From Pseudomonadota bacterium (GTDB lineage Bacteria > Desulfobacterota > Desulfobacteria > Desulfobacterales > Desulfolunaceae), in NCBI GenBank assembly GCA_018818835.1, contig JAHIRD010000092.1:1-64000 (forward strand): a DNA stretch of 64,000 nt, in the 5' to 3' direction. The position numbers and the translations under genes were made by a program. How positions within the stretch are numbered: the first letter of the stretch is position 1; each line of letters opens with the position of its first letter. Below, in pieces: positions 1 through 64,000 of the stretch. The notes beneath the pieces are model-generated. The model had not been told where the DNA came from. It searched no databases and saw nothing but the letters and a program-made list of their open reading frames with translations.

Positions 1-435
1 CCAAAGTCCCAGGCCCGTGTCAGTCCGTGCTTGTCCGTGTCAGTCCATGAAATTCACAAGGCCAGTCAAGGCCGAACACCGACAGTCACGGACAATACGC
101 TCCAAAGTCCCAGGTCCGTGTCAGTCCGTGCTTGTCCGTGTCAGTCCATGAAATTCACAAGGCCAGTCAAAGCCGAACACCGACAGTCACGGACAATACG
201 CTCCAAAGTCCCAGGTCCGTGTCAGTCCGTGCATGTCCGTGTCAGTCCATGAAATTCACAAGGCCAGTCAAGGCCGAACACCGACAGTCACGGACAATAC
301 GCTCCAAAGTCCCAGGCCCGTGTCAGTCCGTGCTTGTCCGTGTCAGTCCATGAAATTCACAAGGCCAGTCAAGGCCGAACACCGACAGTCACGGACAATA
401 CGCCCCAAAGTCCCAGGCCCGTGTCAGTCCGTGTC
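1..435. repeat. 101-bp tandem repeat, 4.3 copies
   Basis: Four complete units and a partial fifth start at 1, 102, 203, 304 and 405, so the period is exactly 101 bp. Copies differ only at scattered positions, for example CAGGCCCGTG against CAGGTCCGTG. Each unit carries several GTCCGTG/GTCAGTCC words and an inverted CACGGAC word. The array stops about 9 bp before the nadA stop codon and runs off the left edge, so its full length is unknown. Because 101 is not a multiple of 3, the repeat produces overlapping spurious reading frames in which the same peptides recur; I do not treat these as genes. Confidence 0.95.
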
Positions 436-443
436 CTTTCCCG

Positions 444-1337
444 CTAAGCCAGCGCCACCATCCGCTGAACCGCCTGGAGTGCTGCAATCCTTATATCCTC
501 GGGAACAGTGACTTTCCCCGTCATAGTCTCAAGGCTGTTCACAATATCAGCCAGGGTGATTTTTTTCATATCCCGGCATTCCATCTTCAGCGATGCCGGA
601 AAAAACTGTTTATCCGGCATTGCTTTTTTCAAGGGGTAAAGAATGCCGATCTCCGTGCCCACGATAAAGGATTTGGCCTTGGATTCCGAGGCATAACGGA
701 TCATTCCGGATGTGCTTTGGATCACATCGGCCAATTCAAGGATATTGGGCGGACATTCCGGATGGGCCATGAACACGGCATCCGGGTGGGCCTTCCTGGC
801 CAGGTGGACATCGTCCGGAGTCAGGGCGTTATGAAAGGGGCAGTACCCGTCCCAGAGATGGATTTTTTTACTGGTTTTCGACGCCGCGTAAAGGGCCAGG
901 TTCCGGTCTGGAGTCATGAGCATTTCAGGAGCATCCAGGCTGTTTGCAACCTTGATCACATTGGCCGAGGTGCAGCAGATGGTCGAAAGGGCTTTGACGG
1001 CCGCCGATGAATTCACGTAGGTGACCACGGGCATGGGGGGGAGCTCGGCCAGCCTTTTAGTAAGGGCCTCTGGTGTGATCATGTCGGCCATGGGGCATCC
1101 GGCATCGGTTCTGGGGAGAAGCACGGTTTTTTCAGGTGACAGGATATATGCGGTCTCTGCCATGAAATGAACACCGCAGAATACGATGATGTCGGCATCG
1201 GTTTGGGCGGCCGTGATACTGAGTTCAAGGGAATCACCGCACAGATCCGCCACATCCATGATCTCGGGTGGCTGGTAATTATGGGCCAGAAGTATGGCAT
1301 TTTTTTCTTTGAGCAGGGCTTTGATTTTATCTTTCAT
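444..1337 (-). CDS. nadA: Quinolinate synthase NadA
   Basis: NadA condenses iminoaspartate with dihydroxyacetone phosphate to give quinolinate, the second step of de novo NAD synthesis, in the cytoplasm. The 297-residue protein opens with the family's LLAHNYQPPEI segment and has cysteines in the expected three zones: CCTSAN near residue 120, WDGYCPFHN near 165 and KMECRDM near 252. These correspond to the [4Fe-4S] ligands of the short NadA form. An AAGGA Shine-Dalgarno lies 7 nt before the ATG. The gene follows lolA by 35 nt on the same strand and probably shares its promoter. No nadB or nadC is visible in the window. The stop codon sits against the tandem repeat at the left edge. Confidence 0.95.
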   Translation of the reverse strand: MKDKIKALLKEKNAILLAHNYQPPEIMDVADLCGDSLELSITAAQTDADIIVFCGVHFMAETAYILSPEKTVLLPRTDAGCPMADMITPEALTKRLAELPPMPVVTYVNSSAAVKALSTICCTSANVIKVANSLDAPEMLMTPDRNLALYAASKTSKKIHLWDGYCPFHNALTPDDVHLARKAHPDAVFMAHPECPPNILELADVIQSTSGMIRYASESKAKSFIVGTEIGILYPLKKAMPDKQFFPASLKMECRDMKKITLADIVNSLETMTGKVTVPEDIRIAALQAVQRMVALA

Positions 1338-1372
1338 GAATGATCCTTATCTCCCGTGGGTGACAGGCCCCA

Positions 1373-2077
1373 TCAGTCCAGGGGAATGACGATGGCGTTT
1401 TCCGGAACTGTAAAGTTGAAAAGGCTGTCATCGGCCAAGGGATTGAAATTCATATCACGGAACATGACACGGGTTTCCTCCCCATTCATATTAAATGATA
1501 TGATTTTTAAAATATCAAAGGTTTTTCTGTCAATGGACAGGTCAATGTCGTTGACACCCAGAACAGAATTCTTTGGTTTGAGTTTTAGATGATAACTGAG
1601 TTCATCAAAGGGTTCGGCCAGGGCCACATGGAATCGTGTCCGGATTTGCTTGATATCTGTCAAAACAGCTGCGCTTCCTTCTTTCCCGAAAAAATCTCCG
1701 GCATGACCGATCCAGACGTTGTTGTCTGCGGGACTGTGGATCCAGAGGATATCCCCATTGGAAATATAATCAAGCACATCGGGTGTTTCATAAGACCATC
1801 GAAATTTTCCGGGTCTTTTGAAAAAGGCTTTACCTTGGGCTTTTTCCGTGATTTGTATGTCGGGAAGGGGCGATTCCTGGTAAAAAAGGGCACTGAAGGA
1901 GTCGGCCTTGTATCGGTGCTCAAGGCCATCAATGATGGCGTCAAGTGATGCCCCTTTTTTTTGATTTTCGGGAATGGGGGCTGTGGAAGCAGCCTCTGCG
2001 TTTAAACGGCCGGGGGAACAGAAAAGAACCACAAGGAACAAGGCGGTCAGAAGGCCTGACACGTATGAGTTTTTCAT
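1373..2077 (-). CDS. lolA: Outer-membrane lipoprotein carrier protein LolA
   Basis: This 234-residue protein has a signal peptide (MKNSYVSGLLTALFLVVLF, cleaved near AEAA) and the LolA fold signature: an FYQES segment, GKAFFKRPGKFRWSYETP, and WIHSPADNNVWIG. LolA is the periplasmic chaperone that moves lipoproteins from LolCDE to LolB. An in-frame ATG seven codons upstream exists, but AAGGAAA lies just before the start chosen here, and that start gives a normal signal peptide. It is the first gene of a lolA-nadA pair and has a good sigma-70 promoter about 50 nt upstream. Confidence 0.85.
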   Translation of the reverse strand: MKNSYVSGLLTALFLVVLFCSPGRLNAEAASTAPIPENQKKGASLDAIIDGLEHRYKADSFSALFYQESPLPDIQITEKAQGKAFFKRPGKFRWSYETPDVLDYISNGDILWIHSPADNNVWIGHAGDFFGKEGSAAVLTDIKQIRTRFHVALAEPFDELSYHLKLKPKNSVLGVNDIDLSIDRKTFDILKIISFNMNGEETRVMFRDMNFNPLADDSLFNFTVPENAIVIPLD

Positions 2078-2128
2078 TAGGTTTCCTTTTATAATCACTG
2101 ATGTTTTTACAAATCAATTGTTAGATGT

Positions 2129-2157
2129 TAAATATAGGATTTTGTCGAGGGTATCAA
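2129..2157 (-). promoter_or_regulatory. Sigma-70 type promoter for lolA-nadA
   Basis: On the minus strand TTGATA (2152-2157) is followed by a 17-bp spacer and TATTTA (2129-2134). The position fits a leader of about 45 nt before lolA. Confidence 0.55.
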
Positions 2158-2175
2158 GGGATTAATCTGTCCAGT

Positions 2176-2204
2176 TTGAGGTGGGTTGTCATTCGGGGCA
2201 TAAA
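2176..2204 (+). promoter_or_regulatory. Candidate promoter for the moeA genes
   Basis: TTGAGG (2176-2181), a 17-bp spacer and CATAAA (2199-2204) lie 32 nt before the moeA start, diverging from the lolA promoter. The match to consensus is moderate. Confidence 0.35.
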
Positions 2205-2235
2205 AGAGTTTTACAAATGATCAGGAAGGTTTTTC

Positions 2236-3465
2236 ATGAAAGAGTTTTTTAAAGTGATGACCCTTGACGCGGTGCTTGAGTTCAGGGATCGTTTTAAAAT
2301 AAAAACCGTGGAACAGGTCTCTTTGGACCAGTCCCATAAACGGATTCTTGCAAAACCCCTTGTCTCGGACAGGGATCTGCCGGATTTTTCCCGTGCCACC
2401 ATGGACGGCTATGCGGTAAGGGCCTCATCAACCTTTGGAGCCTCATCGGGCAGTCCGGCCTGGTTGACCATTGTCGGGTCCGTGGCCATGGGGGAAAAAC
2501 CAACCTTTGATGTGGGTCCGGGGGAAGCGGCTCGCATTGCCACCGGGGGCATGCTGCCACAGGGCGCGGACAGTGTCGTGATGATTGAAATCACCGAAAC
2601 AGTGGATAAACACACGGTGGAGGTCTACAAAAGTGTTGCACCGGGGCAGTTTGTGATCGAACGGGGCGAGGATTTTGAACAGGGGAAAACCATTTTAATG
2701 GCCGGACAGGAAATAAGGCCCCAGGAGGCCGGCCTGATGGCAGCCTTTGGTGTGGATTCTGTAACGGTGTATGCCAAACCACGGGTCGGGATCATTTCAA
2801 CAGGTGATGAGGTCGTTCCGGTTTCCGAAGAACCGCCTCCCGGTCATATCCGGGACATCAATTCCTATACCCTGGGGGGCCTTGTTGAAGGTGCAGGGGG
2901 CATTCCCAGAACATACGGCATTGTTAAAGATAATGAAAAGGAGCTTTACAATCGGTGTGAAAAGGCCCTTTTAGAAAACGATATGCTGCTTATTTCAGGG
3001 GGTAGTTCCGTGGGTGTCCGTGACTTTACCACAGCTGTTTTGGCTGCACTTCCTGATTCGGAAATTCTGGTTCACGGGATCGCCATCAGCCCAGGGAAAC
3101 CCACCCTTCTGGCCCGTGTGGGGGAAAAGGCTGTGTGGGGATTACCCGGTCATGTTGTTTCAGCCATGATTGTGTTCGATGTTGTGGTCAAGCCCTTTGT
3201 TCATGCCATTGCCGGGCGAAAACCCTTTTGCGGGGACCGGTTTACCATTCCCGCCGTGTTAACGAGAAACGTGCCCTCCGGGCAGGGACGAGAGGATTAT
3301 GTCCGTGTGAAATTAATTGAAAAAGATCATGACATACTGGCTGAACCGGTGCTTGGGAAATCAGGAACCATCAACAGTATGGTCCTTGCAGATGGTCTGA
3401 TTCGTATCCCCATGAACACGGAGGGCCTTGAGAAAGGCTGTCGTGTCAAGGTGCGGCTGATGTGA
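2236..3465 (+). CDS. moeA: Molybdopterin molybdenumtransferase MoeA
   Basis: MoeA inserts molybdate (or tungstate) into adenylylated molybdopterin to finish Moco. The 409 residues match the usual length. Recognisable motifs are DFSRATMDGYA near residue 55, GGMLPQGADSVVMIE near 105, STGDEVVP near 190, the MoCF-domain GGSSVGVRDF near 255, ISPGKPTLL near 280 and GLPGHVVSAM near 300. AGGAAGG lies 6 nt before the ATG. A second, fused moeA follows after a 75-nt gap to its chosen start. Paired MoeA proteins may serve Mo and W cofactors separately, which is inference here. A sulfate reducer would need Moco or W-cofactor for formate dehydrogenases and related enzymes. Confidence 0.95.
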   Translation: MKEFFKVMTLDAVLEFRDRFKIKTVEQVSLDQSHKRILAKPLVSDRDLPDFSRATMDGYAVRASSTFGASSGSPAWLTIVGSVAMGEKPTFDVGPGEAARIATGGMLPQGADSVVMIEITETVDKHTVEVYKSVAPGQFVIERGEDFEQGKTILMAGQEIRPQEAGLMAAFGVDSVTVYAKPRVGIISTGDEVVPVSEEPPPGHIRDINSYTLGGLVEGAGGIPRTYGIVKDNEKELYNRCEKALLENDMLLISGGSSVGVRDFTTAVLAALPDSEILVHGIAISPGKPTLLARVGEKAVWGLPGHVVSAMIVFDVVVKPFVHAIAGRKPFCGDRFTIPAVLTRNVPSGQGREDYVRVKLIEKDHDILAEPVLGKSGTINSMVLADGLIRIPMNTEGLEKGCRVKVRLM

Positions 3466-3540
3466 TTTTTTAAAAAATACGGTTTGGATTTACATAGCGA
3501 TGGTGACCATTCCCAGGTGGGATGGCAAAAGGATATGAAC

Positions 3541-5475
3541 ATGAATGTTAAACGTAATGTCTACCTGGACATGATGCCTATCAAACAGGCCCTGGATATT
3601 TTATTGGGTCATTTCCCGGATAAGATTGAAGCCATTGAACGGATCGATGTGGAACAGTCTGTTGGACGGATTCTGGCCGAACCGGCTTCAGCCCGGTTTT
3701 CATCACCCGCCTTTCATTCTGCAGCCATGGATGGAATGGCTGTCTGGGCCGAAGATACATTTGGGGCCGGCCCCACCCGGCCCCGGGAACTGTTACTGGG
3801 AAAGAACGCCTTTCCGGTGAACACCGGGCATCTGATGCCCAAGGGCACCAATGCGGTGATCATGATCGAGCAGGTGTTCGAGCTCGATGATAAACGGGTG
3901 CAGATCGAAGCTCCGGTATTCCCCTGGCAGTATGTCCGTAAAACAGGCGAAGATATTGTGGCAACAGAGCTCCTGTTCCCCCATGGACACACCATGACTC
4001 CCTATTGCATTGGTGCCTTGATATCGGGGGGGATTTTCGAGGTGTGTGTTTATAAAAAGCCCCGGATTCTGGTGATCCCCACAGGTTCGGAACTGGTGGA
4101 CTTCCGGGATATGGGTGGAACGATGATCAAACCCGGGCAGGTTGTCGATTCCAACAGCCATGTGATTAAAGCCCTTGGAGAAAAATGTGGTGCCCAGGTG
4201 GAGCGACATCCCATTGTCTCCGATGATCGGGAAGCACTTTCATCAGCGGTGGAGAAGGCCTCCCTGGACAGCCGTTACGATATAGTGCTGCTTGTGGGCG
4301 GGTCGTCGGCCGGCTCCGAAGATTATACCCGATCCGTGCTTGAGGATAAGGGCGAACTTTGGGTTCACGGAGTGACCATGATGCCGGGTAAGCCGGTTCT
4401 TTTCGGGGCGGTCAATGGTAAACCCGTGTTCGGGATGCCAGGCTATCCCGTGTCAACCATTGTGGCTTTTGAGCAGTTTGTCAGTCCTCTGATACACCGA
4501 ATGATTGGAACCTTGCCTGAAAAGCGGCCGGAAATTGACGTGGAACCCATCCGAAAAATTAATTCCCGGTTGGGCATTGAGGAATTCGTGCGGGTGAAGA
4601 TCGGAAAAGTAGGTGGCAGAATGGTGGCAACTCCGCTTGCGGGCGGGGCAGGGTCCATCACCTCCATCACCGAAGCCGATGGGATTATTCGAATACCTGC
4701 CCAGGTTGAAGGGTTGGACAGCCTTGAAAAAGTCCGGGCCGAGCTTTTGAAACCCTTAAACCGCATTGAAAACACCGTGGTCATTGTGGGCAGCCATGAC
4801 AACACCCTGGACATTCTTGCAGATCAGATTCGATATCACACATCCTGTGGTGATATCACCCTGTCATCCAGCCATGTGGGCAGTATGGGGGGGCTGATGT
4901 CCTTGAAAAAAGGGCTTTGTCATCTGGCCGGCTCCCATCTTTTAGATGAAGAAGACGGGTCTTACAATCTTTCATACATTCGAAAATATCTCTCGGAAAA
5001 GAAGGTCCGGGTTGTCAATCTGGTTTTGAGAGACCAGGGGCTGATTCTGCCCAAGGGGAATCCCAAAAAAATTAAGGGAATCGAGGATCTTGGGCGTCCG
5101 GATATCCGGTTTATCAATCGCCAGCCTGGTTCGGGAACACGGATACTCCTTGATTACAAGCTGAAGCAAGCCGGAATAGACCATAAATTTATTGACGGAT
5201 ATCAACTGGATGAGTATACACACATGTCGGTGGCTGTGGCCGTTCTGTCAGGTGCCGCCGATGTGGGGCTTGGCATTTTTGCTGCGGCAAGGGCCCTTGA
5301 TCTTGATTTTATTCCCGTTGTGACGGAACAATACGATCTGATCATTGATGAGTCGTTTATGGACTCGCGAAAGATACAGATTCTTCTTGAAACCATCAAC
5401 GGCAAACCTTTTAAAGACCGCGTCATGGCCCTGGGGGGCTACAGTACAGAGAAAACCGGAGTCATGGTGATGTGA
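3541..5475 (+). CDS. MoeA fused to a C-terminal periplasmic-binding-protein-like domain
   Basis: This 644-residue protein has a complete MoeA module over about residues 1-405: SAAMDGMAVWA, GHLMPKGTNAVIMIEQ, PTGSELVD, GGSSAGSEDYT, MMPGKPVLFG and GMPGYPVST. A PBP-like domain follows, beginning near VVIVGSHDNTLDILADQI and containing SSHVGSMGGLMSLKKG, NRQPGSGTR and GAADVGLGIFAA. This C-terminal domain resembles LysR-type or ModA-like ligand-binding folds and lacks a signal peptide, so it is cytoplasmic. It may sense or deliver molybdate/tungstate. AAAAGGA lies about 7 nt before the chosen ATG; a TTG 57 nt upstream and an ATG 6 nt upstream are alternatives. It is the tandem partner of the standard moeA. 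Confidence 0.9.
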   Translation: MNVKRNVYLDMMPIKQALDILLGHFPDKIEAIERIDVEQSVGRILAEPASARFSSPAFHSAAMDGMAVWAEDTFGAGPTRPRELLLGKNAFPVNTGHLMPKGTNAVIMIEQVFELDDKRVQIEAPVFPWQYVRKTGEDIVATELLFPHGHTMTPYCIGALISGGIFEVCVYKKPRILVIPTGSELVDFRDMGGTMIKPGQVVDSNSHVIKALGEKCGAQVERHPIVSDDREALSSAVEKASLDSRYDIVLLVGGSSAGSEDYTRSVLEDKGELWVHGVTMMPGKPVLFGAVNGKPVFGMPGYPVSTIVAFEQFVSPLIHRMIGTLPEKRPEIDVEPIRKINSRLGIEEFVRVKIGKVGGRMVATPLAGGAGSITSITEADGIIRIPAQVEGLDSLEKVRAELLKPLNRIENTVVIVGSHDNTLDILADQIRYHTSCGDITLSSSHVGSMGGLMSLKKGLCHLAGSHLLDEEDGSYNLSYIRKYLSEKKVRVVNLVLRDQGLILPKGNPKKIKGIEDLGRPDIRFINRQPGSGTRILLDYKLKQAGIDHKFIDGYQLDEYTHMSVAVAVLSGAADVGLGIFAAARALDLDFIPVVTEQYDLIIDESFMDSRKIQILLETINGKPFKDRVMALGGYSTEKTGVMVM

Positions 5476-5517
5476 TCATGGTCATGAAATATCAATGAGA
5501 CGTTTAGGAGACGATGT

Positions 5518-6363
5518 ATGGAAATATACCAGGCCATTACCCTGGGGATTGTTCAGGGGCTGACGGAATTTCTTCCCATCAGTAGTTCTGGCCATCTTGT
5601 GATTGTTCAGAATCTTTTTGGCCTTAAGGAGGCTGAGCTGGTTTTTGATGTCTGCCTGCATGTGGGAACCATTTTGGCGGTTCTTTTTTATTTCAGGCGG
5701 GACCTGGCAGCCATGATTTCCGCCCTTGTGAGGGTGGGTGCCAAATACCTGAAAAAGGAAATAAGTCTTTCCGATGCATGGAAAGATCAACAGATAAAAA
5801 TGGCGATTTTGATCATTGTAGGAACTCTCCCGACCATGGTCATCGGGCTTGCTTTCAAGCAGATCGCAGAGACCTTGTTCTCCTCGGTTCGCCTGGTGGG
5901 AGCAGCGCTTATGGTTACGGGTCTGATCCTCTGGATGACCCGGAAAATTTTAGCCAGGGAACCCGCCATGGACTCATTTTCTTTGAAAAAAGGTCTTATT
6001 ATCGGAGTGATTCAGGGCCTTTCCATCACCCCGGGTATATCCCGGTCAGGCTCCACCATTGCCGCAGGTCTCTTCCTTGGCCTTGATCGTGAACTGGCGG
6101 CCCGTTTTTCCTTTCTCTTATCCATCCCCGCCATCTGCGGTGCAGCCATTTTGAGTCTGAAAGACATCAACGGGACCGGGGGGCAGGATGTGGTGGTCCT
6201 TTTATCAGGCATGCTTGTGGCCTGTTTGTCCGGGTACCTGTCTTTGAGCTTTTTGGTTTATATTGTGAAAAAGGGACGGCTTTTTGTCTTTGCACCCTAT
6301 TGCTGGCTTGTGGGCATGGCGGCCATTGCCGCAACATTTTTTATGAACGGCCAGATGTCATAG
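5518..6363 (+). CDS. uppP: Undecaprenyl-diphosphatase UppP (BacA family)
   Basis: UppP dephosphorylates undecaprenyl diphosphate to recycle the lipid carrier for peptidoglycan and O-antigen synthesis. The 281 residues are hydrophobic, with about eight membrane segments. Both signature regions are present: GLTEFLPISSSGHL near residue 14 and ITPGISRSGSTIAAG near 170. AGGAGA lies 5-7 nt before the ATG. It is 42 nt after the moeA fusion on the same strand and 68 nt before the phosphohexomutase, so it may be cotranscribed with both. Confidence 0.95.
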   Translation: MEIYQAITLGIVQGLTEFLPISSSGHLVIVQNLFGLKEAELVFDVCLHVGTILAVLFYFRRDLAAMISALVRVGAKYLKKEISLSDAWKDQQIKMAILIIVGTLPTMVIGLAFKQIAETLFSSVRLVGAALMVTGLILWMTRKILAREPAMDSFSLKKGLIIGVIQGLSITPGISRSGSTIAAGLFLGLDRELAARFSFLLSIPAICGAAILSLKDINGTGGQDVVVLLSGMLVACLSGYLSLSFLVYIVKKGRLFVFAPYCWLVGMAAIAATFFMNGQMS

Positions 6364-6431
6364 AAAAGCAAGGTTTCTTATGTGCCTGGATTCGGGTTTT
6401 AATTTAAGAAGATGATCTTATGGAGATAACC

Positions 6432-7784
6432 ATGAATAAAAAAATTTTCAGGGAATACGATATCAGAGGCGTTGCCGGTACAGATCTCACGGAAGAGAAT
6501 GTGATCCTGGTTGGAAAAGCGGTTGGGACTTTTCTTAAACGGCAGGGGCGATATAGCCTTGCCGTGGGCCGTGACTGCCGTTTAAGCTCAGACCTTTTCG
6601 GCGAAAAGGTGATTCAGGGACTTTTGTCCACGGGATGTGATGTTGTGGATATTGGCGTCTGTCCCACACCGGTGCTGTATTTTTCCATCCAGCATTTTAA
6701 AAGGGAAGGGGGGCTGATGGTGACGGCCAGCCATAATCCTCCGGAGTACAATGGGTTCAAGCTGTGCAGTGGTGTCGATTCCATCCATGGCGAGGAAATT
6801 CAGCAGATTTACCGGATGATAGAAACGAAAGACTTTGAAACAGGGCAAGGCCGTCTGACATCGGCAGATCCCTTGTCACCATACACAAAATATTTGTATG
6901 AAACGATCCGGATTTCAAAACCCCTGCGTGTGGGTGTGGATTCGGGCAACGGAACCGCAGGCCCGGTTGCCTTGCCTGTGCTGAAGCATTTCGGTTGTGA
7001 AGTCCATGATCTCTACTGTGATATGGATGGTCGGTTCCCCAATCATGAGGCCGACCCCACCGTGGCAGCCAATATGAGGGAGTTGATCGCTCTGGTCAAG
7101 GAGAAAAAACTGGATGTGGGTATTGGTTATGACGGTGACGGTGATCGGATCGGGGTGGTTGATGAAACGGGAAAAATAGTTTACGGAGACCAGCTGATGA
7201 TCGTGTTTGCCAGGGAGATTCTTTCCCGCAAGCCTGGTGCCACCTTTATTTCCGAAGTGAAATGCTCGAAAACCATGTACGATGATATCCGTAAACACGG
7301 TGGAAATGCCGTGATGTGGAAAACCGGCCATTCCCTGATCAAAAAGAAAATGAAAGAGGAAAAAGCCGAACTTGCCGGTGAAATGAGTGGTCATATTTTC
7401 TTTTCAGATCGTTTTCTGGGCTTTGATGATGCCCTGTATGCGACATTGAGACTTCTCGAAATTCTCGTGAATACGGGAAAAACCATGTCCGATCTGCTCA
7501 ATGACATTCCATTGACATACAATACACCCGAAATTCGAGTGGACTGTCCGGATGAGATTAAATTCAAGGTGGTTGATGAAATCACCGAATATTTTCGTGA
7601 TGGCCATGATATCATCGACATTGATGGCGTTCGTGTCCTTTTTGATGATGGATGGGGGCTGGTCAGAGCCTCCAACACCCAGCCGGCCCTTGTTTTGCGT
7701 TTTGAGGCCATGAGCCGGGAACGCCGCGATGAGATCCAGGCCTATGTGGAGAATATCCTGGATGGAATTATTGCCGCCATATAA
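6432..7784 (+). CDS. Phosphomannomutase/phosphoglucomutase (AlgC/ManB family)
   Basis: This enzyme interconverts hexose 1- and 6-phosphates to supply nucleotide sugars for LPS and exopolysaccharide. The alpha-D-phosphohexomutase motifs appear in order: VTASHNPPEYNGFK with the phosphoserine near residue 100, the metal loop DGDGDR near 235, GEMSGH near 320 and the phosphate-binding RASNTQPALVLRFE near 420. Length (450 residues) is normal. An in-frame ATG lies 12 nt upstream at 6420, but GGAG at 6422-6425 favours the start used here. Mannose versus glucose specificity cannot be read from the sequence. Confidence 0.92.
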   Translation: MNKKIFREYDIRGVAGTDLTEENVILVGKAVGTFLKRQGRYSLAVGRDCRLSSDLFGEKVIQGLLSTGCDVVDIGVCPTPVLYFSIQHFKREGGLMVTASHNPPEYNGFKLCSGVDSIHGEEIQQIYRMIETKDFETGQGRLTSADPLSPYTKYLYETIRISKPLRVGVDSGNGTAGPVALPVLKHFGCEVHDLYCDMDGRFPNHEADPTVAANMRELIALVKEKKLDVGIGYDGDGDRIGVVDETGKIVYGDQLMIVFAREILSRKPGATFISEVKCSKTMYDDIRKHGGNAVMWKTGHSLIKKKMKEEKAELAGEMSGHIFFSDRFLGFDDALYATLRLLEILVNTGKTMSDLLNDIPLTYNTPEIRVDCPDEIKFKVVDEITEYFRDGHDIIDIDGVRVLFDDGWGLVRASNTQPALVLRFEAMSRERRDEIQAYVENILDGIIAAI

Positions 7785-7828
7785 AACAACAAGGCACTAT
7801 GGCTCATGGTGATATGGATTGTTGGGAT

Positions 7829-7857
7829 AATCGATATCGCAATCGATATCGCAATCG
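7829..7857. repeat. 12-bp direct repeat AATCGATATCGC, about 2.4 copies
   Basis: AATCGATATCGC occurs at 7829 and 7841 and begins again at 7853. Each unit contains the palindromes ATCGAT and CGATATCG, so the tract can also fold on itself. Confidence 0.8.
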
Positions 7858-7908
7858 AAAAGAAAATGAACCCCCCGCTCTCGTTGTACGAGTACGAGTG
7901 CTCTGGCT

Positions 7909-8000
7909 CGCCAACAACCCCATTTATGGGTAGGCCTCAAACTGTTCGCATCCCCCGTGGGGGGATGCTCATAAATTTTTCTCACTGAGGCACAAAGATT
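7909..8000 (+). repeat. Dispersed repeat, copy A (inverted relative to 58187-58278)
   Basis: This stretch matches the reverse complement of 58187-58278. Shared words are CTCAAACTGTTCGCATCCCC, a GGGGGGAT stem arm, CTCATAA and GAGGCACAAAGAT. The central CATCCCCC..GGGGGATG forms a hairpin. It lies between genes and carries no reading frame. Confidence 0.75.
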
Positions 8001-8489
8001 AGATGGAATAAATACCACCGTGAATAAAATCCCGATTCTTTATTATGGGCGTGATAAGATATGCCGCGAGCGATGCTCGAAAAGCCTTTCTGAGCAGCCT
8101 TTCCTTGTAATGGCATGATATTATAGGCATAACTTTATACAGCTCCGTGGATGACATAATTATGGGCTGTGGGGAAAAAACTGATGAAATTCGGGTGATT
8201 TTTCTTGAATTTTTTTTCCTTCTGTTGTAATGAAAAATGAAGTGCCTTTTGAAGGAATGCTCAAACGCGTTTTTACCTCAAAAGAAATGTCTTGAATTGA
8301 GTCTATCTGCTGGTTCCCAAGACCGCTGATAACACGATATATAATAAATAAATATCTTTTGATATGCATAACGCTTCAAGAAACGTGCTTTGCAATGACA
8401 GCATGATAATTGTCATATCAGAGTGTTAATGAAGGTCCCGGTTTCGGGAAAACTCAGGAAATGTTTATTTTTTACAAGGAGGAGTGGTT

Positions 8490-8690
8490 TTGCCAGAAGG
8501 AATTGTAAAATGGTTCAGTGACAAAAAAGGCTATGGTTTTATTGAGCAGGAAGATGGGAGCGATGTTTTCGTCCATCACTCATCCATCGATATGCCAGGT
8601 TTCAGAACTCTTTCCGAGGGTGAACGCGTTGCCTTTGAGATTGAAACCAGCGGTCGAGGTTCTGCTGCAAAAAATGTGATTAAATTATAA
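8490..8690 (+). CDS. Cold-shock domain protein (CspA family)
   Basis: This 66-residue single-stranded nucleic-acid-binding protein has the RNP1-like motif KGYGFIEQEDG and the RNP2-like DVFVHHSS, preceded by the canonical GIVKWF. Such proteins act as RNA chaperones. The start is set by the ribosome site: AAGGAGG at 8476-8482 is only 1 nt from an upstream GTG at 8484 but 7 nt from the TTG at 8490, so TTG is preferred. The gene is monocistronic, with a strong terminator right after it and mutL converging from the other side. Confidence 0.93.
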   Translation: MPEGIVKWFSDKKGYGFIEQEDGSDVFVHHSSIDMPGFRTLSEGERVAFEIETSGRGSAAKNVIKL

Positions 8691-8712
8691 ACGACGTTGC
8701 ACTATTTTTAAT

Positions 8713-8741
8713 AAAAACCCTGCCCATCCGGCGGGGTTTTT
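8713..8741. terminator. Bidirectional intrinsic terminator between csp and mutL
   Basis: AAAAACCCTGCC (8713-8724) pairs with GGCGGGGTTTTT (8730-8741) with one wobble and a 5-nt loop. T runs follow on both strands. The mutL stop codon overlaps the 3' arm. Confidence 0.85.
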
Positions 8742-10599
8742 ATCGTTTAAATGCTTTCTCTATGCCAAGACGGCTGTATCGCGTCCAGGTTGGCCTTCCA
8801 TGGGGGCAGAACGAGGGGCTTTCACAGGCATCCATCTGGCCAAGCAGATGGGAGATCTGTTTTTCGTTTAGGCTCTGGTTGGCCCGGACTGCCCCATGAC
8901 AGGCCATGAGGATCAGGCAATCGTCCAGGGCTTTTTCCAGCACCGCAGAGGACCCGATTTCAACCAGCTTTTCAGCAATTTCAATGACCAGATTGGTGAT
9001 CATGCCCTGGGACAATATGGACGGACATGATTTAACGGCAAAGGTGTTTTGACCAAAGGGCTCAATTTCAAGTCCCAGGTGGGCCAGTCCGTCAAGAACA
9101 CGTTCAAGGGCCGCAGCTTCCTTATACCCCAGTTCAAGGGTTTCAGGGATGAGAAGTGCTTGGGATTGAACCCGCGTCGCTTTTTTCTTCAATTCTTCAA
9201 AAACAATCCTCTCATGGGCCGCATGCTGGTCAATGATAATCAGCCCGTCTTCGGATTCACAGATAATGTAGGACCGGTGCAATTGCCCGATGATTTTCAG
9301 ATCACGGAAAAAACGGCTTTCCCGGATGGGCGTTTCCTGAGTTACCGGGGGGATTTTTTCAGCAGAATACCTTGGGGAGACAAAGCGGTCCGCCTCCTTG
9401 ACCATCATTCCGGAATCAGGTGTTTTCCCATTCAACGCGTCTGTCTTAAACGCCGAGATTTCTTTTTCACCGATATACCCGGGGATAGGGTCATGGACTG
9501 TTGAAATAAAGGATGTTTCCCTGACCGGCAGCGAGCGCTGAACCGGGGGTTGGGCTTTGGGGCCTGGTACAGGGATTGAGGGTGAAATGATTTTTTTTAG
9601 CATCCGTGTTTCACACTGCTCAAGGGCTCGGGCAACAGACAGCTGCACTGATCTGTAAATTCGGTTGTGATCCACAAAACGGACCTCATGTTTGGTGGGG
9701 TGGACATTCACATCAAGCTGGTCAAAGGGAATTTTCAGGAAAAGAACCGCCACGGGAAAGCGACCCTTCATTAATCTGGAACCATAGGCGCTAAGAATGG
9801 CATGGATCAACCCCCGGTCCCTGATGTGACGTCCGTTGATGAAAATAAAGATTTTCTGGGTGTTACTCCGGGTCATGTCAGGGGAGGACACCAGGCCGGA
9901 TAAGGCCAGATAGTCGTCATCAAAGGTCACGTCATGGAGGCTGTTGTTCAGGTCCTGGCCCAGGACGTCCACGGCCCTGTCGTAAAAGCCAGTGGCTTGG
10001 GGCCAGCTTTTGACCGCCTTTCCGTTATGGCTCAATCGGAATTGGACCCCAGGCCACCCCAGGGCCATGCTGGCCACGGTATCCATGATATGGCCCATTT
10101 CCGTCGTTGTACTCTTTAAAAATTTCCGTCGGGCCGGGGTGTTGAAAAACAGTTGCTCCACGGAAATCACCGTTCCGGGAGCCACACCCACGTCCTGAAC
10201 TTTTTTGATTTTTCCGCCCTCCATAAGGATGTGGATGCCGATATCCGAATTTTTTTCCCGGGTTGTCAGGCTGAATCGGGACACCGACGCGATGCTGGGA
10301 AGAGCTTCCCCCCTGAATCCCAGGGTTTTGATAAAGAAAAGATCTTTGTCCTCGTAGAGTTTACTTGTGGCATACCGTTCAATGGATAGAAGTGCATCGT
10401 CCCGACCCATGCCCGACCCGTTGTCCGAGATTCTTACAAGAGACCTCCCACCGTTTTCAATATCAATAATGATCAGGGTGCTCCGGGCATCCAGGGCGTT
10501 TTCCACCAGTTCCTTGACAACGGAACTGGGCCTTTCCACCACTTCACCGGCGGCAATTTTGTTGGAAAGAATTTCGGGAAGGATGCGGACGTTTGCCAT
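8740..10599 (-). CDS. mutL: DNA mismatch repair protein MutL
   Basis: MutL couples mismatch recognition by MutS to strand removal. The 619 residues show the GHKL ATPase motifs ENALDAR, DNGSGM and TLGFRGEALPSI in the first 110 residues. The C-terminal domain carries the endonuclease motif DQHAAHERIVFEE and the zinc-binding elements ACHGAVRAN and CPHGRP. It is therefore the nicking type of MutL found in bacteria without MutH. It starts 2 nt after the small upstream gene and is the last gene of the argS-to-mutL block. No mutS is present in the window. Confidence 0.97.
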   Translation of the reverse strand: MANVRILPEILSNKIAAGEVVERPSSVVKELVENALDARSTLIIIDIENGGRSLVRISDNGSGMGRDDALLSIERYATSKLYEDKDLFFIKTLGFRGEALPSIASVSRFSLTTREKNSDIGIHILMEGGKIKKVQDVGVAPGTVISVEQLFFNTPARRKFLKSTTTEMGHIMDTVASMALGWPGVQFRLSHNGKAVKSWPQATGFYDRAVDVLGQDLNNSLHDVTFDDDYLALSGLVSSPDMTRSNTQKIFIFINGRHIRDRGLIHAILSAYGSRLMKGRFPVAVLFLKIPFDQLDVNVHPTKHEVRFVDHNRIYRSVQLSVARALEQCETRMLKKIISPSIPVPGPKAQPPVQRSLPVRETSFISTVHDPIPGYIGEKEISAFKTDALNGKTPDSGMMVKEADRFVSPRYSAEKIPPVTQETPIRESRFFRDLKIIGQLHRSYIICESEDGLIIIDQHAAHERIVFEELKKKATRVQSQALLIPETLELGYKEAAALERVLDGLAHLGLEIEPFGQNTFAVKSCPSILSQGMITNLVIEIAEKLVEIGSSAVLEKALDDCLILMACHGAVRANQSLNEKQISHLLGQMDACESPSFCPHGRPTWTRYSRLGIEKAFKR

Positions 10600-10601
10600 G
10601 A

Positions 10602-10790
10602 TCAGCTGGCCCTGCTTTTTTCCTGATAGAAACGAACAAGAAATTCCGTGGCATTGGGTGCCAGATTAAATCTCATACCGGCACTGTCTATCAGTTGAAG
10701 TGTTTTTTTCTCCGGTCGATCCTTACGCTCCTGTTCAATCCATTCAATGGCTTTTCTGATGCCCTGACCTTCGGGTATAATCGTACTCAT
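10602..10790 (-). CDS. Small conserved-looking protein between gatA and mutL
   Basis: This 62-residue charged protein starts MSTIIPEGQGIRKAIEWIEQ and ends in a helix LVRFYQEKSRAS. I do not recognise a named family. The frame is open further upstream into gatA, but the ATG used here lies 16 nt after the gatA stop and has AAGGA about 9 nt before it. The 2-nt spacing to mutL and 16-nt spacing to gatA suggest translational coupling within the operon. A role cannot be inferred. Confidence 0.7.
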   Translation of the reverse strand: MSTIIPEGQGIRKAIEWIEQERKDRPEKKTLQLIDSAGMRFNLAPNATEFLVRFYQEKSRAS

Positions 10791-10806
10791 AGTCTTACGT
10801 CCTTGT

Positions 10807-12267
10807 TTAAAGTGATGGGCGTTTTGTGTGAAAATCCGTTGCCGATTCAAAACAATGGGCCACATTCAACAGGGTGGCCTCATCAAAATGCCGTCCCATG
10901 AGATGCAGGCCAACGGGAAGGCCCATCTGATTGAAACCGCATGGGACACTCAGGCCGGGGATTCCCGCCATATTGGCCGATATGGTGAATATGTCGGAGA
11001 GATACATCTTTAGCGGATCTTCCGAGTGTTGGCCGATGATGCTCGCTGGGGAGGGGGACACCGGAGAAATAAGAATATCACAGGATTCAAAGGCTGCTTT
11101 GAAATCACGAATGATCAGGGTACGCACCTGGGAGGCTTTTTTGTAATAGGCATCATAATAGCCCGAAGACAACGCATAGGTCCCGATGATGATACGGCGC
11201 TGAACTTCCAGGCCAAAACCCCTGGAACGTGATTTTTTGTACATGTCCACCAGTTCCGTTTGCTCCATGTCACGGATGCCGTATTTAACACCGTCAAAAC
11301 GGGCCAGGTTTGAACTGGCCTCGGAGGGTGCGATGACATAATAGGCGGCAACGGCATAGGGGGTATGGGGAAGGGAGATGTCCACACATTGTGCGCCCAG
11401 GCTCTTCAGGGTGTCCAGGGCCTGGTCAATGGAATTTTTTACATCGGGATCAATTCCCTCGGTTGAAAAATACTCCCTGGGAATGCCGATTTTTTTCCCT
11501 TTGATGCTCTGGGTCAAAGTGGCTGTAAAATCGGGAACACACTCATTAACAGAGGTGGAGTCTTTGGGGTCATATCCTGCGATGGCATTCATCATCAGGG
11601 CGCAGTCTTTGACATTCTTGGTCAAAGGGCCGATCTGGTCAAGGGAAGAGGCAAAGGCCACCAGGCCGTATCGGGATACCCGGCCGTAAGTGGGCTTGAG
11701 GCCCACCACGCTGCAATGGGATGCGGGCTGGCGAATAGACCCTCCGGTGTCGCTTCCCAGGGAGCCCAGGCACATGTCTGCAGCCACAGAGGCGGCGGAT
11801 CCACCACTGGACCCGCCCGGGGTGTGATCCAGATTCCAGGGATTGGCCGTGATCTTAAAACCCGAATGTTCCGTGGTGGATCCCATGGCGAATTCATCCA
11901 TATTCACCTTTCCCAGGATCACGGCCCCTTGGGCTTTTAGCTTCTCAATGACCGTGGCATCGTAGGTCGGGACAAAGTTTTCAAGTATTTTCGAGGCACA
12001 GGTGGTCAACAGACCCTGGGTGCATATCAGATCTTTGATGGACAAGGGAATCCCGGTGAGGGGTCGCGCAATACCCTTTGAAATGGCCTGGTCTGCCTGG
12101 TCGGCCTGGGCAAGGGCCTGGTCTTCATTCAGGGTGATATATGCCTTGACCTTTGTGTCTGTTTTGGCAATACGTTCAAGAACGGAAAGGGTGAGTTCCC
12201 GAGAACTGATTTCTTTTTTACGCAGCCGTTCGGCCGCGTCATGGATGGAAAGATTATAAAGGGTCAT
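10807..12267 (-). CDS. gatA: Asp/Glu-tRNA(Asn/Gln) amidotransferase subunit A
   Basis: GatA is the amidase subunit of the GatCAB complex, which converts misacylated Glu-tRNA(Gln) or Asp-tRNA(Asn) to the amide form. The 486-residue protein has the amidase Ser-cisSer-Lys triad: SIKD near residue 77 and [13 protein letters not shown] near 150, followed by [14 protein letters not shown]. It lies 21 nt after gatC; gatB is not in the window. Confidence 0.96.
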
Positions 12268-12288
12268 GATAATATCCTTAATGGTTGC

Positions 12289-12576
12289 TTAACCCACAAT
12301 TTTTGGGACAACAAAACAGCCGTTTTCCTTGAGGGGCGCATTGGCCAGGGCCTTGTCCGTACCCGGAGACGGCACCACCACATCCTCCCTGAAGGCATTG
12401 GACAAGGACAGGGCATGGTTGGTGGGCGGAACGCCCGTGGTGTCGACTTTTTTAAGGGTATCCACATAATTGAGAATGCTACCGATCTGGTCAGCCAGTT
12501 TGGCTGTAAGTGCTTCATCCAACTCAAGACGAGCCAGTTCGGCCACGTTCTGCACTTCTTTTGCTGAAATTTTCAT
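12289..12576 (-). CDS. gatC: Asp/Glu-tRNA(Asn/Gln) amidotransferase subunit C
   Basis: GatC is the small clamp subunit that stabilises GatA. The 95-residue protein begins MKISAKEVQNVAELARLELD and ends in the usual GCFVVPKIVG tail. AGGAG lies 6-7 nt before this ATG; the longer reading frame upstream runs into the repeat element at 12593-12744 and is not coding. gatC and gatA form a tight pair. Confidence 0.94.
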   Translation of the reverse strand: MKISAKEVQNVAELARLELDEALTAKLADQIGSILNYVDTLKKVDTTGVPPTNHALSLSNAFREDVVVPSPGTDKALANAPLKENGCFVVPKIVG

Positions 12577-12592
12577 GGTGTCTCCTATCGTT

Positions 12593-12744
12593 GATGGCGT
12601 CGTAAAAAGTCTCATATGCGGCGTTATAGTGTTTGGCCGGACGTTCGACATACGCTTCAAGTATGCCTTCATACCCGGCCAAACACTATGCCTTGCCTAT
12701 GGACCTTTTTCCATAGCCATCCGCCGATTTTTTACGAGTTCATC
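12593..12744. repeat. Terminal-inverted-repeat element, 152 bp, copy 1
   Basis: The ends are GATGGCGTCGTAAAAAGTC and the inverse of GATGAACTCGTAAAAAATC. Inside is a second inverted pair, ATAGTGTTTGGCCGG and CCGGCCAAACACTAT, then CATAC/GTATG around a 7-nt loop. The element matches 36905-37040 in the opposite orientation. Its right end overlaps the TGA stop of the SPOR gene and its left end lies 16 nt before the gatC start. Confidence 0.85.
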
Positions 12745-13468
12745 ATCGTTTGACAAAAAATCCGTCAATATTATCTTTTTTGAGGCGGCCCAGGGTGGGC
12801 TCAGCATCAATCTTGTCTTTGAACGCTCCGATTCGAACCCTGAACCAGACTTCCTTATCCCGGACCAATCCTTTGACCCAGTATGCCGGATAACCCATCT
12901 TGGTCAGCTTGGCCACCATTTTATCGGCATCATGTGATTCCTTGAGCGACGCGGCCTGGATGGTGTACTTGAATTGGGCAGGATCTTTTTTCCCAGGGTC
13001 AAATACGTGACTCGAAGGTGCTTCCGGTTTGACGTCCGGTTTGGGAGTCTCCGCCAGTTTAACGGGCTCTTTTTTAGTTATGGCCGGTTTTATGATGTCT
13101 TTTTTTTGTTTGACCACTGATTTGATTTTGGTGGCGGATCTGGCTGTGGATTGGGGCTTTTCATTGTCCACATCCTTGTTCAGCTCCTTGAAAAATACAA
13201 AGTCAGGCGCTTGTCCGGGATGGGTGTCCATGTCATTGAGTGCATCATTTTTTTCTGTTTCAGTGAGACCTGCGATTTCAAGGAAAAGGCCGTCACCTCC
13301 CATATCCACACGAATCATGCCCCGACCCACAAGGGTGCCAAGCAGAAAAAAAAGGGCCAGAAGGACAAGGATTCCTGTGCTCCAGCCCAGTGCGGCATTC
13401 TTGCTCAGGGTCAAGAAGATCTGAGACTGTTGGGGTGTTTTTACGTCGTTATTTTTCATGGTCTTCAT
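12743..13468 (-). CDS. SPOR-domain membrane protein
   Basis: This 241-residue protein has a cytoplasmic N terminus, one membrane helix at about residues 28-50 (STGILVLLALFFLLGTLV), a charged Lys/Pro-rich linker, and a C-terminal SPOR domain starting near FKYTIQAASLKESHDADK. SPOR domains bind denuded peptidoglycan at the division septum, so a cell-envelope or division role is likely. Neither start candidate (MKTM or the second Met) has a strong ribosome site. It follows argS after 23 nt, and its stop codon is the boundary of a repeat element. Confidence 0.85.
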   Translation of the reverse strand: MKTMKNNDVKTPQQSQIFLTLSKNAALGWSTGILVLLALFFLLGTLVGRGMIRVDMGGDGLFLEIAGLTETEKNDALNDMDTHPGQAPDFVFFKELNKDVDNEKPQSTARSATKIKSVVKQKKDIIKPAITKKEPVKLAETPKPDVKPEAPSSHVFDPGKKDPAQFKYTIQAASLKESHDADKMVAKLTKMGYPAYWVKGLVRDKEVWFRVRIGAFKDKIDAEPTLGRLKKDNIDGFFVKR

Positions 13469-13491
13469 CGTCTTTAGAGATTTATGGCATC

Positions 13492-15159
13492 TTACATATG
13501 CTCCGGGGCCGAAACACCCAGAAGTGAAAGTCCGTTTTTGATCACTTTCTGAACCGCCAGAATCAGATAAAGGCGCCCTGTGGTCAAAAGGGGATCATCG
13601 GTTAACACCTTGTGTTTGTTGTAATAGGCATGGAACAGGGATGACAGGTTCATCAGGTAATAGGTGATCCGGTGGGGCTCAAGGTTTTTACCCGCTGTTT
13701 CAATCACCTCGGGGTATCGGGCCAGGGCCTTGATCAAGCCGGTCTCCTCGGATTCTAACAGAAGACTGACCGCCTCATCGTTTCGTTCAAAAGTATGGAT
13801 GTTTTTTTCATCGGCTGCTTTTTTTAGGATGCTTGATATCCGGGCATGCACATATTGAACGTAAAAGACCGGGTTGTCATTGGTCTTTTTCTTGGCCAGC
13901 TCAAGATCAAATTCTAACTGGCTCTCATAATGGCGGGACAAAAAGATAAAACGGGCCGCATCGGAACCCACCTCGTCCACCACATCTTTAAGGGTTTCAA
14001 ATACGCCGCCCCGGGTGGTCATGGCCACGGGTTTACCGTCGCGCAATAAGGACACCAGTTGGACAAGGATCACATGAAAATCGTTGCTGTCATGTCCGGA
14101 TGCGCTGATGCAGGCCTTCATACGCGGGATGTAGCCGTGGTGGTCAGCGCCCCACACATCAATGATCTGGTTGAAACCCCGGGCAAATTTGTTCTGGTGG
14201 TAAGCAATATCAGACGCAAAATAGGTGGTCTGGCCATTGCTCCGGACAACCACCCGGTCTTTTTCATCCCCGAACGCCGTGGTGTTGAACCAGAAGGCCC
14301 CATCATTTTCATAGACGGTTTTGTTTGATTTCAGGCGCTCCATGGCCTCCTGTACCTTGCCGTCATCATAAAGACTCTGTTCACTGAACCATTGATCAAA
14401 GGTCACACCGAAGTTTTTGAGATCCTCAGCAATATCAGCGAGGATACTGTCCGCAGCAAAGCGGGCACAGATGTTTATCCCCTCTTCGTCGCTCATGTCG
14501 AGAAGGGCCCGGCCATCTCTGGCCAGGATCTGGTCGGCCAGGTCAACGATATAGTCGCCTTTGTAACAATCATCCGGAAATGTCAGGGTCTGACCCGTTT
14601 TTTCAAGGTACCGCAGATAGACAGAGCGGCCCAGTGTATTGATCTGACGACCCGAATCATTGATGTAGTATTCGGTCTGGACATCATAGCCGCAGAAACG
14701 CAGAATGCGGGCCACGCTGTCACCCACGGCAGCACCGCGACCATGACCCACATGGAGAGGGCCTGTGGGATTGGCACTGACAAATTCCACTTGGGTGCGG
14801 ATACCCGTTCCCATGTCCGAGGCACCGTAACGTTCGTTTTGTTCATGAACCGTGTGGACAACGGGATGATATGCCTTGGGGTGCATAAAAAAATTGATGA
14901 ATCCGGGACCGGCAATGTCCGTTTTTTCGACAATGGACTGGGGATCATCCAGATGTTTAAGAATAATATCCGCAATTTTCCGGGGAGACATTTTTTGATT
15001 CTTGGCCATAACCATGGCCGTGTTGACCGAAAGATCTCCCTGTGCTTCAATTCGGGGTTCATCCACGGTAATATCCGGGAAATCATCGGATGTCAGGTCC
15101 CCGGCCTGAAAGGCCTTGCTCAACGCCTGCGCTACCATATCTTTAATGGATTGTTTCAT
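13492..15159 (-). CDS. argS: Arginine--tRNA ligase
   Basis: ArgS charges tRNA(Arg). The 555-residue class I synthetase shows the HIGH-type motif [13 protein letters not shown] near residue 120 and the KMSK-region variant [14 protein letters not shown] near 375, which is normal for this branch of ArgS. The C-terminal anticodon-binding DALR-type domain ends in [10 protein letters not shown]. The ATG chosen gives MKQSIKD and is preceded by AGGTAA; an ATG six codons upstream has no ribosome site. A good promoter lies about 55 nt upstream. It heads the block SPOR-gatC-gatA-small-mutL. Confidence 0.96.
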
Positions 15160-15209
15160 ATACTTACCTGCATTCATGTTTGGGTTTAGAACTCATGATA
15201 AAACATCAT

Positions 15210-15238
15210 TTAATATGAATTTTTGGGTTTCAAGTCAA
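15210..15238 (-). promoter_or_regulatory. Sigma-70 type promoter for argS operon
   Basis: TTGACT (15233-15238) and TATTAA (15210-15215) are separated by 17 bp on the minus strand, about 50 nt before argS. Confidence 0.65.
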
Positions 15239-15372
15239 GAAATTAGCCTGATAATAAATTATAGTAGGATGATCAGCGGCTTGACTGGTTAGGCAAAAGG
15301 CAGAGCCTTATCTCAATATTCATGGGAATCGGTATCTTAGGTCGGACATATTCGGGCAGTCCCAACGCTGAA

Positions 15373-15410
15373 TAAAAAAACCTGCAGCCCCTTTGGATGG
15401 ACTACAGGTT
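15373..15410 (-). terminator. Intrinsic terminator downstream of the 15532-15927 gene
   Basis: Read on the minus strand, AACCTGTAG pairs with CTGCAGGTT around a 14-nt loop, followed by a run of T. It lies past the repeat element that follows the hypothetical gene. Confidence 0.7.
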
Positions 15411-15411
15411 C

Positions 15412-15504
15412 GATGAACTCGTTAACCGTCAACGGATGGCTATAAAAAAGTCCATAGGCCAAACACGATAATTCCGCATGTGGGGGACGTGTTACGACGC
15501 CGTC
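15412..15504. repeat. Terminal-inverted-repeat element, divergent copy 2
   Basis: It begins GATGAACTCGTTAACCGTC, continues AACGGATGGCTATAAAAAAG and TCCATAGGC, and ends TTACGACGCCGTC. These correspond to the two ends and the left inner segment of the 12593-12744 element (reverse complement), with the centre shortened. Confidence 0.65.
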
Positions 15505-15531
15505 AGGTTTGATGGTCAGGGCCGGGTGCGA

Positions 15532-15927
15532 TCAGTCGTCAAAGTCATCACTGATTTCATCTTCATTTTCAAGAAGTTTATCGATTTCAGCCAGTTCCTT
15601 TTCATCCACCACATGGTCCATGAGCTGGCCACGCCGTCTCAAGGCATCGTTGTCGTTGAATTCAACGGTCAGGGAGTCCTTGGGATCACTGCCAAACATG
15701 CTGCTGATCCGGTTGGCCAGAAGATCTGAAAAAATGGCCGGGGGATAAAAATTGTGACTTCTAAAAAGGTCGATGATCGCACGCGTTCCTTCGTTGACGG
15801 ATAAAGCCATGCGATTAAGGTCAAGCTTTTCTTCAAAGAGAAGGGCAAACTTTCCGGGTTCGGTTTCGGCAAGTTCCTGAATGATAAATTGGGTATCTTT
15901 CTTTTTCAGAATATATTTCTGTTCCAT
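15532..15927 (-). CDS. Hypothetical acidic protein
   Basis: This 131-residue protein begins MEQKYILKKKDTQFIIQEL and ends in a very acidic tail (ELAEIDKLLENEDEISDDFDD region). I do not recognise the family. AGGAG lies 7-8 nt before this ATG, so the much longer open frame upstream (to about 16095) is not used. It stands alone between argS and the tRNA genes. Its terminator at 15373-15410 suggests a monocistronic transcript. Confidence 0.75.
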   Translation of the reverse strand: MEQKYILKKKDTQFIIQELAETEPGKFALLFEEKLDLNRMALSVNEGTRAIIDLFRSHNFYPPAIFSDLLANRISSMFGSDPKDSLTVEFNDNDALRRRGQLMDHVVDEKELAEIDKLLENEDEISDDFDD

Positions 15928-16145
15928 GTCTGTTCTCCTGGGGAATCGGTTTGTTTCTGTTTGTCTTATGGGTGCACTTTCTTTAATTAAAGAAAGAAAA
16001 TTCAGGCTTTTCCAAGGGTTTATTCCGAAGGCCCGTCCATGTTTTACGGCGACCGCATAACCCGATAATAATAACCCAAAAAACAGCCATGTCAATACCA
16101 GGGGAGAGTTTATTTCAAGTCTTCGAGAAAAACAAACAAAAAATA

Positions 16146-16174
16146 TTGACCAATATTCAATCTGATGCTAATTA
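16146..16174 (+). promoter_or_regulatory. Promoter of the tRNA-Ser pair
   Basis: TTGACC (16146-16151), 17 bp, TAATTA (16169-16174), then a GC-rich AGGCCG discriminator. The first tRNA starts 19 nt after the -10 box. Confidence 0.75.
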
Positions 16175-16193
16175 AGGCCGTAACAAAAAATAC

Positions 16194-16281
16194 GGAGGAG
16201 TGGCCGAGAGGCTGAAGGCGGCGGTCTTGAAAACCGTTGAGCGTAACAGTTCCGTGGGTTCGAATCCTACCTCCTCCGCCA
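16194..16281 (+). tRNA. tRNA-Ser (anticodon TGA)
   Basis: The acceptor arm GGAGGAG pairs with CTCCTCC, followed by G and an encoded CCA. The anticodon loop CTTGAAA gives TGA, reading UCA. A long variable arm and the GGTTCGAATCC T-arm complete a class II tRNA. It is cotranscribed with the next tRNA. Confidence 0.97.
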
Positions 16282-16298
16282 AAAAAAATCATGTTTGT

Positions 16299-16388
16299 GG
16301 AGAAATGGCCGAGAGGCTGAAGGCGCGCCCCTGCTAAGGGTGTATGGGTTAACGCTCATCGAGAGTTCGAATCTCTCTTTCTCCGCCA
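16299..16388 (+). tRNA. tRNA-Ser (anticodon GCT)
   Basis: The acceptor arm GGAGAAA pairs with TTTCTCC, followed by G and an encoded CCA. The anticodon loop CTGCTAA gives GCT, reading AGC/AGU. It has the long variable arm of tRNA-Ser and lies 17 nt after the first tRNA. Confidence 0.97.
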
Positions 16389-16395
16389 TCCTGAT

Positions 16396-16435
16396 AAAAA
16401 GGGCCGCTTTAATCCTAAAGCGGCCTTTTGTATTT
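16396..16435 (+). terminator. Terminator of the tRNA-Ser operon
   Basis: AAAGGCCGCTTTA-type arms (AAAAAGGGCCGCTTTA and TAAAGCGGCCTTTTG) form a long stem around ATCC, ending in T-rich sequence 8 nt after the second tRNA. Confidence 0.9.
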
Positions 16436-16532
16436 ACGTGATGGTAATCTGTTTTTCCACCACCCGCTCCCGGTGGTCGCTGAAGAACACGAAGAGCACA
16501 ATGCGGCAAAGCCGCACCAAAAACAATTTTCT

Positions 16533-16571
16533 ATAGGTCCCATGAGTCCTATGAGTCCCATAGGTCCCATT
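16533..16571. repeat. 9-bp unit repeat (ATAGGTCCC / ATGAGTCCT)
   Basis: Four 9-bp units run head to tail: ATAGGTCCC, ATGAGTCCT, ATGAGTCCC, ATAGGTCCC. The inverse unit ATGGGACCT recurs at 62797-62838. It lies just past the 3' end of the 16602-17015 gene. Confidence 0.8.
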
Positions 16572-16601
16572 AATCGGCCTGACCCCGATTTTCCTGGTTG
16601 T

Positions 16602-17015
16602 CTATTGTGTGATGTCCTCAAGAAATTTCGAAATATTGGCCTTGAGTTCCGGTGTGATTTCATTGGAATACAACCGAAGAAAGACAAGAAAATCCTCGAA
16701 CAACTGGGCATCCAAATGTTTGATATTTACGACTTCCTGCTTGAGATCAATGCAGAAAAGAAGAATAAATTCAAGCCAGGTGTCGTAATCCGGATTCGGA
16801 TGATGGCTTGTGAGACTGCAGAGCAGTCTCACGGCATAGGAGGACTTGATTTTCAGGATATCCTCCCTGTAAATGGGAAAATCGTCAAGGCAATCATTCA
16901 TCAGGTAGACTGCGTTTTTAAAGGTCTGGGCTTGTTCCTGGGGTTTCATGGGCCCAAAGGACGCTTCAAAAAGTTTCAATGCATTTAAAATTCCGTCCGG
17001 TAAATTATCCGGCAT
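16602..17015 (-). CDS. Hypothetical protein
   Basis: This 137-residue, mostly helical protein begins MPDNLPDGILNALKLFEASFG and contains several Leu/Phe-rich segments and three Cys without a metal-binding spacing. I do not recognise the family. AAAGGA lies about 10 nt before the ATG. No partner gene is adjacent. The composition looks like a real cytosolic protein rather than noise, but it could be lineage-specific. Confidence 0.65.
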   Translation of the reverse strand: MPDNLPDGILNALKLFEASFGPMKPQEQAQTFKNAVYLMNDCLDDFPIYREDILKIKSSYAVRLLCSLTSHHPNPDYDTWLEFILLFCIDLKQEVVNIKHLDAQLFEDFLVFLRLYSNEITPELKANISKFLEDITQ

Positions 17016-17200
17016 AAGACAGGTGTCCTTTGTTTGGTTTTCAGGTTATGCCGTTTGTGAAAAGCATAAGTAAATTCATTATGATAACTATCTGATATCG
17101 CTGTGAATAAATTATCACGTCACGTCTAAATCAAAGAAAAGAAGTCCATCAAGATCGGTGTGATCATTGGATGTGATCGTTACGATTAGTGTTTCAAGTG

Positions 17201-17240
17201 CCTATTCACCTGTCTTTCCGGGGAAAGACAGGTGAATAGG
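17201..17240. other. Long perfect stem-loop downstream of acnB
   Basis: CCTATTCACCTGTCTTTCC is followed within 2 nt by its exact complement, giving up to 19 bp of uninterrupted stem. The T run (GGATTTTTTATTT) is on the plus-strand side. It could terminate plus-strand transcripts, or protect or end the acnB message; the direction is not settled. Confidence 0.7.
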
Positions 17241-17302
17241 TGGATTTTTTATTTAAATATTTGAGTTCAATGTGTCATGCGCTCTTGCATCGGCATAACC
17301 AG

Positions 17303-19819
17303 TTAATTTTTATGAAACTCAAGGTAGCGGTATATATCGCTTTTTGCTGAATCCAGGTCTTTCATGGTGGCCATGTATTCGGACAGGCTGGGCAGCTTCC
17401 CGAGAACCGCAGTCATGGCGGCCAGTTCGGCTGAAGCCAGAAAGACATTGGCTTTATCGCCCATGCGGTTGGGAAAATTCCGGGTGGATGTGGACACCAC
17501 CGTGCAACCGGGTTTCACCCGGGCCTGATTGCCCATGCAAAGGGAGCAGCCAGGGATTTCTATCCGGGCGCCGGCCCGTCCGAATGTGCTGTAGACGCCT
17601 TCTTCCTTGAGTCTGTCAGCGTCCATACGGGTGGGAGGGACAACCCAAAGTTTAACGGGCAACTCTTTGCCATGGTGTTCAACAATGCGTGCTGCGGCAC
17701 GGAAATGACCGATGTTAGTCATACAGGATCCGATAAAGACTTCATCCACCGATGTCCCTGAGAGTTCCGACAGGAGTTTCACATCATCCGGGTCATTGGG
17801 GCATGCCAGGATGGGCTCGGTGATCTGGTCAAGATCAATCTCGATGATTTCGGCATAATCGCCATTGGGGTCTGCTTTGAGTAGTGTGGGTTTTTTGATC
17901 CATGCTTCCATGGCCGCAATGCGTCTTTCAAGGGTGGAGTCTGTGCGGTAGCCTTTATTCAAGAGGTCTTTTAAAAGGGCCACATTGGATTTGAGGTACT
18001 CGGAAACAGGCTCAATCCCCAGGTTGAATGTACAGGCTGCGGCAGACCGTTCGGCCGAGGCATCGGAAAATTCAAAGGCCTGCTCCACGGTGATGTTTTC
18101 CAGCCCTTCAATTTCCAGAATCCGTCCGGAAAAGATGTTCTTCTTTCCTTCCTTTGCAACGGTGAGGAGATTTTTCTGAATGGCAACATAGGGAATGGCG
18201 TTGACCAGGTCCCGGAGGGTGATACCCGGCTGAAGCGTTCCTTTGAACCGGACCAGAACCGATTCGGGCATATCCAGGGGCATGATGCCCATGGCAGCGG
18301 CAAAAGCCACCAGTCCTGACCCGGCAGGGAAGCTGATGCCAATGGGAAACCGTGTGTGTGAATCTCCTCCGGTGCCAACGGTATCGGGCAGGACCATGCG
18401 GTTCAGCCAGGGATGGATAACACCGTCACCGGGTTTGAGAACAACACCGCCTCGTTCACCAAAAAAGTCGGGCATGCTCTGGTGCATCTCGATGTCGATG
18501 CGACGAGGGTAGGCTGCCGTATGGCAGAAGGACTGCATGACAAGATCGGCTGAAAAATCCAGGCAGGCCAGCTCTTTGAGCTCGTCCCGGGTCATGGGGC
18601 CGGTGGTGTCCTGGGATCCCACTGTTTTCATGACAGGTTCACAGTACGCACCGGGTCTGACCCCGGAAAGGCCGCACGCCTGCCCGACCATTTTTTGTGC
18701 CAGGGTAAATCCTTTCCCCTTATCCCCAGGGGAAGGGGGCAGACGGAAAACCTCCGAGGGTTTAAGGCCAAGGGCTTCACGGGCCCTTTCGCTCAAGCTT
18801 CTGCCAATGATCAAGGGAATTCTTCCTCCGGCCTGGACTTCATCAAGGAGAACATCGGTTTTAAGGGTAAACGTTGAGACTGTCTGGCCGGTGGACTCGT
18901 TGACAATTGTTCCTTTGTAAGGGTAGATGGATATCAGGTCTCCCATGTGAATCTGACTGACATCACATTCAATGGGCAGGGAGCCAGCGTCTTCCAGGGT
19001 GTTAAAGAAAATCGGGGCGATTTTTCCACCCAGCACAATTCCTCCCTGTTTTTTATTGGGTACATGGGGGATGTCATAGCCCACATGCCAGAGAACCGAA
19101 TTGGTTGCGGACTTTCGAGATGAGCCTGTCCCCACAACATCACCTACGAAAACAATAGGATAACCTTTTTTCTTGAGTTCAATAATGGATTCTATGGGAT
19201 GTTCCATGCGGCTGATCAGCATGCTTTTTGCATGTAAGGGTATATCCGGCCTGCTCCACGCTTCAGATGCCGGAGAAAGATCATCGGTGTTGATTTCTCC
19301 ATCCACCTTGAACACGGTCATGGTGATTTTCTCCGGAAGTTTTTCCCGGCCTGTGAACCAGGTGGCTGAAGCCCAGTTATCCACCACTTTTTTTGCATGG
19401 GGGTTGTTTGAGTAGCGCTTGAAAATGTCCTGGAATGCATCGAAGACCAGAAGGGTGTTGGACAAGGCCTGGGCCGCCATGGGGGCGAGATCGTCCATGT
19501 CCAGAAAATTCACAAGGGGCCGGATGTTGTATCCTCCCAGCATGGTGCCAAGAAGCTGAATGGCGTAGGTTTTATCAATCAAGGGTGAGGCCATTTGGCC
19601 AAGAGCAATTTTTTCAAGGATATCTGCCTTGACAGCGGCTGCAGGATCCACTCCCGGCGGGACACGATTGACCAGAAGGTCTTTGATCAAGGCCTCATGG
19701 CCTGATGGGGGGCTGGCGATCAGGGCTGCCAGGGATTCGACCTGGGATTGAGTCAGGACCTGGGGGACAAGCCCCTGTGATTTTCTTTGTTCAACATGGT
19801 TCAAATAGTCGTTCAGCAT
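17303..19819 (-). CDS. acnB: Aconitate hydratase B (2-methylisocitrate dehydratase type)
   Basis: AcnB interconverts citrate and isocitrate in the TCA cycle, which complete-oxidising sulfate reducers use for acetyl-CoA. The 838-residue protein begins MLNDYLNHVEQRKSQG, aligning with the start of E. coli AcnB. AAGGGAG lies 9 nt upstream. In-frame ATGs further up lack such a site. Visible features are the N-terminal HEAT-like and swivel domains, DTVGTGGDSHTRFP for substrate binding, and the cluster cysteines in GSCMTNIGHFR and GCSLCMGNQARV. It stands alone, with a long hairpin after it. Confidence 0.96.
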   Translation of the reverse strand: MLNDYLNHVEQRKSQGLVPQVLTQSQVESLAALIASPPSGHEALIKDLLVNRVPPGVDPAAAVKADILEKIALGQMASPLIDKTYAIQLLGTMLGGYNIRPLVNFLDMDDLAPMAAQALSNTLLVFDAFQDIFKRYSNNPHAKKVVDNWASATWFTGREKLPEKITMTVFKVDGEINTDDLSPASEAWSRPDIPLHAKSMLISRMEHPIESIIELKKKGYPIVFVGDVVGTGSSRKSATNSVLWHVGYDIPHVPNKKQGGIVLGGKIAPIFFNTLEDAGSLPIECDVSQIHMGDLISIYPYKGTIVNESTGQTVSTFTLKTDVLLDEVQAGGRIPLIIGRSLSERAREALGLKPSEVFRLPPSPGDKGKGFTLAQKMVGQACGLSGVRPGAYCEPVMKTVGSQDTTGPMTRDELKELACLDFSADLVMQSFCHTAAYPRRIDIEMHQSMPDFFGERGGVVLKPGDGVIHPWLNRMVLPDTVGTGGDSHTRFPIGISFPAGSGLVAFAAAMGIMPLDMPESVLVRFKGTLQPGITLRDLVNAIPYVAIQKNLLTVAKEGKKNIFSGRILEIEGLENITVEQAFEFSDASAERSAAACTFNLGIEPVSEYLKSNVALLKDLLNKGYRTDSTLERRIAAMEAWIKKPTLLKADPNGDYAEIIEIDLDQITEPILACPNDPDDVKLLSELSGTSVDEVFIGSCMTNIGHFRAAARIVEHHGKELPVKLWVVPPTRMDADRLKEEGVYSTFGRAGARIEIPGCSLCMGNQARVKPGCTVVSTSTRNFPNRMGDKANVFLASAELAAMTAVLGKLPSLSEYMATMKDLDSAKSDIYRYLEFHKN

Positions 19820-20140
19820 GGGTGTCATCTCCCTTGGCTCATATGATGCAAAATTTTTATATTCCATGATGCTCAGTATCAAGGCTGCCCGGGTCAAACG
19901 TCAACGATGTGCTGGTCAAGCCGTGACAGGACTGTTCGGAGTCCCGGCAGATCAAAGAAAGCTTAAATGTCATGGGCTGATATGACACATGGGTGAATGT
20001 GCCAAAAAGAAATAAGAATAATAAAAAGAATCACTAAAATCAATATGAAGTTTTTACATTTGACCCACCCAGGCGCTTGGTGTATTGTGGCCGGGATTAT
20101 GGCTTAATAATATATGTAGACGTAGATTGAGGATAGAACA
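19820..20140. other. Divergent gap between acnB and the 20141 gene
   Basis: About 320 bp without a gene. It holds a promoter for the rightward gene at 20060-20088. I could not pick a convincing acnB promoter. In-frame ATGs at 19828 and 19867 extend acnB here but lack ribosome sites. Confidence 0.5.
20060..20088 (+). promoter_or_regulatory. Sigma-70 type promoter for the 20141 gene
   Basis: TTGACC (20060-20065), a 17-bp spacer, TATTGT (20083-20088). The start codon lies 52 nt downstream. Confidence 0.5.
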
Positions 20141-20533
20141 ATGGTAAGCGATCGTTTTAAAGAAATCTTTACAGAAGATGCCCTTGAACTTCTTTTTCCC
20201 GAAAGTCGATCAGATGAGTTTTTTGACGCGCTTTACGGGGATGCGGAAGAAGGGGCTTATGATATCAAGCTGGCCTATGTGTCCAGCAACGACGACATGT
20301 TGGAATTCGAGCTTCGACTGACCCAGCGGCCTGGGAAATGCCTGGCCTGCAACTTGACATATGGACTGCCTGAAGTCTTCAGCCGCCATCCTTTGATCAA
20401 TATCAAAGGACTTGCCAAAGACATCGAAAACCTGTCAGGAGGACATAAAATTTCAAGCTGGAAAATCGGTCATACCCGGGAAAAGTCACGGCAGCTTCAT
20501 ACGGTGCCCCTTATTTTCAGCCTGGAAGCATAA
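20141..20533 (+). CDS. Hypothetical protein
   Basis: This 130-residue protein begins MVSDRFKEIFTEDALELLFP and has a mixed alpha/beta composition, with one CLAC motif and a basic C terminus. I recall similar proteins in Desulfobacterales under a misleading 'pancreas/duodenum homeobox protein' label, but I cannot verify this here and see no homeodomain. GAGGAT lies about 7 nt before the ATG and a promoter lies upstream. It converges on the ykgJ-kinase unit with a 14-nt gap. Confidence 0.75.
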   Translation: MVSDRFKEIFTEDALELLFPESRSDEFFDALYGDAEEGAYDIKLAYVSSNDDMLEFELRLTQRPGKCLACNLTYGLPEVFSRHPLINIKGLAKDIENLSGGHKISSWKIGHTREKSRQLHTVPLIFSLEA

Positions 20534-20547
20534 GCATTCAAGCCCCT

Positions 20548-20934
20548 TTAGTCCTGGTCCTGCTTTAGGGGCACAACGCCCGGGCATTCCTCAAACACCT
20601 CCCGGGGATGGGTTTTGAAATAAGGCCAGAATGGAAAGGTCCGGCACTGTTCGGGCCTGACGGTGTATATACTGCACCTGTTTATTATAGAATCAAAAAA
20701 CACGCAGGCATAATTGTCCCCGCTCTTTAACTCCGTGATGGAATAGCGATAACTGATTTTTCGAAGGTAATTTTTTATAAAATCCTCACAGGTCAGATTC
20801 AGAAAATCCGAAATGCCTTGAATCTCTTCCCGGCTCACCCAGATGTTCCCACTTTCACCGTTGCAGCAGCGTCCCTTGCAGGTCTGACACGCGTCGGGGT
20901 GAAATCTGTAAGGGTAATTCATTGCGTGAGTCAT
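20548..20934 (-). CDS. YkgJ-family cysteine cluster protein
   Basis: This 128-residue protein has the CxxCxxxCC cluster (CQTCKGRCC) near residue 16 and later cysteines in ACVFFDS, RCSIY, QCRTFPFW and ECPG, matching the zinc/iron-chelating UPF0153 (CxxCxxCC) family. Its biochemical role is unsettled; metal binding or Fe-S handling is proposed. It begins 2 nt after the sensor-kinase stop codon, so the two are cotranscribed and probably coupled. Confidence 0.88.
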   Translation of the reverse strand: MTHAMNYPYRFHPDACQTCKGRCCNGESGNIWVSREEIQGISDFLNLTCEDFIKNYLRKISYRYSITELKSGDNYACVFFDSIINRCSIYTVRPEQCRTFPFWPYFKTHPREVFEECPGVVPLKQDQD

Positions 20935-20936
20935 GA

Positions 20937-23900
20937 TTATTTCAGTTTGCAGGCAAAATGATTGAGGATTTCACGGGCTTCATCGTAATTGTAACAGTTC
21001 ACTTCCTCTTCCAGGTGAACGAGAATATCTCCCATTTCACTATCTTCCAGAGAATCGCCGAAAAGAGTCTTTATTTTGTTGAAGCTTGTGTATGTTTCAA
21101 CGGGGTCTGATTCCACCAGATGGTCATCCAGGGTTTTAAGCAGAGAACTGATATTTACAACCTGTGCCTCCGGGCTACCTTTCGGCATTTTTTGCTTAAC
21201 GTTGTTTTTCGGGGTCACGGGCGTAATAGTCTGTCTGATGGATTGGAATACCTGGTTCATTTTGTCTTCAACGGTATTCAGGGCAATAAGGGCTTTGAAG
21301 GTATTCTCTTGAGTGCAGGCGTCTTCAAGGGCTGCGGCAGAAAGCTTTAGGTCATTGGCAGAGATATTGGCAGAGACACCTTTCAGTGAATGGGCTTCAA
21401 TGCGGGCTTTATCGTAATTTTTTGATTCGATCAGATTTCGGAACTGTTCGGTGAAGCCCTTGTAGTTTTCAATAAAGCGGTTCAAAACAGCATTGAACAC
21501 ATCCCAGGACCCGCCCAGACGGTCCAGCGCCTCACTGATATCCAGCCCGGGAAGAGAATAGGATGGGCCGTTTTTTTGTTTGTCCTGGAGGACAACAGAA
21601 AGATTTTTTAAATGGGAGACGTTTTTTCGTATGGCGGAAAAAAGTTGATCTTTGTCAATGGGTTTGGGGATATAGTCGTCCATTCCTGCATTAAGGCAGC
21701 GTTCCTTGTCCCCGTACATGGCGTGGGCGGTCATGGCGATAATGGGCAGATCCACCAGCAAAAGTTCATCGCGGATGACACGTGTGGCATCTATGCCGTC
21801 CATGATGGGCATCTGCACATCCATGAGCACGGCATCAAAGTGCGATTCTTTCAGTTTTTGGATGGCCTCTTCACCGTTTTCAGCACGATCCACGGAAATT
21901 CCGGCCGTGGTCAGGATCTCCATGGCCACCATTTGGTTGATGGGATTGTCCTCCACCAGAAGAATTCGGGTGTTGGGGAAATCATCGGGAAAAACTTTGG
22001 TCGGGCGAATTTTCTCCGGACGGTTCAGGGTATAGCCGAAGATTTCCATGATGGTGTCAAACAGGACAGACTGCTTGATGGGCTTTAAGAGAAAACTTTC
22101 AAGGCCAATGTCCTTGGCTCTTTGGAGCTCAGTATCTCGACCATAGGCACTGATCATGATAATGGGAGGGGAAGCATGCCTGGGATTTTCCTTGATGGCA
22201 CGGGCAGTGTCGATGCCGTCCATACCGGGAATTTTCAAGTCCATCAGGATTAATCCAAAGGGGTGACGGCTGTCAATGGCCTTGTCATATTTTTCAATGG
22301 CCATCTGGGAATTGGATGACACATGGGTCTGGAAGCCGAAAGAATCCAGAAACCGTTTGAGGACAATGGCTGTGGAAAGATTGTCTTCCACGATCAGGGC
22401 CCGTGTCCCTTTCAGGGTCGGAGGTAGTTCGATGTCCTTAATTTTTTCGGAAAGGCCCGTTTTGAAGATCGCTGTGAAGAAGAATGTGCTTCCCTTGCCC
22501 TGGAAACTGTTGACCCAGATGTCCCCATCCATCAACTCCACGATGTTCTTGCAAATGGCAAGGCCAAGGCCTGTCCCTCCGAAGCGCCGGGTCATGGAAT
22601 CATCGCCTTGTTCAAAGGCATCAAACAGGGTGCTCAAGGATTCTTCGGGAATGCCGATGCCCGTGTCTTTAATGCTGAACAGAAGTTTGGCTGATGCGGC
22701 ATTTTTGGAAAGGTTTTTCACGGTCAGACAGATTTCACCCGAACTCGTGAATTTAAAGGCGTTGCTGAGCAGGTTGGCAAGGATCTGTCGAAGACGCAAG
22801 GGGTCACTGATTAATTCTTTGGGGACATCGGAGTCAATGTCCACGATCAGCTCAATGTCCTTGGATATACATTTTTCCAGAAAAAGATCTGTCACCGCAT
22901 CGATGAGTTCGTGAAGATAAAAAGGGATATATTCAAAATCAAGTTTGCCTGCATCCATTTTGGAAAAATCAAGGATGTCGTTGATCAACTGGAGCAGGGA
23001 TTTGGATGATGACCGGACCACGGACAGATATTCACTCTGTTTTCTGCTCAGATCCGTACTCATGATCAAATCGCTCATGCCGATGATGGCGTTCATGGGG
23101 GTCCGGATTTCATGGCTCATGTTGGCCAGGAAGGTACTTTTGGCTTCGTTGGCGGCCTGGGCCTCCTTGGCAGCCGTTTCAGCCGTTTGCATGGCGTATT
23201 CAAGATCCTTGTTCATTTTTTCAAGATTCTTGTTGGCCTCTTCCAGCTGGTAGGTTCTTTCCTTGACGATTTCCTCCAGGTGGGCGCGGTGGCGTATCAG
23301 TTCTTTGTTTTGGCGGTTGATTTTCGCTTCGGCTTTTTTCTGGTCCGTGATATTGGTGATAATGGAAAGAATCCCCGCCTTGCCATTGATGGAAATGGGG
23401 GTGTCTGAAATGATGACATTGATGATTTCACCCGTGCCCCGCAAAAGTTCCGCTTCGTACTGGCAGGGGATGTCACCACCTGAAAGGTACTCCTTGTACC
23501 TTTTCTTGATCAGACGTTTTCCCATCATGGAATTGGGAAAAAAATCCATCATTTTTTTATTGTAGAATTCCTCTTCCGAGAATCCGCTGATTTTAATGAT
23601 GGCCTTATTGGCATACACGGGTTGGTCGAAAACCCTGACCACAATGCCATCATTGGCATTTTCAACCAGGGTCTTGTATTTTTCATCGGATTCCCTCAAG
23701 GCAACCAGTGCCCTGTTTTTTTCCTCCAGGATATGTTTAAATTTTTCGCCGATACCAAAGGACAGAATCAGGACCATAAGGCATGATCCAATCTGGATGC
23801 CCCAGACGGAAATGAAACTGCATTCCAAAAATCCAAAGGTTCTCAGGGCCGAGAAAAGACTTCCGAAAATAAAGACAGACCAGGCAACCAGATACATTTT

Positions 23901-24944
23901 TGCGCTGGGGGCCCGTTTTATGAACAGGATTATTCCGCTGGTAAGGAGAGCCAGGATACAGATGGATATATAGAAGGTTGTGATCTGAACCATGATGTAG
24001 TATTCGATAATGAATACAGCAGCAAGAAGGACGATAAGGCCCAGATACAGGTAATGGAGCACACTGTCTGTTCTGATATTTTCATATTTTGTGTTCAGAA
24101 AGGCACGGGTGAACTGGATGCCGAATATCCCGGCGGAGATAATGAAAAGCAGGTAGGATGCATTGGCAAAACGGGGGCTTTGGGGCCATAAAATCTGGAA
24201 TCCGATCCCTGAGTGGGACAAGGTATGCAGGGTGATTGCGATGGTAAACAGCATCAGATACAGGTGGCTGATCTCACGGGTGGAAAAATAAATGAAGATA
24301 TTGTAAAAGGCCATGGCCAGCATGATGCCGTAGAACATCCACTGGGGAGGGAGGACTGCGGAGACTTCTTTGCTGAATTCCTTGGGTGACCAGGCTGTCA
24401 TCGGGGTTGAAAGGGAACCCTTGGATCTGACTTTTAAATAATAATCATGTGAGCCCGGGGGCGTTTTGACCGGGAAAATGATATTTTGGTAGTTGACCGG
24501 CCATGTGTCAAAGGGCCTCTGGTCACCGGCTTTTAAAACTGAAAAGGACAGATTGTCCTGGGATTGTGTTGTTGTGGACGAATAGAAATCAACCTCGTCG
24601 ATGATGGGATAGCTGAATTCCAAAAGCCATTCCACGTCATGATCCAGGGGGTTGACCACGGTGAATGTCAGCCAGAGTGGATAACGGGAAAAACCAAAGG
24701 ACGGACGTTCTCGGTCAACGGGCTTGAATCTGGGGGCTTCTTCTGTGAGGCTAAGGATATCCAGACGGTCTTCTTTATCCTGATAATAGGACAGACATGG
24801 TCCTATGATTTTTTTTGAGAATGTATTATCAATGACAAGGGGATCGGAACCAAAGGAAGGGGTGCTGTATAGAAACAAGGTTGCCGGGAGAAGACAGCTA
24901 ATAAAAAAAACAGCAATAGCCCGGAGACGTTGAATAACAGTCAT
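20937..24944 (-). CDS. Hybrid sensor histidine kinase (7TM-DISM, PAS, HisKA, HATPase, 2x REC, HPt)
   Basis: This 1335-residue membrane kinase has a signal peptide and an extracytoplasmic 7TMR-DISMED2-like sensor over about residues 35-185. A 7TM-DISM block follows over about 195-400, then a PAS domain (about 415-540) and a coiled coil. HisKA ([16 protein letters not shown], His near 625) and HATPase with N/G boxes ([18 protein letters not shown]) come next. Two receiver domains follow ([13 protein letters not shown] and [13 protein letters not shown]) and a C-terminal HPt domain ([15 protein letters not shown]). It can therefore carry out a full intramolecular phosphorelay. No DNA-binding or other output domain and no response regulator gene is adjacent. 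DISMED2 domains are thought to bind carbohydrate-like ligands; the signal is unknown. Confidence 0.93.
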
Positions 24945-25349
24945 GAAATACCCTTCAAAAGGTTTAAAAAACGATCAGATGTTTAATGATTGAACATTTC
25001 GACAATAATGGATAGTGTTTGGAGTGTCAAGGGCAAACATCGCCTTGTATTATTTGACAGTTAGAAGGCTTTTTTAAAGGGCTTAACATAACTTTAATTT
25101 ATGGAGATATGTTCATAGATTGTACAAAAACAAACATATTTTGAACGGTTTTTCAGATTATTACAGAGGAATATCGTCCAATCTATGAAAAAACATAATG
25201 AAAAGAGGATTGTCACCCATAGACGAACGAACGGTATATTATTTGCTGGTATCATAAGCGAAACGGGGCCCGGATAAGAAATTGTGGCTGGATGAGATGA
25301 TCGTCGTTGTGGCCGGGCCATGGACTTGTATCACCCGAGGGGGAATGTT
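24945..25349. other. Divergent AT-rich gap between kinase and acyltransferase
   Basis: About 400 bp. I see no credible gene, RNA or repeat. It must hold promoters for both flanking genes, but no box pair stands out. Confidence 0.5.
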
Positions 25350-26246
25350 ATGTTATCATTTTTACCTGGACCTGTAAGAGGCGTTCTTGCTTTTTTGCTT
25401 TATATCGCCAATACAGCGTTTTGGATCGGACCATTGGTGCTTTTTTCCATTTTAAAATTAATCATCCCCTTTCAATTCTGGCAGTATCTGTCACGAATCA
25501 TCATCGATTTTATTGCGACCTGTTGGGTGGATTTCAACAGCTTTAATCTCTGGCTGCTTCAAAGGATTCGCATCGAGGCCCGCGGATTGGAGGCCCTGGG
25601 CAAGGATATGTGGTATATCGTCGTGTCCAATCATCAATCCTGGGTGGATATTTTGATTCTTCAGAAATTGTTTCTCCGTAAAATCCCCTTTTTGAAATTT
25701 TTCCTGAAACAGGAACTGATTTGGGTTCCCCTGATGGGAGTCGCCTGGTGGGCTCTGGATTTCCCTTTTATGAAACGTTATTCAAGCAGCTTTCTTGAAA
25801 AGAACCCCCATCTTCGCGGAAAGGATATTGAAATCACACGGAAGGCCTGCGAAAAATTCAAGACCATCCCCGTATCCATTGTTAATTTCATGGAAGGCAC
25901 CCGATACACCCCTGAAAAACATCTGCGTCAGCAGTCACCGTTTTCCCATCTCCTGAAACCCAAGGCCGGTGGCATAGCCTTTATCCTGGGCTCCATGGGT
26001 GATATGGTCACAGGGATCGTTAACGTGACCATCGCTTACCCCGAAGGGGCGAAATCCTTCTGGCAATTTCTCTGCGGCCAGGTCCGCCAGGTTAAGGTCA
26101 ATGTGGAATTGATTCCCGTCAGTGAGGATATCATTGGAAACTACTTTGAAGATGAAGGGTTTCGGGAACGTTTTCAGGCCTGGGTGAATAGGCTTTGGGG
26201 TAATAAGGATAAGCAGCTTAGGGAAATGATATCCCAGGAAAATTGA
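25350..26246 (+). CDS. Lysophospholipid/1-acylglycerol-3-phosphate acyltransferase family protein
   Basis: This 298-residue PlsC-like membrane enzyme has N-terminal hydrophobic segments, then the NHQSWVD (HX4D) catalytic motif near residue 95 and the FMEGTRYT substrate motif near 185. Length and the KPKAGG segment resemble the YihG-type branch, which acylates lysophosphatidate or related lipids. GAGGGGG lies 6 nt before this ATG; an in-frame ATG 30 nt upstream lacks a site. Its TGA stop codon forms the first bases of a repeat element. Substrate specificity cannot be told from sequence. Confidence 0.88.
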   Translation: MLSFLPGPVRGVLAFLLYIANTAFWIGPLVLFSILKLIIPFQFWQYLSRIIIDFIATCWVDFNSFNLWLLQRIRIEARGLEALGKDMWYIVVSNHQSWVDILILQKLFLRKIPFLKFFLKQELIWVPLMGVAWWALDFPFMKRYSSSFLEKNPHLRGKDIEITRKACEKFKTIPVSIVNFMEGTRYTPEKHLRQQSPFSHLLKPKAGGIAFILGSMGDMVTGIVNVTIAYPEGAKSFWQFLCGQVRQVKVNVELIPVSEDIIGNYFEDEGFRERFQAWVNRLWGNKDKQLREMISQEN

Positions 26247-26340
26247 TGGCGTCATAAAACGTACCTTCTGCTGCGTTAACGTGTTTGGTCATTCATTCGA
26301 CACGCTCTATGGGCAGGCCCCTGTGCCTGCCCTATTGGCA
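26245..26340. repeat. Terminal-inverted-repeat element, divergent copy 3
   Basis: It starts GATGGCGTCATAAAACGTAC inside the TGA stop of the acyltransferase. TGCGTTAACGTGTTTGGTC and ATTCGACACGC follow, corresponding to GCGTTATAGTGTTTGGCCGG and GTTCGACATACGC in copy 1. The right end is not clear; a GGGCAGGC/GCCTGCCC hairpin sits at 26312-26334. Confidence 0.55.
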
Positions 26341-26416
26341 ATACAACACCATTCAAATCCTTCAAATTTTATCCATGTGCAAACAGGGTCAAGGGAATCA
26401 AATCCGTCTTTCTGAA

Positions 26417-26445
26417 TTGACTCCACACGACGGTTCAGTTATTAT
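26417..26445 (+). promoter_or_regulatory. Sigma-70 type promoter for the 26597 gene
   Basis: TTGACT (26417-26422), 17 bp, TATTAT (26440-26445). This gives a leader of about 145 nt before the 26597 start codon. Confidence 0.6.
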
Positions 26446-26596
26446 TAATGCATAAATTTGCCTGTTCGGCACCATGAACTCCACGTGGACAGACACCCGT
26501 TTAAATTTTTGTATGTTTCAAATCACGCATGAATCACGTGAGACCTTAGCCTCGTATCCAAAAAAAGCATTCCTTTAACCACATTCCGGGGGCCAG

Positions 26597-27190
26597 ATGG
26601 ATATTGATCTTGATGATCTTAAACGAAAATATAAAAAGAAAACCCGTGCGGATATTCTGGACCTCAGTCAGTTGCAGGTCATGGTACCTCTCCTGATCCG
26701 GGAAATCTGTCGCCTTGAGGCTGAGTTGAGTCAAGCCACCAAATATATAAAAAATCTGGAGTTAAAAAGACCTCCCAATGAAAAAAAAGGCCGATCAGGA
26801 CGTGCGGAATGGGTCGTTGCCTATGATATGAAGAAAGGCAGGTTGAAAATTAAACTCAAGGGAATCTATGATCATAAAAGCGCAAAAATGGCTTCCAATG
26901 CAGTTATAGCCATTCTTCCCAATGTTGAGAAAGGATTTGATGTCATCAATGATATCCGGGAACTTTCCGCCATCACGGACATGAGGACCGTCTTTCATCT
27001 GCGGAAAGTCCGGTATCTTCTGGTTCAGGCCGGTGTGAACCGGACGGTCAGGGTGGCTGAAAACAAAGAATCAGCCCTGTCCTTATTGTTCGAGAAATAT
27101 TTCAAGCAGGGGCCTGACATGATGGTGGCCGAATCAATGGAAGATGCAGAAAGCGCACTCGACAACCAGGGAAAATTTCTTAATGTATAG
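26597..27190 (+). CDS. Hypothetical protein with N-terminal coiled coil and STAS-like C-terminal segment
   Basis: This 197-residue protein has a basic helical N terminus (KRKYKKKTRADILDL, then LIREICRLEAELSQATKYI, likely coiled coil). The C-terminal half, KGIYDHKSAKMASNAVIAIL onward, has an alternating strand/helix pattern reminiscent of SpoIIAA/STAS-like domains. I do not recognise a named family and the STAS resemblance is only impression. A GGGGG ribosome site precedes the ATG and a good promoter lies upstream, so it appears monocistronic. Confidence 0.75.
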   Translation: MDIDLDDLKRKYKKKTRADILDLSQLQVMVPLLIREICRLEAELSQATKYIKNLELKRPPNEKKGRSGRAEWVVAYDMKKGRLKIKLKGIYDHKSAKMASNAVIAILPNVEKGFDVINDIRELSAITDMRTVFHLRKVRYLLVQAGVNRTVRVAENKESALSLLFEKYFKQGPDMMVAESMEDAESALDNQGKFLNV

Positions 27191-27312
27191 AAATGCTGTC
27201 TTGGATTTTGGTATAAATTTCTATGTGATTTTTGTGCCTCTGTGAGCCCCTTGTGTCAGGATAGTTGTTGCATGCTTTAAAAAACAGAAATCAAAAGTTG
27301 AGCAGGTGGTAC

Positions 27313-27400
27313 ATGTCCGTGTTCGTCCCTGTTAGTCCGTGTTTGTCCAGGCTATTTCTTCGTGGACGGACACGGACGAGCACGGACTGACAGGGACATT
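27313..27400. repeat. Inverted GTCCGTG repeat tract
   Basis: The left arm (27313-27349) is built from GTCCGTG/GTCCCTG words; the right arm (27371-27400) carries their complements (GGACGGACACGGACGAGCAC). Both arms meet around GGCTATTTCTTCG. The words are the same as those in the tandem array at 1-435. It lies between the 26597 gene and the converging moaA. Confidence 0.75.
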
Positions 27401-27435
27401 GAAACCCCGAGAACGCATACGAAAAATGGGACCTG

Positions 27436-28455
27436 TCACCCCCCGATGGAAGACATGAAATCCTTTACGGAATAAGTATCACCACTCTGAAGACAGTGTT
27501 TTTCGTGTTTTAAAAGGGCGGCCTTTTGAAACAGATGAATAAGATCCTCATCACTGCCGCCGCTCCTCAAAATACCACCGATATCCAAGGTCTGGTCTGA
27601 CAAGAGACAAAGCCTCAACCGTCCGTCTGCAGTTAATCGTATCCTGTTACAGGTCTGACAGAAATGCTGGCTGACTGGACTGATGAATCCGACTTCCCCC
27701 AGGGCGCCCTGAATTTGGAAACGGCGGGCAGGCCCATCTTTGCCATCCTGTTCCAGGGGGGTGAGGAGGCCCAGTGATCCAATTTTTCGTTTGATTTCCT
27801 GGGTCAAAAGTGTTCGGCTGGTCTTGAACGTCGGGCTGCCGATGGGCATATATTCAATAAATCGTATATGAAAAGGATATGAGAACGTCAGTCTGGCAAA
27901 GTCGATCAACTCGTCTTCGTTGACTCCGGGAATGGCCACGACATTTATTTTGATGGGTGAAAAGCCCATGTCCCTGGCTTTTGATATGGCATGCCAGACC
28001 TGATCAAATCCATCTTCCCCGGTGATTTTGCGAAAACGTTCCCGCTTCAAAGAGTCCAGGCTGATGTTCAATCGTTTGATACCCGCATTCCGGATCCGGT
28101 CCAGGTGCTGATCAAGAAGCATGCCGTTGGTGGTCAGGGACACATCTGAAAGTCCGGGAATGGCTGTCAGTCTTTTGAGGAAGTCCGAGATTCCCTTGCG
28201 GACCAGGGGTTCTCCCCCGGTGATGCGGATTTTAGTGATTCCAAGGGCAGCACCCACTTTAACAATGCGCAGAATCTCTTCGTAACGGAGTATGTCGCTG
28301 TGCTGAAGCTTGGGATGAGGGCCGGGGGAAAAACAGTATGTGCATCTCAGATTGCATTTGTCAGTCACGGAGATGCGCAGATAATTCAAGGTACGGTCGA
28401 ATCTGTCAACAAGACTACCGGGCGATTTTCCCTGTTGGTCATCCTGATGAGTCAC
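27436..28455 (-). CDS. moaA: GTP 3',8-cyclase MoaA
   Basis: MoaA is the radical-SAM enzyme that starts molybdopterin synthesis from GTP. The 339-residue protein has the SAM-cluster motif CNLRCTYC near residue 36, GGEPLVR, the second cluster motif CQTCNRIRLTADGRLRLCL near 280, and the C-terminal Gly-Gly needed for activity. The GTG start overlaps the TGA stop of cobA-hemD (GTGA), so translation is coupled. It is the last gene of fmdB-hemC-cobA/hemD-moaA, linking heme/siroheme and Moco synthesis. Confidence 0.96.
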   Translation of the reverse strand: MTHQDDQQGKSPGSLVDRFDRTLNYLRISVTDKCNLRCTYCFSPGPHPKLQHSDILRYEEILRIVKVGAALGITKIRITGGEPLVRKGISDFLKRLTAIPGLSDVSLTTNGMLLDQHLDRIRNAGIKRLNISLDSLKRERFRKITGEDGFDQVWHAISKARDMGFSPIKINVVAIPGVNEDELIDFARLTFSYPFHIRFIEYMPIGSPTFKTSRTLLTQEIKRKIGSLGLLTPLEQDGKDGPARRFQIQGALGEVGFISPVSQHFCQTCNRIRLTADGRLRLCLLSDQTLDIGGILRSGGSDEDLIHLFQKAALLKHEKHCLQSGDTYSVKDFMSSIGG

Positions 28456-29993
28456 ATTGCCTCTGTTTCCCCGGTTTTTTGGTAATGATCCAAAATGGCC
28501 TGTGTCAGACCGGGTATGGTAAAATTTTCAGCGCAGATACCCACATGGAACCCAAGCTCTTGAGCGGTTTCGGCTGTGATAGGGCCAATACATGCCACAG
28601 TCACATGCTTCATGATGTCATTTGTCTCGCCTTTTGGAAGAAGAGCCGCAAAGTTTTTGGCTGTGGACGAACTGGTGAATGTGATCACATCAATATCGCC
28701 TTGCCTGATCTGCTGAATCAGTTCATCGATTTTATCTGTGACCTCCAGGGTCTCGTAGGCCGTGACCTCATCCACATGGGCGCCCATGTTCCGGAGTTCA
28801 ATGGGAAGAACGGGCCGGGCTTCTTTGGCTCTTGGAATCAGGACCCGTTGCCCAGTCATTGCTTCGCTTTGAAATGCAGTAACCACCGATTCTGCCTGGT
28901 AGCTTTCAGGGATAATATCCGAGTTCAGTCCGAAATCACGCAGGCGTTGGGCTGTTGCAGGCCCGATGCAGGCTGTTTTGATGGTGTGCAATCGCCTGAC
29001 ATCATGGCCCAGGGCAAACAGACGTTCAAAAAAGTGGTGAACCCCGTTGACACTGGTGAAAACGATCCAGTCATAGTCTTTAAGATGCAAAATAGCCTGA
29101 TCCATGGGGCCTGGATCCGATGCGTCCACCACACGGATGGACGGTGCTTCGATGCAATGGGCACCCAGGTCAGACAGCTGTTTGACCAGATCGCTGGCTT
29201 GTTTCCTTGCCCGTGTGATGATCATTCGTTTTCCGAAAAGGGGCTTGTTTTCAAACCATTGCATGGTGTCCCTCAAGGAAACAACCTGGCCCACCACGAT
29301 GATGGACGGTGATTTCAGTTGGGCCTTCCTCACATTGTCCACGATGGTTTCAAGGGTTCCCGTAACGGTCTGCTGGTTGGATGTGGTGCCCCACCTTACA
29401 AGGGCCACAGGGGTATCCTGGGGTTTTCCACAGCCCACGAGTCTCTTGACGATCAAGGGAAGGTTTTTTACACCCATGAGAAATACCAGGGTGCCTGATT
29501 TGGATATCGCGTCCCAGTCGATGTTGGACGCTTCTTTTTCCGGGTCTTCATGACCTGTGACAAGGGTTAGTGTGGCGGTGAATTTTCTGTGTGTCAGGGG
29601 GATTCCCGCATAGGCCGGAGCTGCAATGGCAGAGGTGACACCCGGCACGATTTCAAAGGGAATACCTGCTTCAACCAGGACCTCGGCTTCTTCTCCACCA
29701 CGGCCGAAAATAAAGGGGTCACCTCCTTTGAGACGGGTGACCACCAGGCCTTCCCGGGCCTTTTTGACCAGAAGGGCATTGATTCCGTCCTGGGACAGGG
29801 TGTGGTCGCCGCCTTTTTTCCCCACGTAAATCATGTCGATATGATCCGGTGCATGGCCCAGAAGGGCGGGGGAGGCCAGATAATCGTAAATAATGACATC
29901 GGCCTTTTCGATGCATTCCTTGCCTTTGACGGTGATCAATCCGGGATCACCGGGTCCGGCTCCCACCAGATAGACCTTTCCTTTAGATTTCAT
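28452..29993 (-). CDS. Uroporphyrinogen-III C-methyltransferase/uroporphyrinogen-III synthase fusion
   Basis: This 513-residue fusion joins a CobA-type SUMT domain over about residues 1-245 ([42 protein letters not shown]) to a HemD domain over about 255-500 ([37 protein letters not shown]). It cyclises hydroxymethylbilane to uroporphyrinogen III and then methylates it to precorrin-2. This route leads to siroheme for sulfite reductase and to heme d1-like or alternative heme pathways. The start overlaps the last codons of hemC; an ATG 6 nt upstream is possible. Confidence 0.95.
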
Positions 29994-30921
29994 GTGCATT
30001 CTCTTTCAATTGATCCAGTATGGTTTTCGCTCCCCGGTCCAGCAGTCTCTCTGCCAGGGTAATACCCAACTCAACGCTTTGATCGATTGGGCCGCAGATA
30101 CTGTCTTTGATCACACGGGTCCCATCAAGATCAGCCACAAGGCCGGTCAGTTGCAGGGTCTCACCCTCCAAGGTTCCGTTGGCAGCCACAGGCACCTGGC
30201 AACTGCCTTCCAGTCGATGTAAAAATGCCCGTTCGCCGGATACAACCTTATGGGTTTCTCCGTGATTTAACGGGGAAATCAGGGACTCCACCCGGGCATC
30301 GTTTTGTCTGATCTCAATACAAAGGGCTCCCTGGCCCACAGCTGAAAGAATCAGATCCTGTTCAAGATATTCGGTAATCCGATTTTCATAGCGCATACGG
30401 AGAATCCCTGCAGCCGCAAGAATAATGGCGTCAAATTCTCCGGAATCAAGTTTTCGCAAGCGTGTTTCAAGGTTCCCCCGCAAAGGGATGATTTGAATAT
30501 CAGGCCGTGAGTGCATGATCTGGGAGCTTCGACGGAGACTGCTTGTCCCCACTTTGGCACCCAGGGGAAGATCTTTAAGCATGACCTTGTTGTTTGAAAT
30601 AAAAACATCCAGGGGGTTTTCCCGCACAGGAACAGCCCCGATGGTAAGGCCCTCTGGGATGTCGGCAGGCATGTCTTTCATGCTGTGGACAGCAAGATCA
30701 ATTGCACCGGAAAGAAGGGCTTCTTCGATTTCTTTGACAAATAGCCCCTTACCGCCCACCTTGGCCAGGGGGACATCCAGAATCTTGTCCCCTTTGGTTT
30801 TGATGATCACGATCGCAACCTCAAGGGCAGGATCGTTTTTTTGGAGTTCGTCCTTGACCCAATGGGCCTGCCACAGAGCCAGTTTGCTGCCTCGGGTTCC
30901 TATCTTCAGTGCCCCGGCCAT
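29983..30921 (-). CDS. hemC: Hydroxymethylbilane synthase (porphobilinogen deaminase)
   Basis: HemC polymerises four porphobilinogens to hydroxymethylbilane. From this ATG the protein is 312 residues and begins MAGALKIGTRGSKLALWQA, the expected start. The longer frame upstream is shadow of fmdB. Motifs include HSMKDMPADIPEGL near residue 80, GTSSLRRSSQI near 125 and the dipyrromethane-cofactor cysteine in LEGSCQVPVAA near 240. The ATG is 1 nt after the fmdB stop codon and the 3' end overlaps cobA-hemD by 11 nt. Confidence 0.96.
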   Translation of the reverse strand: MAGALKIGTRGSKLALWQAHWVKDELQKNDPALEVAIVIIKTKGDKILDVPLAKVGGKGLFVKEIEEALLSGAIDLAVHSMKDMPADIPEGLTIGAVPVRENPLDVFISNNKVMLKDLPLGAKVGTSSLRRSSQIMHSRPDIQIIPLRGNLETRLRKLDSGEFDAIILAAAGILRMRYENRITEYLEQDLILSAVGQGALCIEIRQNDARVESLISPLNHGETHKVVSGERAFLHRLEGSCQVPVAANGTLEGETLQLTGLVADLDGTRVIKDSICGPIDQSVELGITLAERLLDRGAKTILDQLKENAHEI

Positions 30922-30922
30922 G

Positions 30923-31153
30923 TTAATGACACCCTGCGCAGCTGCTGGCCGAACACCCCGAGCAGGACGATGCGGACGCCGACGTGCTTGTGGTCTGGCC
31001 GCTGCTGTTTTTACTGTGAAAACCACAGGCAGACATCTGTTGTTTAATTCTGGGGCTTTTGCACTTGGGGCAGGTATCGGGTCCTTTCCCCCCCAAGACA
31101 AGATATTCAAAGGACTTGCTGCAGTCCTGGCACGCGTATTCGTATATGGGCAT
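30923..31153 (-). CDS. FmdB-type zinc ribbon protein
   Basis: This 76-residue protein begins MPIYEYACQDCSKSFEYLV and has a second CPKC pair, the zinc ribbon of the FmdB/CxxC_CXXC_SSSS family. A Ser/Cys/Gly-rich tail (SSCSGCSASSCAGCH) follows. Such proteins are linked loosely to transcription of formamidase or formate genes, but the function is not established. ATGAGGTGAG precedes the start. It heads the hemC operon with a 1-nt gap. Confidence 0.88.
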   Translation of the reverse strand: MPIYEYACQDCSKSFEYLVLGGKGPDTCPKCKSPRIKQQMSACGFHSKNSSGQTTSTSASASSCSGCSASSCAGCH

Positions 31154-31202
31154 AGCTCACCTCATTGACTTGTCCTCTGCCATGGGGCAGGGAAACTAAT
31201 AT

Positions 31203-31225
31203 GAAAAAAACGCCCTTAGGGGCGT
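31203..31225 (-). terminator. Terminator after gmhA
   Basis: On the minus strand ACGCCC and GGGCGT pair around 4 nt, followed by a run of seven T. It lies 55 nt after the gmhA stop. Confidence 0.8.
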
Positions 31226-31279
31226 CAGGTGCAAAATAATAATCATTCATCCGGATAAAAGCAACCCGTTAAGTTTCCT

Positions 31280-31870
31280 TTATTTCGTTTTTGCGGAAAA
31301 GGCCATGGGAAAAAGGATGCGGTCCACCAGGTCACAAAGGATGTGGCCCATGGTTATGTGGCACTCCTGGATGCGGGCAGTCACAGGCGAATCCACCCGC
31401 AGAACTAAGTCACACAGGGTTGAGATGATTCCCCCCTGCCCGCCCATGCCCAGGGTTGTCAAACCTTTGTCTTTAGCATACTCCAATGCTTTGACCACGT
31501 TTTTAGAATTGCCGCTGGTGCTGATGCCCCAGGCCATGTCACCGGGCTGGCCAAAGGCCGCAACCTGTTTGATGAATACATCATCAAAATGGTAATCATT
31601 GCCGATACTTGTCAGAATGGAACTGTCCGTGGTCAATGCCAGGACCGCAAGGGGGGGGCGCTCGATCTGAAAACGGTTCACGAATTCTGCTGCAATATGC
31701 TGGGCATCTGCCGCACTGCCGCCATTCCCGAAAATCAGAATCTTGTGCCCGGAGGTCAGGCATTCAGCCATGGTTTCTGCGGTTTTGATCAGGGTGTCAA
31801 GGCTGTTTGTAATACTTGTTCTCTTGACCTCAAGGCTCTCATTGAGGGTATTTATAATAATGTCTTTCAT
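31280..31870 (-). CDS. gmhA: Phosphoheptose isomerase GmhA
   Basis: GmhA converts sedoheptulose 7-phosphate to D-glycero-manno-heptose 7-phosphate for the LPS inner core. The 196-residue SIS-domain protein has GNGGSAADAQHIAAEF near residue 50, STSGNSKNV near 118 and the metal-site segment ECHITMGHILCDLVD near 170. Its ATG overlaps the selA stop codon by 4 nt (ATGA), an unusual partner for this gene. A terminator follows. Confidence 0.94.
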   Translation of the reverse strand: MKDIIINTLNESLEVKRTSITNSLDTLIKTAETMAECLTSGHKILIFGNGGSAADAQHIAAEFVNRFQIERPPLAVLALTTDSSILTSIGNDYHFDDVFIKQVAAFGQPGDMAWGISTSGNSKNVVKALEYAKDKGLTTLGMGGQGGIISTLCDLVLRVDSPVTARIQECHITMGHILCDLVDRILFPMAFSAKTK

Positions 31871-33294
31871 GGTTTCAAATTCCTTAAAATAAAATCCAGG
31901 GCATCACGGATCAAGTCCGGCTCATCAATCTGAAGTGTCCGGGGATCAAGGATGATCAAATCATTTTCAATGCGTGCGATCAGAGGGGGGCAGCCACTCC
32001 TGAGTCGTTGTTCAAGCTCATGGGTGGACAGGCCTGCCATGCGTATTGCCACACAGGTGCTGGGAAGTTCAAGAAGGGGCAGGGAGCCTCCTCCAGCCTT
32101 GGAAAAAAGATCCAGGCTCTGGATTTCGATCCGTGGGTCATCCAGCTCCCGGATTTTTTTTATAATCAGGTCCGAAAGGACGTTTGTCTGTTTTTTACTC
32201 ATAGTAAGCATGCGTAAGGTTGGGATCCGGGAGATGGCCTTTTCTTCATCCAGGTAAAGGCGCAAGGTGCTTTCCAAGGCAGCCAGGGTCATTTTATCGA
32301 TACGCAGGGCACGGGTCAGGGGGTTCTTTTTGATGGCGTCCACCAGGTGCTTTGATCCGATAATGATACCTGCCTGGGGGCCGCCCAGTAGTTTGTCTCC
32401 GCTAAAGGTGACTATGTCACAGCCTGCAGCCACGGATTCCTGAACCGTAGGCTCTTTGGCCAGCCCATACTTTGAAAAATCCACAAAGGTGCCACTGCCA
32501 AGATCCTCCATGACGGGTATGGCGTGCTCTCTTCCTATGGCCACCATGTCGGTGAGGGAAACGCTGGCCGTAAAACCCTGAATACTGTAATTGCTGGTAT
32601 GCACCTTTAGAAGAAGACCTGTTTTTTCAGTGATGGCCCGGGTATAGTCCTGTGGGTGGGTCCGGTTGGTTGTGCCCACTTCTTTTAAGAAACCGCCGCT
32701 TTTTTCCATGACGTCGGGGATTCGAAACGAACCCCCAATTTCCACCAGTTCCCCCCTGGAGACAATGACTTCTTTGCCACAGGCCAGGGTGTCCAGGCAC
32801 AACAGAACAGCTGCCGCGTTATTATTGACTACCAGGGCGGATTCCGCACCACTGATATCGCATAAAAGGGATTCCACGGCACTGTACCGAAGACCGCGTT
32901 TTCCTGTTTCAAGGTTGAGCTCCAGATTGGAATACCGTGATGCGATGTCCGTGATGTGGGCCAGGGACTCTTCGGCCAGAAGAGAACGTCCCAGATTGGT
33001 ATGGATCACCACGCCGGTGGCATTGATGACCCGTTTTAGATTAAGGGTCATGCGAGCCTTGATTTCTTTTCCCACCCGCTCGTCAATCATTCCGTCAAGA
33101 AGGTCAAGGTCAGGGATATGGAGTCTGTCTTCAATAATGGCGGATCTCATCCCATCAATGGTCAATCGGATGGCCTGAAGAATCACACGCCTGGGCACCT
33201 CCTGGTAATCGGAAGATACGCTGAGACGTTCAATCATGGTGTCCACGCCGGGAAGTTTTTTTAGCAGATCCTGCTGCTGGGGTTTAAGGGGCAT
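31867..33294 (-). CDS. selA: L-seryl-tRNA(Sec) selenium transferase
   Basis: SelA converts Ser-tRNA(Sec) to Sec-tRNA(Sec) with selenophosphate. The 475-residue PLP enzyme has the family's LPGVDTMIERL opening, NATGVVIHTNLGRSLL near residue 90, and the PLP lysine in TFSGDKLLGGPQAG near 290. A TTG 18 nt upstream is an alternative start. Its presence shows that the organism makes selenoproteins. selB, selC and selD are not in the window, and I saw no gene here with an obvious in-frame TGA selenocysteine codon. It overlaps gmhA by 4 nt. Confidence 0.96.
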   Translation of the reverse strand: MPLKPQQQDLLKKLPGVDTMIERLSVSSDYQEVPRRVILQAIRLTIDGMRSAIIEDRLHIPDLDLLDGMIDERVGKEIKARMTLNLKRVINATGVVIHTNLGRSLLAEESLAHITDIASRYSNLELNLETGKRGLRYSAVESLLCDISGAESALVVNNNAAAVLLCLDTLACGKEVIVSRGELVEIGGSFRIPDVMEKSGGFLKEVGTTNRTHPQDYTRAITEKTGLLLKVHTSNYSIQGFTASVSLTDMVAIGREHAIPVMEDLGSGTFVDFSKYGLAKEPTVQESVAAGCDIVTFSGDKLLGGPQAGIIIGSKHLVDAIKKNPLTRALRIDKMTLAALESTLRLYLDEEKAISRIPTLRMLTMSKKQTNVLSDLIIKKIRELDDPRIEIQSLDLFSKAGGGSLPLLELPSTCVAIRMAGLSTHELEQRLRSGCPPLIARIENDLIILDPRTLQIDEPDLIRDALDFILRNLKP

Positions 33295-33433
33295 ACGCTC
33301 ACTTGGTTCCAATCGGTTTTATAGCTGTTTCAACAAGGGCCCTGACGTCTGTAACCTTTAGTACGTATCATGACGCGTCTTATCTGCAAACAGATTTATT
33401 GTCAATGGGATGGGGACGGGTTTCAGGGTATGA

Positions 33434-34786
33434 TCAAACAATCATTTCCGGGTTTGCCGTGAGTGCATGGAGCGGAATCATATCTACAATTTCAGGGAAG
33501 TCTGTAAGGGAAAAACCGTTCCTTTCAAGAAGCATATTAAACTGGGACGTATCCACACGGCTTAAGTAGGGGCCTGCACTGAACATATGAACCAGAAGGT
33601 TCGCCAGGGCGACGATATCAACCGTGGCATTTTTCCCGGTGTATTGTTCCAGGCGATGATGAAAGAAGATGGTTTGTTTAACGCTTTCGGGCAGTAACCA
33701 TTTTTCGGCCAGTATATTCCCTATGGCGGTATGGTCGGTGCCGAGATACGTATTTTCAAGGATGAGACTGGTTGTTGATTGATCTTGGTAATCCCTGTAA
33801 AACAAGGGGGCGACATCGGACACAAACTGATCTAACACGATTTTGCCAATATCATGGAGTAGACCTGCGGAATAGGCAGAAAAAGGATGGGATCTCCCGG
33901 TTTTGAGGGCCAGTTTTTCGGCAATGAGGGCAACGCCGATGGCATGGTGGTATAAACCGCCCTTAACCAATGAATAACCCTGGTTGTGGTTTGAAAATAG
34001 ATTTTTAACCGTAATGGCGGTAACGATTCGGGCCAGATTGTCCCGGCCGATGATCAATAGGGCGTCATCAATGGAGTCGATGCCGCCTTTGCCTGAAAAA
34101 ACAGCCGAATTGCAGTATTTTAAAACCTGGCCGCTGATCACTTGGTCTTTTTTGACTTCATGGGACAGGGTGGACACATGGGAGGTGTCTTCGTTGATGA
34201 TACGAAGAATTTTGAGGGCCACCTGGGGAATGGGCTTAATGGATTCCATCACGGCATCAATTTTTTCCGGAGTGATCAGGGGCGATTCCAGGGCAGTGCC
34301 CCCGGTTGTATAGGATGGGCTGATGGTCACCGACCAGTCCGTCATATCGAGATCCAGGCGGCAGGTGAAAAACCCACCGGTTTCGGCCCGATCCACCCTT
34401 ATATTATATTTGGCCAGGATCTTTCTAACCGTTTCAGCCGTTCGTCCGCCAATATCCAGATTGATGTCCTGGTGACTGATGGCACCGGAAAAGGCCCCAC
34501 CCGCAATGCTTACCCTGAGGTTTTTGAGGGATGCGCCCATGGTTGTCAGTGTGTTCAGAAAAAGAGGCAAACCTGTGGACGCATATTTCCCTTCGTCTCC
34601 CTCTCGGCATCGCGTAATGGGTGCAGGTAAAAGGAAGTGGCTCAACCCACCAATATTTTTTTCAGGATCATAGGCAGCGACGCCCACGCATGAACTTAAA
34701 AATGCCTGGAGGATCAGGGGTTTTGATGTGTCGCATACAAAGGTTCCGGACGGGACATGCATTGTTTTAATGTGTTTCATGGGCAT
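33434..34786 (-). CDS. CheD-like domain fused to HDOD domain
   Basis: Residues about 1-150 align well by eye with CheD chemoreceptor glutamine deamidases: SSCVGVAAYDP (Cys33), GLSHFLLPAP (His50), SIAGGAFSG, and the AETGGF region. The threonine six residues before the catalytic Cys in Thermotoga CheD is Gln27 here. Residues about 175-380 form an HDOD domain (IPQVALKILRIINEDTSHVS, LLIIGRDNLARIV, GLLHDIGKIVLDQFVSDVA) of the kind used in signalling scaffolds. GAG lies 7 nt before the internal ATG at 34780, an alternative start. No chemotaxis genes adjoin it. Whether the CheD part is catalytic or only protein-binding is open. Confidence 0.85.
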   Translation of the reverse strand: MPMKHIKTMHVPSGTFVCDTSKPLILQAFLSSCVGVAAYDPEKNIGGLSHFLLPAPITRCREGDEGKYASTGLPLFLNTLTTMGASLKNLRVSIAGGAFSGAISHQDINLDIGGRTAETVRKILAKYNIRVDRAETGGFFTCRLDLDMTDWSVTISPSYTTGGTALESPLITPEKIDAVMESIKPIPQVALKILRIINEDTSHVSTLSHEVKKDQVISGQVLKYCNSAVFSGKGGIDSIDDALLIIGRDNLARIVTAITVKNLFSNHNQGYSLVKGGLYHHAIGVALIAEKLALKTGRSHPFSAYSAGLLHDIGKIVLDQFVSDVAPLFYRDYQDQSTTSLILENTYLGTDHTAIGNILAEKWLLPESVKQTIFFHHRLEQYTGKNATVDIVALANLLVHMFSAGPYLSRVDTSQFNMLLERNGFSLTDFPEIVDMIPLHALTANPEMIV

Positions 34787-34905
34787 CTCGTGATGGTCAG
34801 TGTGGAGAAAACAATGAATGAAGATTTGGTGAACCTAATTGTTTATACTATATCATGACGTCTCCCGTGTTTCAATCTTTAAGCTCAATCTGAAAAAAAG
34901 AAAAA

Positions 34906-34990
34906 AGCCTCTTTATGAATGGTTGGATATGGGGTATTTATCGAAAAATTCAAGTCCATGGTCTTTCCATGAACCTTAAAAGAGGAGGCT
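34906..34990 (+). promoter_or_regulatory. pyrF leader with an inverted repeat covering the ribosome site
   Basis: AGCCTCTTT at 34906-34914 can pair with AAAGAGGAGGCT at 34979-34990 with a 3-nt bulge. The second arm contains the pyrF Shine-Dalgarno AGGAGG (34983-34988). A small CATGG/CCATG hairpin lies between the arms. This could hide the ribosome site; it is inference only. Confidence 0.35.
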
Positions 34991-34993
34991 CGT

Positions 34994-35713
34994 TTGAAAA
35001 AAGCAAAGGATTATATCATGTTTCCCCTGGATGTTCCCACATTCGATGACGCCAGGCATTATATCAGGTTGCTTTCAGGCCATGTGGGGTTGTTCAAGGT
35101 TGGTCTTGAACTTTTCATTAAAATCGGGCCGGACATTGTTCGATTCATCCATGATTCAGGCGATGCCGGTGTTTTTCTGGACCTGAAGCTTCATGATATC
35201 CCTGCAACCGTGGAGCGTGCTGCCCGGGTCGTTGGCGATTTGGGCGTGGCATTTGCAACAGTTCATTGCGGAGAATCCGTTCACATGCTTGAAGCGGCGG
35301 TCCGTGGAAGCAACGGGAACACAAAGATCCTGGGGGTGACGGTTCTGACCAGCATCAGTGCCTCAGACATAGAGCATGCCGGTTACAAGGAATCCTACTA
35401 TCATCACATGGCAGATCTGGTTGTCAAACGTGCGCGCGACGCTCACAACGCAGGGTGCGCAGGGGTGGTGTCATCGGGTCTTGAAGTCCCCATGATCAAA
35501 CAGGCATGCGGTTCTGATTTTATCGCCGTAACTCCGGGTATCCGCCCTCTCTGGGATGACGTAAAGGCCGATGACCAGAAGAGGGTCACATCGCCGGCCC
35601 AGGCCATTTTAAACGGGTCGGACTATCTGGTGATCGGTCGTCCAATACGCGACGCCAAGGACCCGGTTCTGGCGGCACAAAGGGTTGCTGATGAAATTTT
35701 AACTGTTCTGTGA
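34994..35713 (+). CDS. pyrF: Orotidine 5'-phosphate decarboxylase
   Basis: PyrF makes UMP from OMP in pyrimidine synthesis. The 239-residue TIM barrel has FPLDVPTFDDA near residue 10, the catalytic FLDLKLHDIPATV near 60, and VTPGIRP plus IGRPI near the phosphate site. AGGAGG lies 5 nt before a TTG start; the first ATG is inside the conserved N terminus, so TTG is used. Its stop codon touches that of the converging TPR gene with no gap. Confidence 0.95.
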   Translation: MKKAKDYIMFPLDVPTFDDARHYIRLLSGHVGLFKVGLELFIKIGPDIVRFIHDSGDAGVFLDLKLHDIPATVERAARVVGDLGVAFATVHCGESVHMLEAAVRGSNGNTKILGVTVLTSISASDIEHAGYKESYYHHMADLVVKRARDAHNAGCAGVVSSGLEVPMIKQACGSDFIAVTPGIRPLWDDVKADDQKRVTSPAQAILNGSDYLVIGRPIRDAKDPVLAAQRVADEILTVL

Positions 35714-36592
35714 TCAGGGGAAGCGTTTAAAAGAAATTTCCTTGCCGTGTTTATCCAGAAGAGCCTTTTTTTTCAGGTTACCAAGCTCATCGTAATAATG
35801 GACGCCGGTGAAATTGAGCATCTTTCCGGTGTAGGTAAATGATTTTTTTGAAATGGTTGAATTGTCATTGTACCAGATTGTGGTCTTGTTCGTGTCGTTG
35901 TCCGAGATGAAAACGGCCGTATGAAAAAGCTCGGTTTTTTTTAGCTGTTCAGCAGCGTCATAATAGTCAAGCCGCCTGAAAATACCTTCGTTTCCGTCAT
36001 AAAAGGGATCTCCCTTGGAGTAGGTTGTCACCAGGGTGTTTCCACCAAATTCATTGGCGACATTCGCCACTTCGACCACCCGGTTGTACTGCTTCTGATT
36101 TTCATCAATAATGGCATTGATCTTTTTCTGCTTGCTCCGGGATGCTTCAATCTGTTGGGAGATTTCACCACTTTTCAGGAGTTTGATGGCATCCATGTCC
36201 CCCAGATCAGCGGCTTTTGTGATGTCCAAAAGTGCCAGTTTTAGTTTATTGACCTTGCTGTAGCACAGTCCCCTGATCAAATAAGAATCTTTGTCCTCGG
36301 GATGCATCATGATCACCATGTCAAAATCCACGATGGCCTTGTAGTAGAGGTTAAGATCATAAAAGGCCAGCCCCCTGTTGTAATAGGCAGGCATGAAATC
36401 GGGGTCTTCATCAATGGCTTTGGTGAATTCGGTGATGGCCTGGGCATACTTGCCCTGACTGTAGTAACGATTTCCCGTGTTCTTATATTTTTCGGCAAGT
36501 TCCGAGCCACATGCAGAAGAAGTCAATCCCCACGTGACAAGGATGAAGACAGATAAGACAATATGTGCTATCTTTTGGCAGAAGCGTACCAT
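35714..36592 (-). CDS. Exported TPR-repeat protein
   Basis: This 292-residue protein has a signal peptide (residues 1-27, ending SSACGS, only a poor lipobox). About three TPR units follow: AEKYKNTGNRYYSQGKYAQA, PAYYNRGLAFYDLNLYYKA and DSYLIRGLCYSKVNKLKLA. A basic helical linker and a C-terminal beta-rich region repeat YYD and GKML-type strands, as in toxin- or MORN-like variants. It probably acts in the periplasm as a protein-binding module. It converges directly on pyrF. Function unknown. Confidence 0.8.
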   Translation of the reverse strand: MVRFCQKIAHIVLSVFILVTWGLTSSACGSELAEKYKNTGNRYYSQGKYAQAITEFTKAIDEDPDFMPAYYNRGLAFYDLNLYYKAIVDFDMVIMMHPEDKDSYLIRGLCYSKVNKLKLALLDITKAADLGDMDAIKLLKSGEISQQIEASRSKQKKINAIIDENQKQYNRVVEVANVANEFGGNTLVTTYSKGDPFYDGNEGIFRRLDYYDAAEQLKKTELFHTAVFISDNDTNKTTIWYNDNSTISKKSFTYTGKMLNFTGVHYYDELGNLKKKALLDKHGKEISFKRFP

Positions 36593-36671
36593 GAAAGGTT
36601 CCGATGACGTTTATTTAAATGGTTAAGGTCGTGACCATTAATCGTATTAATTATTAGTATTTTTAAATAGC

Positions 36672-36875
36672 ATGAAAATGAATGATGAAAAAGAGAGAAA
36701 TGATCGGATCGATAAATTGATCCGGATATTGACTGAAAACGGTACACGACTAAATAATGTGTCATTGAATACGTTGCTCGAAAATGAACATTGCCATAAT
36801 CGGTTTCAGACTGAAGAGGATTACCAGAAAGAGCAGGCCGACTGGCTTGAAACCAGAAAAAAGAAACAAACGTGA
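36672..36875 (+). CDS. Small hypothetical protein
   Basis: This 67-residue, highly charged frame begins MKMNDEKERNDRIDKLI and ends EQADWLETRKKKQT. It looks like a soluble helical protein. There is no clear ribosome site and no recognised family. An alternative start at 36678 (MNDEKER) is equally likely. It lies between the TPR gene (divergent) and a repeat element. Confidence 0.4.
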   Translation: MKMNDEKERNDRIDKLIRILTENGTRLNNVSLNTLLENEHCHNRFQTEEDYQKEQADWLETRKKKQT

Positions 36876-36904
36876 CAGCTGTAGCACGTCACGTGTTTAA
36901 GATT

Positions 36905-37040
36905 GATGAACTCGTAAAAAGTCGACGGATGGCTATGGAAAAAGGCACATAGCCAAGGCATAGTGTGGCATACACGAACGTATGTCGAACGTCTGGCCAA
37001 ATATTATAACGCCGCATATGGGACTTTTTACAAGGCCATC
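36905..37040. repeat. Terminal-inverted-repeat element, 136 bp, copy 4
   Basis: This copy matches the reverse complement of 12593-12744 along its length: GATGAACTCGTAAAAAGTCG, CGGATGGCTATGGAAAAAGG, AAGGCATAGTG, CGTATGTCGAACGTCTGGCC, TTATAACGCCGCATATG. The end is GGACTTTTTACAAGGCCATC. The central part is shorter by roughly 16 bp. It lies between the 36672 frame and the etfA terminator. Confidence 0.85.
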
Positions 37041-37045
37041 AAGAT

Positions 37046-37087
37046 TAAAAAGGCCGACTGTTTCAGTGAAAACAGTCGGCCTTTTAA
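37046..37087 (-). terminator. Terminator of the etf operon
   Basis: AAAAGGCCGACTGTTT and AAACAGTCGGCCTTTT form a perfect 16-bp stem around 6 nt; on the minus strand it ends in TTTTT. It lies 23 nt after the etfA stop. Confidence 0.92.
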
Positions 37088-37109
37088 TTATTTCGCACAA
37101 CAGAAAAAA

Positions 37110-38072
37110 TTACATTTCTTCAATTTTTTCAGTCAGAGCAGGCAGAAATTCAATGATGTTTGCAACGATACCCACACTTGCTGCCTGGAAAATAGGCGCA
37201 TTGGGGTTTTTGTTGATGGCAATGATCAAGCCGCCTTTGATACCGCCCAGGTGCTGGAAAGAACCGCTGATGCCGCAAGCCATATAGACCTTGGGTTTAA
37301 CGGTGCAGCCGCTGGTACCAACCTGACGTGCAGGCTCAAGCCATTTTGCATCAACAATGGGTCGTGAGCAAGACACTTCGGCAGCATTTCCCATGGCTTC
37401 TTTGAGGTTCATGGCCAGTTCGATGTTTTCTTCATCTTCGATACCGCGACCAATTGAGATCAGAACGTCGGCTTTGGTGATATCCACATCACCGGCTTCG
37501 GGTTCAACAATTTCAATGAATTTACGGTTGGCTGAGAGATCACCTGCGTCAGCGGATTTGTCAGTCACTGTTCCACCGGCTGATTTTGATTCATCCGCAG
37601 TAAATGTTCCGGGACGAACAGCAACCACAGCACCACCAGCGATGTCAACATTCACGTGGGTGGATACCTCTCCGCCGAATTCCTGACGGATTACTTTCAA
37701 TGCACTTCCCTCAACACCGTCAATGCCCACAATGTCCGAGACAAAAGACGCACCGAGTTTAATGGAAAGACCCGGAGCGCAGTCCATGGAAAAGGTGTTG
37801 TGAGCAAAAAGAACGATGGATCCCGCAGGAATCACATTCGCCAATGCTTTTCGCACAACTTCTGCATTGGGATATGCAAGAGCGGCGTTGTCTACTTTAA
37901 TAACATTGGGGAAAATAGCTGCAGCCGCAGTGGCCACAGCATCAATGCCTGATCCGGTTACGATGGCTGTTGCTGCATCACCTGAAATGGCTTTTGCTGC
38001 ATTGATCAGTTCCATGGCTGCATCGTCAAGAACACCGTCTCTATGTACCAAATATGCAAATACCTGTCCCAT
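37110..38072 (-). CDS. etfA: Electron transfer flavoprotein alpha subunit
   Basis: EtfA binds FAD and accepts electrons from acyl-CoA dehydrogenases. The 320-residue protein has the N-terminal ETF fold (VFAYLVHRDGVLDD) and the C-terminal FAD domain with CSRPIVDAKWLEPARQVGT, ACGISGSFQHLGGIK and AINKNPNAPIFQ. It lies 2 nt after etfB. With etfB and the upstream membrane FeS protein it makes a route from acyl-CoA oxidation to the quinone pool. Confidence 0.96.
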   Translation of the reverse strand: MGQVFAYLVHRDGVLDDAAMELINAAKAISGDAATAIVTGSGIDAVATAAAAIFPNVIKVDNAALAYPNAEVVRKALANVIPAGSIVLFAHNTFSMDCAPGLSIKLGASFVSDIVGIDGVEGSALKVIRQEFGGEVSTHVNVDIAGGAVVAVRPGTFTADESKSAGGTVTDKSADAGDLSANRKFIEIVEPEAGDVDITKADVLISIGRGIEDEENIELAMNLKEAMGNAAEVSCSRPIVDAKWLEPARQVGTSGCTVKPKVYMACGISGSFQHLGGIKGGLIIAINKNPNAPIFQAASVGIVANIIEFLPALTEKIEEM

Positions 38073-38074
38073 TT

Positions 38075-38860
38075 TTATAACCCTCCGTTTGCTTTAAGGA
38101 TTTCAATGAGTTTAGCAATAATTTCGTCAGTGCTTCCTTCAAGCATTTCAGCGCCTTCGCCTTTTTCAGGAACGAAGTAATCCACTTTTTTAACGCCTGC
38201 ACCTGCTTCACCCACGCTTGCAGCATCGATACCCATATCAGCAGCACTGAGTTCGGGAATTTCAACACCGGAAACTTTACGAATACCGCGGATACCAACA
38301 TATCGGGGTTCGTTGATACCGGTCTGGATAGAAAGAACGCAGGGAAGAGTGATTTCGTTCATTTCTCTGTTGCCACCTTCGATCTCGCGGCCGATGGTCA
38401 ATTTGCCTTCACCCAGTTCAATTTTGTTGACAAGTGAGGCATAGGGAAGGTCAAGCATGGCAGCGAGCATACCGCCCACAGCTCCAGCTCCTTCATCAGC
38501 CTGGGCACCTGTAAGGACCAGATCGTAATTTCCTTTCTGGACAGCACCTTTAAGGATGGTGGCAATGCCTTTGCAATCTGAACCGGCAAATGCATCATCG
38601 TTAAGAAGAAGCCCTTTTTCAGCTCCCATAGCCATTTCACGTCGTAGAATCTCGTCACAGTCTTCGTCACCAACAGTCACAACTGTCACAGTACCGCCAA
38701 CCTTATCCACGATCTGGATGGCTTCTTCCACTGCATAGTTGTCCCATTCGTTTACAGAGTAAACAAGATCATCACGCTCGATGTCGTTCCCTTCGCTGTT
38801 CATTTCAATTTCATTTTCAGCGGAATCGGGAACTCTTTTTACGCATACTAAGATTTCCAT
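38075..38860 (-). CDS. etfB: Electron transfer flavoprotein beta subunit
   Basis: The 261-residue beta subunit begins MEILVCVKRVPDS and has the nucleotide-loop region GAQADEGAGAVGGMLA near residue 118 and the recognition loop near 190-200. It forms the heterodimer with EtfA. A ribosome site (GGGAGGAATAAC) precedes the ATG. It is 106 nt after the FeS oxidoreductase and probably in the same transcript. Confidence 0.96.
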   Translation of the reverse strand: MEILVCVKRVPDSAENEIEMNSEGNDIERDDLVYSVNEWDNYAVEEAIQIVDKVGGTVTVVTVGDEDCDEILRREMAMGAEKGLLLNDDAFAGSDCKGIATILKGAVQKGNYDLVLTGAQADEGAGAVGGMLAAMLDLPYASLVNKIELGEGKLTIGREIEGGNREMNEITLPCVLSIQTGINEPRYVGIRGIRKVSGVEIPELSAADMGIDAASVGEAGAGVKKVDYFVPEKGEGAEMLEGSTDEIIAKLIEILKANGGL

Positions 38861-38966
38861 GTTATTCCTCCCAATAAGTTATTAAATCCGAATTGACAAG
38901 CCGGTAGATCCGTCAAGCAATAACCGTTTAAGCGGCCGGAAGGAAAACCCTCCCGACCGGATGATA

Positions 38967-41030
38967 CTATTCAAGATGCTGAGTGATAAGCTCAGTCAGC
39001 TCAATCGCTTCAAGCTGTCCGTCAAGACCGGCAACTTTGATGGCGTCTTCCATATTCACCATGCAGAAGGGGCAGGCACATACAATCACGCTGGCACCGG
39101 CTTCCGCCGCCATTTTTACCCTGACAACCGCCATGCGTTCTTCTTCATGGGGTTCATAAAAGAGCATCAAGCCACCACCGCTACAACACAGTGATCGATC
39201 ACGGTTTTTAACCATTTCCACGGTCTGAATGCCGGGAATGGCCTTGATGGCATCACGGGGGTCATCATACACCTCGTTGTGACGTCCCAGGTAGCATGGA
39301 TCATGATAGGTGTATACTTTGCTTGCATCCATGACGGGTTTGAGTTTGATTTTTCCTGATTTGATATTTTTAACGATGGTCTGGCTGATGTGTTCCACTG
39401 GAATGTCAACGCAGTAATCGTTTTTCAACGCATTGTAGGCATGGGGGTCAGAGGTGACGATGCGTTTTGCACCGGACTCTTTGATGATCTCCATGTTGTG
39501 ATTCTTGAGATCCTGATAAAGCATCTCTTCACCGAAACGCAGGACTTCGTTGCCGCTGTCTTTTTCATCTTTACCGATAATGAAGAAGTCTTCCCCGCAG
39601 GCGTCCAGAATTTTGGCACTGGATTTTGCGATGTTGATCATTCTGTCATCATAGGACGTGATACTGTCAACAAAGTAAAGTGTCTCGCCGGTATCGCCGT
39701 TTTCCATGAGTTTAACACTGCATTCTGCGGCGAATTCTTTGTCTTTGGCCCAGTCTGCACGTTTCTTTTCAACTTTACCCCAGGGGTTGCCTCGTTTGCC
39801 AATGGCCTGGAGGGGTTTCTGCAGAGTCTGGGGAACTTCACCTTCATCCACGAGACCGCGTCTCAAATCAACGATTTTGTCAATGTATTCGATGCCGATG
39901 GGGCATTCCTGCTCGCAGGCACCGCAGGTGGTGCAGGACCAGATTTCATCAGCTGTATAAATGGAGCCAATAAGGGGTTCCTTGCTGTTCAGAAACTTAT
40001 CCCGGATGGGGTAGTTTTTGAAGATCAGATCACGGGCCTTGATGGTGATGAATCGTGGAGAAAGGGGACGACCCACCAGATTGGCCGGGCATTGATCGGA
40101 ACAACGACCACAGTCCGCGCATGAGTAAAAGTCCAGCATGTGCTTCCATGTGAAATCTTCAAGTTTTTTCACACCAAAGGATTCCAGTTCATCCAAACCT
40201 TCGGCACTGATGCCGTAAACAACCGGTTTGATGTTTCCACGACGAACCCTCATGAAAAGAACGTTGAAGAAAGAGGTGATGACGTGAAAATGTTTGCCCA
40301 TGGGCAGGAAGTTCAGGAAAAAGAAAAACAGAGTGTTATGGGCATAATAGGACAAAATATGAAGAAACTGGAGCAAGCCGTGGGGTGCGCTTGCAAGTAC
40401 TTTAGAAAAAATCCATGCCAGGGTAAGGGGAGCTAAAAAAGTGTCGTGACCCGCTGCAACGATGGCGGCTTCAAAGAGACTTTCAGTTACCATGAGCCCC
40501 ATAATGATGGCCAGAACGAATACCGCTTCAGCCGTATGATCATGTCCATATTTTTCTGGGACAGCATAGCGTTTGGGTTTTATGATCCCACGGCGGACAG
40601 CGCCGATGGCGCAGGCAACGAAAACGGCTGTGGCCATATAGTCTTTGACTACGTTGTAAATCATTCCAATGAACTGGTCCTGGCCAAAACCCGGTAGTGC
40701 AAAATCGGGGAACATACCGATAACGACCAAAGAACAGGTCCGGATACCCAGAGTCAGAAATCCAAAGAAAATAATGATGTGAAGAACACCTGCCACCATG
40801 TACCTGGGCTGGCGGAGCTGACCAAGCCATATGGTGATGATGTTCAAGATCCGCGCCGGAATGTCGCTGAAGCGGCTGTTATCCGGTGCAGCTTTGACAA
40901 GGGGAGCGAGCCGGTTCGCCATGATGTATGCGAAGATCCCGACGCCGACAACCACATACAAAAAGGACAGAATAGCCCCAGGGAAGAAACCCAGAAATTT
41001 GTAATGAGCCGGTGAAATAAGATGTTCCAT
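38967..41030 (-). CDS. Membrane FeS oxidoreductase, ETF:quinone-type (HdrD/EtfD-like)
   Basis: This 687-residue protein has about five to six N-terminal membrane helices (NarI-like, residues 10-285). Two [4Fe-4S] motifs follow, CADCGRCSDQCPANL near 307 and CTTCGACEQECPIGIEY near 365, and then C-terminal CCG-type domains (HDPCYLGRHNEVYDDP, SLCCSGGGL, CACPFC). Homologues next to etfBA are thought to pass electrons from reduced ETF to menaquinone, as proposed for syntrophic butyrate oxidisers and for mycobacterial EtfD. GGAGAGG lies upstream of the ATG. It is the first gene of the FeS-etfB-etfA unit, with a TetR-type half-matching operator at its promoter. Confidence 0.92.
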   Translation of the reverse strand: MEHLISPAHYKFLGFFPGAILSFLYVVVGVGIFAYIMANRLAPLVKAAPDNSRFSDIPARILNIITIWLGQLRQPRYMVAGVLHIIIFFGFLTLGIRTCSLVVIGMFPDFALPGFGQDQFIGMIYNVVKDYMATAVFVACAIGAVRRGIIKPKRYAVPEKYGHDHTAEAVFVLAIIMGLMVTESLFEAAIVAAGHDTFLAPLTLAWIFSKVLASAPHGLLQFLHILSYYAHNTLFFFFLNFLPMGKHFHVITSFFNVLFMRVRRGNIKPVVYGISAEGLDELESFGVKKLEDFTWKHMLDFYSCADCGRCSDQCPANLVGRPLSPRFITIKARDLIFKNYPIRDKFLNSKEPLIGSIYTADEIWSCTTCGACEQECPIGIEYIDKIVDLRRGLVDEGEVPQTLQKPLQAIGKRGNPWGKVEKKRADWAKDKEFAAECSVKLMENGDTGETLYFVDSITSYDDRMINIAKSSAKILDACGEDFFIIGKDEKDSGNEVLRFGEEMLYQDLKNHNMEIIKESGAKRIVTSDPHAYNALKNDYCVDIPVEHISQTIVKNIKSGKIKLKPVMDASKVYTYHDPCYLGRHNEVYDDPRDAIKAIPGIQTVEMVKNRDRSLCCSGGGLMLFYEPHEEERMAVVRVKMAAEAGASVIVCACPFCMVNMEDAIKVAGLDGQLEAIELTELITQHLE

Positions 41031-41392
41031 TTTTAAATTTACCTCTCCTTAAAATTTAATTTATTAATCAATAGCACGCATAAATAGCGCTACTTATCTC
41101 CATAATCTGAAATGAATAATCCCTCATACTTAAATGACAAAGTCAGATTCGTCAAGGAAAAATTCTCTGACTTTACGATCGTATAAATAAAATGGAATAT
41201 GAATCGGGATCGTGTTCTTTTAATCCCATTTGAAGGGAGGTCAAAAAAGACAGATAAATTCCGATAATATGCCAAAAATATAAATAATTTCAACGATCAA
41301 GCCCTCTATATCAGGGCAGGGACATCATCAGATGTCCACCGTGGGCCGGATAAGCTCACGGAAATTGTTGTGTCATTTACATCCAAGAAAAC
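41031..41392. other. AT-rich regulatory gap upstream of the FeS oxidoreductase
   Basis: About 360 bp without a gene. It contains the promoter/operator candidate at 41112-41155 and, at the right end, the acd terminator. A 67-codon frame on the minus strand (41090-41293) is AT-driven and not accepted. Confidence 0.55.
41112..41155 (-). promoter_or_regulatory. Candidate promoter with degenerate TetR operator for FeS-etfBA
   Basis: On the minus strand TTGACG (41150-41155), 17 bp and TAAGTA (41127-41132) form a weak promoter. Overlapping the -10 is ATGAATAATCCCTCAT (41112-41127), which matches 11 of the 14 arm positions of the operator at 44015-44030. The leader would be about 90 nt. Confidence 0.4.
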
Positions 41393-41418
41393 AAACCGGG
41401 GGCAATACCCCCCGGTTT
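41393..41418 (-). terminator. Terminator after acyl-CoA dehydrogenase gene
   Basis: AAACCGGGGG and CCCCCCGGTTT arms pair around CAATA; on the minus strand TTTGTTTTCTT follows. It lies 11 nt after the acd stop codon. Confidence 0.8.
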
Positions 41419-41428
41419 AATGACCGTG

Positions 41429-43231
41429 CTATCCTATGAATGAATCCTCAGAAATTTCAATCATGGCTCCATTGGTTGCTTTGATGGCGTCCATTTTTCC
41501 GAAGGTCACCGGCAGAACACATGAGGTGAAATATTCAAGGCTTTTCATTTGTCCTTCATAAAAGGGAATATCTTTTTTCTTTGCGCCGTCAAGCTTGGTC
41601 GCGGCCGTGTTCGCCCGCCACAGGAGCATCCAGGCCATGATCACGTCACCGGTCACTTCAAGGAAGGGATGGGCAAAGGCAAAGGCATTGAGAACTTTAT
41701 CGCTCATGGCCGTTTTCCCCATATGCATGGCCACTTCCCCAAGTTTATTGAGGGCTGTCTCAACTTTTTCCGTGGCTGCAGCAAGTGTCGGCAGTTCTTT
41801 TGCTGTTTTAATTGTATTCTGGATTTCGCCCATGAGGTCCATGAACACCTGACCTTTTTTCATGCCCAGTTTCCGACCCAGTAGATCCATGGCCTGGATG
41901 CCGTTAGTCCCTTCGTAAATCATGGTGATGCGGCAGTCTCTCATCAGCTGTGCCACAGGGTACTCTTCGATAAAGCCGTAACCCCCGTAAACCTGGATGG
42001 CGTGGTTACAGACCTCAAATGCCCGGTCTGTCACATAGCCTTTGGCCACCGGGGTGAGAATCTCGATCAGTCCCTGGTATTTGTCCCGAGTCGCTTGATC
42101 ATCGGAAACAGCGATGATGTCATTGCAGTAACCCACAAAGTAAAGCAGGCTTCTCATGGCTTCCACATAGCTTTTCATGATCAGAAGCTGTCGCCTGACA
42201 TCGGGGTGCTGGATGATGGGAACGCCTCCGTTCTGGGGTTTTATCAGATTGGCTCCCTGGATACGTTCTTTGGCATAATTAACGGCATACATGTAAGCTG
42301 TGGTGGCACAGGAATAACCCTGCATGCCTACAAGAAGACGGGCCTCGTTCATCATGACGAACATGGCTTTCATGCCCTTGTTTTCTTCACCTAGAAGGGT
42401 GCCGATGCATTCTCCTTTGCCACCCAGGGTCAGGGAACAGGTGGAGTTGCCGTGGATACCCATTTTGTGCTCAATGCCTGTGCAGACCACGTCATTGAAT
42501 GCGCCCAGGCTTCCGTCTTTATTGACTCTGAATTTGGGCACCAGGAACAGGGAGATGCCTTTTGTTCCGGCCGGGGCTCCTTCGATACGGGCAAGAACCG
42601 GATGGATGATGTTCTCGGTCATATCGTGCTCACCACCGGAGATGAAGATTTTTGAGCCGCTGATTGAATAGGTCCCGTCGTCATTTTTTTTGGCTGTGGT
42701 TTCAAGGGCACCCACGTCAGATCCTGCTCCGGCTTCAGTGAGAAGCATGGTTCCGGTCCATTTTCCCGTGTAAAGGTTTTTAAGAAAGATATTCTTCTGT
42801 TCATCCGTTCCGAATTCTTCTACCAGTTTCCCGGCACCGTGGGTTAGGCCGGAATACATCATGAACGGATAATTGGCACCGTTAAAGTATTCTGAGGCAG
42901 CCGAGGACACAGACCTGGGCATGCCCTGCCCACCCCATTCCGGCTTTTCATTCATGGCCAGCCATTCACCCGCGTTGTAAATTTCGAAAAGCCTGTGAAA
43001 GCTTGCGGGTACGGACACTTTACCGGCATCAAAAACGCAGCCGTTTTCATCGCCCTCTTTCCATGTGGGAATCATTTCTTTGACAGCAAGGTTTCTGGCC
43101 TCGGACACAATCATGTCCACGGTTTTTTTATTAAATTCGGCGAATATGTCATTCTTGCTCAATTGTTCCACATTCAATTGTTCATGAAGAACAAATTCGA
43201 TGTCTCGTCTGTCTGCAATAAGCTGTGCCAT
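41429..43231 (-). CDS. Acyl-CoA dehydrogenase (FadE-type, with C-terminal extension)
   Basis: This flavoenzyme oxidises acyl-CoA to enoyl-CoA and reduces ETF. The 600-residue protein has the acyl-CoA dehydrogenase core: EWGGQGMPRSVSSA, MLLTEAGAGSDVGAL, FLVPKFRV, QVYGGYGFIEEYPV. The catalytic-type glutamate sits in IYEGTNGIQAMDLLG near residue 440, and a C-terminal domain of about 130 residues is typical of long FadE5-like members. AAGGAGG lies 7 nt before the ATG. It is downstream of tetR in the same direction and upstream of the FeS-etfBA unit that would take its electrons. Confidence 0.95.
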   Translation of the reverse strand: MAQLIADRRDIEFVLHEQLNVEQLSKNDIFAEFNKKTVDMIVSEARNLAVKEMIPTWKEGDENGCVFDAGKVSVPASFHRLFEIYNAGEWLAMNEKPEWGGQGMPRSVSSAASEYFNGANYPFMMYSGLTHGAGKLVEEFGTDEQKNIFLKNLYTGKWTGTMLLTEAGAGSDVGALETTAKKNDDGTYSISGSKIFISGGEHDMTENIIHPVLARIEGAPAGTKGISLFLVPKFRVNKDGSLGAFNDVVCTGIEHKMGIHGNSTCSLTLGGKGECIGTLLGEENKGMKAMFVMMNEARLLVGMQGYSCATTAYMYAVNYAKERIQGANLIKPQNGGVPIIQHPDVRRQLLIMKSYVEAMRSLLYFVGYCNDIIAVSDDQATRDKYQGLIEILTPVAKGYVTDRAFEVCNHAIQVYGGYGFIEEYPVAQLMRDCRITMIYEGTNGIQAMDLLGRKLGMKKGQVFMDLMGEIQNTIKTAKELPTLAAATEKVETALNKLGEVAMHMGKTAMSDKVLNAFAFAHPFLEVTGDVIMAWMLLWRANTAATKLDGAKKKDIPFYEGQMKSLEYFTSCVLPVTFGKMDAIKATNGAMIEISEDSFIG

Positions 43232-43395
43232 GATGTTTTGCCTCCTTGATTATCTTGGTTGTCCCATCTGATGGTGTGAAAGTGCCCTTCTGTTTTTTCC
43301 ACAGTGATTTTTTTTGATAAAAAACCGTCTCGTTCATTGATTGTGTTGATCCGGGAATCGACCAGAGCAAGAATCTCGATATGGGCACGGAGTCC

Positions 43396-43977
43396 CTAAT
43401 TCCCGATTCCTTTTAAATACAAATCAACCAAGGGGTCTGCCATGGAAACCAGATCGTATTTACCATTGGCAAGAACCCATGAATTGATCACTTCTTCGAT
43501 GGCCCCGGTGATGTATGTTTTGACAAGGCCGATATACAAATCCTTGCGCATGAATCCTTCATTCTGACCTTCTTCGATGATTTCGCCAACCAGTTCCCTG
43601 TATTTTCTGGATATGTCACGGATATGGATTTTGATGGCTTCGGATTGCTGAATCTGGCGTGTTTCGGCCTGGAAGACAATAGCCATTTCCATATTTTCCT
43701 GGAATTCCTTGAGGTGGCTTGTCACCAGGTTCCTCAGCTTGTCCTCGGCATTGTTTGCTTTTTCTACTTCCTTCTGAAATTGATCAAAAATTTGCCGGGT
43801 CTTGTATGAAAAAAATTGGAGAAGAATATCTTCTTTATTCTCAAAATAAAGGTAGATGGTACCGTCGGCAACGCCTGCTTTCCGGGCGATCTGGGCAACA
43901 GTGGATTGGAAGAACCCGTGTTCGGCAAAAACCTTGATGGCGGCATCAAGAATGATATGGTATTTTTCAGACTTCAT
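43396..43977 (-). CDS. TetR-family transcriptional regulator
   Basis: This 193-residue regulator has the TetR HTH near its N terminus (VFAEHGFFQSTVAQIARKAG, ADGTIYLYFENKEDIL) and a helical ligand domain. Its form and its position before acd suggest an acyl-CoA-sensing FadR/FatR-like repressor; this is inference. A perfect palindrome ATGAATG-N2-CATTCAT lies just downstream of its own promoter, indicating autoregulation. tetR and acd lie 164 nt apart. Confidence 0.93.
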   Translation of the reverse strand: MKSEKYHIILDAAIKVFAEHGFFQSTVAQIARKAGVADGTIYLYFENKEDILLQFFSYKTRQIFDQFQKEVEKANNAEDKLRNLVTSHLKEFQENMEMAIVFQAETRQIQQSEAIKIHIRDISRKYRELVGEIIEEGQNEGFMRKDLYIGLVKTYITGAIEEVINSWVLANGKYDLVSMADPLVDLYLKGIGN

Positions 43978-44014
43978 AATTCCCGTCGGGCCTGTTTTAT
44001 TGAATAAGGTTGAT

Positions 44015-44030
44015 ATGAATGCTCATTCAT
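44015..44030. promoter_or_regulatory. TetR-type operator palindrome
   Basis: ATGAATGCTCATTCAT is a 7+2+7 palindrome located about 10 bp after the -10 box of the tetR promoter. The arm TGAATG..CATTCA is typical of fatty-acid TetR regulators. Confidence 0.75.
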
Positions 44031-44040
44031 TTTTCGATTA

Positions 44041-44070
44041 GGTATAACAAAGTGCGGGGAGAGGTGTCAA
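44041..44070 (-). promoter_or_regulatory. Sigma-70 promoter of tetR-acd
   Basis: TTGACA (44065-44070), 18 bp, TATACC (44041-44046) on the minus strand, directly upstream of the operator palindrome. Confidence 0.7.
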
Positions 44071-44201
44071 GGCAAAAAAACGAGATGTTTTAAATTGTCA
44101 AAAATAACAAATGGATATAATGTTTTGTGGCGTATGGGTGGAAAGCCTCATACAGAAATGACCGGACGAAGGAAAGAAAGCCGACCGGGATTGCGAATGA
44201 A

Positions 44202-45899
44202 TCAGGAATGCTTGTTGTTTTCCATATGAACCGTGAGCTGGTTAAAGGGGATCACCCAGTTTTCGGAATTGCATGTTTCCACGCAGGCTTTTTGGATAAG
44301 ACGTTTGATCATGACATAATCTCTGGCGGATGCTCCATCGAAATCAACTGCAATTTCAATGTCTAATGAGGAACTTGCCGCCTGTTTAAATGCGACCCGA
44401 ATAAAGGTGATCTGCTCACGGAAGCCGCCTTTGAATAATTCGGATTCAATGGAGCTTTTCATGATTCCGGGGACTTTTTCAGTGATTATGGCCTGCAGGC
44501 CGTAATCAAGACCAAACAGAATCTTGATTCTGAAACCTGAAGAAAGATTCACCGGAGCAGACGAAATGTAGTTGGGCGTCGTGTAAGATATTCGTGCACC
44601 CCCAATCATTTCGATGATGACTGTTTCAGGGGTCTGGGACAGTACCCGTGCGGGATTATCATTATCCAAAAGGACCCAATCATTGATCTTTGTGGGAAAC
44701 CAGGGCTCATTGGGATCTACGGGCCGGGAGCGCAAGTTGAGCAAATCGGCGATGGGCAGACGGATTCTGCCGCTGGGAATAAAGGGATTATATATTAAGG
44801 TATAGATATTGATGGACTGAACGATGTAAGGTATGCCGTTGTAAACGACGAGTTCGCCCTCCCTGACTGGGCCAAGATTCAAGATCAGGCGCCCCTGATT
44901 CCAGACCCTGGGAAGTGTTTCTTTGGACGTCCAGATCAGGCCGATCATAAAGAACAGAATCAAGGACAATAACACCCAGTCACTGAAAAAGTACAGAACG
45001 CCCAGGAGAACACTGAAGCAGATGAAGGTGGAAAAAAGACCGTAACCCAGATCAAAGACCCTGACGTAAAAGGACTGACCTTTTTTATGAAAGGGACTGA
45101 TTTTTCGGATCAAACCGTGGAGACGAAAGAGAATAAAGGCCACGAACATAAACGACACCATGGCCAGCAGGAGGTTGCTTCCATGGCTTTTAAAAAAAAT
45201 TCTCGGCACTTTCCTGATGGTTTCGGAAAGGGTTTCACTTTCGCGACTTATTTTATCGAGTTGGAGTCTGGATATGTTTTTCAGAGTCTCAAGCTCATTC
45301 TGCCGGTTTTCCCATGTGGAAAGGGTCTGGTTCAGTCGTTCCTTGAGCTTGGGTGGGCAGGTGGACGCTTTCATAAGTTTTGAAATGCGACCCATGGCCC
45401 GGTTGATAAGCTCCAGTTGCTGATCATATCCTTCAATGTCGCTGCGATGTTTTTCGATTTCACGGGGTCGTGAGGTTGCTCGCTGCAGTTCCCTGACCAA
45501 GGGTCTCAGGATGTCTTTGAGTTCCCTGCCCCAGTCAAAATCCAGGTCCTGGGATTTATCCATGGAATTAAAGCTGATTTCAGACGAAAGGTCATTGAAA
45601 TTCTGCTCAAGGTCGAAGAGCTTCCCATTTAATTGGGTGATCCGGGCAGTCAACAGTTGTTCGCGCCCTCGACCTCCGGGAGTACTCATTTCATTTTGTG
45701 CTTCGACGATCTCACGGGTCAGGGAATCCATGGCATCCTGAAGCTTGGACAGGTTGTGGATTTTTTGGTCGATGCCCTGGGAAACCTCCAACGGAGGCGG
45801 GGGAGTTGTTTCTCCACGGACAGGAACGGGTTGAAACAGCGCCATTGTGACAAGAATAAAAAGAGGTAAACCTCGTTGGAACAGACTCTTTGGTGTCAT
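44202..45899 (-). CDS. MscS/MscK-like mechanosensitive channel family protein
   Basis: This 565-residue protein has a signal peptide and a long periplasmic-type coiled-coil region (about residues 40-225, many Leu/Glu/Gln heptads). About four membrane helices follow (235-335), then a C-terminal cytoplasmic-type domain with VVYNGIPYIVQSINIY, NPFIPSGRIRLPIADLL and a terminal alpha/beta segment (IAVDFDGASARDYVMIKRLIQ). The layout resembles MscK/MscS proteins, but the pore helix is not clear, so channel function is inferred. AAGGG lies about 9 nt before the ATG chosen; an ATG 9 nt earlier is too close to that site. Confidence 0.7.
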   Translation of the reverse strand: MTPKSLFQRGLPLFILVTMALFQPVPVRGETTPPPPLEVSQGIDQKIHNLSKLQDAMDSLTREIVEAQNEMSTPGGRGREQLLTARITQLNGKLFDLEQNFNDLSSEISFNSMDKSQDLDFDWGRELKDILRPLVRELQRATSRPREIEKHRSDIEGYDQQLELINRAMGRISKLMKASTCPPKLKERLNQTLSTWENRQNELETLKNISRLQLDKISRESETLSETIRKVPRIFFKSHGSNLLLAMVSFMFVAFILFRLHGLIRKISPFHKKGQSFYVRVFDLGYGLFSTFICFSVLLGVLYFFSDWVLLSLILFFMIGLIWTSKETLPRVWNQGRLILNLGPVREGELVVYNGIPYIVQSINIYTLIYNPFIPSGRIRLPIADLLNLRSRPVDPNEPWFPTKINDWVLLDNDNPARVLSQTPETVIIEMIGGARISYTTPNYISSAPVNLSSGFRIKILFGLDYGLQAIITEKVPGIMKSSIESELFKGGFREQITFIRVAFKQAASSSLDIEIAVDFDGASARDYVMIKRLIQKACVETCNSENWVIPFNQLTVHMENNKHS

Positions 45900-46105
45900 G
45901 TGTGGCATCCCTTGAAATGTGGACCGGAAGTGAACGTGTCACGTGATAAACGGTTAATTTTGGAAAATGTACGGAACATTTCAAGAGAAGTCAAGCATAC
46001 ATAAATAGTGTTTGTCCAAATGAAAGGGTATGAAGTCTGTTGCTTCCGGAGCTCTTTTCACCTATAATAATGTTTTACGCATGCCCAAGGTTTTCATCCC
46101 GAAGG

Positions 46106-46135
46106 TTGACACCGATTCAATCCGGGCGATGTTAT
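46106..46135 (+). promoter_or_regulatory. Candidate promoter for the 46147 small gene
   Basis: TTGACA (46106-46111), 18 bp, TGTTAT (46130-46135). The expected start would fall within a few bases of the ATG at 46147, giving a nearly leaderless message. Confidence 0.35.
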
Positions 46136-46146
46136 GGAAATAACAC

Positions 46147-46413
46147 ATGAATTTGTCAGTGAACTACAATCTTTTACCTGACTATAGTCAGCGCCTTCAG
46201 GAAGCACCGCTGAAAGCCTACTACCCGATCTCGAAGACGGGTGACGGTCAGGGTCTTTCCAGGGATGCGGACACCCATGCCTCGGCTCAGGGAGCGGGAA
46301 CCTATAAATATTATGTGATGTCCGATGCCAGGGACATGGTCTACACGCGGCAAAAAAACACGGAAAACTTGTATTCTTTGATGAAAGGGTCCCTTGTCAA
46401 TCTTTATGTATGA
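46147..46413 (+). CDS. Small hypothetical Tyr-rich protein
   Basis: This 88-residue frame begins MNLSVNYNLLPDYSQRLQEA and has seven or more Tyr. It is soluble and has no recognised motif. No Shine-Dalgarno is visible, but a promoter-like pair sits just upstream, so a leaderless transcript is possible. It precedes the aldolase gene by 139 nt on the same strand. Confidence 0.45.
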   Translation: MNLSVNYNLLPDYSQRLQEAPLKAYYPISKTGDGQGLSRDADTHASAQGAGTYKYYVMSDARDMVYTRQKNTENLYSLMKGSLVNLYV

Positions 46414-46471
46414 CCTGGATGAATTTCTTCATGGACCCCTTAAAAAAGAAAATAAATCTTTACAAAAAAGG

Positions 46472-46485
46472 TCAAATATATTTGA
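46472..46485. promoter_or_regulatory. 14-bp perfect palindrome upstream of fba
   Basis: TCAAATATATTTGA is its own reverse complement and lies 68 nt before the aldolase start. It may be a repressor site; no regulator is known from the window. Confidence 0.35.
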
Positions 46486-46552
46486 ATTGGCATCATTTTT
46501 AACTTAATTTCAAACGTATAGGGACAAACCCTTGAATAAGGAGATGTGAGAC

Positions 46553-47848
46553 ATGTCTAACGGAAATGATGGTATTCCTGCTGGTTTTAATGAAGCTCTG
46601 ATGGTCGGAAGGCCTCCGAATATCCTGAAATTGTTTCCCAACTCAAAGGCATTGATTGTCAGTGGAAAATACATTGACCGGGCCATGACAACCAAGGGCC
46701 AGGCCATGACAATCGCAGCAAACGGGAGGAGCCAGATTATCATTCGGGGTGTCCTTGCTGCGGCCCAGCGGGCTCGGGCCGGGGTTATCATTGAAATCGC
46801 AAAGTCCGAAGGCGGAAGAGACGCCTATTGCGCCGTGAATTACTGGAACATCGCTCGCCAGGTGGATGCCATTGCCAATGAACTTGGAATCACAGTTCCT
46901 GTGGCCATTCATGCAGATCATTATGGCATTAAAAATGATGATGAACTTGAGCAGGCCAAGACAGAAATTCCGACCATGTTTGATGCCGGGATTACCTCCA
47001 TTGCCATTGACGCTTCCCATCAGCCCGATGATCACAATCTTTTGGCCAACATTGCCATGAAACCTTACATTCCCGAATGGGCGGGTCTTGAAACTGAAAT
47101 TGGTGAGATCAAGGGAAAAGAAGGCCTTTCATCACCCGATGAAGCTGTTTTTCTTGTCCAGGGTCTTAATGCACACGGCATTTTCCCGGACTGGATCGCC
47201 TTGAACAATGGGACCACCCATGGCATCGAAGCCAGTGGTCAGGGCATTGATGTGGAACTGACCATGAAGATTCATCAGGCTATTTCCAAATACAATGTAT
47301 CCGGGGCCCAGCACGGCACATCGGGAAACAGTTCTGATCGTCTCCGGCAGATTGCCTCCAAGACCCATACGACCAAAGCCAATGTTGCAACGGCATTGCA
47401 GATGATTTCCTGGGGTCTGGAGGTGAACGACTATGGAAACGCCATCCAGGATAGCGAAAAGAATTTTATCAAAGTCAAAGACCAGGGGCTTGGCGAAGAA
47501 CTTTGGAAGGATATGCTGGCTTATGCCGGTGGAAAGGGCATCACAGGCGGAAATTTCAAAAAACTGAATCTGCCCTTTGAAAATAAGATCCTCAGCCAGC
47601 CTGCTGAGGTTCGTCACCGAATGGCCAAACGGGTGGAGGACTTTACCTATGGGCTCCTGGTGAATGTTTTCAACGCAAAGGGGACTGCCGATATCGTCAT
47701 TGACGATATTCTGAAATCAAAGTCGTACCATCCGGGAGTGAAATCCTCAGTCATGGAAAAAGTGGAAGAATGGACCCGGGAATCCATTGTACGGAAAGCG
47801 TCTCTTCTGGCGACAAACAAAGGGCCCGAAGGTGACTTCGACGATTGA
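46553..47848 (+). CDS. Class II fructose-bisphosphate aldolase family protein
   Basis: Class II aldolases split or form fructose 1,6-bisphosphate using zinc. This 431-residue protein carries the zinc/catalytic segment VPVAIHADHYG near residue 120, an ASHQPDDHN segment near 155, IALNNGTTHG near 220 and SGAQHGTSGNS near 250. It resembles the longer FBA-like branch rather than the 350-residue E. coli form, so sugar-phosphate specificity should be treated with care. AAGGAGATG lies about 7 nt before the ATG. It is likely used in gluconeogenesis in this lifestyle. Confidence 0.88.
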   Translation: MSNGNDGIPAGFNEALMVGRPPNILKLFPNSKALIVSGKYIDRAMTTKGQAMTIAANGRSQIIIRGVLAAAQRARAGVIIEIAKSEGGRDAYCAVNYWNIARQVDAIANELGITVPVAIHADHYGIKNDDELEQAKTEIPTMFDAGITSIAIDASHQPDDHNLLANIAMKPYIPEWAGLETEIGEIKGKEGLSSPDEAVFLVQGLNAHGIFPDWIALNNGTTHGIEASGQGIDVELTMKIHQAISKYNVSGAQHGTSGNSSDRLRQIASKTHTTKANVATALQMISWGLEVNDYGNAIQDSEKNFIKVKDQGLGEELWKDMLAYAGGKGITGGNFKKLNLPFENKILSQPAEVRHRMAKRVEDFTYGLLVNVFNAKGTADIVIDDILKSKSYHPGVKSSVMEKVEEWTRESIVRKASLLATNKGPEGDFDD

Positions 47849-47859
47849 TAATGCCCCCC

Positions 47860-47883
47860 CAGTGCAGGAGAAACCCTGCACTG
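47860..47883. other. Stem-loop after the aldolase gene
   Basis: CAGTGCAGG and CCTGCACTG form a perfect 9-bp stem with a 6-nt loop 12 nt after the stop codon. No T run follows on either strand, so it may stabilise the 3' end rather than terminate. Confidence 0.6.
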
Positions 47884-47930
47884 AAAAAGGGGTGGATGTT
47901 TCGCTCCATGTGTCATAGGTGATCCCTAAG

Positions 47931-48443
47931 ATGATTCAAAAAAAATTCTGTCCTTACTGTGCAGGCCCTCTTGTTGAATCCCAAATTGAAGGCCAATTGC
48001 GCAAACGCTGCACTCAATGCCAGACAATCCTTTACGAAAATCCGGTTCCGGCTGCCTGTGTGGTTCTGATTGACAGCCAGGAGCGTGTGCTTCTGGCCAA
48101 ACGGAAGGTGGACCCCAAGGCGGGTTACTGGTGTCTTCCCGGAGGTTTTGTGGAACTTGGGGAGAGCCCCGAAGAAGCGGCCATACGAGAACTCCGCGAA
48201 GAAACGGGGCTACAGGGAAAGATTGATATGCTTCTGGGTGTTTCCGTGGACCCCCATCCCGATTATGATACCGTACTAATCACCGCCTTCTTGATCAGGT
48301 CCTTTCAGGGCTCAATCATGGCCGGGGATGATGTGTCCCGTGCAGATTTCTATTTTTCCGAAACCCTTCCCGACATCGCCTTCAGGAGCCATAGCCATTT
48401 CATACGCCATTATTTCAGCGCCTACTCCAGAGACCACAAATGA
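47931..48443 (+). CDS. Nudix hydrolase with N-terminal zinc ribbon
   Basis: This 170-residue protein starts with a zinc ribbon (CPYCAGPL and CTQCQT) and contains a full Nudix box, GGFVELGESPEEAAIRELRE with EETGL following. The ribbon-Nudix layout is typical of NudC-like or ADP-ribose/NADH pyrophosphatases; the substrate is not determined. AGGTG lies 9 nt before this ATG; a GTG 12 nt upstream is possible. The TGA stop forms the start of a repeat-element end. Confidence 0.92.
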   Translation: MIQKKFCPYCAGPLVESQIEGQLRKRCTQCQTILYENPVPAACVVLIDSQERVLLAKRKVDPKAGYWCLPGGFVELGESPEEAAIRELREETGLQGKIDMLLGVSVDPHPDYDTVLITAFLIRSFQGSIMAGDDVSRADFYFSETLPDIAFRSHSHFIRHYFSAYSRDHK

Positions 48444-48458
48444 TGGCGTCGTAAAACA
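48442..48458. repeat. Solo end of the terminal-inverted-repeat element
   Basis: GATGGCGTCGTAAAACA follows directly from the TGA stop of the Nudix gene. It equals the left end of the 12593-12744 element; no second end is visible before the flagellar genes. Confidence 0.6.
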
Positions 48459-48496
48459 TTCCAGCTATAATAAATCCTTAAAAAACGACTTTTATT

Positions 48497-48524
48497 TAAA
48501 GTTTCTAAAAACCCTTGCCGATGG
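48497..48524 (+). promoter_or_regulatory. Sigma-28 (FliA)-like promoter for the flgM genes
   Basis: TAAAGTTT (48497-48504) and GCCGATGG (48517-48524) match the enterobacterial FliA boxes TAAAGTTT and GCCGATAA, with a 12-bp rather than 11-bp spacer. It lies 21 nt before the first flagellar gene. Confidence 0.55.
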
Positions 48525-48545
48525 TAAAAGCAAGGAGTAGTATCT

Positions 48546-48974
48546 ATGCAAATACTGTCGTACCAGATAAATAATGTGATTAAGGTTTACAGCAAGCAGA
48601 TCAGCCAGAATCGCATTGCAGAGCACCAGAAAATCTTTGGATCTGATTCAGCCTCAACGGGTGACAGCATTTCCATTTCAGAAGAGGGCAAGCGACAGAC
48701 CATCATAAATAAAGTGTCGGCAGATATCCTTGACAGAATAACAAAACATGGCCCCAAAGATGAGACAGAACAGCAGATTGTGGACCGGCTGAATCATGAG
48801 ATCAGCGGGAAACTGAAAGGATACAATAATAGAGATCAACAGTTTGTTTTTAATTTTATTGGTGAAAATAAGGAAAAAATAACCAGTGCACTTTCGGTGG
48901 AAGATTCAAAAATTGTCAGCAGACGTTTGGAACAACTCGTCAAAGAATCCATCGATAAAAACATGGAGCCATAG
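48546..48974 (+). CDS. DVU0524-family FlgM-associated protein
   Basis: This 142-residue protein begins MQILSYQINNVIKVYSKQIS, contains the DSISISEEGKRQTIINKV segment and ends in a helical region. I recognise it as the small conserved protein that precedes flgM in Desulfovibrio (DVU0524 type). The molecular role is not known; the context says flagellar regulation or assembly. AAGGAG lies 8 nt before the ATG. flgM follows after 15 nt, and a FliA-like promoter lies upstream. Confidence 0.85.
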   Translation: MQILSYQINNVIKVYSKQISQNRIAEHQKIFGSDSASTGDSISISEEGKRQTIINKVSADILDRITKHGPKDETEQQIVDRLNHEISGKLKGYNNRDQQFVFNFIGENKEKITSALSVEDSKIVSRRLEQLVKESIDKNMEP

Positions 48975-48989
48975 TATGGAGGTAAACGA

Positions 48990-49301
48990 ATGAAAGTTAC
49001 GGAAACAAATGTCAATTTTGGTAGGCAGGCTTACACTAAAGGTGTGGAAAGTACTTCCGCCGCTGAATTGAACACGGCTAAACAGCCGGAGCCCAAAAAG
49101 GAAATGCCTGAGGATAAGGTGAGCTTGTCCTCCAACGCACAAGATATGCAGGTGGCAAAGGATGCCATGGCGCTGGCCCCCGATATCAGGGCAGATAAGG
49201 TATATGAAGTCCGTTCGGCCATTGATAACGGGAGTTATCAGATCAATGCCCAGAAAATCGCTGATAAGATGATCGGATTTTCCATAGACCAGATGATCTG
49301 A
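48990..49301 (+). CDS. flgM: Anti-sigma-28 factor FlgM
   Basis: FlgM holds FliA inactive until it is exported through the finished hook-basal body. The 103-residue protein has a disordered N-terminal half, a DKVSLSSNAQD segment and the conserved C-terminal sigma-binding part IRADKVYEVRSAIDNGSYQI, with NAQKIADKMI following. GGAGG lies 7 nt before the ATG. fliA itself is not in this window. Confidence 0.95.
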   Translation: MKVTETNVNFGRQAYTKGVESTSAAELNTAKQPEPKKEMPEDKVSLSSNAQDMQVAKDAMALAPDIRADKVYEVRSAIDNGSYQINAQKIADKMIGFSIDQMI

Positions 49302-49724
49302 TATCGTCCCATGATCATGTGATGAGGCACGGCACGCGCCTCATTAAACATAATTCTTGAAGAGGGTGCTGGCCTGATGTTTTATCATCGGACCCATTTC
49401 AAGATCCAATCCGACTCTTCTGCAGATCTGGACCATATCGGTGTTTCTTTTTTATATTGATGGGTCTCAGGGCCAAGAAGTATCTATCCATGCCCCCCTC
49501 TTCCATTATCAAAAAACAGCACATAAAGGCGATTGCCCTGGCGAGTTGGCCCGGGTCTTGCTATATGTTATGGTAAGAGCAGGGAAACCATGGGAACGGG
49601 AAAATTTTTCCTGGTTTGAAACATTATGGATGGGGAAAACAGGAAATAAATTCCCTAAAGCCATCGAAACAAAAGAACGTTCAATGAGTCAAGTGAAGAA
49701 CGACAAAGGCCCAGGAGGGCAATT
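49302..49724. other. Gap between flgM and the 49725 gene
   Basis: About 420 bp. A GAGGC/GCCTC stem lies at about 49323-49344 without a T run. A 95-codon frame (49441-49728) lacks a ribosome site and a protein-like composition. I see no other feature. Confidence 0.5.
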
Positions 49725-50189
49725 ATGAAGGGCATATCCGACATTGATAAGCTTGGTCTGGTCAGGCCACAGGCACCAGGTTCCGGCAACACCGAAAACA
49801 ACGGAGACCTGTTCAAGAAAACCTTTGAAAAGGTTCTGAACAGGTCGGCAGGGCAGGCTGGAACACAGCCGTCTTCCGCCACATCCGGCCTGGGAGAGAT
49901 AAGGTCCTTTGGCCTTCGCCTTGCTGATGAGGGGGATGATCCATTGGAAACGGGAACAGACAATCTGTTGACCATGCTGGATCGCTATTCAAAGGCACTC
50001 AGTGATCCCACGCAATCGTTAAAGGAGATTGAACCGCTTCTAAAGAATATCAAAATAGAGGCAGAACAGCTCACCGATGCAGTCAAAAGCAGCGACCAGG
50101 CCAATCCGGCCCTGAAATCTCTGGCTGAAAAGAGTGCCCTTCTCGCCAATGTGGAATATGTCAAGTTTATGCGGGGTGATTACGTATAG
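49725..50189 (+). CDS. Hypothetical protein, flagellar neighbourhood
   Basis: This 154-residue protein has a low-complexity Ser/Gly/Pro N-terminal half and a helical C-terminal half, ending SALLANVEYVKFMRGDYV. AGGAGGG lies 6 nt before the ATG, so it is very likely expressed. It follows flgM at 423 nt on the same strand. The disordered-then-helical layout resembles small flagellar export substrates or regulators, but I do not recognise the family. Confidence 0.75.
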   Translation: MKGISDIDKLGLVRPQAPGSGNTENNGDLFKKTFEKVLNRSAGQAGTQPSSATSGLGEIRSFGLRLADEGDDPLETGTDNLLTMLDRYSKALSDPTQSLKEIEPLLKNIKIEAEQLTDAVKSSDQANPALKSLAEKSALLANVEYVKFMRGDYV

Positions 50190-50198
50190 ATCAAAAGG

Positions 50199-50227
50199 AG
50201 GGGACTTATACGTCTCATAAGTCCCCT
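50199..50227. other. Perfect stem-loop after the 49725 gene
   Basis: AGGGGACTTAT and ATAAGTCCCCT form an 11-bp stem with a 7-nt loop, 10 nt after the stop. A T run is missing, so termination is not certain. Confidence 0.6.
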
Positions 50228-50291
50228 GGGTCCCAATGTCCCATTCGCTTCTTATGGTCTCGAGCGCCTTAATTTTTCTATTAAAGCGAAT

Positions 50292-51071
50292 CTACCAGCC
50301 CATCCTCATCTTAACACCCTTTGAATCCAGATACTTCTTGATTTCGGGAACGGTATAGGTTCCGTAATGCACCATGGACGCGATCAGGGCAGCATCGGCT
50401 TTCCCTTTTGTCAACACGTCCAGAAGATGATCGGGTGTTCCTGCGCCGCCCGAGGCAATGACCGGGATGGACACATTCTCGGAAATCAGGGCTGTCAACG
50501 TCAGTTCGTAGCCGGTTTTCATGCCGTCGGCATCAATGGAGTTCAGGCAGATTTCACCGGCACCCAGGGCCTGGCCTTTTTGAGCCCATTCCAGGGCATC
50601 CATCCCCATATGTCGACGGCCTCCGTTGATTACCACCTCGTAGCCCGAAGGAATGGCAGGGCTTTTCCCCACATGCTTGACATCCATGCCCAGAACCACG
50701 CACTGATTGCCGAAGGCTTCGGCCCCCTGGCGGATAATGTCCGGATTGTTGACAGCTGCTGAATTGACACTGATCTTTTCAGCACCTGCCAGGAGGACCT
50801 GGCGCATGTCGTCCACGGTACGGATGCCTCCGCCCACGGAAAAAGGGATGAAAATGGTTTCGGCAACCCGGCGGACCACATCGATCATGATGTTTCTTTT
50901 TTCATGGGAGGCCGTGATGTCATAAAATACAATTTCATCGGCCCCAGCTTCATAATACATGCGGGCCATGGTCACGGGATCACCGATGTCGATGTTGTTC
51001 TTGAACTTGATGCCTTTGGTTGTTCTGCCCTCGTGCACGTCCAGGCAGGGGATGATTCGTCGGCTCAACAT
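50292..51071 (-). CDS. hisF: Imidazole glycerol phosphate synthase cyclase subunit HisF
   Basis: HisF uses ammonia from HisH to make imidazole glycerol phosphate and AICAR in histidine synthesis. The 259-residue TIM barrel has [17 protein letters not shown], the [12 protein letters not shown] phosphate loop near residue 80 and IASGGAG near 225. It overlaps hisH by 7 nt, so the two are coupled. A GTG 9 nt upstream is an alternative start. Other his genes are absent from the window. Confidence 0.95.
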
Positions 51072-51694
51072 GGTGTCCACTCACAGAAATTTTTAAGGAT
51101 TCGAAGGCCTGCCCGTCCGCTTTTTTCAGGATGGAACTGGGTGGCAATAAGGTTCCGGCATCCGATGATGGACGCAAATTCCACCCCGTAAAACGTCATG
51201 CCCAGGCAATGGTCCATGGACTGGGGAGCAGGGTAATAACTGTGGACAAAATAAAATTCGTCCTCGGGTGTCAGGCCTGAAAGTATCGGATGAGGTGTTA
51301 TGATATTCACCCGGTTCCAACCCATATGGGGTATTTTAATGGGAGAACCGTCTGATTCTTTGCCCTTTGGATCAAATTGGAGCACATTCCCCTCCACAAT
51401 GCCTATGCAGGGCGTGTTGTGCTCTTCACTGTGGCCAAGGATGATCTGGGTGCCCAGGCAGATACCCAGAAGGGGTTTTTCACTCTGGTAGATGTCGTTT
51501 AAAACACGGTCCATGCCCAGGCGTTTCAGGCTGGCCATGGCTGAGCCGGCCGAACCCACCCCGGGAAATATCACCCGGTCAGCTGCGAATATCTGATCCG
51601 GGGATGATGTGACCACATTGTCAAAACCCAGAAAAGAAAGGGCACGGGCCACACTGGTTAGATTCCCGGCGTCATAGTCAATAATTGCGATCAT
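51065..51694 (-). CDS. hisH: Imidazole glycerol phosphate synthase glutaminase subunit HisH
   Basis: HisH hydrolyses glutamine and channels ammonia to HisF. From this ATG ([15 protein letters not shown]) the protein is 209 residues. The class I glutamine amidotransferase triad is visible: Cys in [14 protein letters not shown] near residue 84, with His and Glu in [12 protein letters not shown] near 190. GGGAAAA precedes the ATG; the longer upstream frame is not conserved. It lies 57 nt after mazG. Confidence 0.95.
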
Positions 51695-51751
51695 ATGCTT
51701 TTCCCATAAACGTTGATTTAAAACAGATGGGGATAATACCAGAAGCGGCAC

Positions 51752-52534
51752 TTATTTTGTATCTTTTTTTGCACGTTCCCAGATTCGGTCTTTTTCTTCT
51801 GGGGACAAGTCTTCAAGGCTTTTTCCCAGAGGGGCAAGTTCCTGCTCCATATGTCTGTACCTTGTTTCAAATTTCTTCACCGAAGCAGCCAAGGCGGTTT
51901 CCGGGTGGATGCCAAGAAATCGGGCGATATTGGTGAGGGTAAATAAAAGATCCCCGAACTCAAGGGCAATATCATCTTTTTCACCTGTTTTGATGGCCCC
52001 ATGGAGTTCCCTCCATTCTTCCTCCACTTTGGCAATAACGCCATGGATATCGTCCCAGTCAAACCCTGCTTTACCGACCTTTTCCGAAATCATGAATGCC
52101 CTGTGAAGGGCGGGCAGGCCCGAAGGGGTCCCATCCATAATTGAGGTGACGGAGCGGTCTTTTTCCCCAGACTTAATGATATTCCAGTTCTTTTTGACCT
52201 CAGCTGCGTCTTTGGCTGTGGTATTCCCGAATACATGGGGATGTCTGCGGACCATTTTTTCCCTGTTCATCAGGATGACATCCCTAAGGGAGAAAAGATT
52301 CTTCTGCTCATAGAGAAGGCTTATGAACAAAAGCTGGAACATCACGTCCCCCATTTCGTCCATAATGTTTTCAGGATGTCCTGACGTGATAGCGTCAAGA
52401 AGCTCATACACTTCTTCGATCAGGTATACGATCAGGGTTTCAGGCGTCTGTTTCTGGTCCCAGGGGCATTTTTCCCTCAGGACCTTGATGAGCGATCTCA
52501 TGGTGTTTAATGGATTATCGTCTGTGTTTTTCAC
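51752..52534 (-). CDS. mazG: Nucleoside triphosphate pyrophosphohydrolase MazG
   Basis: MazG hydrolyses (d)NTPs to the monophosphate and pyrophosphate. The 260-residue protein contains two MazG domains: the active first one with WDQKQTPETL, YLIEEVYELLDAI and NIMDEMGDVMFQLL, and the second with VEEEWRELHGAI and ALEFGDLLFTL. It lies between cvpA (27-nt gap) and hisH in a minus-strand block. Confidence 0.94.
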   Translation of the reverse strand: MKNTDDNPLNTMRSLIKVLREKCPWDQKQTPETLIVYLIEEVYELLDAITSGHPENIMDEMGDVMFQLLFISLLYEQKNLFSLRDVILMNREKMVRRHPHVFGNTTAKDAAEVKKNWNIIKSGEKDRSVTSIMDGTPSGLPALHRAFMISEKVGKAGFDWDDIHGVIAKVEEEWRELHGAIKTGEKDDIALEFGDLLFTLTNIARFLGIHPETALAASVKKFETRYRHMEQELAPLGKSLEDLSPEEKDRIWERAKKDTK

Positions 52535-52561
52535 GTCTGGTCAGTGGATGTCCCCAAAGGG

Positions 52562-53119
52562 TTATTTGTTGGGAAGGATGCCTTTTTTCCGTTTTTCCCA
52601 GGATTGCCGCGCAATGTCGATCTTTGAGCTGAACTGATGACGCATATCCTTGGACGCAAACCGGCTCATGGTTTCCGATGCGGTGGAAACGTAGGGGCAC
52701 AAAAGGGATTCGTTGATCAATGGAGAACCTTTGCTAAGAAAGGTGGTCAGGATAAGAAGCAGCATGGATACAATCATGGCTCCTTTGACAAAGCCGAAAA
52801 CGGCACCGCAGACCTTGTCGACCCAGGCCATGAAAACAATTTTCAAAAGATACTTGATCAGGACACCCAGGGCTGAAACAGCAGCAAATATCGAACCGAA
52901 TATGATCAGGAAACTTAATATGTTTAAGTAACCGGCATTGGGGAACAAATCGGCAAACCGTTCAAGACCCGATGTCAGATTAGGGTAGTAGTTGTAAGCG
53001 GCGTAGAGGCCTGCGATGACACCGACGATGGATGAGGCTTCCTTGATAATTCCCCGGAAGGCCCCCCGGATGACGCAAAAACAAATGATGGCTATGATGG
53101 CTATGTCAAATGCATTCAC
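52562..53119 (-). CDS. CvpA family membrane protein
   Basis: This 185-residue protein has four predicted membrane helices in the first 125 residues, beginning FDIAIIAIICFCVIRGAFRG, and a soluble basic C terminus. This is the CvpA (colicin V production) family layout; the role in most bacteria is unknown, with links to envelope integrity. It is the first gene of the cvpA-mazG-hisH-hisF block, divergent from phoH. Confidence 0.9.
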   Translation of the reverse strand: MNAFDIAIIAIICFCVIRGAFRGIIKEASSIVGVIAGLYAAYNYYPNLTSGLERFADLFPNAGYLNILSFLIIFGSIFAAVSALGVLIKYLLKIVFMAWVDKVCGAVFGFVKGAMIVSMLLLILTTFLSKGSPLINESLLCPYVSTASETMSRFASKDMRHQFSSKIDIARQSWEKRKKGILPNK

Positions 53120-53454
53120 AACAGATATTCCTTCAAAAAATTAAACACGGATGCCCTTCATTAAAAGGGGCGGGCAACACGTGACGCAAAGGGACACACA
53201 GAGAAATATTGGCCTGGGCCCTTCGGTTTCTGCATTGCCTGTGGACATCAAAAGTGATTAACAAAGGCGCACTATAGAGTCAAGTTATTTTTATTTTTGG
53301 CTTTTTTTGATTTATTGCTGTTTGCAATCTATGAAAAATATATGTTAAGTATATTTTTTAACAATTGATATTTTATGCCAATTTATATAATGAACACGGG
53401 TTGGAAAAAAGGACAAAGTATCAATCATGATAGATAAGGCGGTTTTTAATATTT
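53120..53454. other. Divergent AT-rich gap between cvpA and phoH
   Basis: About 335 bp. The left part has a CACACAGAG fragment of the GAGGCACAAAG-type repeat. The right part holds the phoH promoter candidate. No gene seen. Confidence 0.55.
53365..53391 (+). promoter_or_regulatory. Candidate promoter for the phoH run
   Basis: TATAAT (53386-53391) is a perfect -10 box, with TTGATA (53365-53370) 15 bp upstream, a short spacer. The leader would be about 57 nt. Confidence 0.45.
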
Positions 53455-54450
53455 ATGGATGACTATTCGAAGGACTCCCAGGTGGAACAGAGCTTTGACG
53501 ATGTGAACATGTCACGTCAATTGTTTGGGGACCATAATAAGAACCTCAAGAAAATTGCAGATGCTCTGGCCATCACCCTGAATGTCCGAGGTAACACCGT
53601 CTCAATCACGGGGGATTCCATTTCCACGGATCTTGCCCGCAATATCTTGGTGCAGCTGTATGGCCTTTTGAAAGAAGGGTTCCCTGTATATCCCAGGGAT
53701 ATCGACCATGCCATCAAAACATTGAGTGCAGATGATCGGGTCAAGCTCAAAGATATATTTATGGATACGGTTTATGTAACAGCCACCAAACGCCCCATCA
53801 CGCCCAAGAGCCCGGTTCAAAAAGAGTACATTGATGCCATCCGGACCCATGATATTGTGTTCGGGGTGGGCCCTGCAGGAACAGGAAAGACCTATCTGGC
53901 CATGGCCATGGCTGTGGCGGCCTTGTCCGCAGGGGACGTGAGCCGAATCATTCTGACCCGTCCTGCGGTGGAGGCCGGGGAGTCCCTTGGCTTTCTTCCC
54001 GGTGATCTGGCTGAAAAGGTGGACCCCTATCTCAGGCCCCTATATGATGCGCTTCATGATATGATGCATTTTGAAAAAGTGGCTGCCCTCACCGAACGGG
54101 GCGCCATTGAAGTGGCCCCCCTGGCTTTTATGCGAGGCAGGACCCTTAACAATGCATTTATCATTCTGGATGAGGCCCAGAACACCACCTCGGAACAAAT
54201 GAAAATGTTTTTGACACGGATTGGATTTAACTCCAAAGCCGTGATCACCGGGGATGTCACCCAGGTTGATTTGCCCAGGGAGAAAACGTCCGGCCTGATT
54301 GAAACAGTACGTATTCTTGACAATATTGACGGAATCCGCTTTATTACATTTTCAAAAGACGATGTTGTCAGGCACAGACTTGTCATGAAGATTATTTCAG
54401 CGTATGAAAAGAGTGATCTTCAAAAAGCAAATGCTGGTCAGAATCAATAA
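53455..54450 (+). CDS. PhoH-like ATPase
   Basis: This 331-residue cytoplasmic P-loop NTPase has Walker A GPAGTGKTYLAMAMA near residue 140 and Walker B FIILDEAQNTTSEQM near 240, with the N-terminal KH-like segment NTVSITGDS. PhoH proteins sit next to ybeY in many genomes and are thought to act in RNA metabolism. Here it heads phoH-pgpH-ybeY, the standard order. The ribosome site is weak (AAGGCGG at about -13). Confidence 0.93.
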   Translation: MDDYSKDSQVEQSFDDVNMSRQLFGDHNKNLKKIADALAITLNVRGNTVSITGDSISTDLARNILVQLYGLLKEGFPVYPRDIDHAIKTLSADDRVKLKDIFMDTVYVTATKRPITPKSPVQKEYIDAIRTHDIVFGVGPAGTGKTYLAMAMAVAALSAGDVSRIILTRPAVEAGESLGFLPGDLAEKVDPYLRPLYDALHDMMHFEKVAALTERGAIEVAPLAFMRGRTLNNAFIILDEAQNTTSEQMKMFLTRIGFNSKAVITGDVTQVDLPREKTSGLIETVRILDNIDGIRFITFSKDDVVRHRLVMKIISAYEKSDLQKANAGQNQ

Positions 54451-54483
54451 AGGACCGTACCCTCATTCCATGGGGCACCTATT

Positions 54484-56904
54484 ATGGCAAAAAACAAAAT
54501 GTCCTTGAAAACAAAGCTGTCCGTGTATTTTGAGAGCAGCAACAATGTGCTCTGGTGTATTTTGATCAGTTTCACGCTGATTTTCACCCTTTTTCTTTAT
54601 CCGGACCTCAACGCCGATAAATATTCCCAGAAACTGGGTGATATTGCCAAAAGGGATATCAAGTCCCCGAGGGACTTTTTTGTCATTGATACGGATGCCA
54701 CTGAAATGAATCGCCTTCAAGCGGTCCGGTCGGTGCTGGATGTCTATGATCATGACACCAATCTGGCCCTGGACTTGACCCAGCGTGTCCGGCGTGTGTT
54801 CAGTGTTTTTCGTGACATATTCAATGATAAGACCGTATCTCCGGCTGTTCCGGTCTTACCTGCCGTACCAAGCCAGGCTGAGGCACCCAAACCTGAGACA
54901 ACATCCCAGGCTCTGGTCTGGGCCAAGAAAGATGAATTTGAGCAGAAACTGGGAATCAAAGTCAGCAAGGGCGCTTACCAGGTTCTGGAAAAAGCCCAGT
55001 TTCCCGTTGAAATGGAAAATCTGATCTGCCAGATCCTGTTTAAAATTCTGGACAACGGGGTTGTGGCCAACAAGGAGATTCTTCTCAGGCAGGCTGAAAA
55101 GGGTATTTCCCTTCGGAGTGTGGACAAGACAAGTGAAGTTGTGGAACAAAGCCTGAAACGGTTTTACAGCCTGGAACAGGCCCAGACCATGGTCCGCATT
55201 GTGGCAGAACCTCTGTTTGACGGGGTGGATTACAATGTGAGAAATGTGGTGGTGGATTTTTCCCAGCGTCTGTTGCAACCCAATATCACACTGAATCGAA
55301 GCGAAACCGAAGCCAGGGAAAAACGGGCAGAATCTGAAATTGCCCCCACCATGTTCAAGATCAAGGCCGGTGAAATGCTTTTAAGGGAAGGGGAAAGAGT
55401 CTCCCGATCCCAGCTTTTGAAGCTCAAGGCACTTCAGAATCAGACCCGGAATGAAAACCTTGTTCTTCGAAGTCTGGGTGTGGCTCTTTTGATTCTCCTT
55501 TTTGTTTCAACCATGTATGTCCTGCACCTCAAGCCGAAAAACGATATAAACATAGAGCACAATAAAAACATGCTGTTTCTTGCCAGTATCATGGCGGTGT
55601 TTTTGTTTATCACAAAAATTTCACTGTCCGTACCCGGTGTTATTGCAGCCACAGTGGCCTTTGACATTCCTGAATCATCGGTGTACTACGGCATGCCCAT
55701 TGCCGCAAGTGCCATGACGGTCTGCCTTTTTATGGGCCTTGAAGTGGCACTTCCGTTTTGTATTGTTTTTTCAGCCCTGGTGGCGATTCTTTTTGAAAAT
55801 CAGTTTGAAGTGTTTATCTTTTTTCTTTTGAGCACTACCATGGCGGCTTACTGGACCAGGGACTGCAGTGAACGAAAAGTCTTTATCAAGGCCGGAGCCA
55901 AACTCGGCCTGCTGAACGTGTTTATCTCCACGGCGGTTATCACCTATTTCGGGGATTTTGACTGGCACAGTGTCATGTGGGGATGGCTGTTTGCCCTTAC
56001 AGGCGGCGTATCTGCCGGGATTGTCACAGCAGGTCTTGCCCCCCTTGTGGAGATTCTTTTTGATTACACCACGGATATTAAGCTTCTGGAGCTGGCCAAT
56101 CTGGAGCAGCCCATATTGAGACGTCTGATGATTGAAGCTCCAGGAACCTACAACCATAGTGTTATTGTGGGAACCATGGCCGATGCCGTGGCATCAGAGA
56201 TCGGAGCAAATCCCCTTCTGGCAAGAGTCTGCGGTTATTATCATGACATTGGTAAGATCGATAAGGCCCAGTATTTTATTGAAAACCAGCAGCATGGGAA
56301 AAACAAGCATGACAAGCTGGCTCCCTCCATGTCGGCCCTGATTCTGACCGGCCATGTTAAAAATGGTGTGGAGATGGCCAAAAAATATCGTCTGGGCAAG
56401 CCAATTCTGGATACCATCCGTCAGCATCACGGAACCAGCTTGATCGAATTCTTTTTCGAAAAGGCAAAAACCCAGAAAATCGACAGTGAAGAGACCGTGA
56501 ATCCCGCAGATTTCAGATACCCCGGCCCCAAACCCCAGACCGTGGAAGCAGGCATTGTTATGATCGCAGATGTTGTGGAGGCCGCGTCCCGGACATTGGA
56601 TGACCCCACACCGGCACGGATTCAGGGTCTGGTCCAGAGATTGATCAACAAGATTTTTTCCGATGGCCAGCTGGATTATTGTGAAATTACCCTTAAGGAT
56701 CTGCATAATATTGCCAAACGGTTCAATCAGATCCTCAGTGGAATTCATCATCACCGGATCAAATATCCTGAAAAAGGTTCCACAAGCAACGGGAAAGTGA
56801 AAAATGGAGATTCTGACAGACAACAGGCAGCAAAATCACAACGTGGATTTGAAGAAGATTCAAGAGAAAGCTCAAGTCATCTTAAGCGCCTTGGAATTAA
56901 ATGA
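54484..56904 (+). CDS. 7TM-HD membrane protein (PgpH/YqfF-like c-di-AMP phosphodiesterase family)
   Basis: This 806-residue protein has one N-terminal membrane helix, a large extracytoplasmic 7TMR-HDED domain (about residues 50-320), a seven-helix membrane block (about 325-530) and a cytoplasmic HD domain with GTYNHSVIVGTMADAV, CGYYHDIGKIDKAQYF and DTIRQHHGTS. PgpH-type proteins hydrolyse c-di-AMP in Gram-positives; in deltaproteobacteria the substrate is less certain. Its last 101 nt overlap the start of ybeY in another frame, so the C-terminal tail from about residue 773 is encoded twice over. Confidence 0.92.
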   Translation: MAKNKMSLKTKLSVYFESSNNVLWCILISFTLIFTLFLYPDLNADKYSQKLGDIAKRDIKSPRDFFVIDTDATEMNRLQAVRSVLDVYDHDTNLALDLTQRVRRVFSVFRDIFNDKTVSPAVPVLPAVPSQAEAPKPETTSQALVWAKKDEFEQKLGIKVSKGAYQVLEKAQFPVEMENLICQILFKILDNGVVANKEILLRQAEKGISLRSVDKTSEVVEQSLKRFYSLEQAQTMVRIVAEPLFDGVDYNVRNVVVDFSQRLLQPNITLNRSETEAREKRAESEIAPTMFKIKAGEMLLREGERVSRSQLLKLKALQNQTRNENLVLRSLGVALLILLFVSTMYVLHLKPKNDINIEHNKNMLFLASIMAVFLFITKISLSVPGVIAATVAFDIPESSVYYGMPIAASAMTVCLFMGLEVALPFCIVFSALVAILFENQFEVFIFFLLSTTMAAYWTRDCSERKVFIKAGAKLGLLNVFISTAVITYFGDFDWHSVMWGWLFALTGGVSAGIVTAGLAPLVEILFDYTTDIKLLELANLEQPILRRLMIEAPGTYNHSVIVGTMADAVASEIGANPLLARVCGYYHDIGKIDKAQYFIENQQHGKNKHDKLAPSMSALILTGHVKNGVEMAKKYRLGKPILDTIRQHHGTSLIEFFFEKAKTQKIDSEETVNPADFRYPGPKPQTVEAGIVMIADVVEAASRTLDDPTPARIQGLVQRLINKIFSDGQLDYCEITLKDLHNIAKRFNQILSGIHHHRIKYPEKGSTSNGKVKNGDSDRQQAAKSQRGFEEDSRESSSHLKRLGIK

Positions 56905-57259
56905 TGACGAATTGTCCATTCTGATCGTGGATGATCCCCAGATCGCCGAAATGAATCAGACATACCGGAATAAAAAAGGCCCCACCAATGTGTTGTCCTT
57001 TCCCATGAGGGAAGGAGAGTTTGGTGGGATTACCCCCCTTCTGGGTGATGTGGTGATTTCAGCGGATACAGCCCAAAAAGAAGCGAATGACGCGAACATC
57101 TCTCTGGATGAGCGCATATCACAATTGCTGGTTCACGGAATACTGCATCTGGTGGATTACGATCATGAACGTTCGGACAACGACGCCCGGATCATGGAAG
57201 AGAAAAGCCTCGAACTTCTGAGACTCATTGAAAAAAATCCGGACCTCAACGTTTTCTGA
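56804..57259 (+). CDS. ybeY: Endoribonuclease YbeY
   Basis: YbeY is a zinc-dependent RNase for 16S rRNA 3'-end maturation and ribosome quality control. The 151-residue protein has the zinc motif LVHGILHLVDYDHE near residue 113 and the family N terminus. The start lies 101 nt inside pgpH; later Met codons would remove conserved sequence, so the overlap is judged real. AAAATGGAG-type sequence is at the start. It ends the phoH-pgpH-ybeY set. Confidence 0.93.
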   Translation: MEILTDNRQQNHNVDLKKIQEKAQVILSALELNDDELSILIVDDPQIAEMNQTYRNKKGPTNVLSFPMREGEFGGITPLLGDVVISADTAQKEANDANISLDERISQLLVHGILHLVDYDHERSDNDARIMEEKSLELLRLIEKNPDLNVF

Positions 57260-57362
57260 TTCCGCACTGAATTCTCCATCTCATACATATCGTGTGTTTG
57301 GTGTATAGAGATCCCGGAAGAATATTTCCGTACCCTTATATTCAATACAAAGGAGATGCATT

Positions 57363-58082
57363 ATGGCAGGACTTGCTGTAAATATTGATCATATTGCCAC
57401 CCTCAGGCAGGCCCGGGGGACCCGGTACCCAGACCCTGTCGCCGCCGCCATGATCGCAGAGATGGCGGGTGCCGATGGTATCGTGGCCCATTTGCGTGAA
57501 GACCGTCGTCATATTCAGGATAGGGATATCCGATTACTGCGTCAGGTTGTTCAGACACGCCTGATACTGGAAATGGGAGTGACCCCTGAAATGGTGGGAA
57601 TCGCCCTGGATGTGAAGCCCGAAGTGGTGACTCTGGTCCCTGAAAAACGTGAGGAATTGACCACCGAGGGTGGGCTGGATCTGATCGTTCACAGGGAAAA
57701 GGTGTCCGAGGCCATAGAAAACCTGAGAAGCGCAGGGATTCTTGTCAGTGTCTTTATCGATCCTGATGTGGAGCAGATCAAAGTTGCCCACCGGGTCAAT
57801 GCCGACATGGTTGAAATCCATACCGGAGCCTTTTGCGATGAAGTCTCTCCGTCCAAACGGGAAAAAGCCTTTGCCGATATCGTGAACGCAGCCAAGGTAG
57901 CCAGCAAACTCAGGCTGGGCGTCAATGCTGGTCACGGCATCTGTTATAATTCCATCAAAGAATTTGCCGGTCTCAAAGAAATCGATGAGTTCAGCATCGG
58001 ACACAGCATTGTCTCCCGTGCATCGATGGTGGGCATGGAAAAGGCCGTCAGGGAAATGCGGACGTTGATCTCTGCGCTATAG
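57363..58082 (+). CDS. pdxJ: Pyridoxine 5'-phosphate synthase
   Basis: PdxJ closes the pyridoxine ring from 1-deoxyxylulose 5-phosphate and aminoacetone phosphate derivative. The 239 residues match the family: LAVNIDHIATLRQARGTRYP at the start, GIVAHLREDRRHIQD near residue 43, and NAGHGICYNSIKEFA near 183. AAGGAGATG lies about 7 nt before the ATG. It is 103 nt after ybeY. Confidence 0.96.
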   Translation: MAGLAVNIDHIATLRQARGTRYPDPVAAAMIAEMAGADGIVAHLREDRRHIQDRDIRLLRQVVQTRLILEMGVTPEMVGIALDVKPEVVTLVPEKREELTTEGGLDLIVHREKVSEAIENLRSAGILVSVFIDPDVEQIKVAHRVNADMVEIHTGAFCDEVSPSKREKAFADIVNAAKVASKLRLGVNAGHGICYNSIKEFAGLKEIDEFSIGHSIVSRASMVGMEKAVREMRTLISAL

Positions 58083-58119
58083 AATCACAGTATGGCAAAA
58101 CCACAACCAAAAAGCCTCG

Positions 58120-58207
58120 TCTCTCACGGAGGCACAAAGATCACAGAGAAGGGCAAGCGCTTGGGAATGATAGTTTTTTCTTTGTGATCTTTGTGCCTCT
58201 GTGAGAA
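58120..58207. repeat. Inverted pair of the GAGGCACAAAGATCACAG repeat
   Basis: TCTCACGGAGGCACAAAGAT with CACAGAGAA (58121-58150) and its complement TTTGTGATCTTTGTGCCTCT with GTGAGA (58180-58206) face each other and could form a long hairpin. Shorter copies of the word occur at 7981-7999 and 27222-27246. Confidence 0.7.
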
Positions 58208-58278
58208 AAAATTATGAGTATCCCCCCAAGGGGGATGCGAACAGTTTGAGACCGACACGCAAATGGGTTGGGGTAGTT
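58187..58278 (-). repeat. Dispersed repeat, copy B (inverted relative to 7909-8000)
   Basis: Read on the minus strand it follows copy A closely: ACCCCAACCCATTTGCG, CTCAAACTGTTCGCATCCCC, a GGGGGGATAC arm, CTCATAAT and GAGGCACAAAGATCAC. About three quarters of positions appear to match. Confidence 0.75.
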
Positions 58279-58436
58279 GATGTGTTATTACACGTCAACC
58301 ATGACGTACAGATTAAATCTGTTTGGCAACCTTTTTAAAAGGTTGGCCCCCGGCAGGGAAATCTTTTTGCCCTTCTTCGTGCTTCGTGTCCTTCAGTGAG
58401 CTGCGCGAACGGGTGGTGGATAAAAAAGAAAACAAC

Positions 58437-58469
58437 GTTTCAATCCCAGGCGTTGCCTGGGATTGAAAC
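58437..58469. repeat. Solitary 33-bp palindrome resembling a CRISPR repeat
   Basis: GTTTCAATCCCAGGC, a GTT loop, then GCCTGGGATTGAAAC: a perfect 15-bp stem. The GTTTCAATC start and GATTGAAAC end are those of many CRISPR repeats, but there is only one copy, no spacer and no cas gene nearby. Confidence 0.75.
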
Positions 58470-58561
58470 AAAAAGCAATTTTACCAAGGACATGTAGTTC
58501 ATGAAGAAAAGCATGCCTTATGAAATGCGATGCAATTGGATATGTGAACGGAGAAAAAACC

Positions 58562-60151
58562 ATGGAACTTGTCAGTGCGTGGCAGATGCAGCAGATGGAC
58601 AAAAAGACCATTCGGGATTTCGGTATTCCGGGCATGGTTCTCATGGAAAGCGCCGGACGGGGTGCAACCCGAATTCTTCTGGAAGCTTTCGGGGGACTTT
58701 CGGGCCGTTTGGTGGGTATCATGGCTGGCCGGGGAAACAACGGCGGTGATGGCTTTGTCATGGCCCGCTACCTGGCATGTCACCAGATTCCGGTGGTGGT
58801 CTATCTCCTCGGAGATATGACAGCTGTTCAGGGAGATGCCAGGACAAACCTCGAAATTTTATCCCGCATGGACGTGCCCATCATTGAAATCCGAGACCAG
58901 AAGGATCTCCTCAAACACAAGAGTGCCATGACCCATCGGGATATCTGGGTGGACGCCATTTTCGGAACCGGCCTCAATGCCGAGGTCACGGGTTTTTATC
59001 GATTGGTTATTGAATTTATCAACAAACTCGAAAAACCGGTTCTTTCCGTGGATATTCCATCGGGCCTGCATCCGGATACGGGTCAAGCTCTGGGCGTCTG
59101 TATCAAAGCACATGTCACGGCCACCTTTGCCTATGCCAAAACAGGGATGCTGCTTTATCCGGGGGCGGACTATGCGGGCCGCATTGAAATTGTGGATATT
59201 GGTATTCCACCCCATATTGTTAGAGAAGCCCTGATTTTTAACCATCTGTCAACACCGGACATGATCCATGATTTATACAGGATAAGGCCGTCTGACAGCC
59301 ACAAGGGCACGGCCGGGCATCTTTTGGTGGTGGCCGGGTCACGGGGCAAAAGCGGGGCTGCGGCCCTGTGCGCCGAAGCAGCCATGAGGATCGGAGCCGG
59401 CCTGGTCACCCTGGGCATCCCCGAGAGCCTGGATCCGGTTCTTGAAACCTTGCTCAAAGAAGTGATGACATTGCCCTTGTCTGAAAGCCGTGGGGGCGTC
59501 CTGGCCAAATCTTCCCTGGAAGAGATCCGCAGAGCTCTTACGGGTAAACAGGGTCTGGTCCTTGGCCCAGGCCTGGGCCTTGACAGTCAGACTGTTGCCG
59601 TGGTGCATGCCCTATTGAGAGAGTGCCCTGTTCCGGTGGTTTTGGATGCCGATGCCTTGAACAGCATGGAAGGACATACCGGAAGGTTGAAGGATATGGC
59701 GACCGATTCCGTGTTGACGCCCCACCCCAGGGAAATGGCCCGCTTGACCGGGAAAACCGTGGAAGAAATCCAGAAAGACCGTCTGGGCATTGCCCAGGCC
59801 TTTGCAGAAAAATTCAAGGTCCACCTGGTGTTGAAAGGGGCACGGACCGTGGTGGCCCATCCGGATGGCAGTGCGTATATCAACCCCACGGGTAACCCCC
59901 TTCTGGCCTCGGGAGGAACCGGTGATGTGCTAACAGGCATGATCGCCGGTTTGATTTGTCAGGGCTATGAGGCTGCCCATGCAGCCCGCATGGGCGTTTA
60001 TCTTCATGGGGCTGTGGCGGACATGCTGGCCAAGGAACGAGGCCCTGTGGGAGTCCTGGCCTCGGAATTGGCCGTCGGTATTCCCAGGATCATGGCCATG
60101 ACAGCAGCCTGTTTATTGCCCCCTCTCCCATTTATTGCCCACAGGCTGTGA
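58562..60151 (+). CDS. nnr: Bifunctional NAD(P)H-hydrate epimerase / ADP-dependent NAD(P)H-hydrate dehydratase
   Basis: This enzyme repairs hydrated NAD(P)H. The 529-residue protein joins an N-terminal YjeF_N epimerase (MAGRGNNGGDGFVMARYLA near residue 55, DAIFGTGLNAEV near 130) to a C-terminal kinase-like dehydratase (VVAGSRGKSGAA near 250, LTPHPREMARL near 390, NPLLASGGTGDVLTGMIAGL near 460). CGGAG lies about 8 nt before this ATG; an in-frame ATG 42 nt upstream lacks a site. tsaE follows after 8 nt, a common pairing. Confidence 0.95.
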   Translation: MELVSAWQMQQMDKKTIRDFGIPGMVLMESAGRGATRILLEAFGGLSGRLVGIMAGRGNNGGDGFVMARYLACHQIPVVVYLLGDMTAVQGDARTNLEILSRMDVPIIEIRDQKDLLKHKSAMTHRDIWVDAIFGTGLNAEVTGFYRLVIEFINKLEKPVLSVDIPSGLHPDTGQALGVCIKAHVTATFAYAKTGMLLYPGADYAGRIEIVDIGIPPHIVREALIFNHLSTPDMIHDLYRIRPSDSHKGTAGHLLVVAGSRGKSGAAALCAEAAMRIGAGLVTLGIPESLDPVLETLLKEVMTLPLSESRGGVLAKSSLEEIRRALTGKQGLVLGPGLGLDSQTVAVVHALLRECPVPVVLDADALNSMEGHTGRLKDMATDSVLTPHPREMARLTGKTVEEIQKDRLGIAQAFAEKFKVHLVLKGARTVVAHPDGSAYINPTGNPLLASGGTGDVLTGMIAGLICQGYEAAHAARMGVYLHGAVADMLAKERGPVGVLASELAVGIPRIMAMTAACLLPPLPFIAHRL

Positions 60152-60159
60152 AAGGGTAA

Positions 60160-60648
60160 ATGACCATGTCTTGTTTGTATGATTTGATTAAGGAAGGGAA
60201 GCCTTTCACCCTGACAGCCACGGATCTGGAAGGAACCCATGCCCTTGGAAAAGAGCTGGGAACTTTGGCCACTCCTGGCACTGTGATCTGTCTGTCCGGG
60301 GATCTGGGCAGCGGAAAAACATCTTTTGTCCAGGGCCTTGCCATGGGGCTGGACGTTCCGTCGGATCTTTACGTCACCAGCCCCAGTTACACCCTTATCA
60401 ACGAGTATCCGGGACGTATTCCCCTGTATCATCTGGACCTTTATCGTTTGACCGAAGCCGAGGACCTCTTTGACCTTGGCGTGGATGAGATTCTTTCCGG
60501 ACAGGGTGTTGTGGCCATTGAATGGCCTGAAAAACTTCCTCCCGGAATCCTTGATGATCCTATCCGAATTGACATTTCCATTATGCGTGATGATACGAGA
60601 CGATTTTATTTTAGAATTTCAGGTGTGGACTTGGACGGGCAAATCTGA
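60160..60648 (+). CDS. tsaE: tRNA threonylcarbamoyladenosine biosynthesis protein TsaE
   Basis: TsaE is the ATPase that works with TsaD and TsaB to make t6A at position 37 of ANN-decoding tRNAs. The 162-residue protein has Walker A LSGDLGSGKTSFVQGLA near residue 45, SPSYTLINEYPG and LYHLDLYRL near 85, and VAIEWPEKLP near 120. It starts 8 nt after nnr. tsaB and tsaD are not in the window. Confidence 0.94.
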   Translation: MTMSCLYDLIKEGKPFTLTATDLEGTHALGKELGTLATPGTVICLSGDLGSGKTSFVQGLAMGLDVPSDLYVTSPSYTLINEYPGRIPLYHLDLYRLTEAEDLFDLGVDEILSGQGVVAIEWPEKLPPGILDDPIRIDISIMRDDTRRFYFRISGVDLDGQI

Positions 60649-60725
60649 TAAATAGACAAATTTATTTTAAGCGTGGTATACCTGTGTTGAATTTGTTCAT
60701 AATCAAGGCTTGTTAGGGAGATGAA

Positions 60726-61943
60726 ATGGCACTCATTGTTCAAAAATACGGCGGCACCTCGGTGGGTAGCATCGAAAGAATTCGCAATGTCGCAAAGAGG
60801 ATTGTCAAAACATACGATCAGGGCCATGATGTGGTGGTGGTTCTTTCAGCCATGTCAGGGGTCACCGATAATCTCATCACCATGGCACACCAGGCGAGCA
60901 AGGTGCCTGATAAACGTGAATTGGATGTATTGATGTCCACCGGTGAGCAGACCACCATCGCCCTTATGGCCATGACCCTTCATGACATGAACTATCCTGC
61001 GGCTTCGCTTCTTGGTTTCCAGGCAGACATCCTCACGGATAATATGGCCACCAAGGCACGCATTATGAGTATCGGTGCAGATCGGATTAAAACACTTATA
61101 TCGGAAAAGAAAATCGTCATTATTGCGGGCTTCCAGGGTATAGACTCCGAGGGAAATATCACCACCCTGGGCCGTGGCGGGTCAGATACCTCTGCCGTTG
61201 CCATAGCCGCTGCCATCAAAGCGGACACCTGTGAAATTTATACCGATGTGGACGGGGTGTATACCACGGACCCCCGGATCTGTGAAAAGGCCCGAAAACT
61301 CAAACAGATTTCCTATGATGAAATGCTGGAAATGGCCAGTCTGGGAGCCAAAGTACTCCAGATTCGTTCCGTGGGATTTGCAAAAAAATTCAATGTACCG
61401 ATTCACGTGAGATCATCTTTTAATGAGGAGGAAGGCACAATGGTTGTTGGTGAAGATTCCGGCATGGAACAACTGGTGGTATCCGGTATCACTCTTGATA
61501 AAAATGAAGCACGGTTGACTCTCAGAAAAGTTCCGGATCAACCCGGCGTGTCGTCCAAAGTCTTCACACCTCTGGCGGATGCAGGTATTCAGGTGGACAT
61601 GATCATCCAGAACACCCGTTCCGGTGGAGAAACAGACCTGACGTTCACTGTCAATAAAAGCGATTTCGAGCAGGCCAAACGCATTGCCGAGAACGTGGTC
61701 AAAAATATTGGTGGTGAGGAGGTCATGGTGGCCGATGACATCGCCAAGGTTTCTGTGATCGGCGTGGGCATGAAAAATCATGCAGGTGTTGCAGCCACCA
61801 TGTTTTCAGCCCTTGCCTCGGAAAACATCAATATCCGTATGATCAGTACCTCAGAGATCAGAATTTCATGCGTGATTGACGAGCGTTATGCAGAACTGGC
61901 CGTCCGTGTGCTTCATAAGGCGTTCAACCTGGACAAGATATAG
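60726..61943 (+). CDS. lysC: Aspartate kinase
   Basis: Aspartate kinase starts the Lys/Thr/Met pathway. The 405-residue protein begins ALIVQKYGGTSVGSIERI, contains STGEQTTIALMAM, GRGGSDTSAVAIAAA and the DPRI segment, and ends in two ACT domains (about residues 265-405) typical of feedback-regulated alpha/beta-type kinases. GGGAGATGAA precedes the ATG. It is followed 9 nt later by a tiny membrane frame and then bpt. Confidence 0.96.
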   Translation: MALIVQKYGGTSVGSIERIRNVAKRIVKTYDQGHDVVVVLSAMSGVTDNLITMAHQASKVPDKRELDVLMSTGEQTTIALMAMTLHDMNYPAASLLGFQADILTDNMATKARIMSIGADRIKTLISEKKIVIIAGFQGIDSEGNITTLGRGGSDTSAVAIAAAIKADTCEIYTDVDGVYTTDPRICEKARKLKQISYDEMLEMASLGAKVLQIRSVGFAKKFNVPIHVRSSFNEEEGTMVVGEDSGMEQLVVSGITLDKNEARLTLRKVPDQPGVSSKVFTPLADAGIQVDMIIQNTRSGGETDLTFTVNKSDFEQAKRIAENVVKNIGGEEVMVADDIAKVSVIGVGMKNHAGVAATMFSALASENINIRMISTSEIRISCVIDERYAELAVRVLHKAFNLDKI

Positions 61944-61952
61944 GGCAAACAC

Positions 61953-62048
61953 GTGAAAGGCTTCAGCGCCGATCAACTTATTTTTGTTGCTGTAACAGGG
62001 GGTGTGCTTCTGCTGGTGATCCTGGCAAGGGCTTACCCCTTTTTTTAA
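61953..62048 (+). CDS. Putative 31-residue single-span membrane peptide
   Basis: A GTG-initiated frame encodes MKGFSADQLIFVAVTGGVLL followed by LVILARAYPFF, that is, a short polar head and one membrane helix of about 20 residues. AGGG lies about 7 nt upstream, and the frame starts 9 nt after lysC and ends 40 nt before bpt. Its small size makes chance possible, but the composition is strongly membrane-like and the spacing operon-like. Confidence 0.4.
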   Translation: MKGFSADQLIFVAVTGGVLLLVILARAYPFF

Positions 62049-62088
62049 TTCTATCAGCTGTCCTTCCAGGCCCACACCGTGAGTCACC

Positions 62089-62787
62089 ATGATTCTGCTT
62101 CAGGAAACACGCAAAAGTTCCTTGTCCCCCTGCCAGTATCTTCCAGGGGTTTCGTGGCAATTTGATTATTTCTTTGCCATGGAACTGAGTGAAGCCGAAC
62201 TTGATGTCTATCTGGAGCAAGGCTGGCGAAAATTCGGATACTATTTTTTCAGGCCGGCCTGTCCGGATTGCCGGAAATGCATTCCCATCAGGATTCCCAC
62301 CGGGACATATCGAATCAGCCGAAGCCAGAAACGCGTGATGGCCAAAAACAAGGACATCCGGGTTCATTTCGGGCCCCTTGCTTTTTCTGACCGGATATTG
62401 GAAATTTACAGCGATCACTCCAAACACCGCTTTGGCAAAAAAGAAATTGATCCTGCCGACTTTTTTTCAAGCTTTTATTCTCCATCCTGCCCCACACTCC
62501 AGTCCGAGTACTATTTGGGAGATACCCTGGTGGGCATTGGTTTTCTGGATCAGTCCCAAAGAAGTCTGAGCAGTGTTTACTTCATATTCGATACAGCCTA
62601 CAGCCATCTTAACCTGGGGACCTACAGCGTGATCCGGGAAATACAGGAAGCAAAAAATCTGGGGCTGAGCTATTACTATCTGGGCTATTCCATCGAGGAA
62701 TGCCGTAAAATGGCGTATAAAAACAGTTATCTTCCCAGCGAACACTATGATTGGGAAACACAGACATGGGGGCAAAGTGGGGGATGA
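62089..62787 (+). CDS. bpt: Leucyl/arginyl-tRNA--protein transferase (Bpt/Ate family)
   Basis: This enzyme adds Leu (Bpt type) or Arg to N-terminal Asp/Glu of proteins, marking them for ClpAP degradation. The 232-residue protein has the ATE N-terminal cysteine motif (SPCQYLPG, then RPACPDCRKCIPIRIP near residue 58) and the C-terminal ATE domain (SSVYFIFDTAY, YYYLGYSIEECRKMAYK). Leucine specificity is the usual finding for bacterial members but is not read from the sequence. It ends the phoH-to-bpt run. Confidence 0.9.
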   Translation: MILLQETRKSSLSPCQYLPGVSWQFDYFFAMELSEAELDVYLEQGWRKFGYYFFRPACPDCRKCIPIRIPTGTYRISRSQKRVMAKNKDIRVHFGPLAFSDRILEIYSDHSKHRFGKKEIDPADFFSSFYSPSCPTLQSEYYLGDTLVGIGFLDQSQRSLSSVYFIFDTAYSHLNLGTYSVIREIQEAKNLGLSYYYLGYSIEECRKMAYKNSYLPSEHYDWETQTWGQSGG

Positions 62788-62796
62788 TTGTTGATA

Positions 62797-62838
62797 GGAC
62801 GTATGGGAATAATGGGACCTATGGGACGTATGAGCCCC
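62797..62838. repeat. 9-bp unit repeat (ATGGGACCT / ATGGGACGT)
   Basis: GGACGTATGGGAATA is followed by ATGGGACCT, ATGGGACGT and ATGAGCCCC in head-to-tail 9-bp steps, the inverse of the 16533-16571 units. It lies directly after bpt. GGGGTGCC and GGACACCCC at 62862-62908 may form a weak terminator between bpt and the converging scaffold gene. Confidence 0.7.
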
Positions 62839-62965
62839 ATATCAGCATTGGATAAGCTAATGGGGTGCCATGATCTTCAGTGACTTTAAAAAATCAGTTG
62901 GACACCCCTTTAACATCCGGCTACCCATTTATCAGGTACAGTCGGCAAGCTCTTTATTTCAACCC

Positions 62966-63388
62966 TTATTTTGAGCGGTATTCGTCAATGGCCTTGTGAA
63001 GGGTTTTCACGGCAAGCTGGATGCAGTGGTGTTTCTTTTCAGGGATATTCTCCAGGGTTTTGAAAATGTCCCCATCATTGATGTTCCTGGCAAAATCCAT
63101 GCTTTTCCCCTTGATGATGTCCACGGCAGCCATGGCAGCAGATATGGCCCCGGCACAGCCCATGACTTCGTATTTTACATCTTCAATCATCTGGCCGTCA
63201 AGTTTCAGGTAAATGGTCATGGTGTCACCGCAAGAGCCCACAAAGTCTGACACCTGGTCTGCATTCTCAATGCGGCCCATGTGGGGACGTGTTAAAAAAT
63301 AGCGGGCAGCGGTTTCAGAATAACCGGTCTGGGTCATGGCCAGAATCATATCTCCCTGCGGGGTTGCCTCAGCTTGGGGTTCGTTCAT
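62966..63388 (-). CDS. Iron-sulfur cluster assembly scaffold, NifU/IscU N-domain
   Basis: This 140-residue protein holds the three scaffold cysteines in GSCGDTMTIYL near residue 53, VMGCAGAISAAMA near 78 and KKHHCIQLAVKTL near 122, the IscU/NifU-N pattern. It would assemble or carry Fe-S clusters in the cytosol. The N terminus has an extra 25-30 residues compared with IscU. CGGAGC lies 7 nt before the ATG. No iscS or other isc/suf gene is nearby. Confidence 0.92.
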   Translation of the reverse strand: MNEPQAEATPQGDMILAMTQTGYSETAARYFLTRPHMGRIENADQVSDFVGSCGDTMTIYLKLDGQMIEDVKYEVMGCAGAISAAMAAVDIIKGKSMDFARNINDGDIFKTLENIPEKKHHCIQLAVKTLHKAIDEYRSK

Positions 63389-63752
63389 TTTTTGCTCCGT
63401 AAAATCATAATGTTAAATCCACGTATCCTCAATAAGAAAAAACAAATTAATAAGAAATGCGTACGAAGTCAAGCAAAGAGAATGTGTTGTTAACGTTTCT
63501 AACCATAGCGGATAGTTTGTTTTTTACCACAGAGAACACAGAGGGCCACAGAGTTCATCTGCGGTCATTATTGACTCATCCCAAAATGAATGTTTGGTAA
63601 CCTTTTAAAAAAGTTGCCAAATGTGTTTTGTTGTTCTTCATAATTGACGTATCTTTTCACATCAAAGACCATCACACATTTGTCCAGATTTTTAAAATCT
63701 GGCCCCCGGAGGGCCGCCGGAGGCGCATTTCATTGTGCTCTTTAATCGACCC
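63389..63752. other. Gap between the scaffold gene and the dehydratase 3' end
   Basis: About 360 bp with no gene. It contains the scaffold promoter, a CCACAGAGAACACAGAGG fragment, an AACCTTTTAAAAAAGTT hairpin, and CCAGATTTTTAAAATCTGG (63684-63702) followed by GGGCCGCCGGAGGC-type sequence. The last two resemble the hairpin plus GGCCCCCGG at 58328-58354. Confidence 0.65.
63444..63472 (-). promoter_or_regulatory. Candidate promoter of the Fe-S scaffold gene
   Basis: TTGACT (63467-63472), 17 bp, TAATTT (63444-63449) on the minus strand, about 50 nt before the start codon. Confidence 0.45.
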
Positions 63753-64000
63753 TCACAGCATTTCCAGGAATGCTTCGATTCTCACCCTTAACTGCTCGGT
63801 ATCCGAATCCGAATAATCAGTTTCAAGGTGGAGCATGGGAAGGCCTTTGGTTTCATTGAGCCATTTTTCCACACTAAAGGATTCAACATTGTAGGTATGG
63901 CATGCCTGCCAGGTCAGATCCACCACCCCATCCACCTTGAAATGATTGATCATGTCATCCAATAGGTCCAGACGGCCCTGATTCGGGCTCATGACCGAGC
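63753..64000 (-). CDS. 2-hydroxyacyl-CoA dehydratase subunit (HgdB/BcrC-like), C-terminal part
   Basis: The visible 82 codons are the 3' end of a gene that continues off the right edge. The tail DGVVDLTWQACHTYNVES, then a PMLHLETDYSDSD segment and a final helix, is characteristic of 2-hydroxyacyl-CoA dehydratase / benzoyl-CoA reductase subunits that hold a [4Fe-4S] cluster. The Cys in QACHTYN is a likely cluster ligand. Full length, partner subunit and activator are outside the window, so the substrate cannot be assigned. The Met at 63992 is internal, not the start. Confidence 0.8.
   Translation of the reverse strand, partial: SVMSPNQGRLDLLDDMINHFKVDGVVDLTWQACHTYNVESFSVEKWLNETKGLPMLHLETDYSDSDTEQLRVRIEAFLEML

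Follow-up and report, generated by a model that had tools for sequence, protein, structure and literature searches.

The window analysed here, a stretch of 64,000 nt, carries five copies or remnants of a single element, at 12593-12744, 15412-15504, 26245, 36905-37040 and 48442. Two of these (12593-12744 and 36905-37040) retain both ends together with a perfect 6-bp duplication. The former is a whole copy of 152 bp on the plus strand (running from a left end at 12593 to a right end at 12744, as judged by ends, duplication and length), which sits between a SPOR-type gene (12743-13468, minus strand, 241 aa) and a gatC-like open reading frame. It is flanked by the target duplication ATCGTT at 12587-12592 and 12745-12750, where the T at 12745 opens the SPOR stop codon on the minus strand; the GA of that stop is the right end of the element, and the gene ends in CGA-TGA. 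The copy at 36905-37040 (136 bp, minus strand) is flanked by AAGATT at 36899-36904 and 37041-37046 and does not lie at a stop codon. A minus-strand terminator-like hairpin (37080-37053) has its T tract a few bases from the left end of this copy, whose duplication, AATCTT on that strand, adjoins the tract (window 37041-37080). The short copy at 15412-15504 (93 bp, minus strand) has a duplication with one mismatch, AGGTTC/AGGTTT. The two remaining sites are left-end remnants on the plus strand. At 26245-26288, a similarity of ~44 bp gives the GA of the TGA (26244-26246) of an acyltransferase-like gene (25320-26246, plus strand, 308 aa, ending in ...SQEN-TGA), and at 48442-48456, 15 bp do the same for the TGA (48441-48443) of a Nudix-like gene (47919-48443, plus strand, 174 aa, ending in ...RDHK-TGA). 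Both gene names stem from an earlier, sequence-only reading of the window. Its starting observation, that the element junction lies within TGA in three of the five copies (for the SPOR gene at 12745-12743 on the minus strand), stands as read. It had also placed a hairpin at the 3′ end of the messages. Of the three, the 12593 copy alone is whole; at the acyltransferase and Nudix sites just ~44 and 15 bp of left-end sequence are kept, and the hairpin of the MITE is therefore absent there.

In the genome from which the window comes (6.75 Mb, 334 contigs), 15-mers of the left and right ends have 287 and 286 matches with at most two mismatches, 573 in total. Reversed control patterns give 8 and 11 matches, so part of the solo ends are chance. 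Our sample comprises 134 merged stretches (1.98 Mb), picked mostly around perfect end matches, which leaves worn copies under-sampled; it holds 357 ends with at most two mismatches (175 left and 182 right) against the 573 genome-wide, with 126 paired copies and 127 solo ends. The terminal inverted repeats, GATGGCGTCGTAAAA and GATGAACTCGTAAAA, are alike at 12 of 15 positions in inverted orientation. The modal length is 151 bp (40 of the 126 paired copies), with no transposase inside. Agreement between the flanks peaks at a length of 6 (106 copies), and the 6-bp duplication is perfect in 49 and has one mismatch in 34 of the 126 paired copies, together 83. It takes the form A(A)NN(T)T within the target YYAANNTTRR; the logo of the empty site is nearly symmetrical and much the same in the 55 intergenic copies away from stop codons. 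A T precedes GATG in 203 of 225 perfect ends, making the junction mostly T|GATG. The consensus folds strongly as RNA on both strands (z -8.1 and -9.4). As means over the 83 full-length copies, the left-to-right RNA strand folds at -57.4 and the right-to-left strand at -68.1 kcal/mol, a gap of ~11; the right-to-left strand is favoured in mean folding energy in every context group of these copies.

Inverted repeats, a target duplication, a short body that lacks a transposase, ends in common with an autonomous element and an empty site (at one site) make the identification of the element as a ~151-bp foldback MITE well supported in its anatomy. Shorter lengths recur among the paired copies, 93 bp seven times and 47 bp five times, and could represent sub-versions that are themselves mobile or deletions that arose repeatedly. 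Among the 127 solo ends, 59 retain less than 20 bp of the element, and a search for a hidden second end (CATC plus duplication) succeeded in 2 of the 127, compared with 1 when duplications were shuffled. A standard terminator or promoter was considered as the identity of the repeat and rejected, as a scan of two copies placed no such site wholly inside a copy: one terminator lies beside, one promoter-like site outside, and one weak promoter-like site straddles an end. A known RNA family was likewise rejected, the window yielding only two tRNAs at gathering scores.

A candidate for the autonomous partner occurs in a single-contig genome of the same order (G017). At ~1.9 kb, it matches the MITE in the kind of its ends and in being flanked by a 6-bp duplication (AATCTT), and it encodes a DDE transposase of 585 aa that scores above the Pfam cut-offs for DDE_Tnp_1_6, DDE_Tnp_1 and DUF772. 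Its best NCBIfam model is IS1182 (NF033551; 163.3 bits, E 9e-48); since the cut-off of 270 is not reached, we label it only as IS1182-related. The genome of the window itself has, at contig ends, 11 identical copies of a longer element in which the right end of the MITE is followed by ATG. This suggests that the element was recently copied and that the repeat was lost from the bin; its interior was not found in the genome bin. The eleven contigs that break in these copies include, for example, L036, L045, L058 and L161-L168. A search of this bin with the distant transposase as query, run without a positive control, found no transposase gene.

Of 40 genomes searched, the own one included, 22 have related ends. 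A 29-base piece of the element, searched against named genomes (among which records of the window's own genome may be missing), has 31 matching stretches, all in one Desulforapulum autotrophicum MAG, a result that agrees with a host related to that organism. The loci from other genomes provide 57 distinct ends, 21 of which face a gene, and 4 of these 21, in three genomes, have a stop codon beginning at -1. A T stands before 53 of the 57 ends, a figure that is inflated because 28 of the loci came from a T-initial search pattern. In G025, which belongs to another family of the order, GATGNNNTCGTAAAAAGTC has 302 matches (146 and 156 per strand), with GATGGTC and GATGGTT prevailing among the matches listed; this is a large expansion of ends.

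Across the 1.98 Mb tabulated, the excess at stop codons, on which the earlier reading had staked itself beforehand, is present: the T of a stop codon coincides with the base before the element in 30/175 left ends versus 2/182 right ends (Fisher p = 2.5e-8). Stop positions derive from our own codon-usage model (1360 genes), with no reference annotation behind them. The left ends spread as 30 at -1, 23 at -7 to -2, 12 at -15 to -8, 5 at -30 to -16, 4 at -60 to -31, 3 at -90 to -61 and 0 at -150 to -91; the right ends, over the same bins, as 2, 5, 4, 10, 9, 3 and 6. Near-stop ends are thus 53/175 on the left versus 7/182 on the right (a Fisher test that took in near-stop left ends used 52 of them, and a recount gave 53). 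An earlier pass with the same codon model produced the same picture from 323 ends: 142 faced a coding frame with a stop at -400 to +120, and the stop began at -1 in 30 of them and over -30 to -2 in 51.

When flanks are joined across copies at -1 that have both ends and at most one duplication mismatch (n = 14), 11 of the 14 sites have a native stop (TAA, TAG or TGA) at the same codon, all of them rewritten as TGA. In the other three, the joined frames stay open until stops at +29, +38 and +116, giving trims of 10, 13 and 39 codons. This set leaves aside 11 solo ends at -1 and, as unreliable, five end entries (from four copies) with more than one duplication mismatch, of which none has a stop at the codon as paired by the script. 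The SPOR gene is an example of regeneration: its rebuilt empty site reads AAA CGA TAG, and its closest homologue, in a genome without the element at this place (G001), ends in CGA TAG. The acyltransferase and Nudix sites have no second end from which joined flanks could rebuild a native stop. At its C-terminal end the acyltransferase matches the length of its closest homologue, with some distant homologues longer by up to ~24 residues; the Nudix protein exceeds its closest homologue by three residues, and single distant homologues are longer by more than 24 residues. The C-terminal comparison that the earlier reading had proposed thus speaks against trimming in the window, as the closest homologues of the three proteins are not longer. 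Insertion in a native stop regenerates it as TGA and leaves the protein unchanged; trimming is the exception.

The sequence-only reading had offered a choice between an element that targets TGA and one whose insertion supplies the stop and trims the host protein. The actual mechanism lies between both, and the proposal is partly supported. From its first half, the excess at stops stands and the specificity for TGA falls, the TTRR half of the target fitting every stop codon and TAA and TAG stops being struck as well. From its second half, the element does supply the stop, in that its GA replaces the last two stop bases, only that a native stop was already there in 11/14. Trimming would mean that the element enters coding sequence near the 3′ end and that its TGA makes a new, shorter protein end. 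It is what happened in 3/14 testable copies and may have happened at six further ends (five left, one right) where the gene runs into a TAA at element position +10. As the rule, we reject it: it conflicts with the native stops at the same codon and with the untrimmed proteins of the window, even though some of their distant homologues are longer, and as an account of the pattern it is very improbable.

The exact spike at -1 follows from the target sequence, a stop being a T and two purines; this does not hold for the crowding near stops. Once target preference is corrected for, left-end density per 1000 weight units is 3.8 at -1, 4.3 at -7 to -2 and 0.17 at -60 to -31; the density at -1 equals that at -7 to -2, hence the spike needs no extra recognition of the stop codon. 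What the target sequence leaves unexplained is the crowding of left ends, without right ends, near stops (~20-fold). From target preference, 0.5 left and 0.4 right ends would be expected on native stops, where 10 and 1 were found; at gene edges the expectation is 2.1 left ends versus 12 observed. The right end serves as an internal control: it also has GATG after T, with a similar mean target weight at stops (5.7 vs 6.8 for the left end). We reject the idea that the T|GATG junction or the gene calls created the pattern artificially, since right ends share the junction and have a similar weight, yet reach only 2/182. Among the 83 clean copies, 11 sit on a native stop's T, a stop overlaps the duplication in 12, 5 are in coding sequence and 55 are intergenic. 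Relative to these 55, target preference would place 101 copies in coding sequence; this strong avoidance means that selection acts on where copies remain.

The asymmetry is seen in several ways. Left ends lie at -7 to -1 in 28/83 full copies, 7/41 short copies and 17/58 solo ends (two longer paired copies fall outside these groups), and right ends in 4/126 paired copies and 3/69 solo ends. With at most two duplication mismatches, the median distance to the facing 3′ end is 8 nt for left ends (56 cases) and 125.5 nt for right ends (28). Between convergent genes, where a full-length copy faces a 3′ end on both sides, 12/16 left ends and 3/16 right ends are near a stop. Within the window's genome, copy divergence was rejected as a cause, as the near-stop share stays flat however far copies have diverged from the consensus (9/27, 10/28 and 9/28). 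In G001, 1/15 readable left ends is near a stop, and that one is worn (p = 0.07, falling to 0.012 if the worn copy is excluded); one of these 15 probably matches by chance, within coding sequence.

Our preferred reading, to which we assign a probability of roughly 0.7, is that of a non-autonomous MITE served by an IS1182-related DDE transposase, with a junction that regenerates stops and with left ends crowded near stops by selection. The transposase would move the MITE into YYAANNTTRR and duplicate 6 bp. Where the stop T of a gene forms the final base of the duplication, the gene keeps a stop, the GA of the element replacing the last two bases to form TGA. Near-stop left ends would then be the insertions that survive, as an insertion right after a stop should leave protein, promoter and leader intact. 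According to the available text of PMC4824070, a ribosome positioned at a stop shields ~10 nt past it, and terminator hairpins within that stretch are repressed by it; the less tightly folding left-to-right RNA strand may make that orientation the tolerated one. Selection is our favoured cause of the crowding, as an inference, and the avoidance of coding sequence speaks for it; the single near-stop left end in G001 also fits the joint reading. Against it, selection would have to be strong and orientation-specific (10 vs 0.5 and 12 vs 2.1 expected), and over time it should produce the divergence trend that the copies lack. The joint reading also has to accommodate the five mismatched entries at -1, which have no stop at the codon when joined, and the own genome bin, in which the distant query found no transposase gene.

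A rival reading is guided insertion. A transposase complex directed with fixed polarity to the ends of translation or transcription would lay the left end beside the stop; the left bias overall and between convergent genes, the fading of the effect within ~15 nt and the flat relation with divergence are all consistent with it. Combined with ends that rebuild stops, such steering would amount to a safe-site strategy that relies on stop codons across the genome, an idea we hold as doubtful. The nearly symmetrical target logo tells against steering, as does G001, where copies are more uniform and near-stop left ends rare, and we know of no such mechanism for a DDE transposase; we consider guided insertion unlikely. 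Less likely still is co-option, in which the structured element after a stop would alter translation or stability of the upstream message and copies would be kept for that. The strong fold, the 28/83 full copies with a left end at -7 to -1 and the precedent of REP sequences in E. coli (available text of PMC12306157) agree with it, but solo left-end remnants lie near stops about equally often, and the element is reduced to under 20 bp in 59/127 solo ends. Selection on surviving insertions remains our reading of the crowding, and the left/right asymmetry offers a natural test between a transposon that senses termination and selection that sorts orientations afterwards.

Some integrases rebuild the 3′ end of the gene they target, with tens of bases of att identity at one site. 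The MITE resembles them in inserting at gene 3′ ends and in restoring displaced bases, and differs in that it is a dispersed transposon that restores two bases at many sites. REP sequences are mobilised differently (REP/RAYT), as a short palindrome inserted without target duplication, unlike the 6-bp duplication and ~151-bp length found here. As in the REP of E. coli, palindromic repeats, a share of which lie at most 15 nt after stop codons, are at hand, but the available text of PMC12306157 does not report REP to supply a stop codon, as this MITE does. The likeness to IS-derived bacterial MITEs is close: short, non-coding, with inverted repeats, a duplication, IS-shared ends and hundreds of copies, as described in the available text of PMC10969869; unlike in those, the junction here rebuilds stops and one end crowds at them, and the words "stop codon" are absent from the main text of that review. 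The partner transposase belongs to the same broad family as IS1182, which includes IS1272 (PMC5678879), its score of 163 bits setting it apart from the 270-bit cut-off. Palindromic targets are cited there for some family members, and IS1272 replaces an inverted repeat without duplication in that account (available text of PMC5678879), as opposed to the 6-bp duplication made here. The literature searched, with most subscription journals outside it, held no description of the repeat or of a stop-rebuilding transposon. The element is a MITE of an IS1182-related insertion sequence, with a junction that regenerates stops. It means that a dispersed DNA transposon can use the stop codon, the commonest landmark of a compact genome, as a protein-sparing site, and this sparing rests on an element that starts with the two bases completing a T-initial stop.

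The window also contains other repeats. At 1-505 lies a 101-bp tandem repeat with four units of GTCCGTGTCAGTCCGTG-like pieces, and a related inverted stretch is found at 27359-27397. A second dispersed family, TTTCTTTGTGATCTTTGTGCCTCTGTGAG, occupies 7919-8012, 27218-27246 and 58122-58267, and includes a 94-nt inverted pair, 85% alike, as well as a local one at 58122-58206. A third type, ATGAGTCCTATGAGTCCCATAGGTCCCAT, is present at 16542-16575 and 62807-62840 in inverted orientation.
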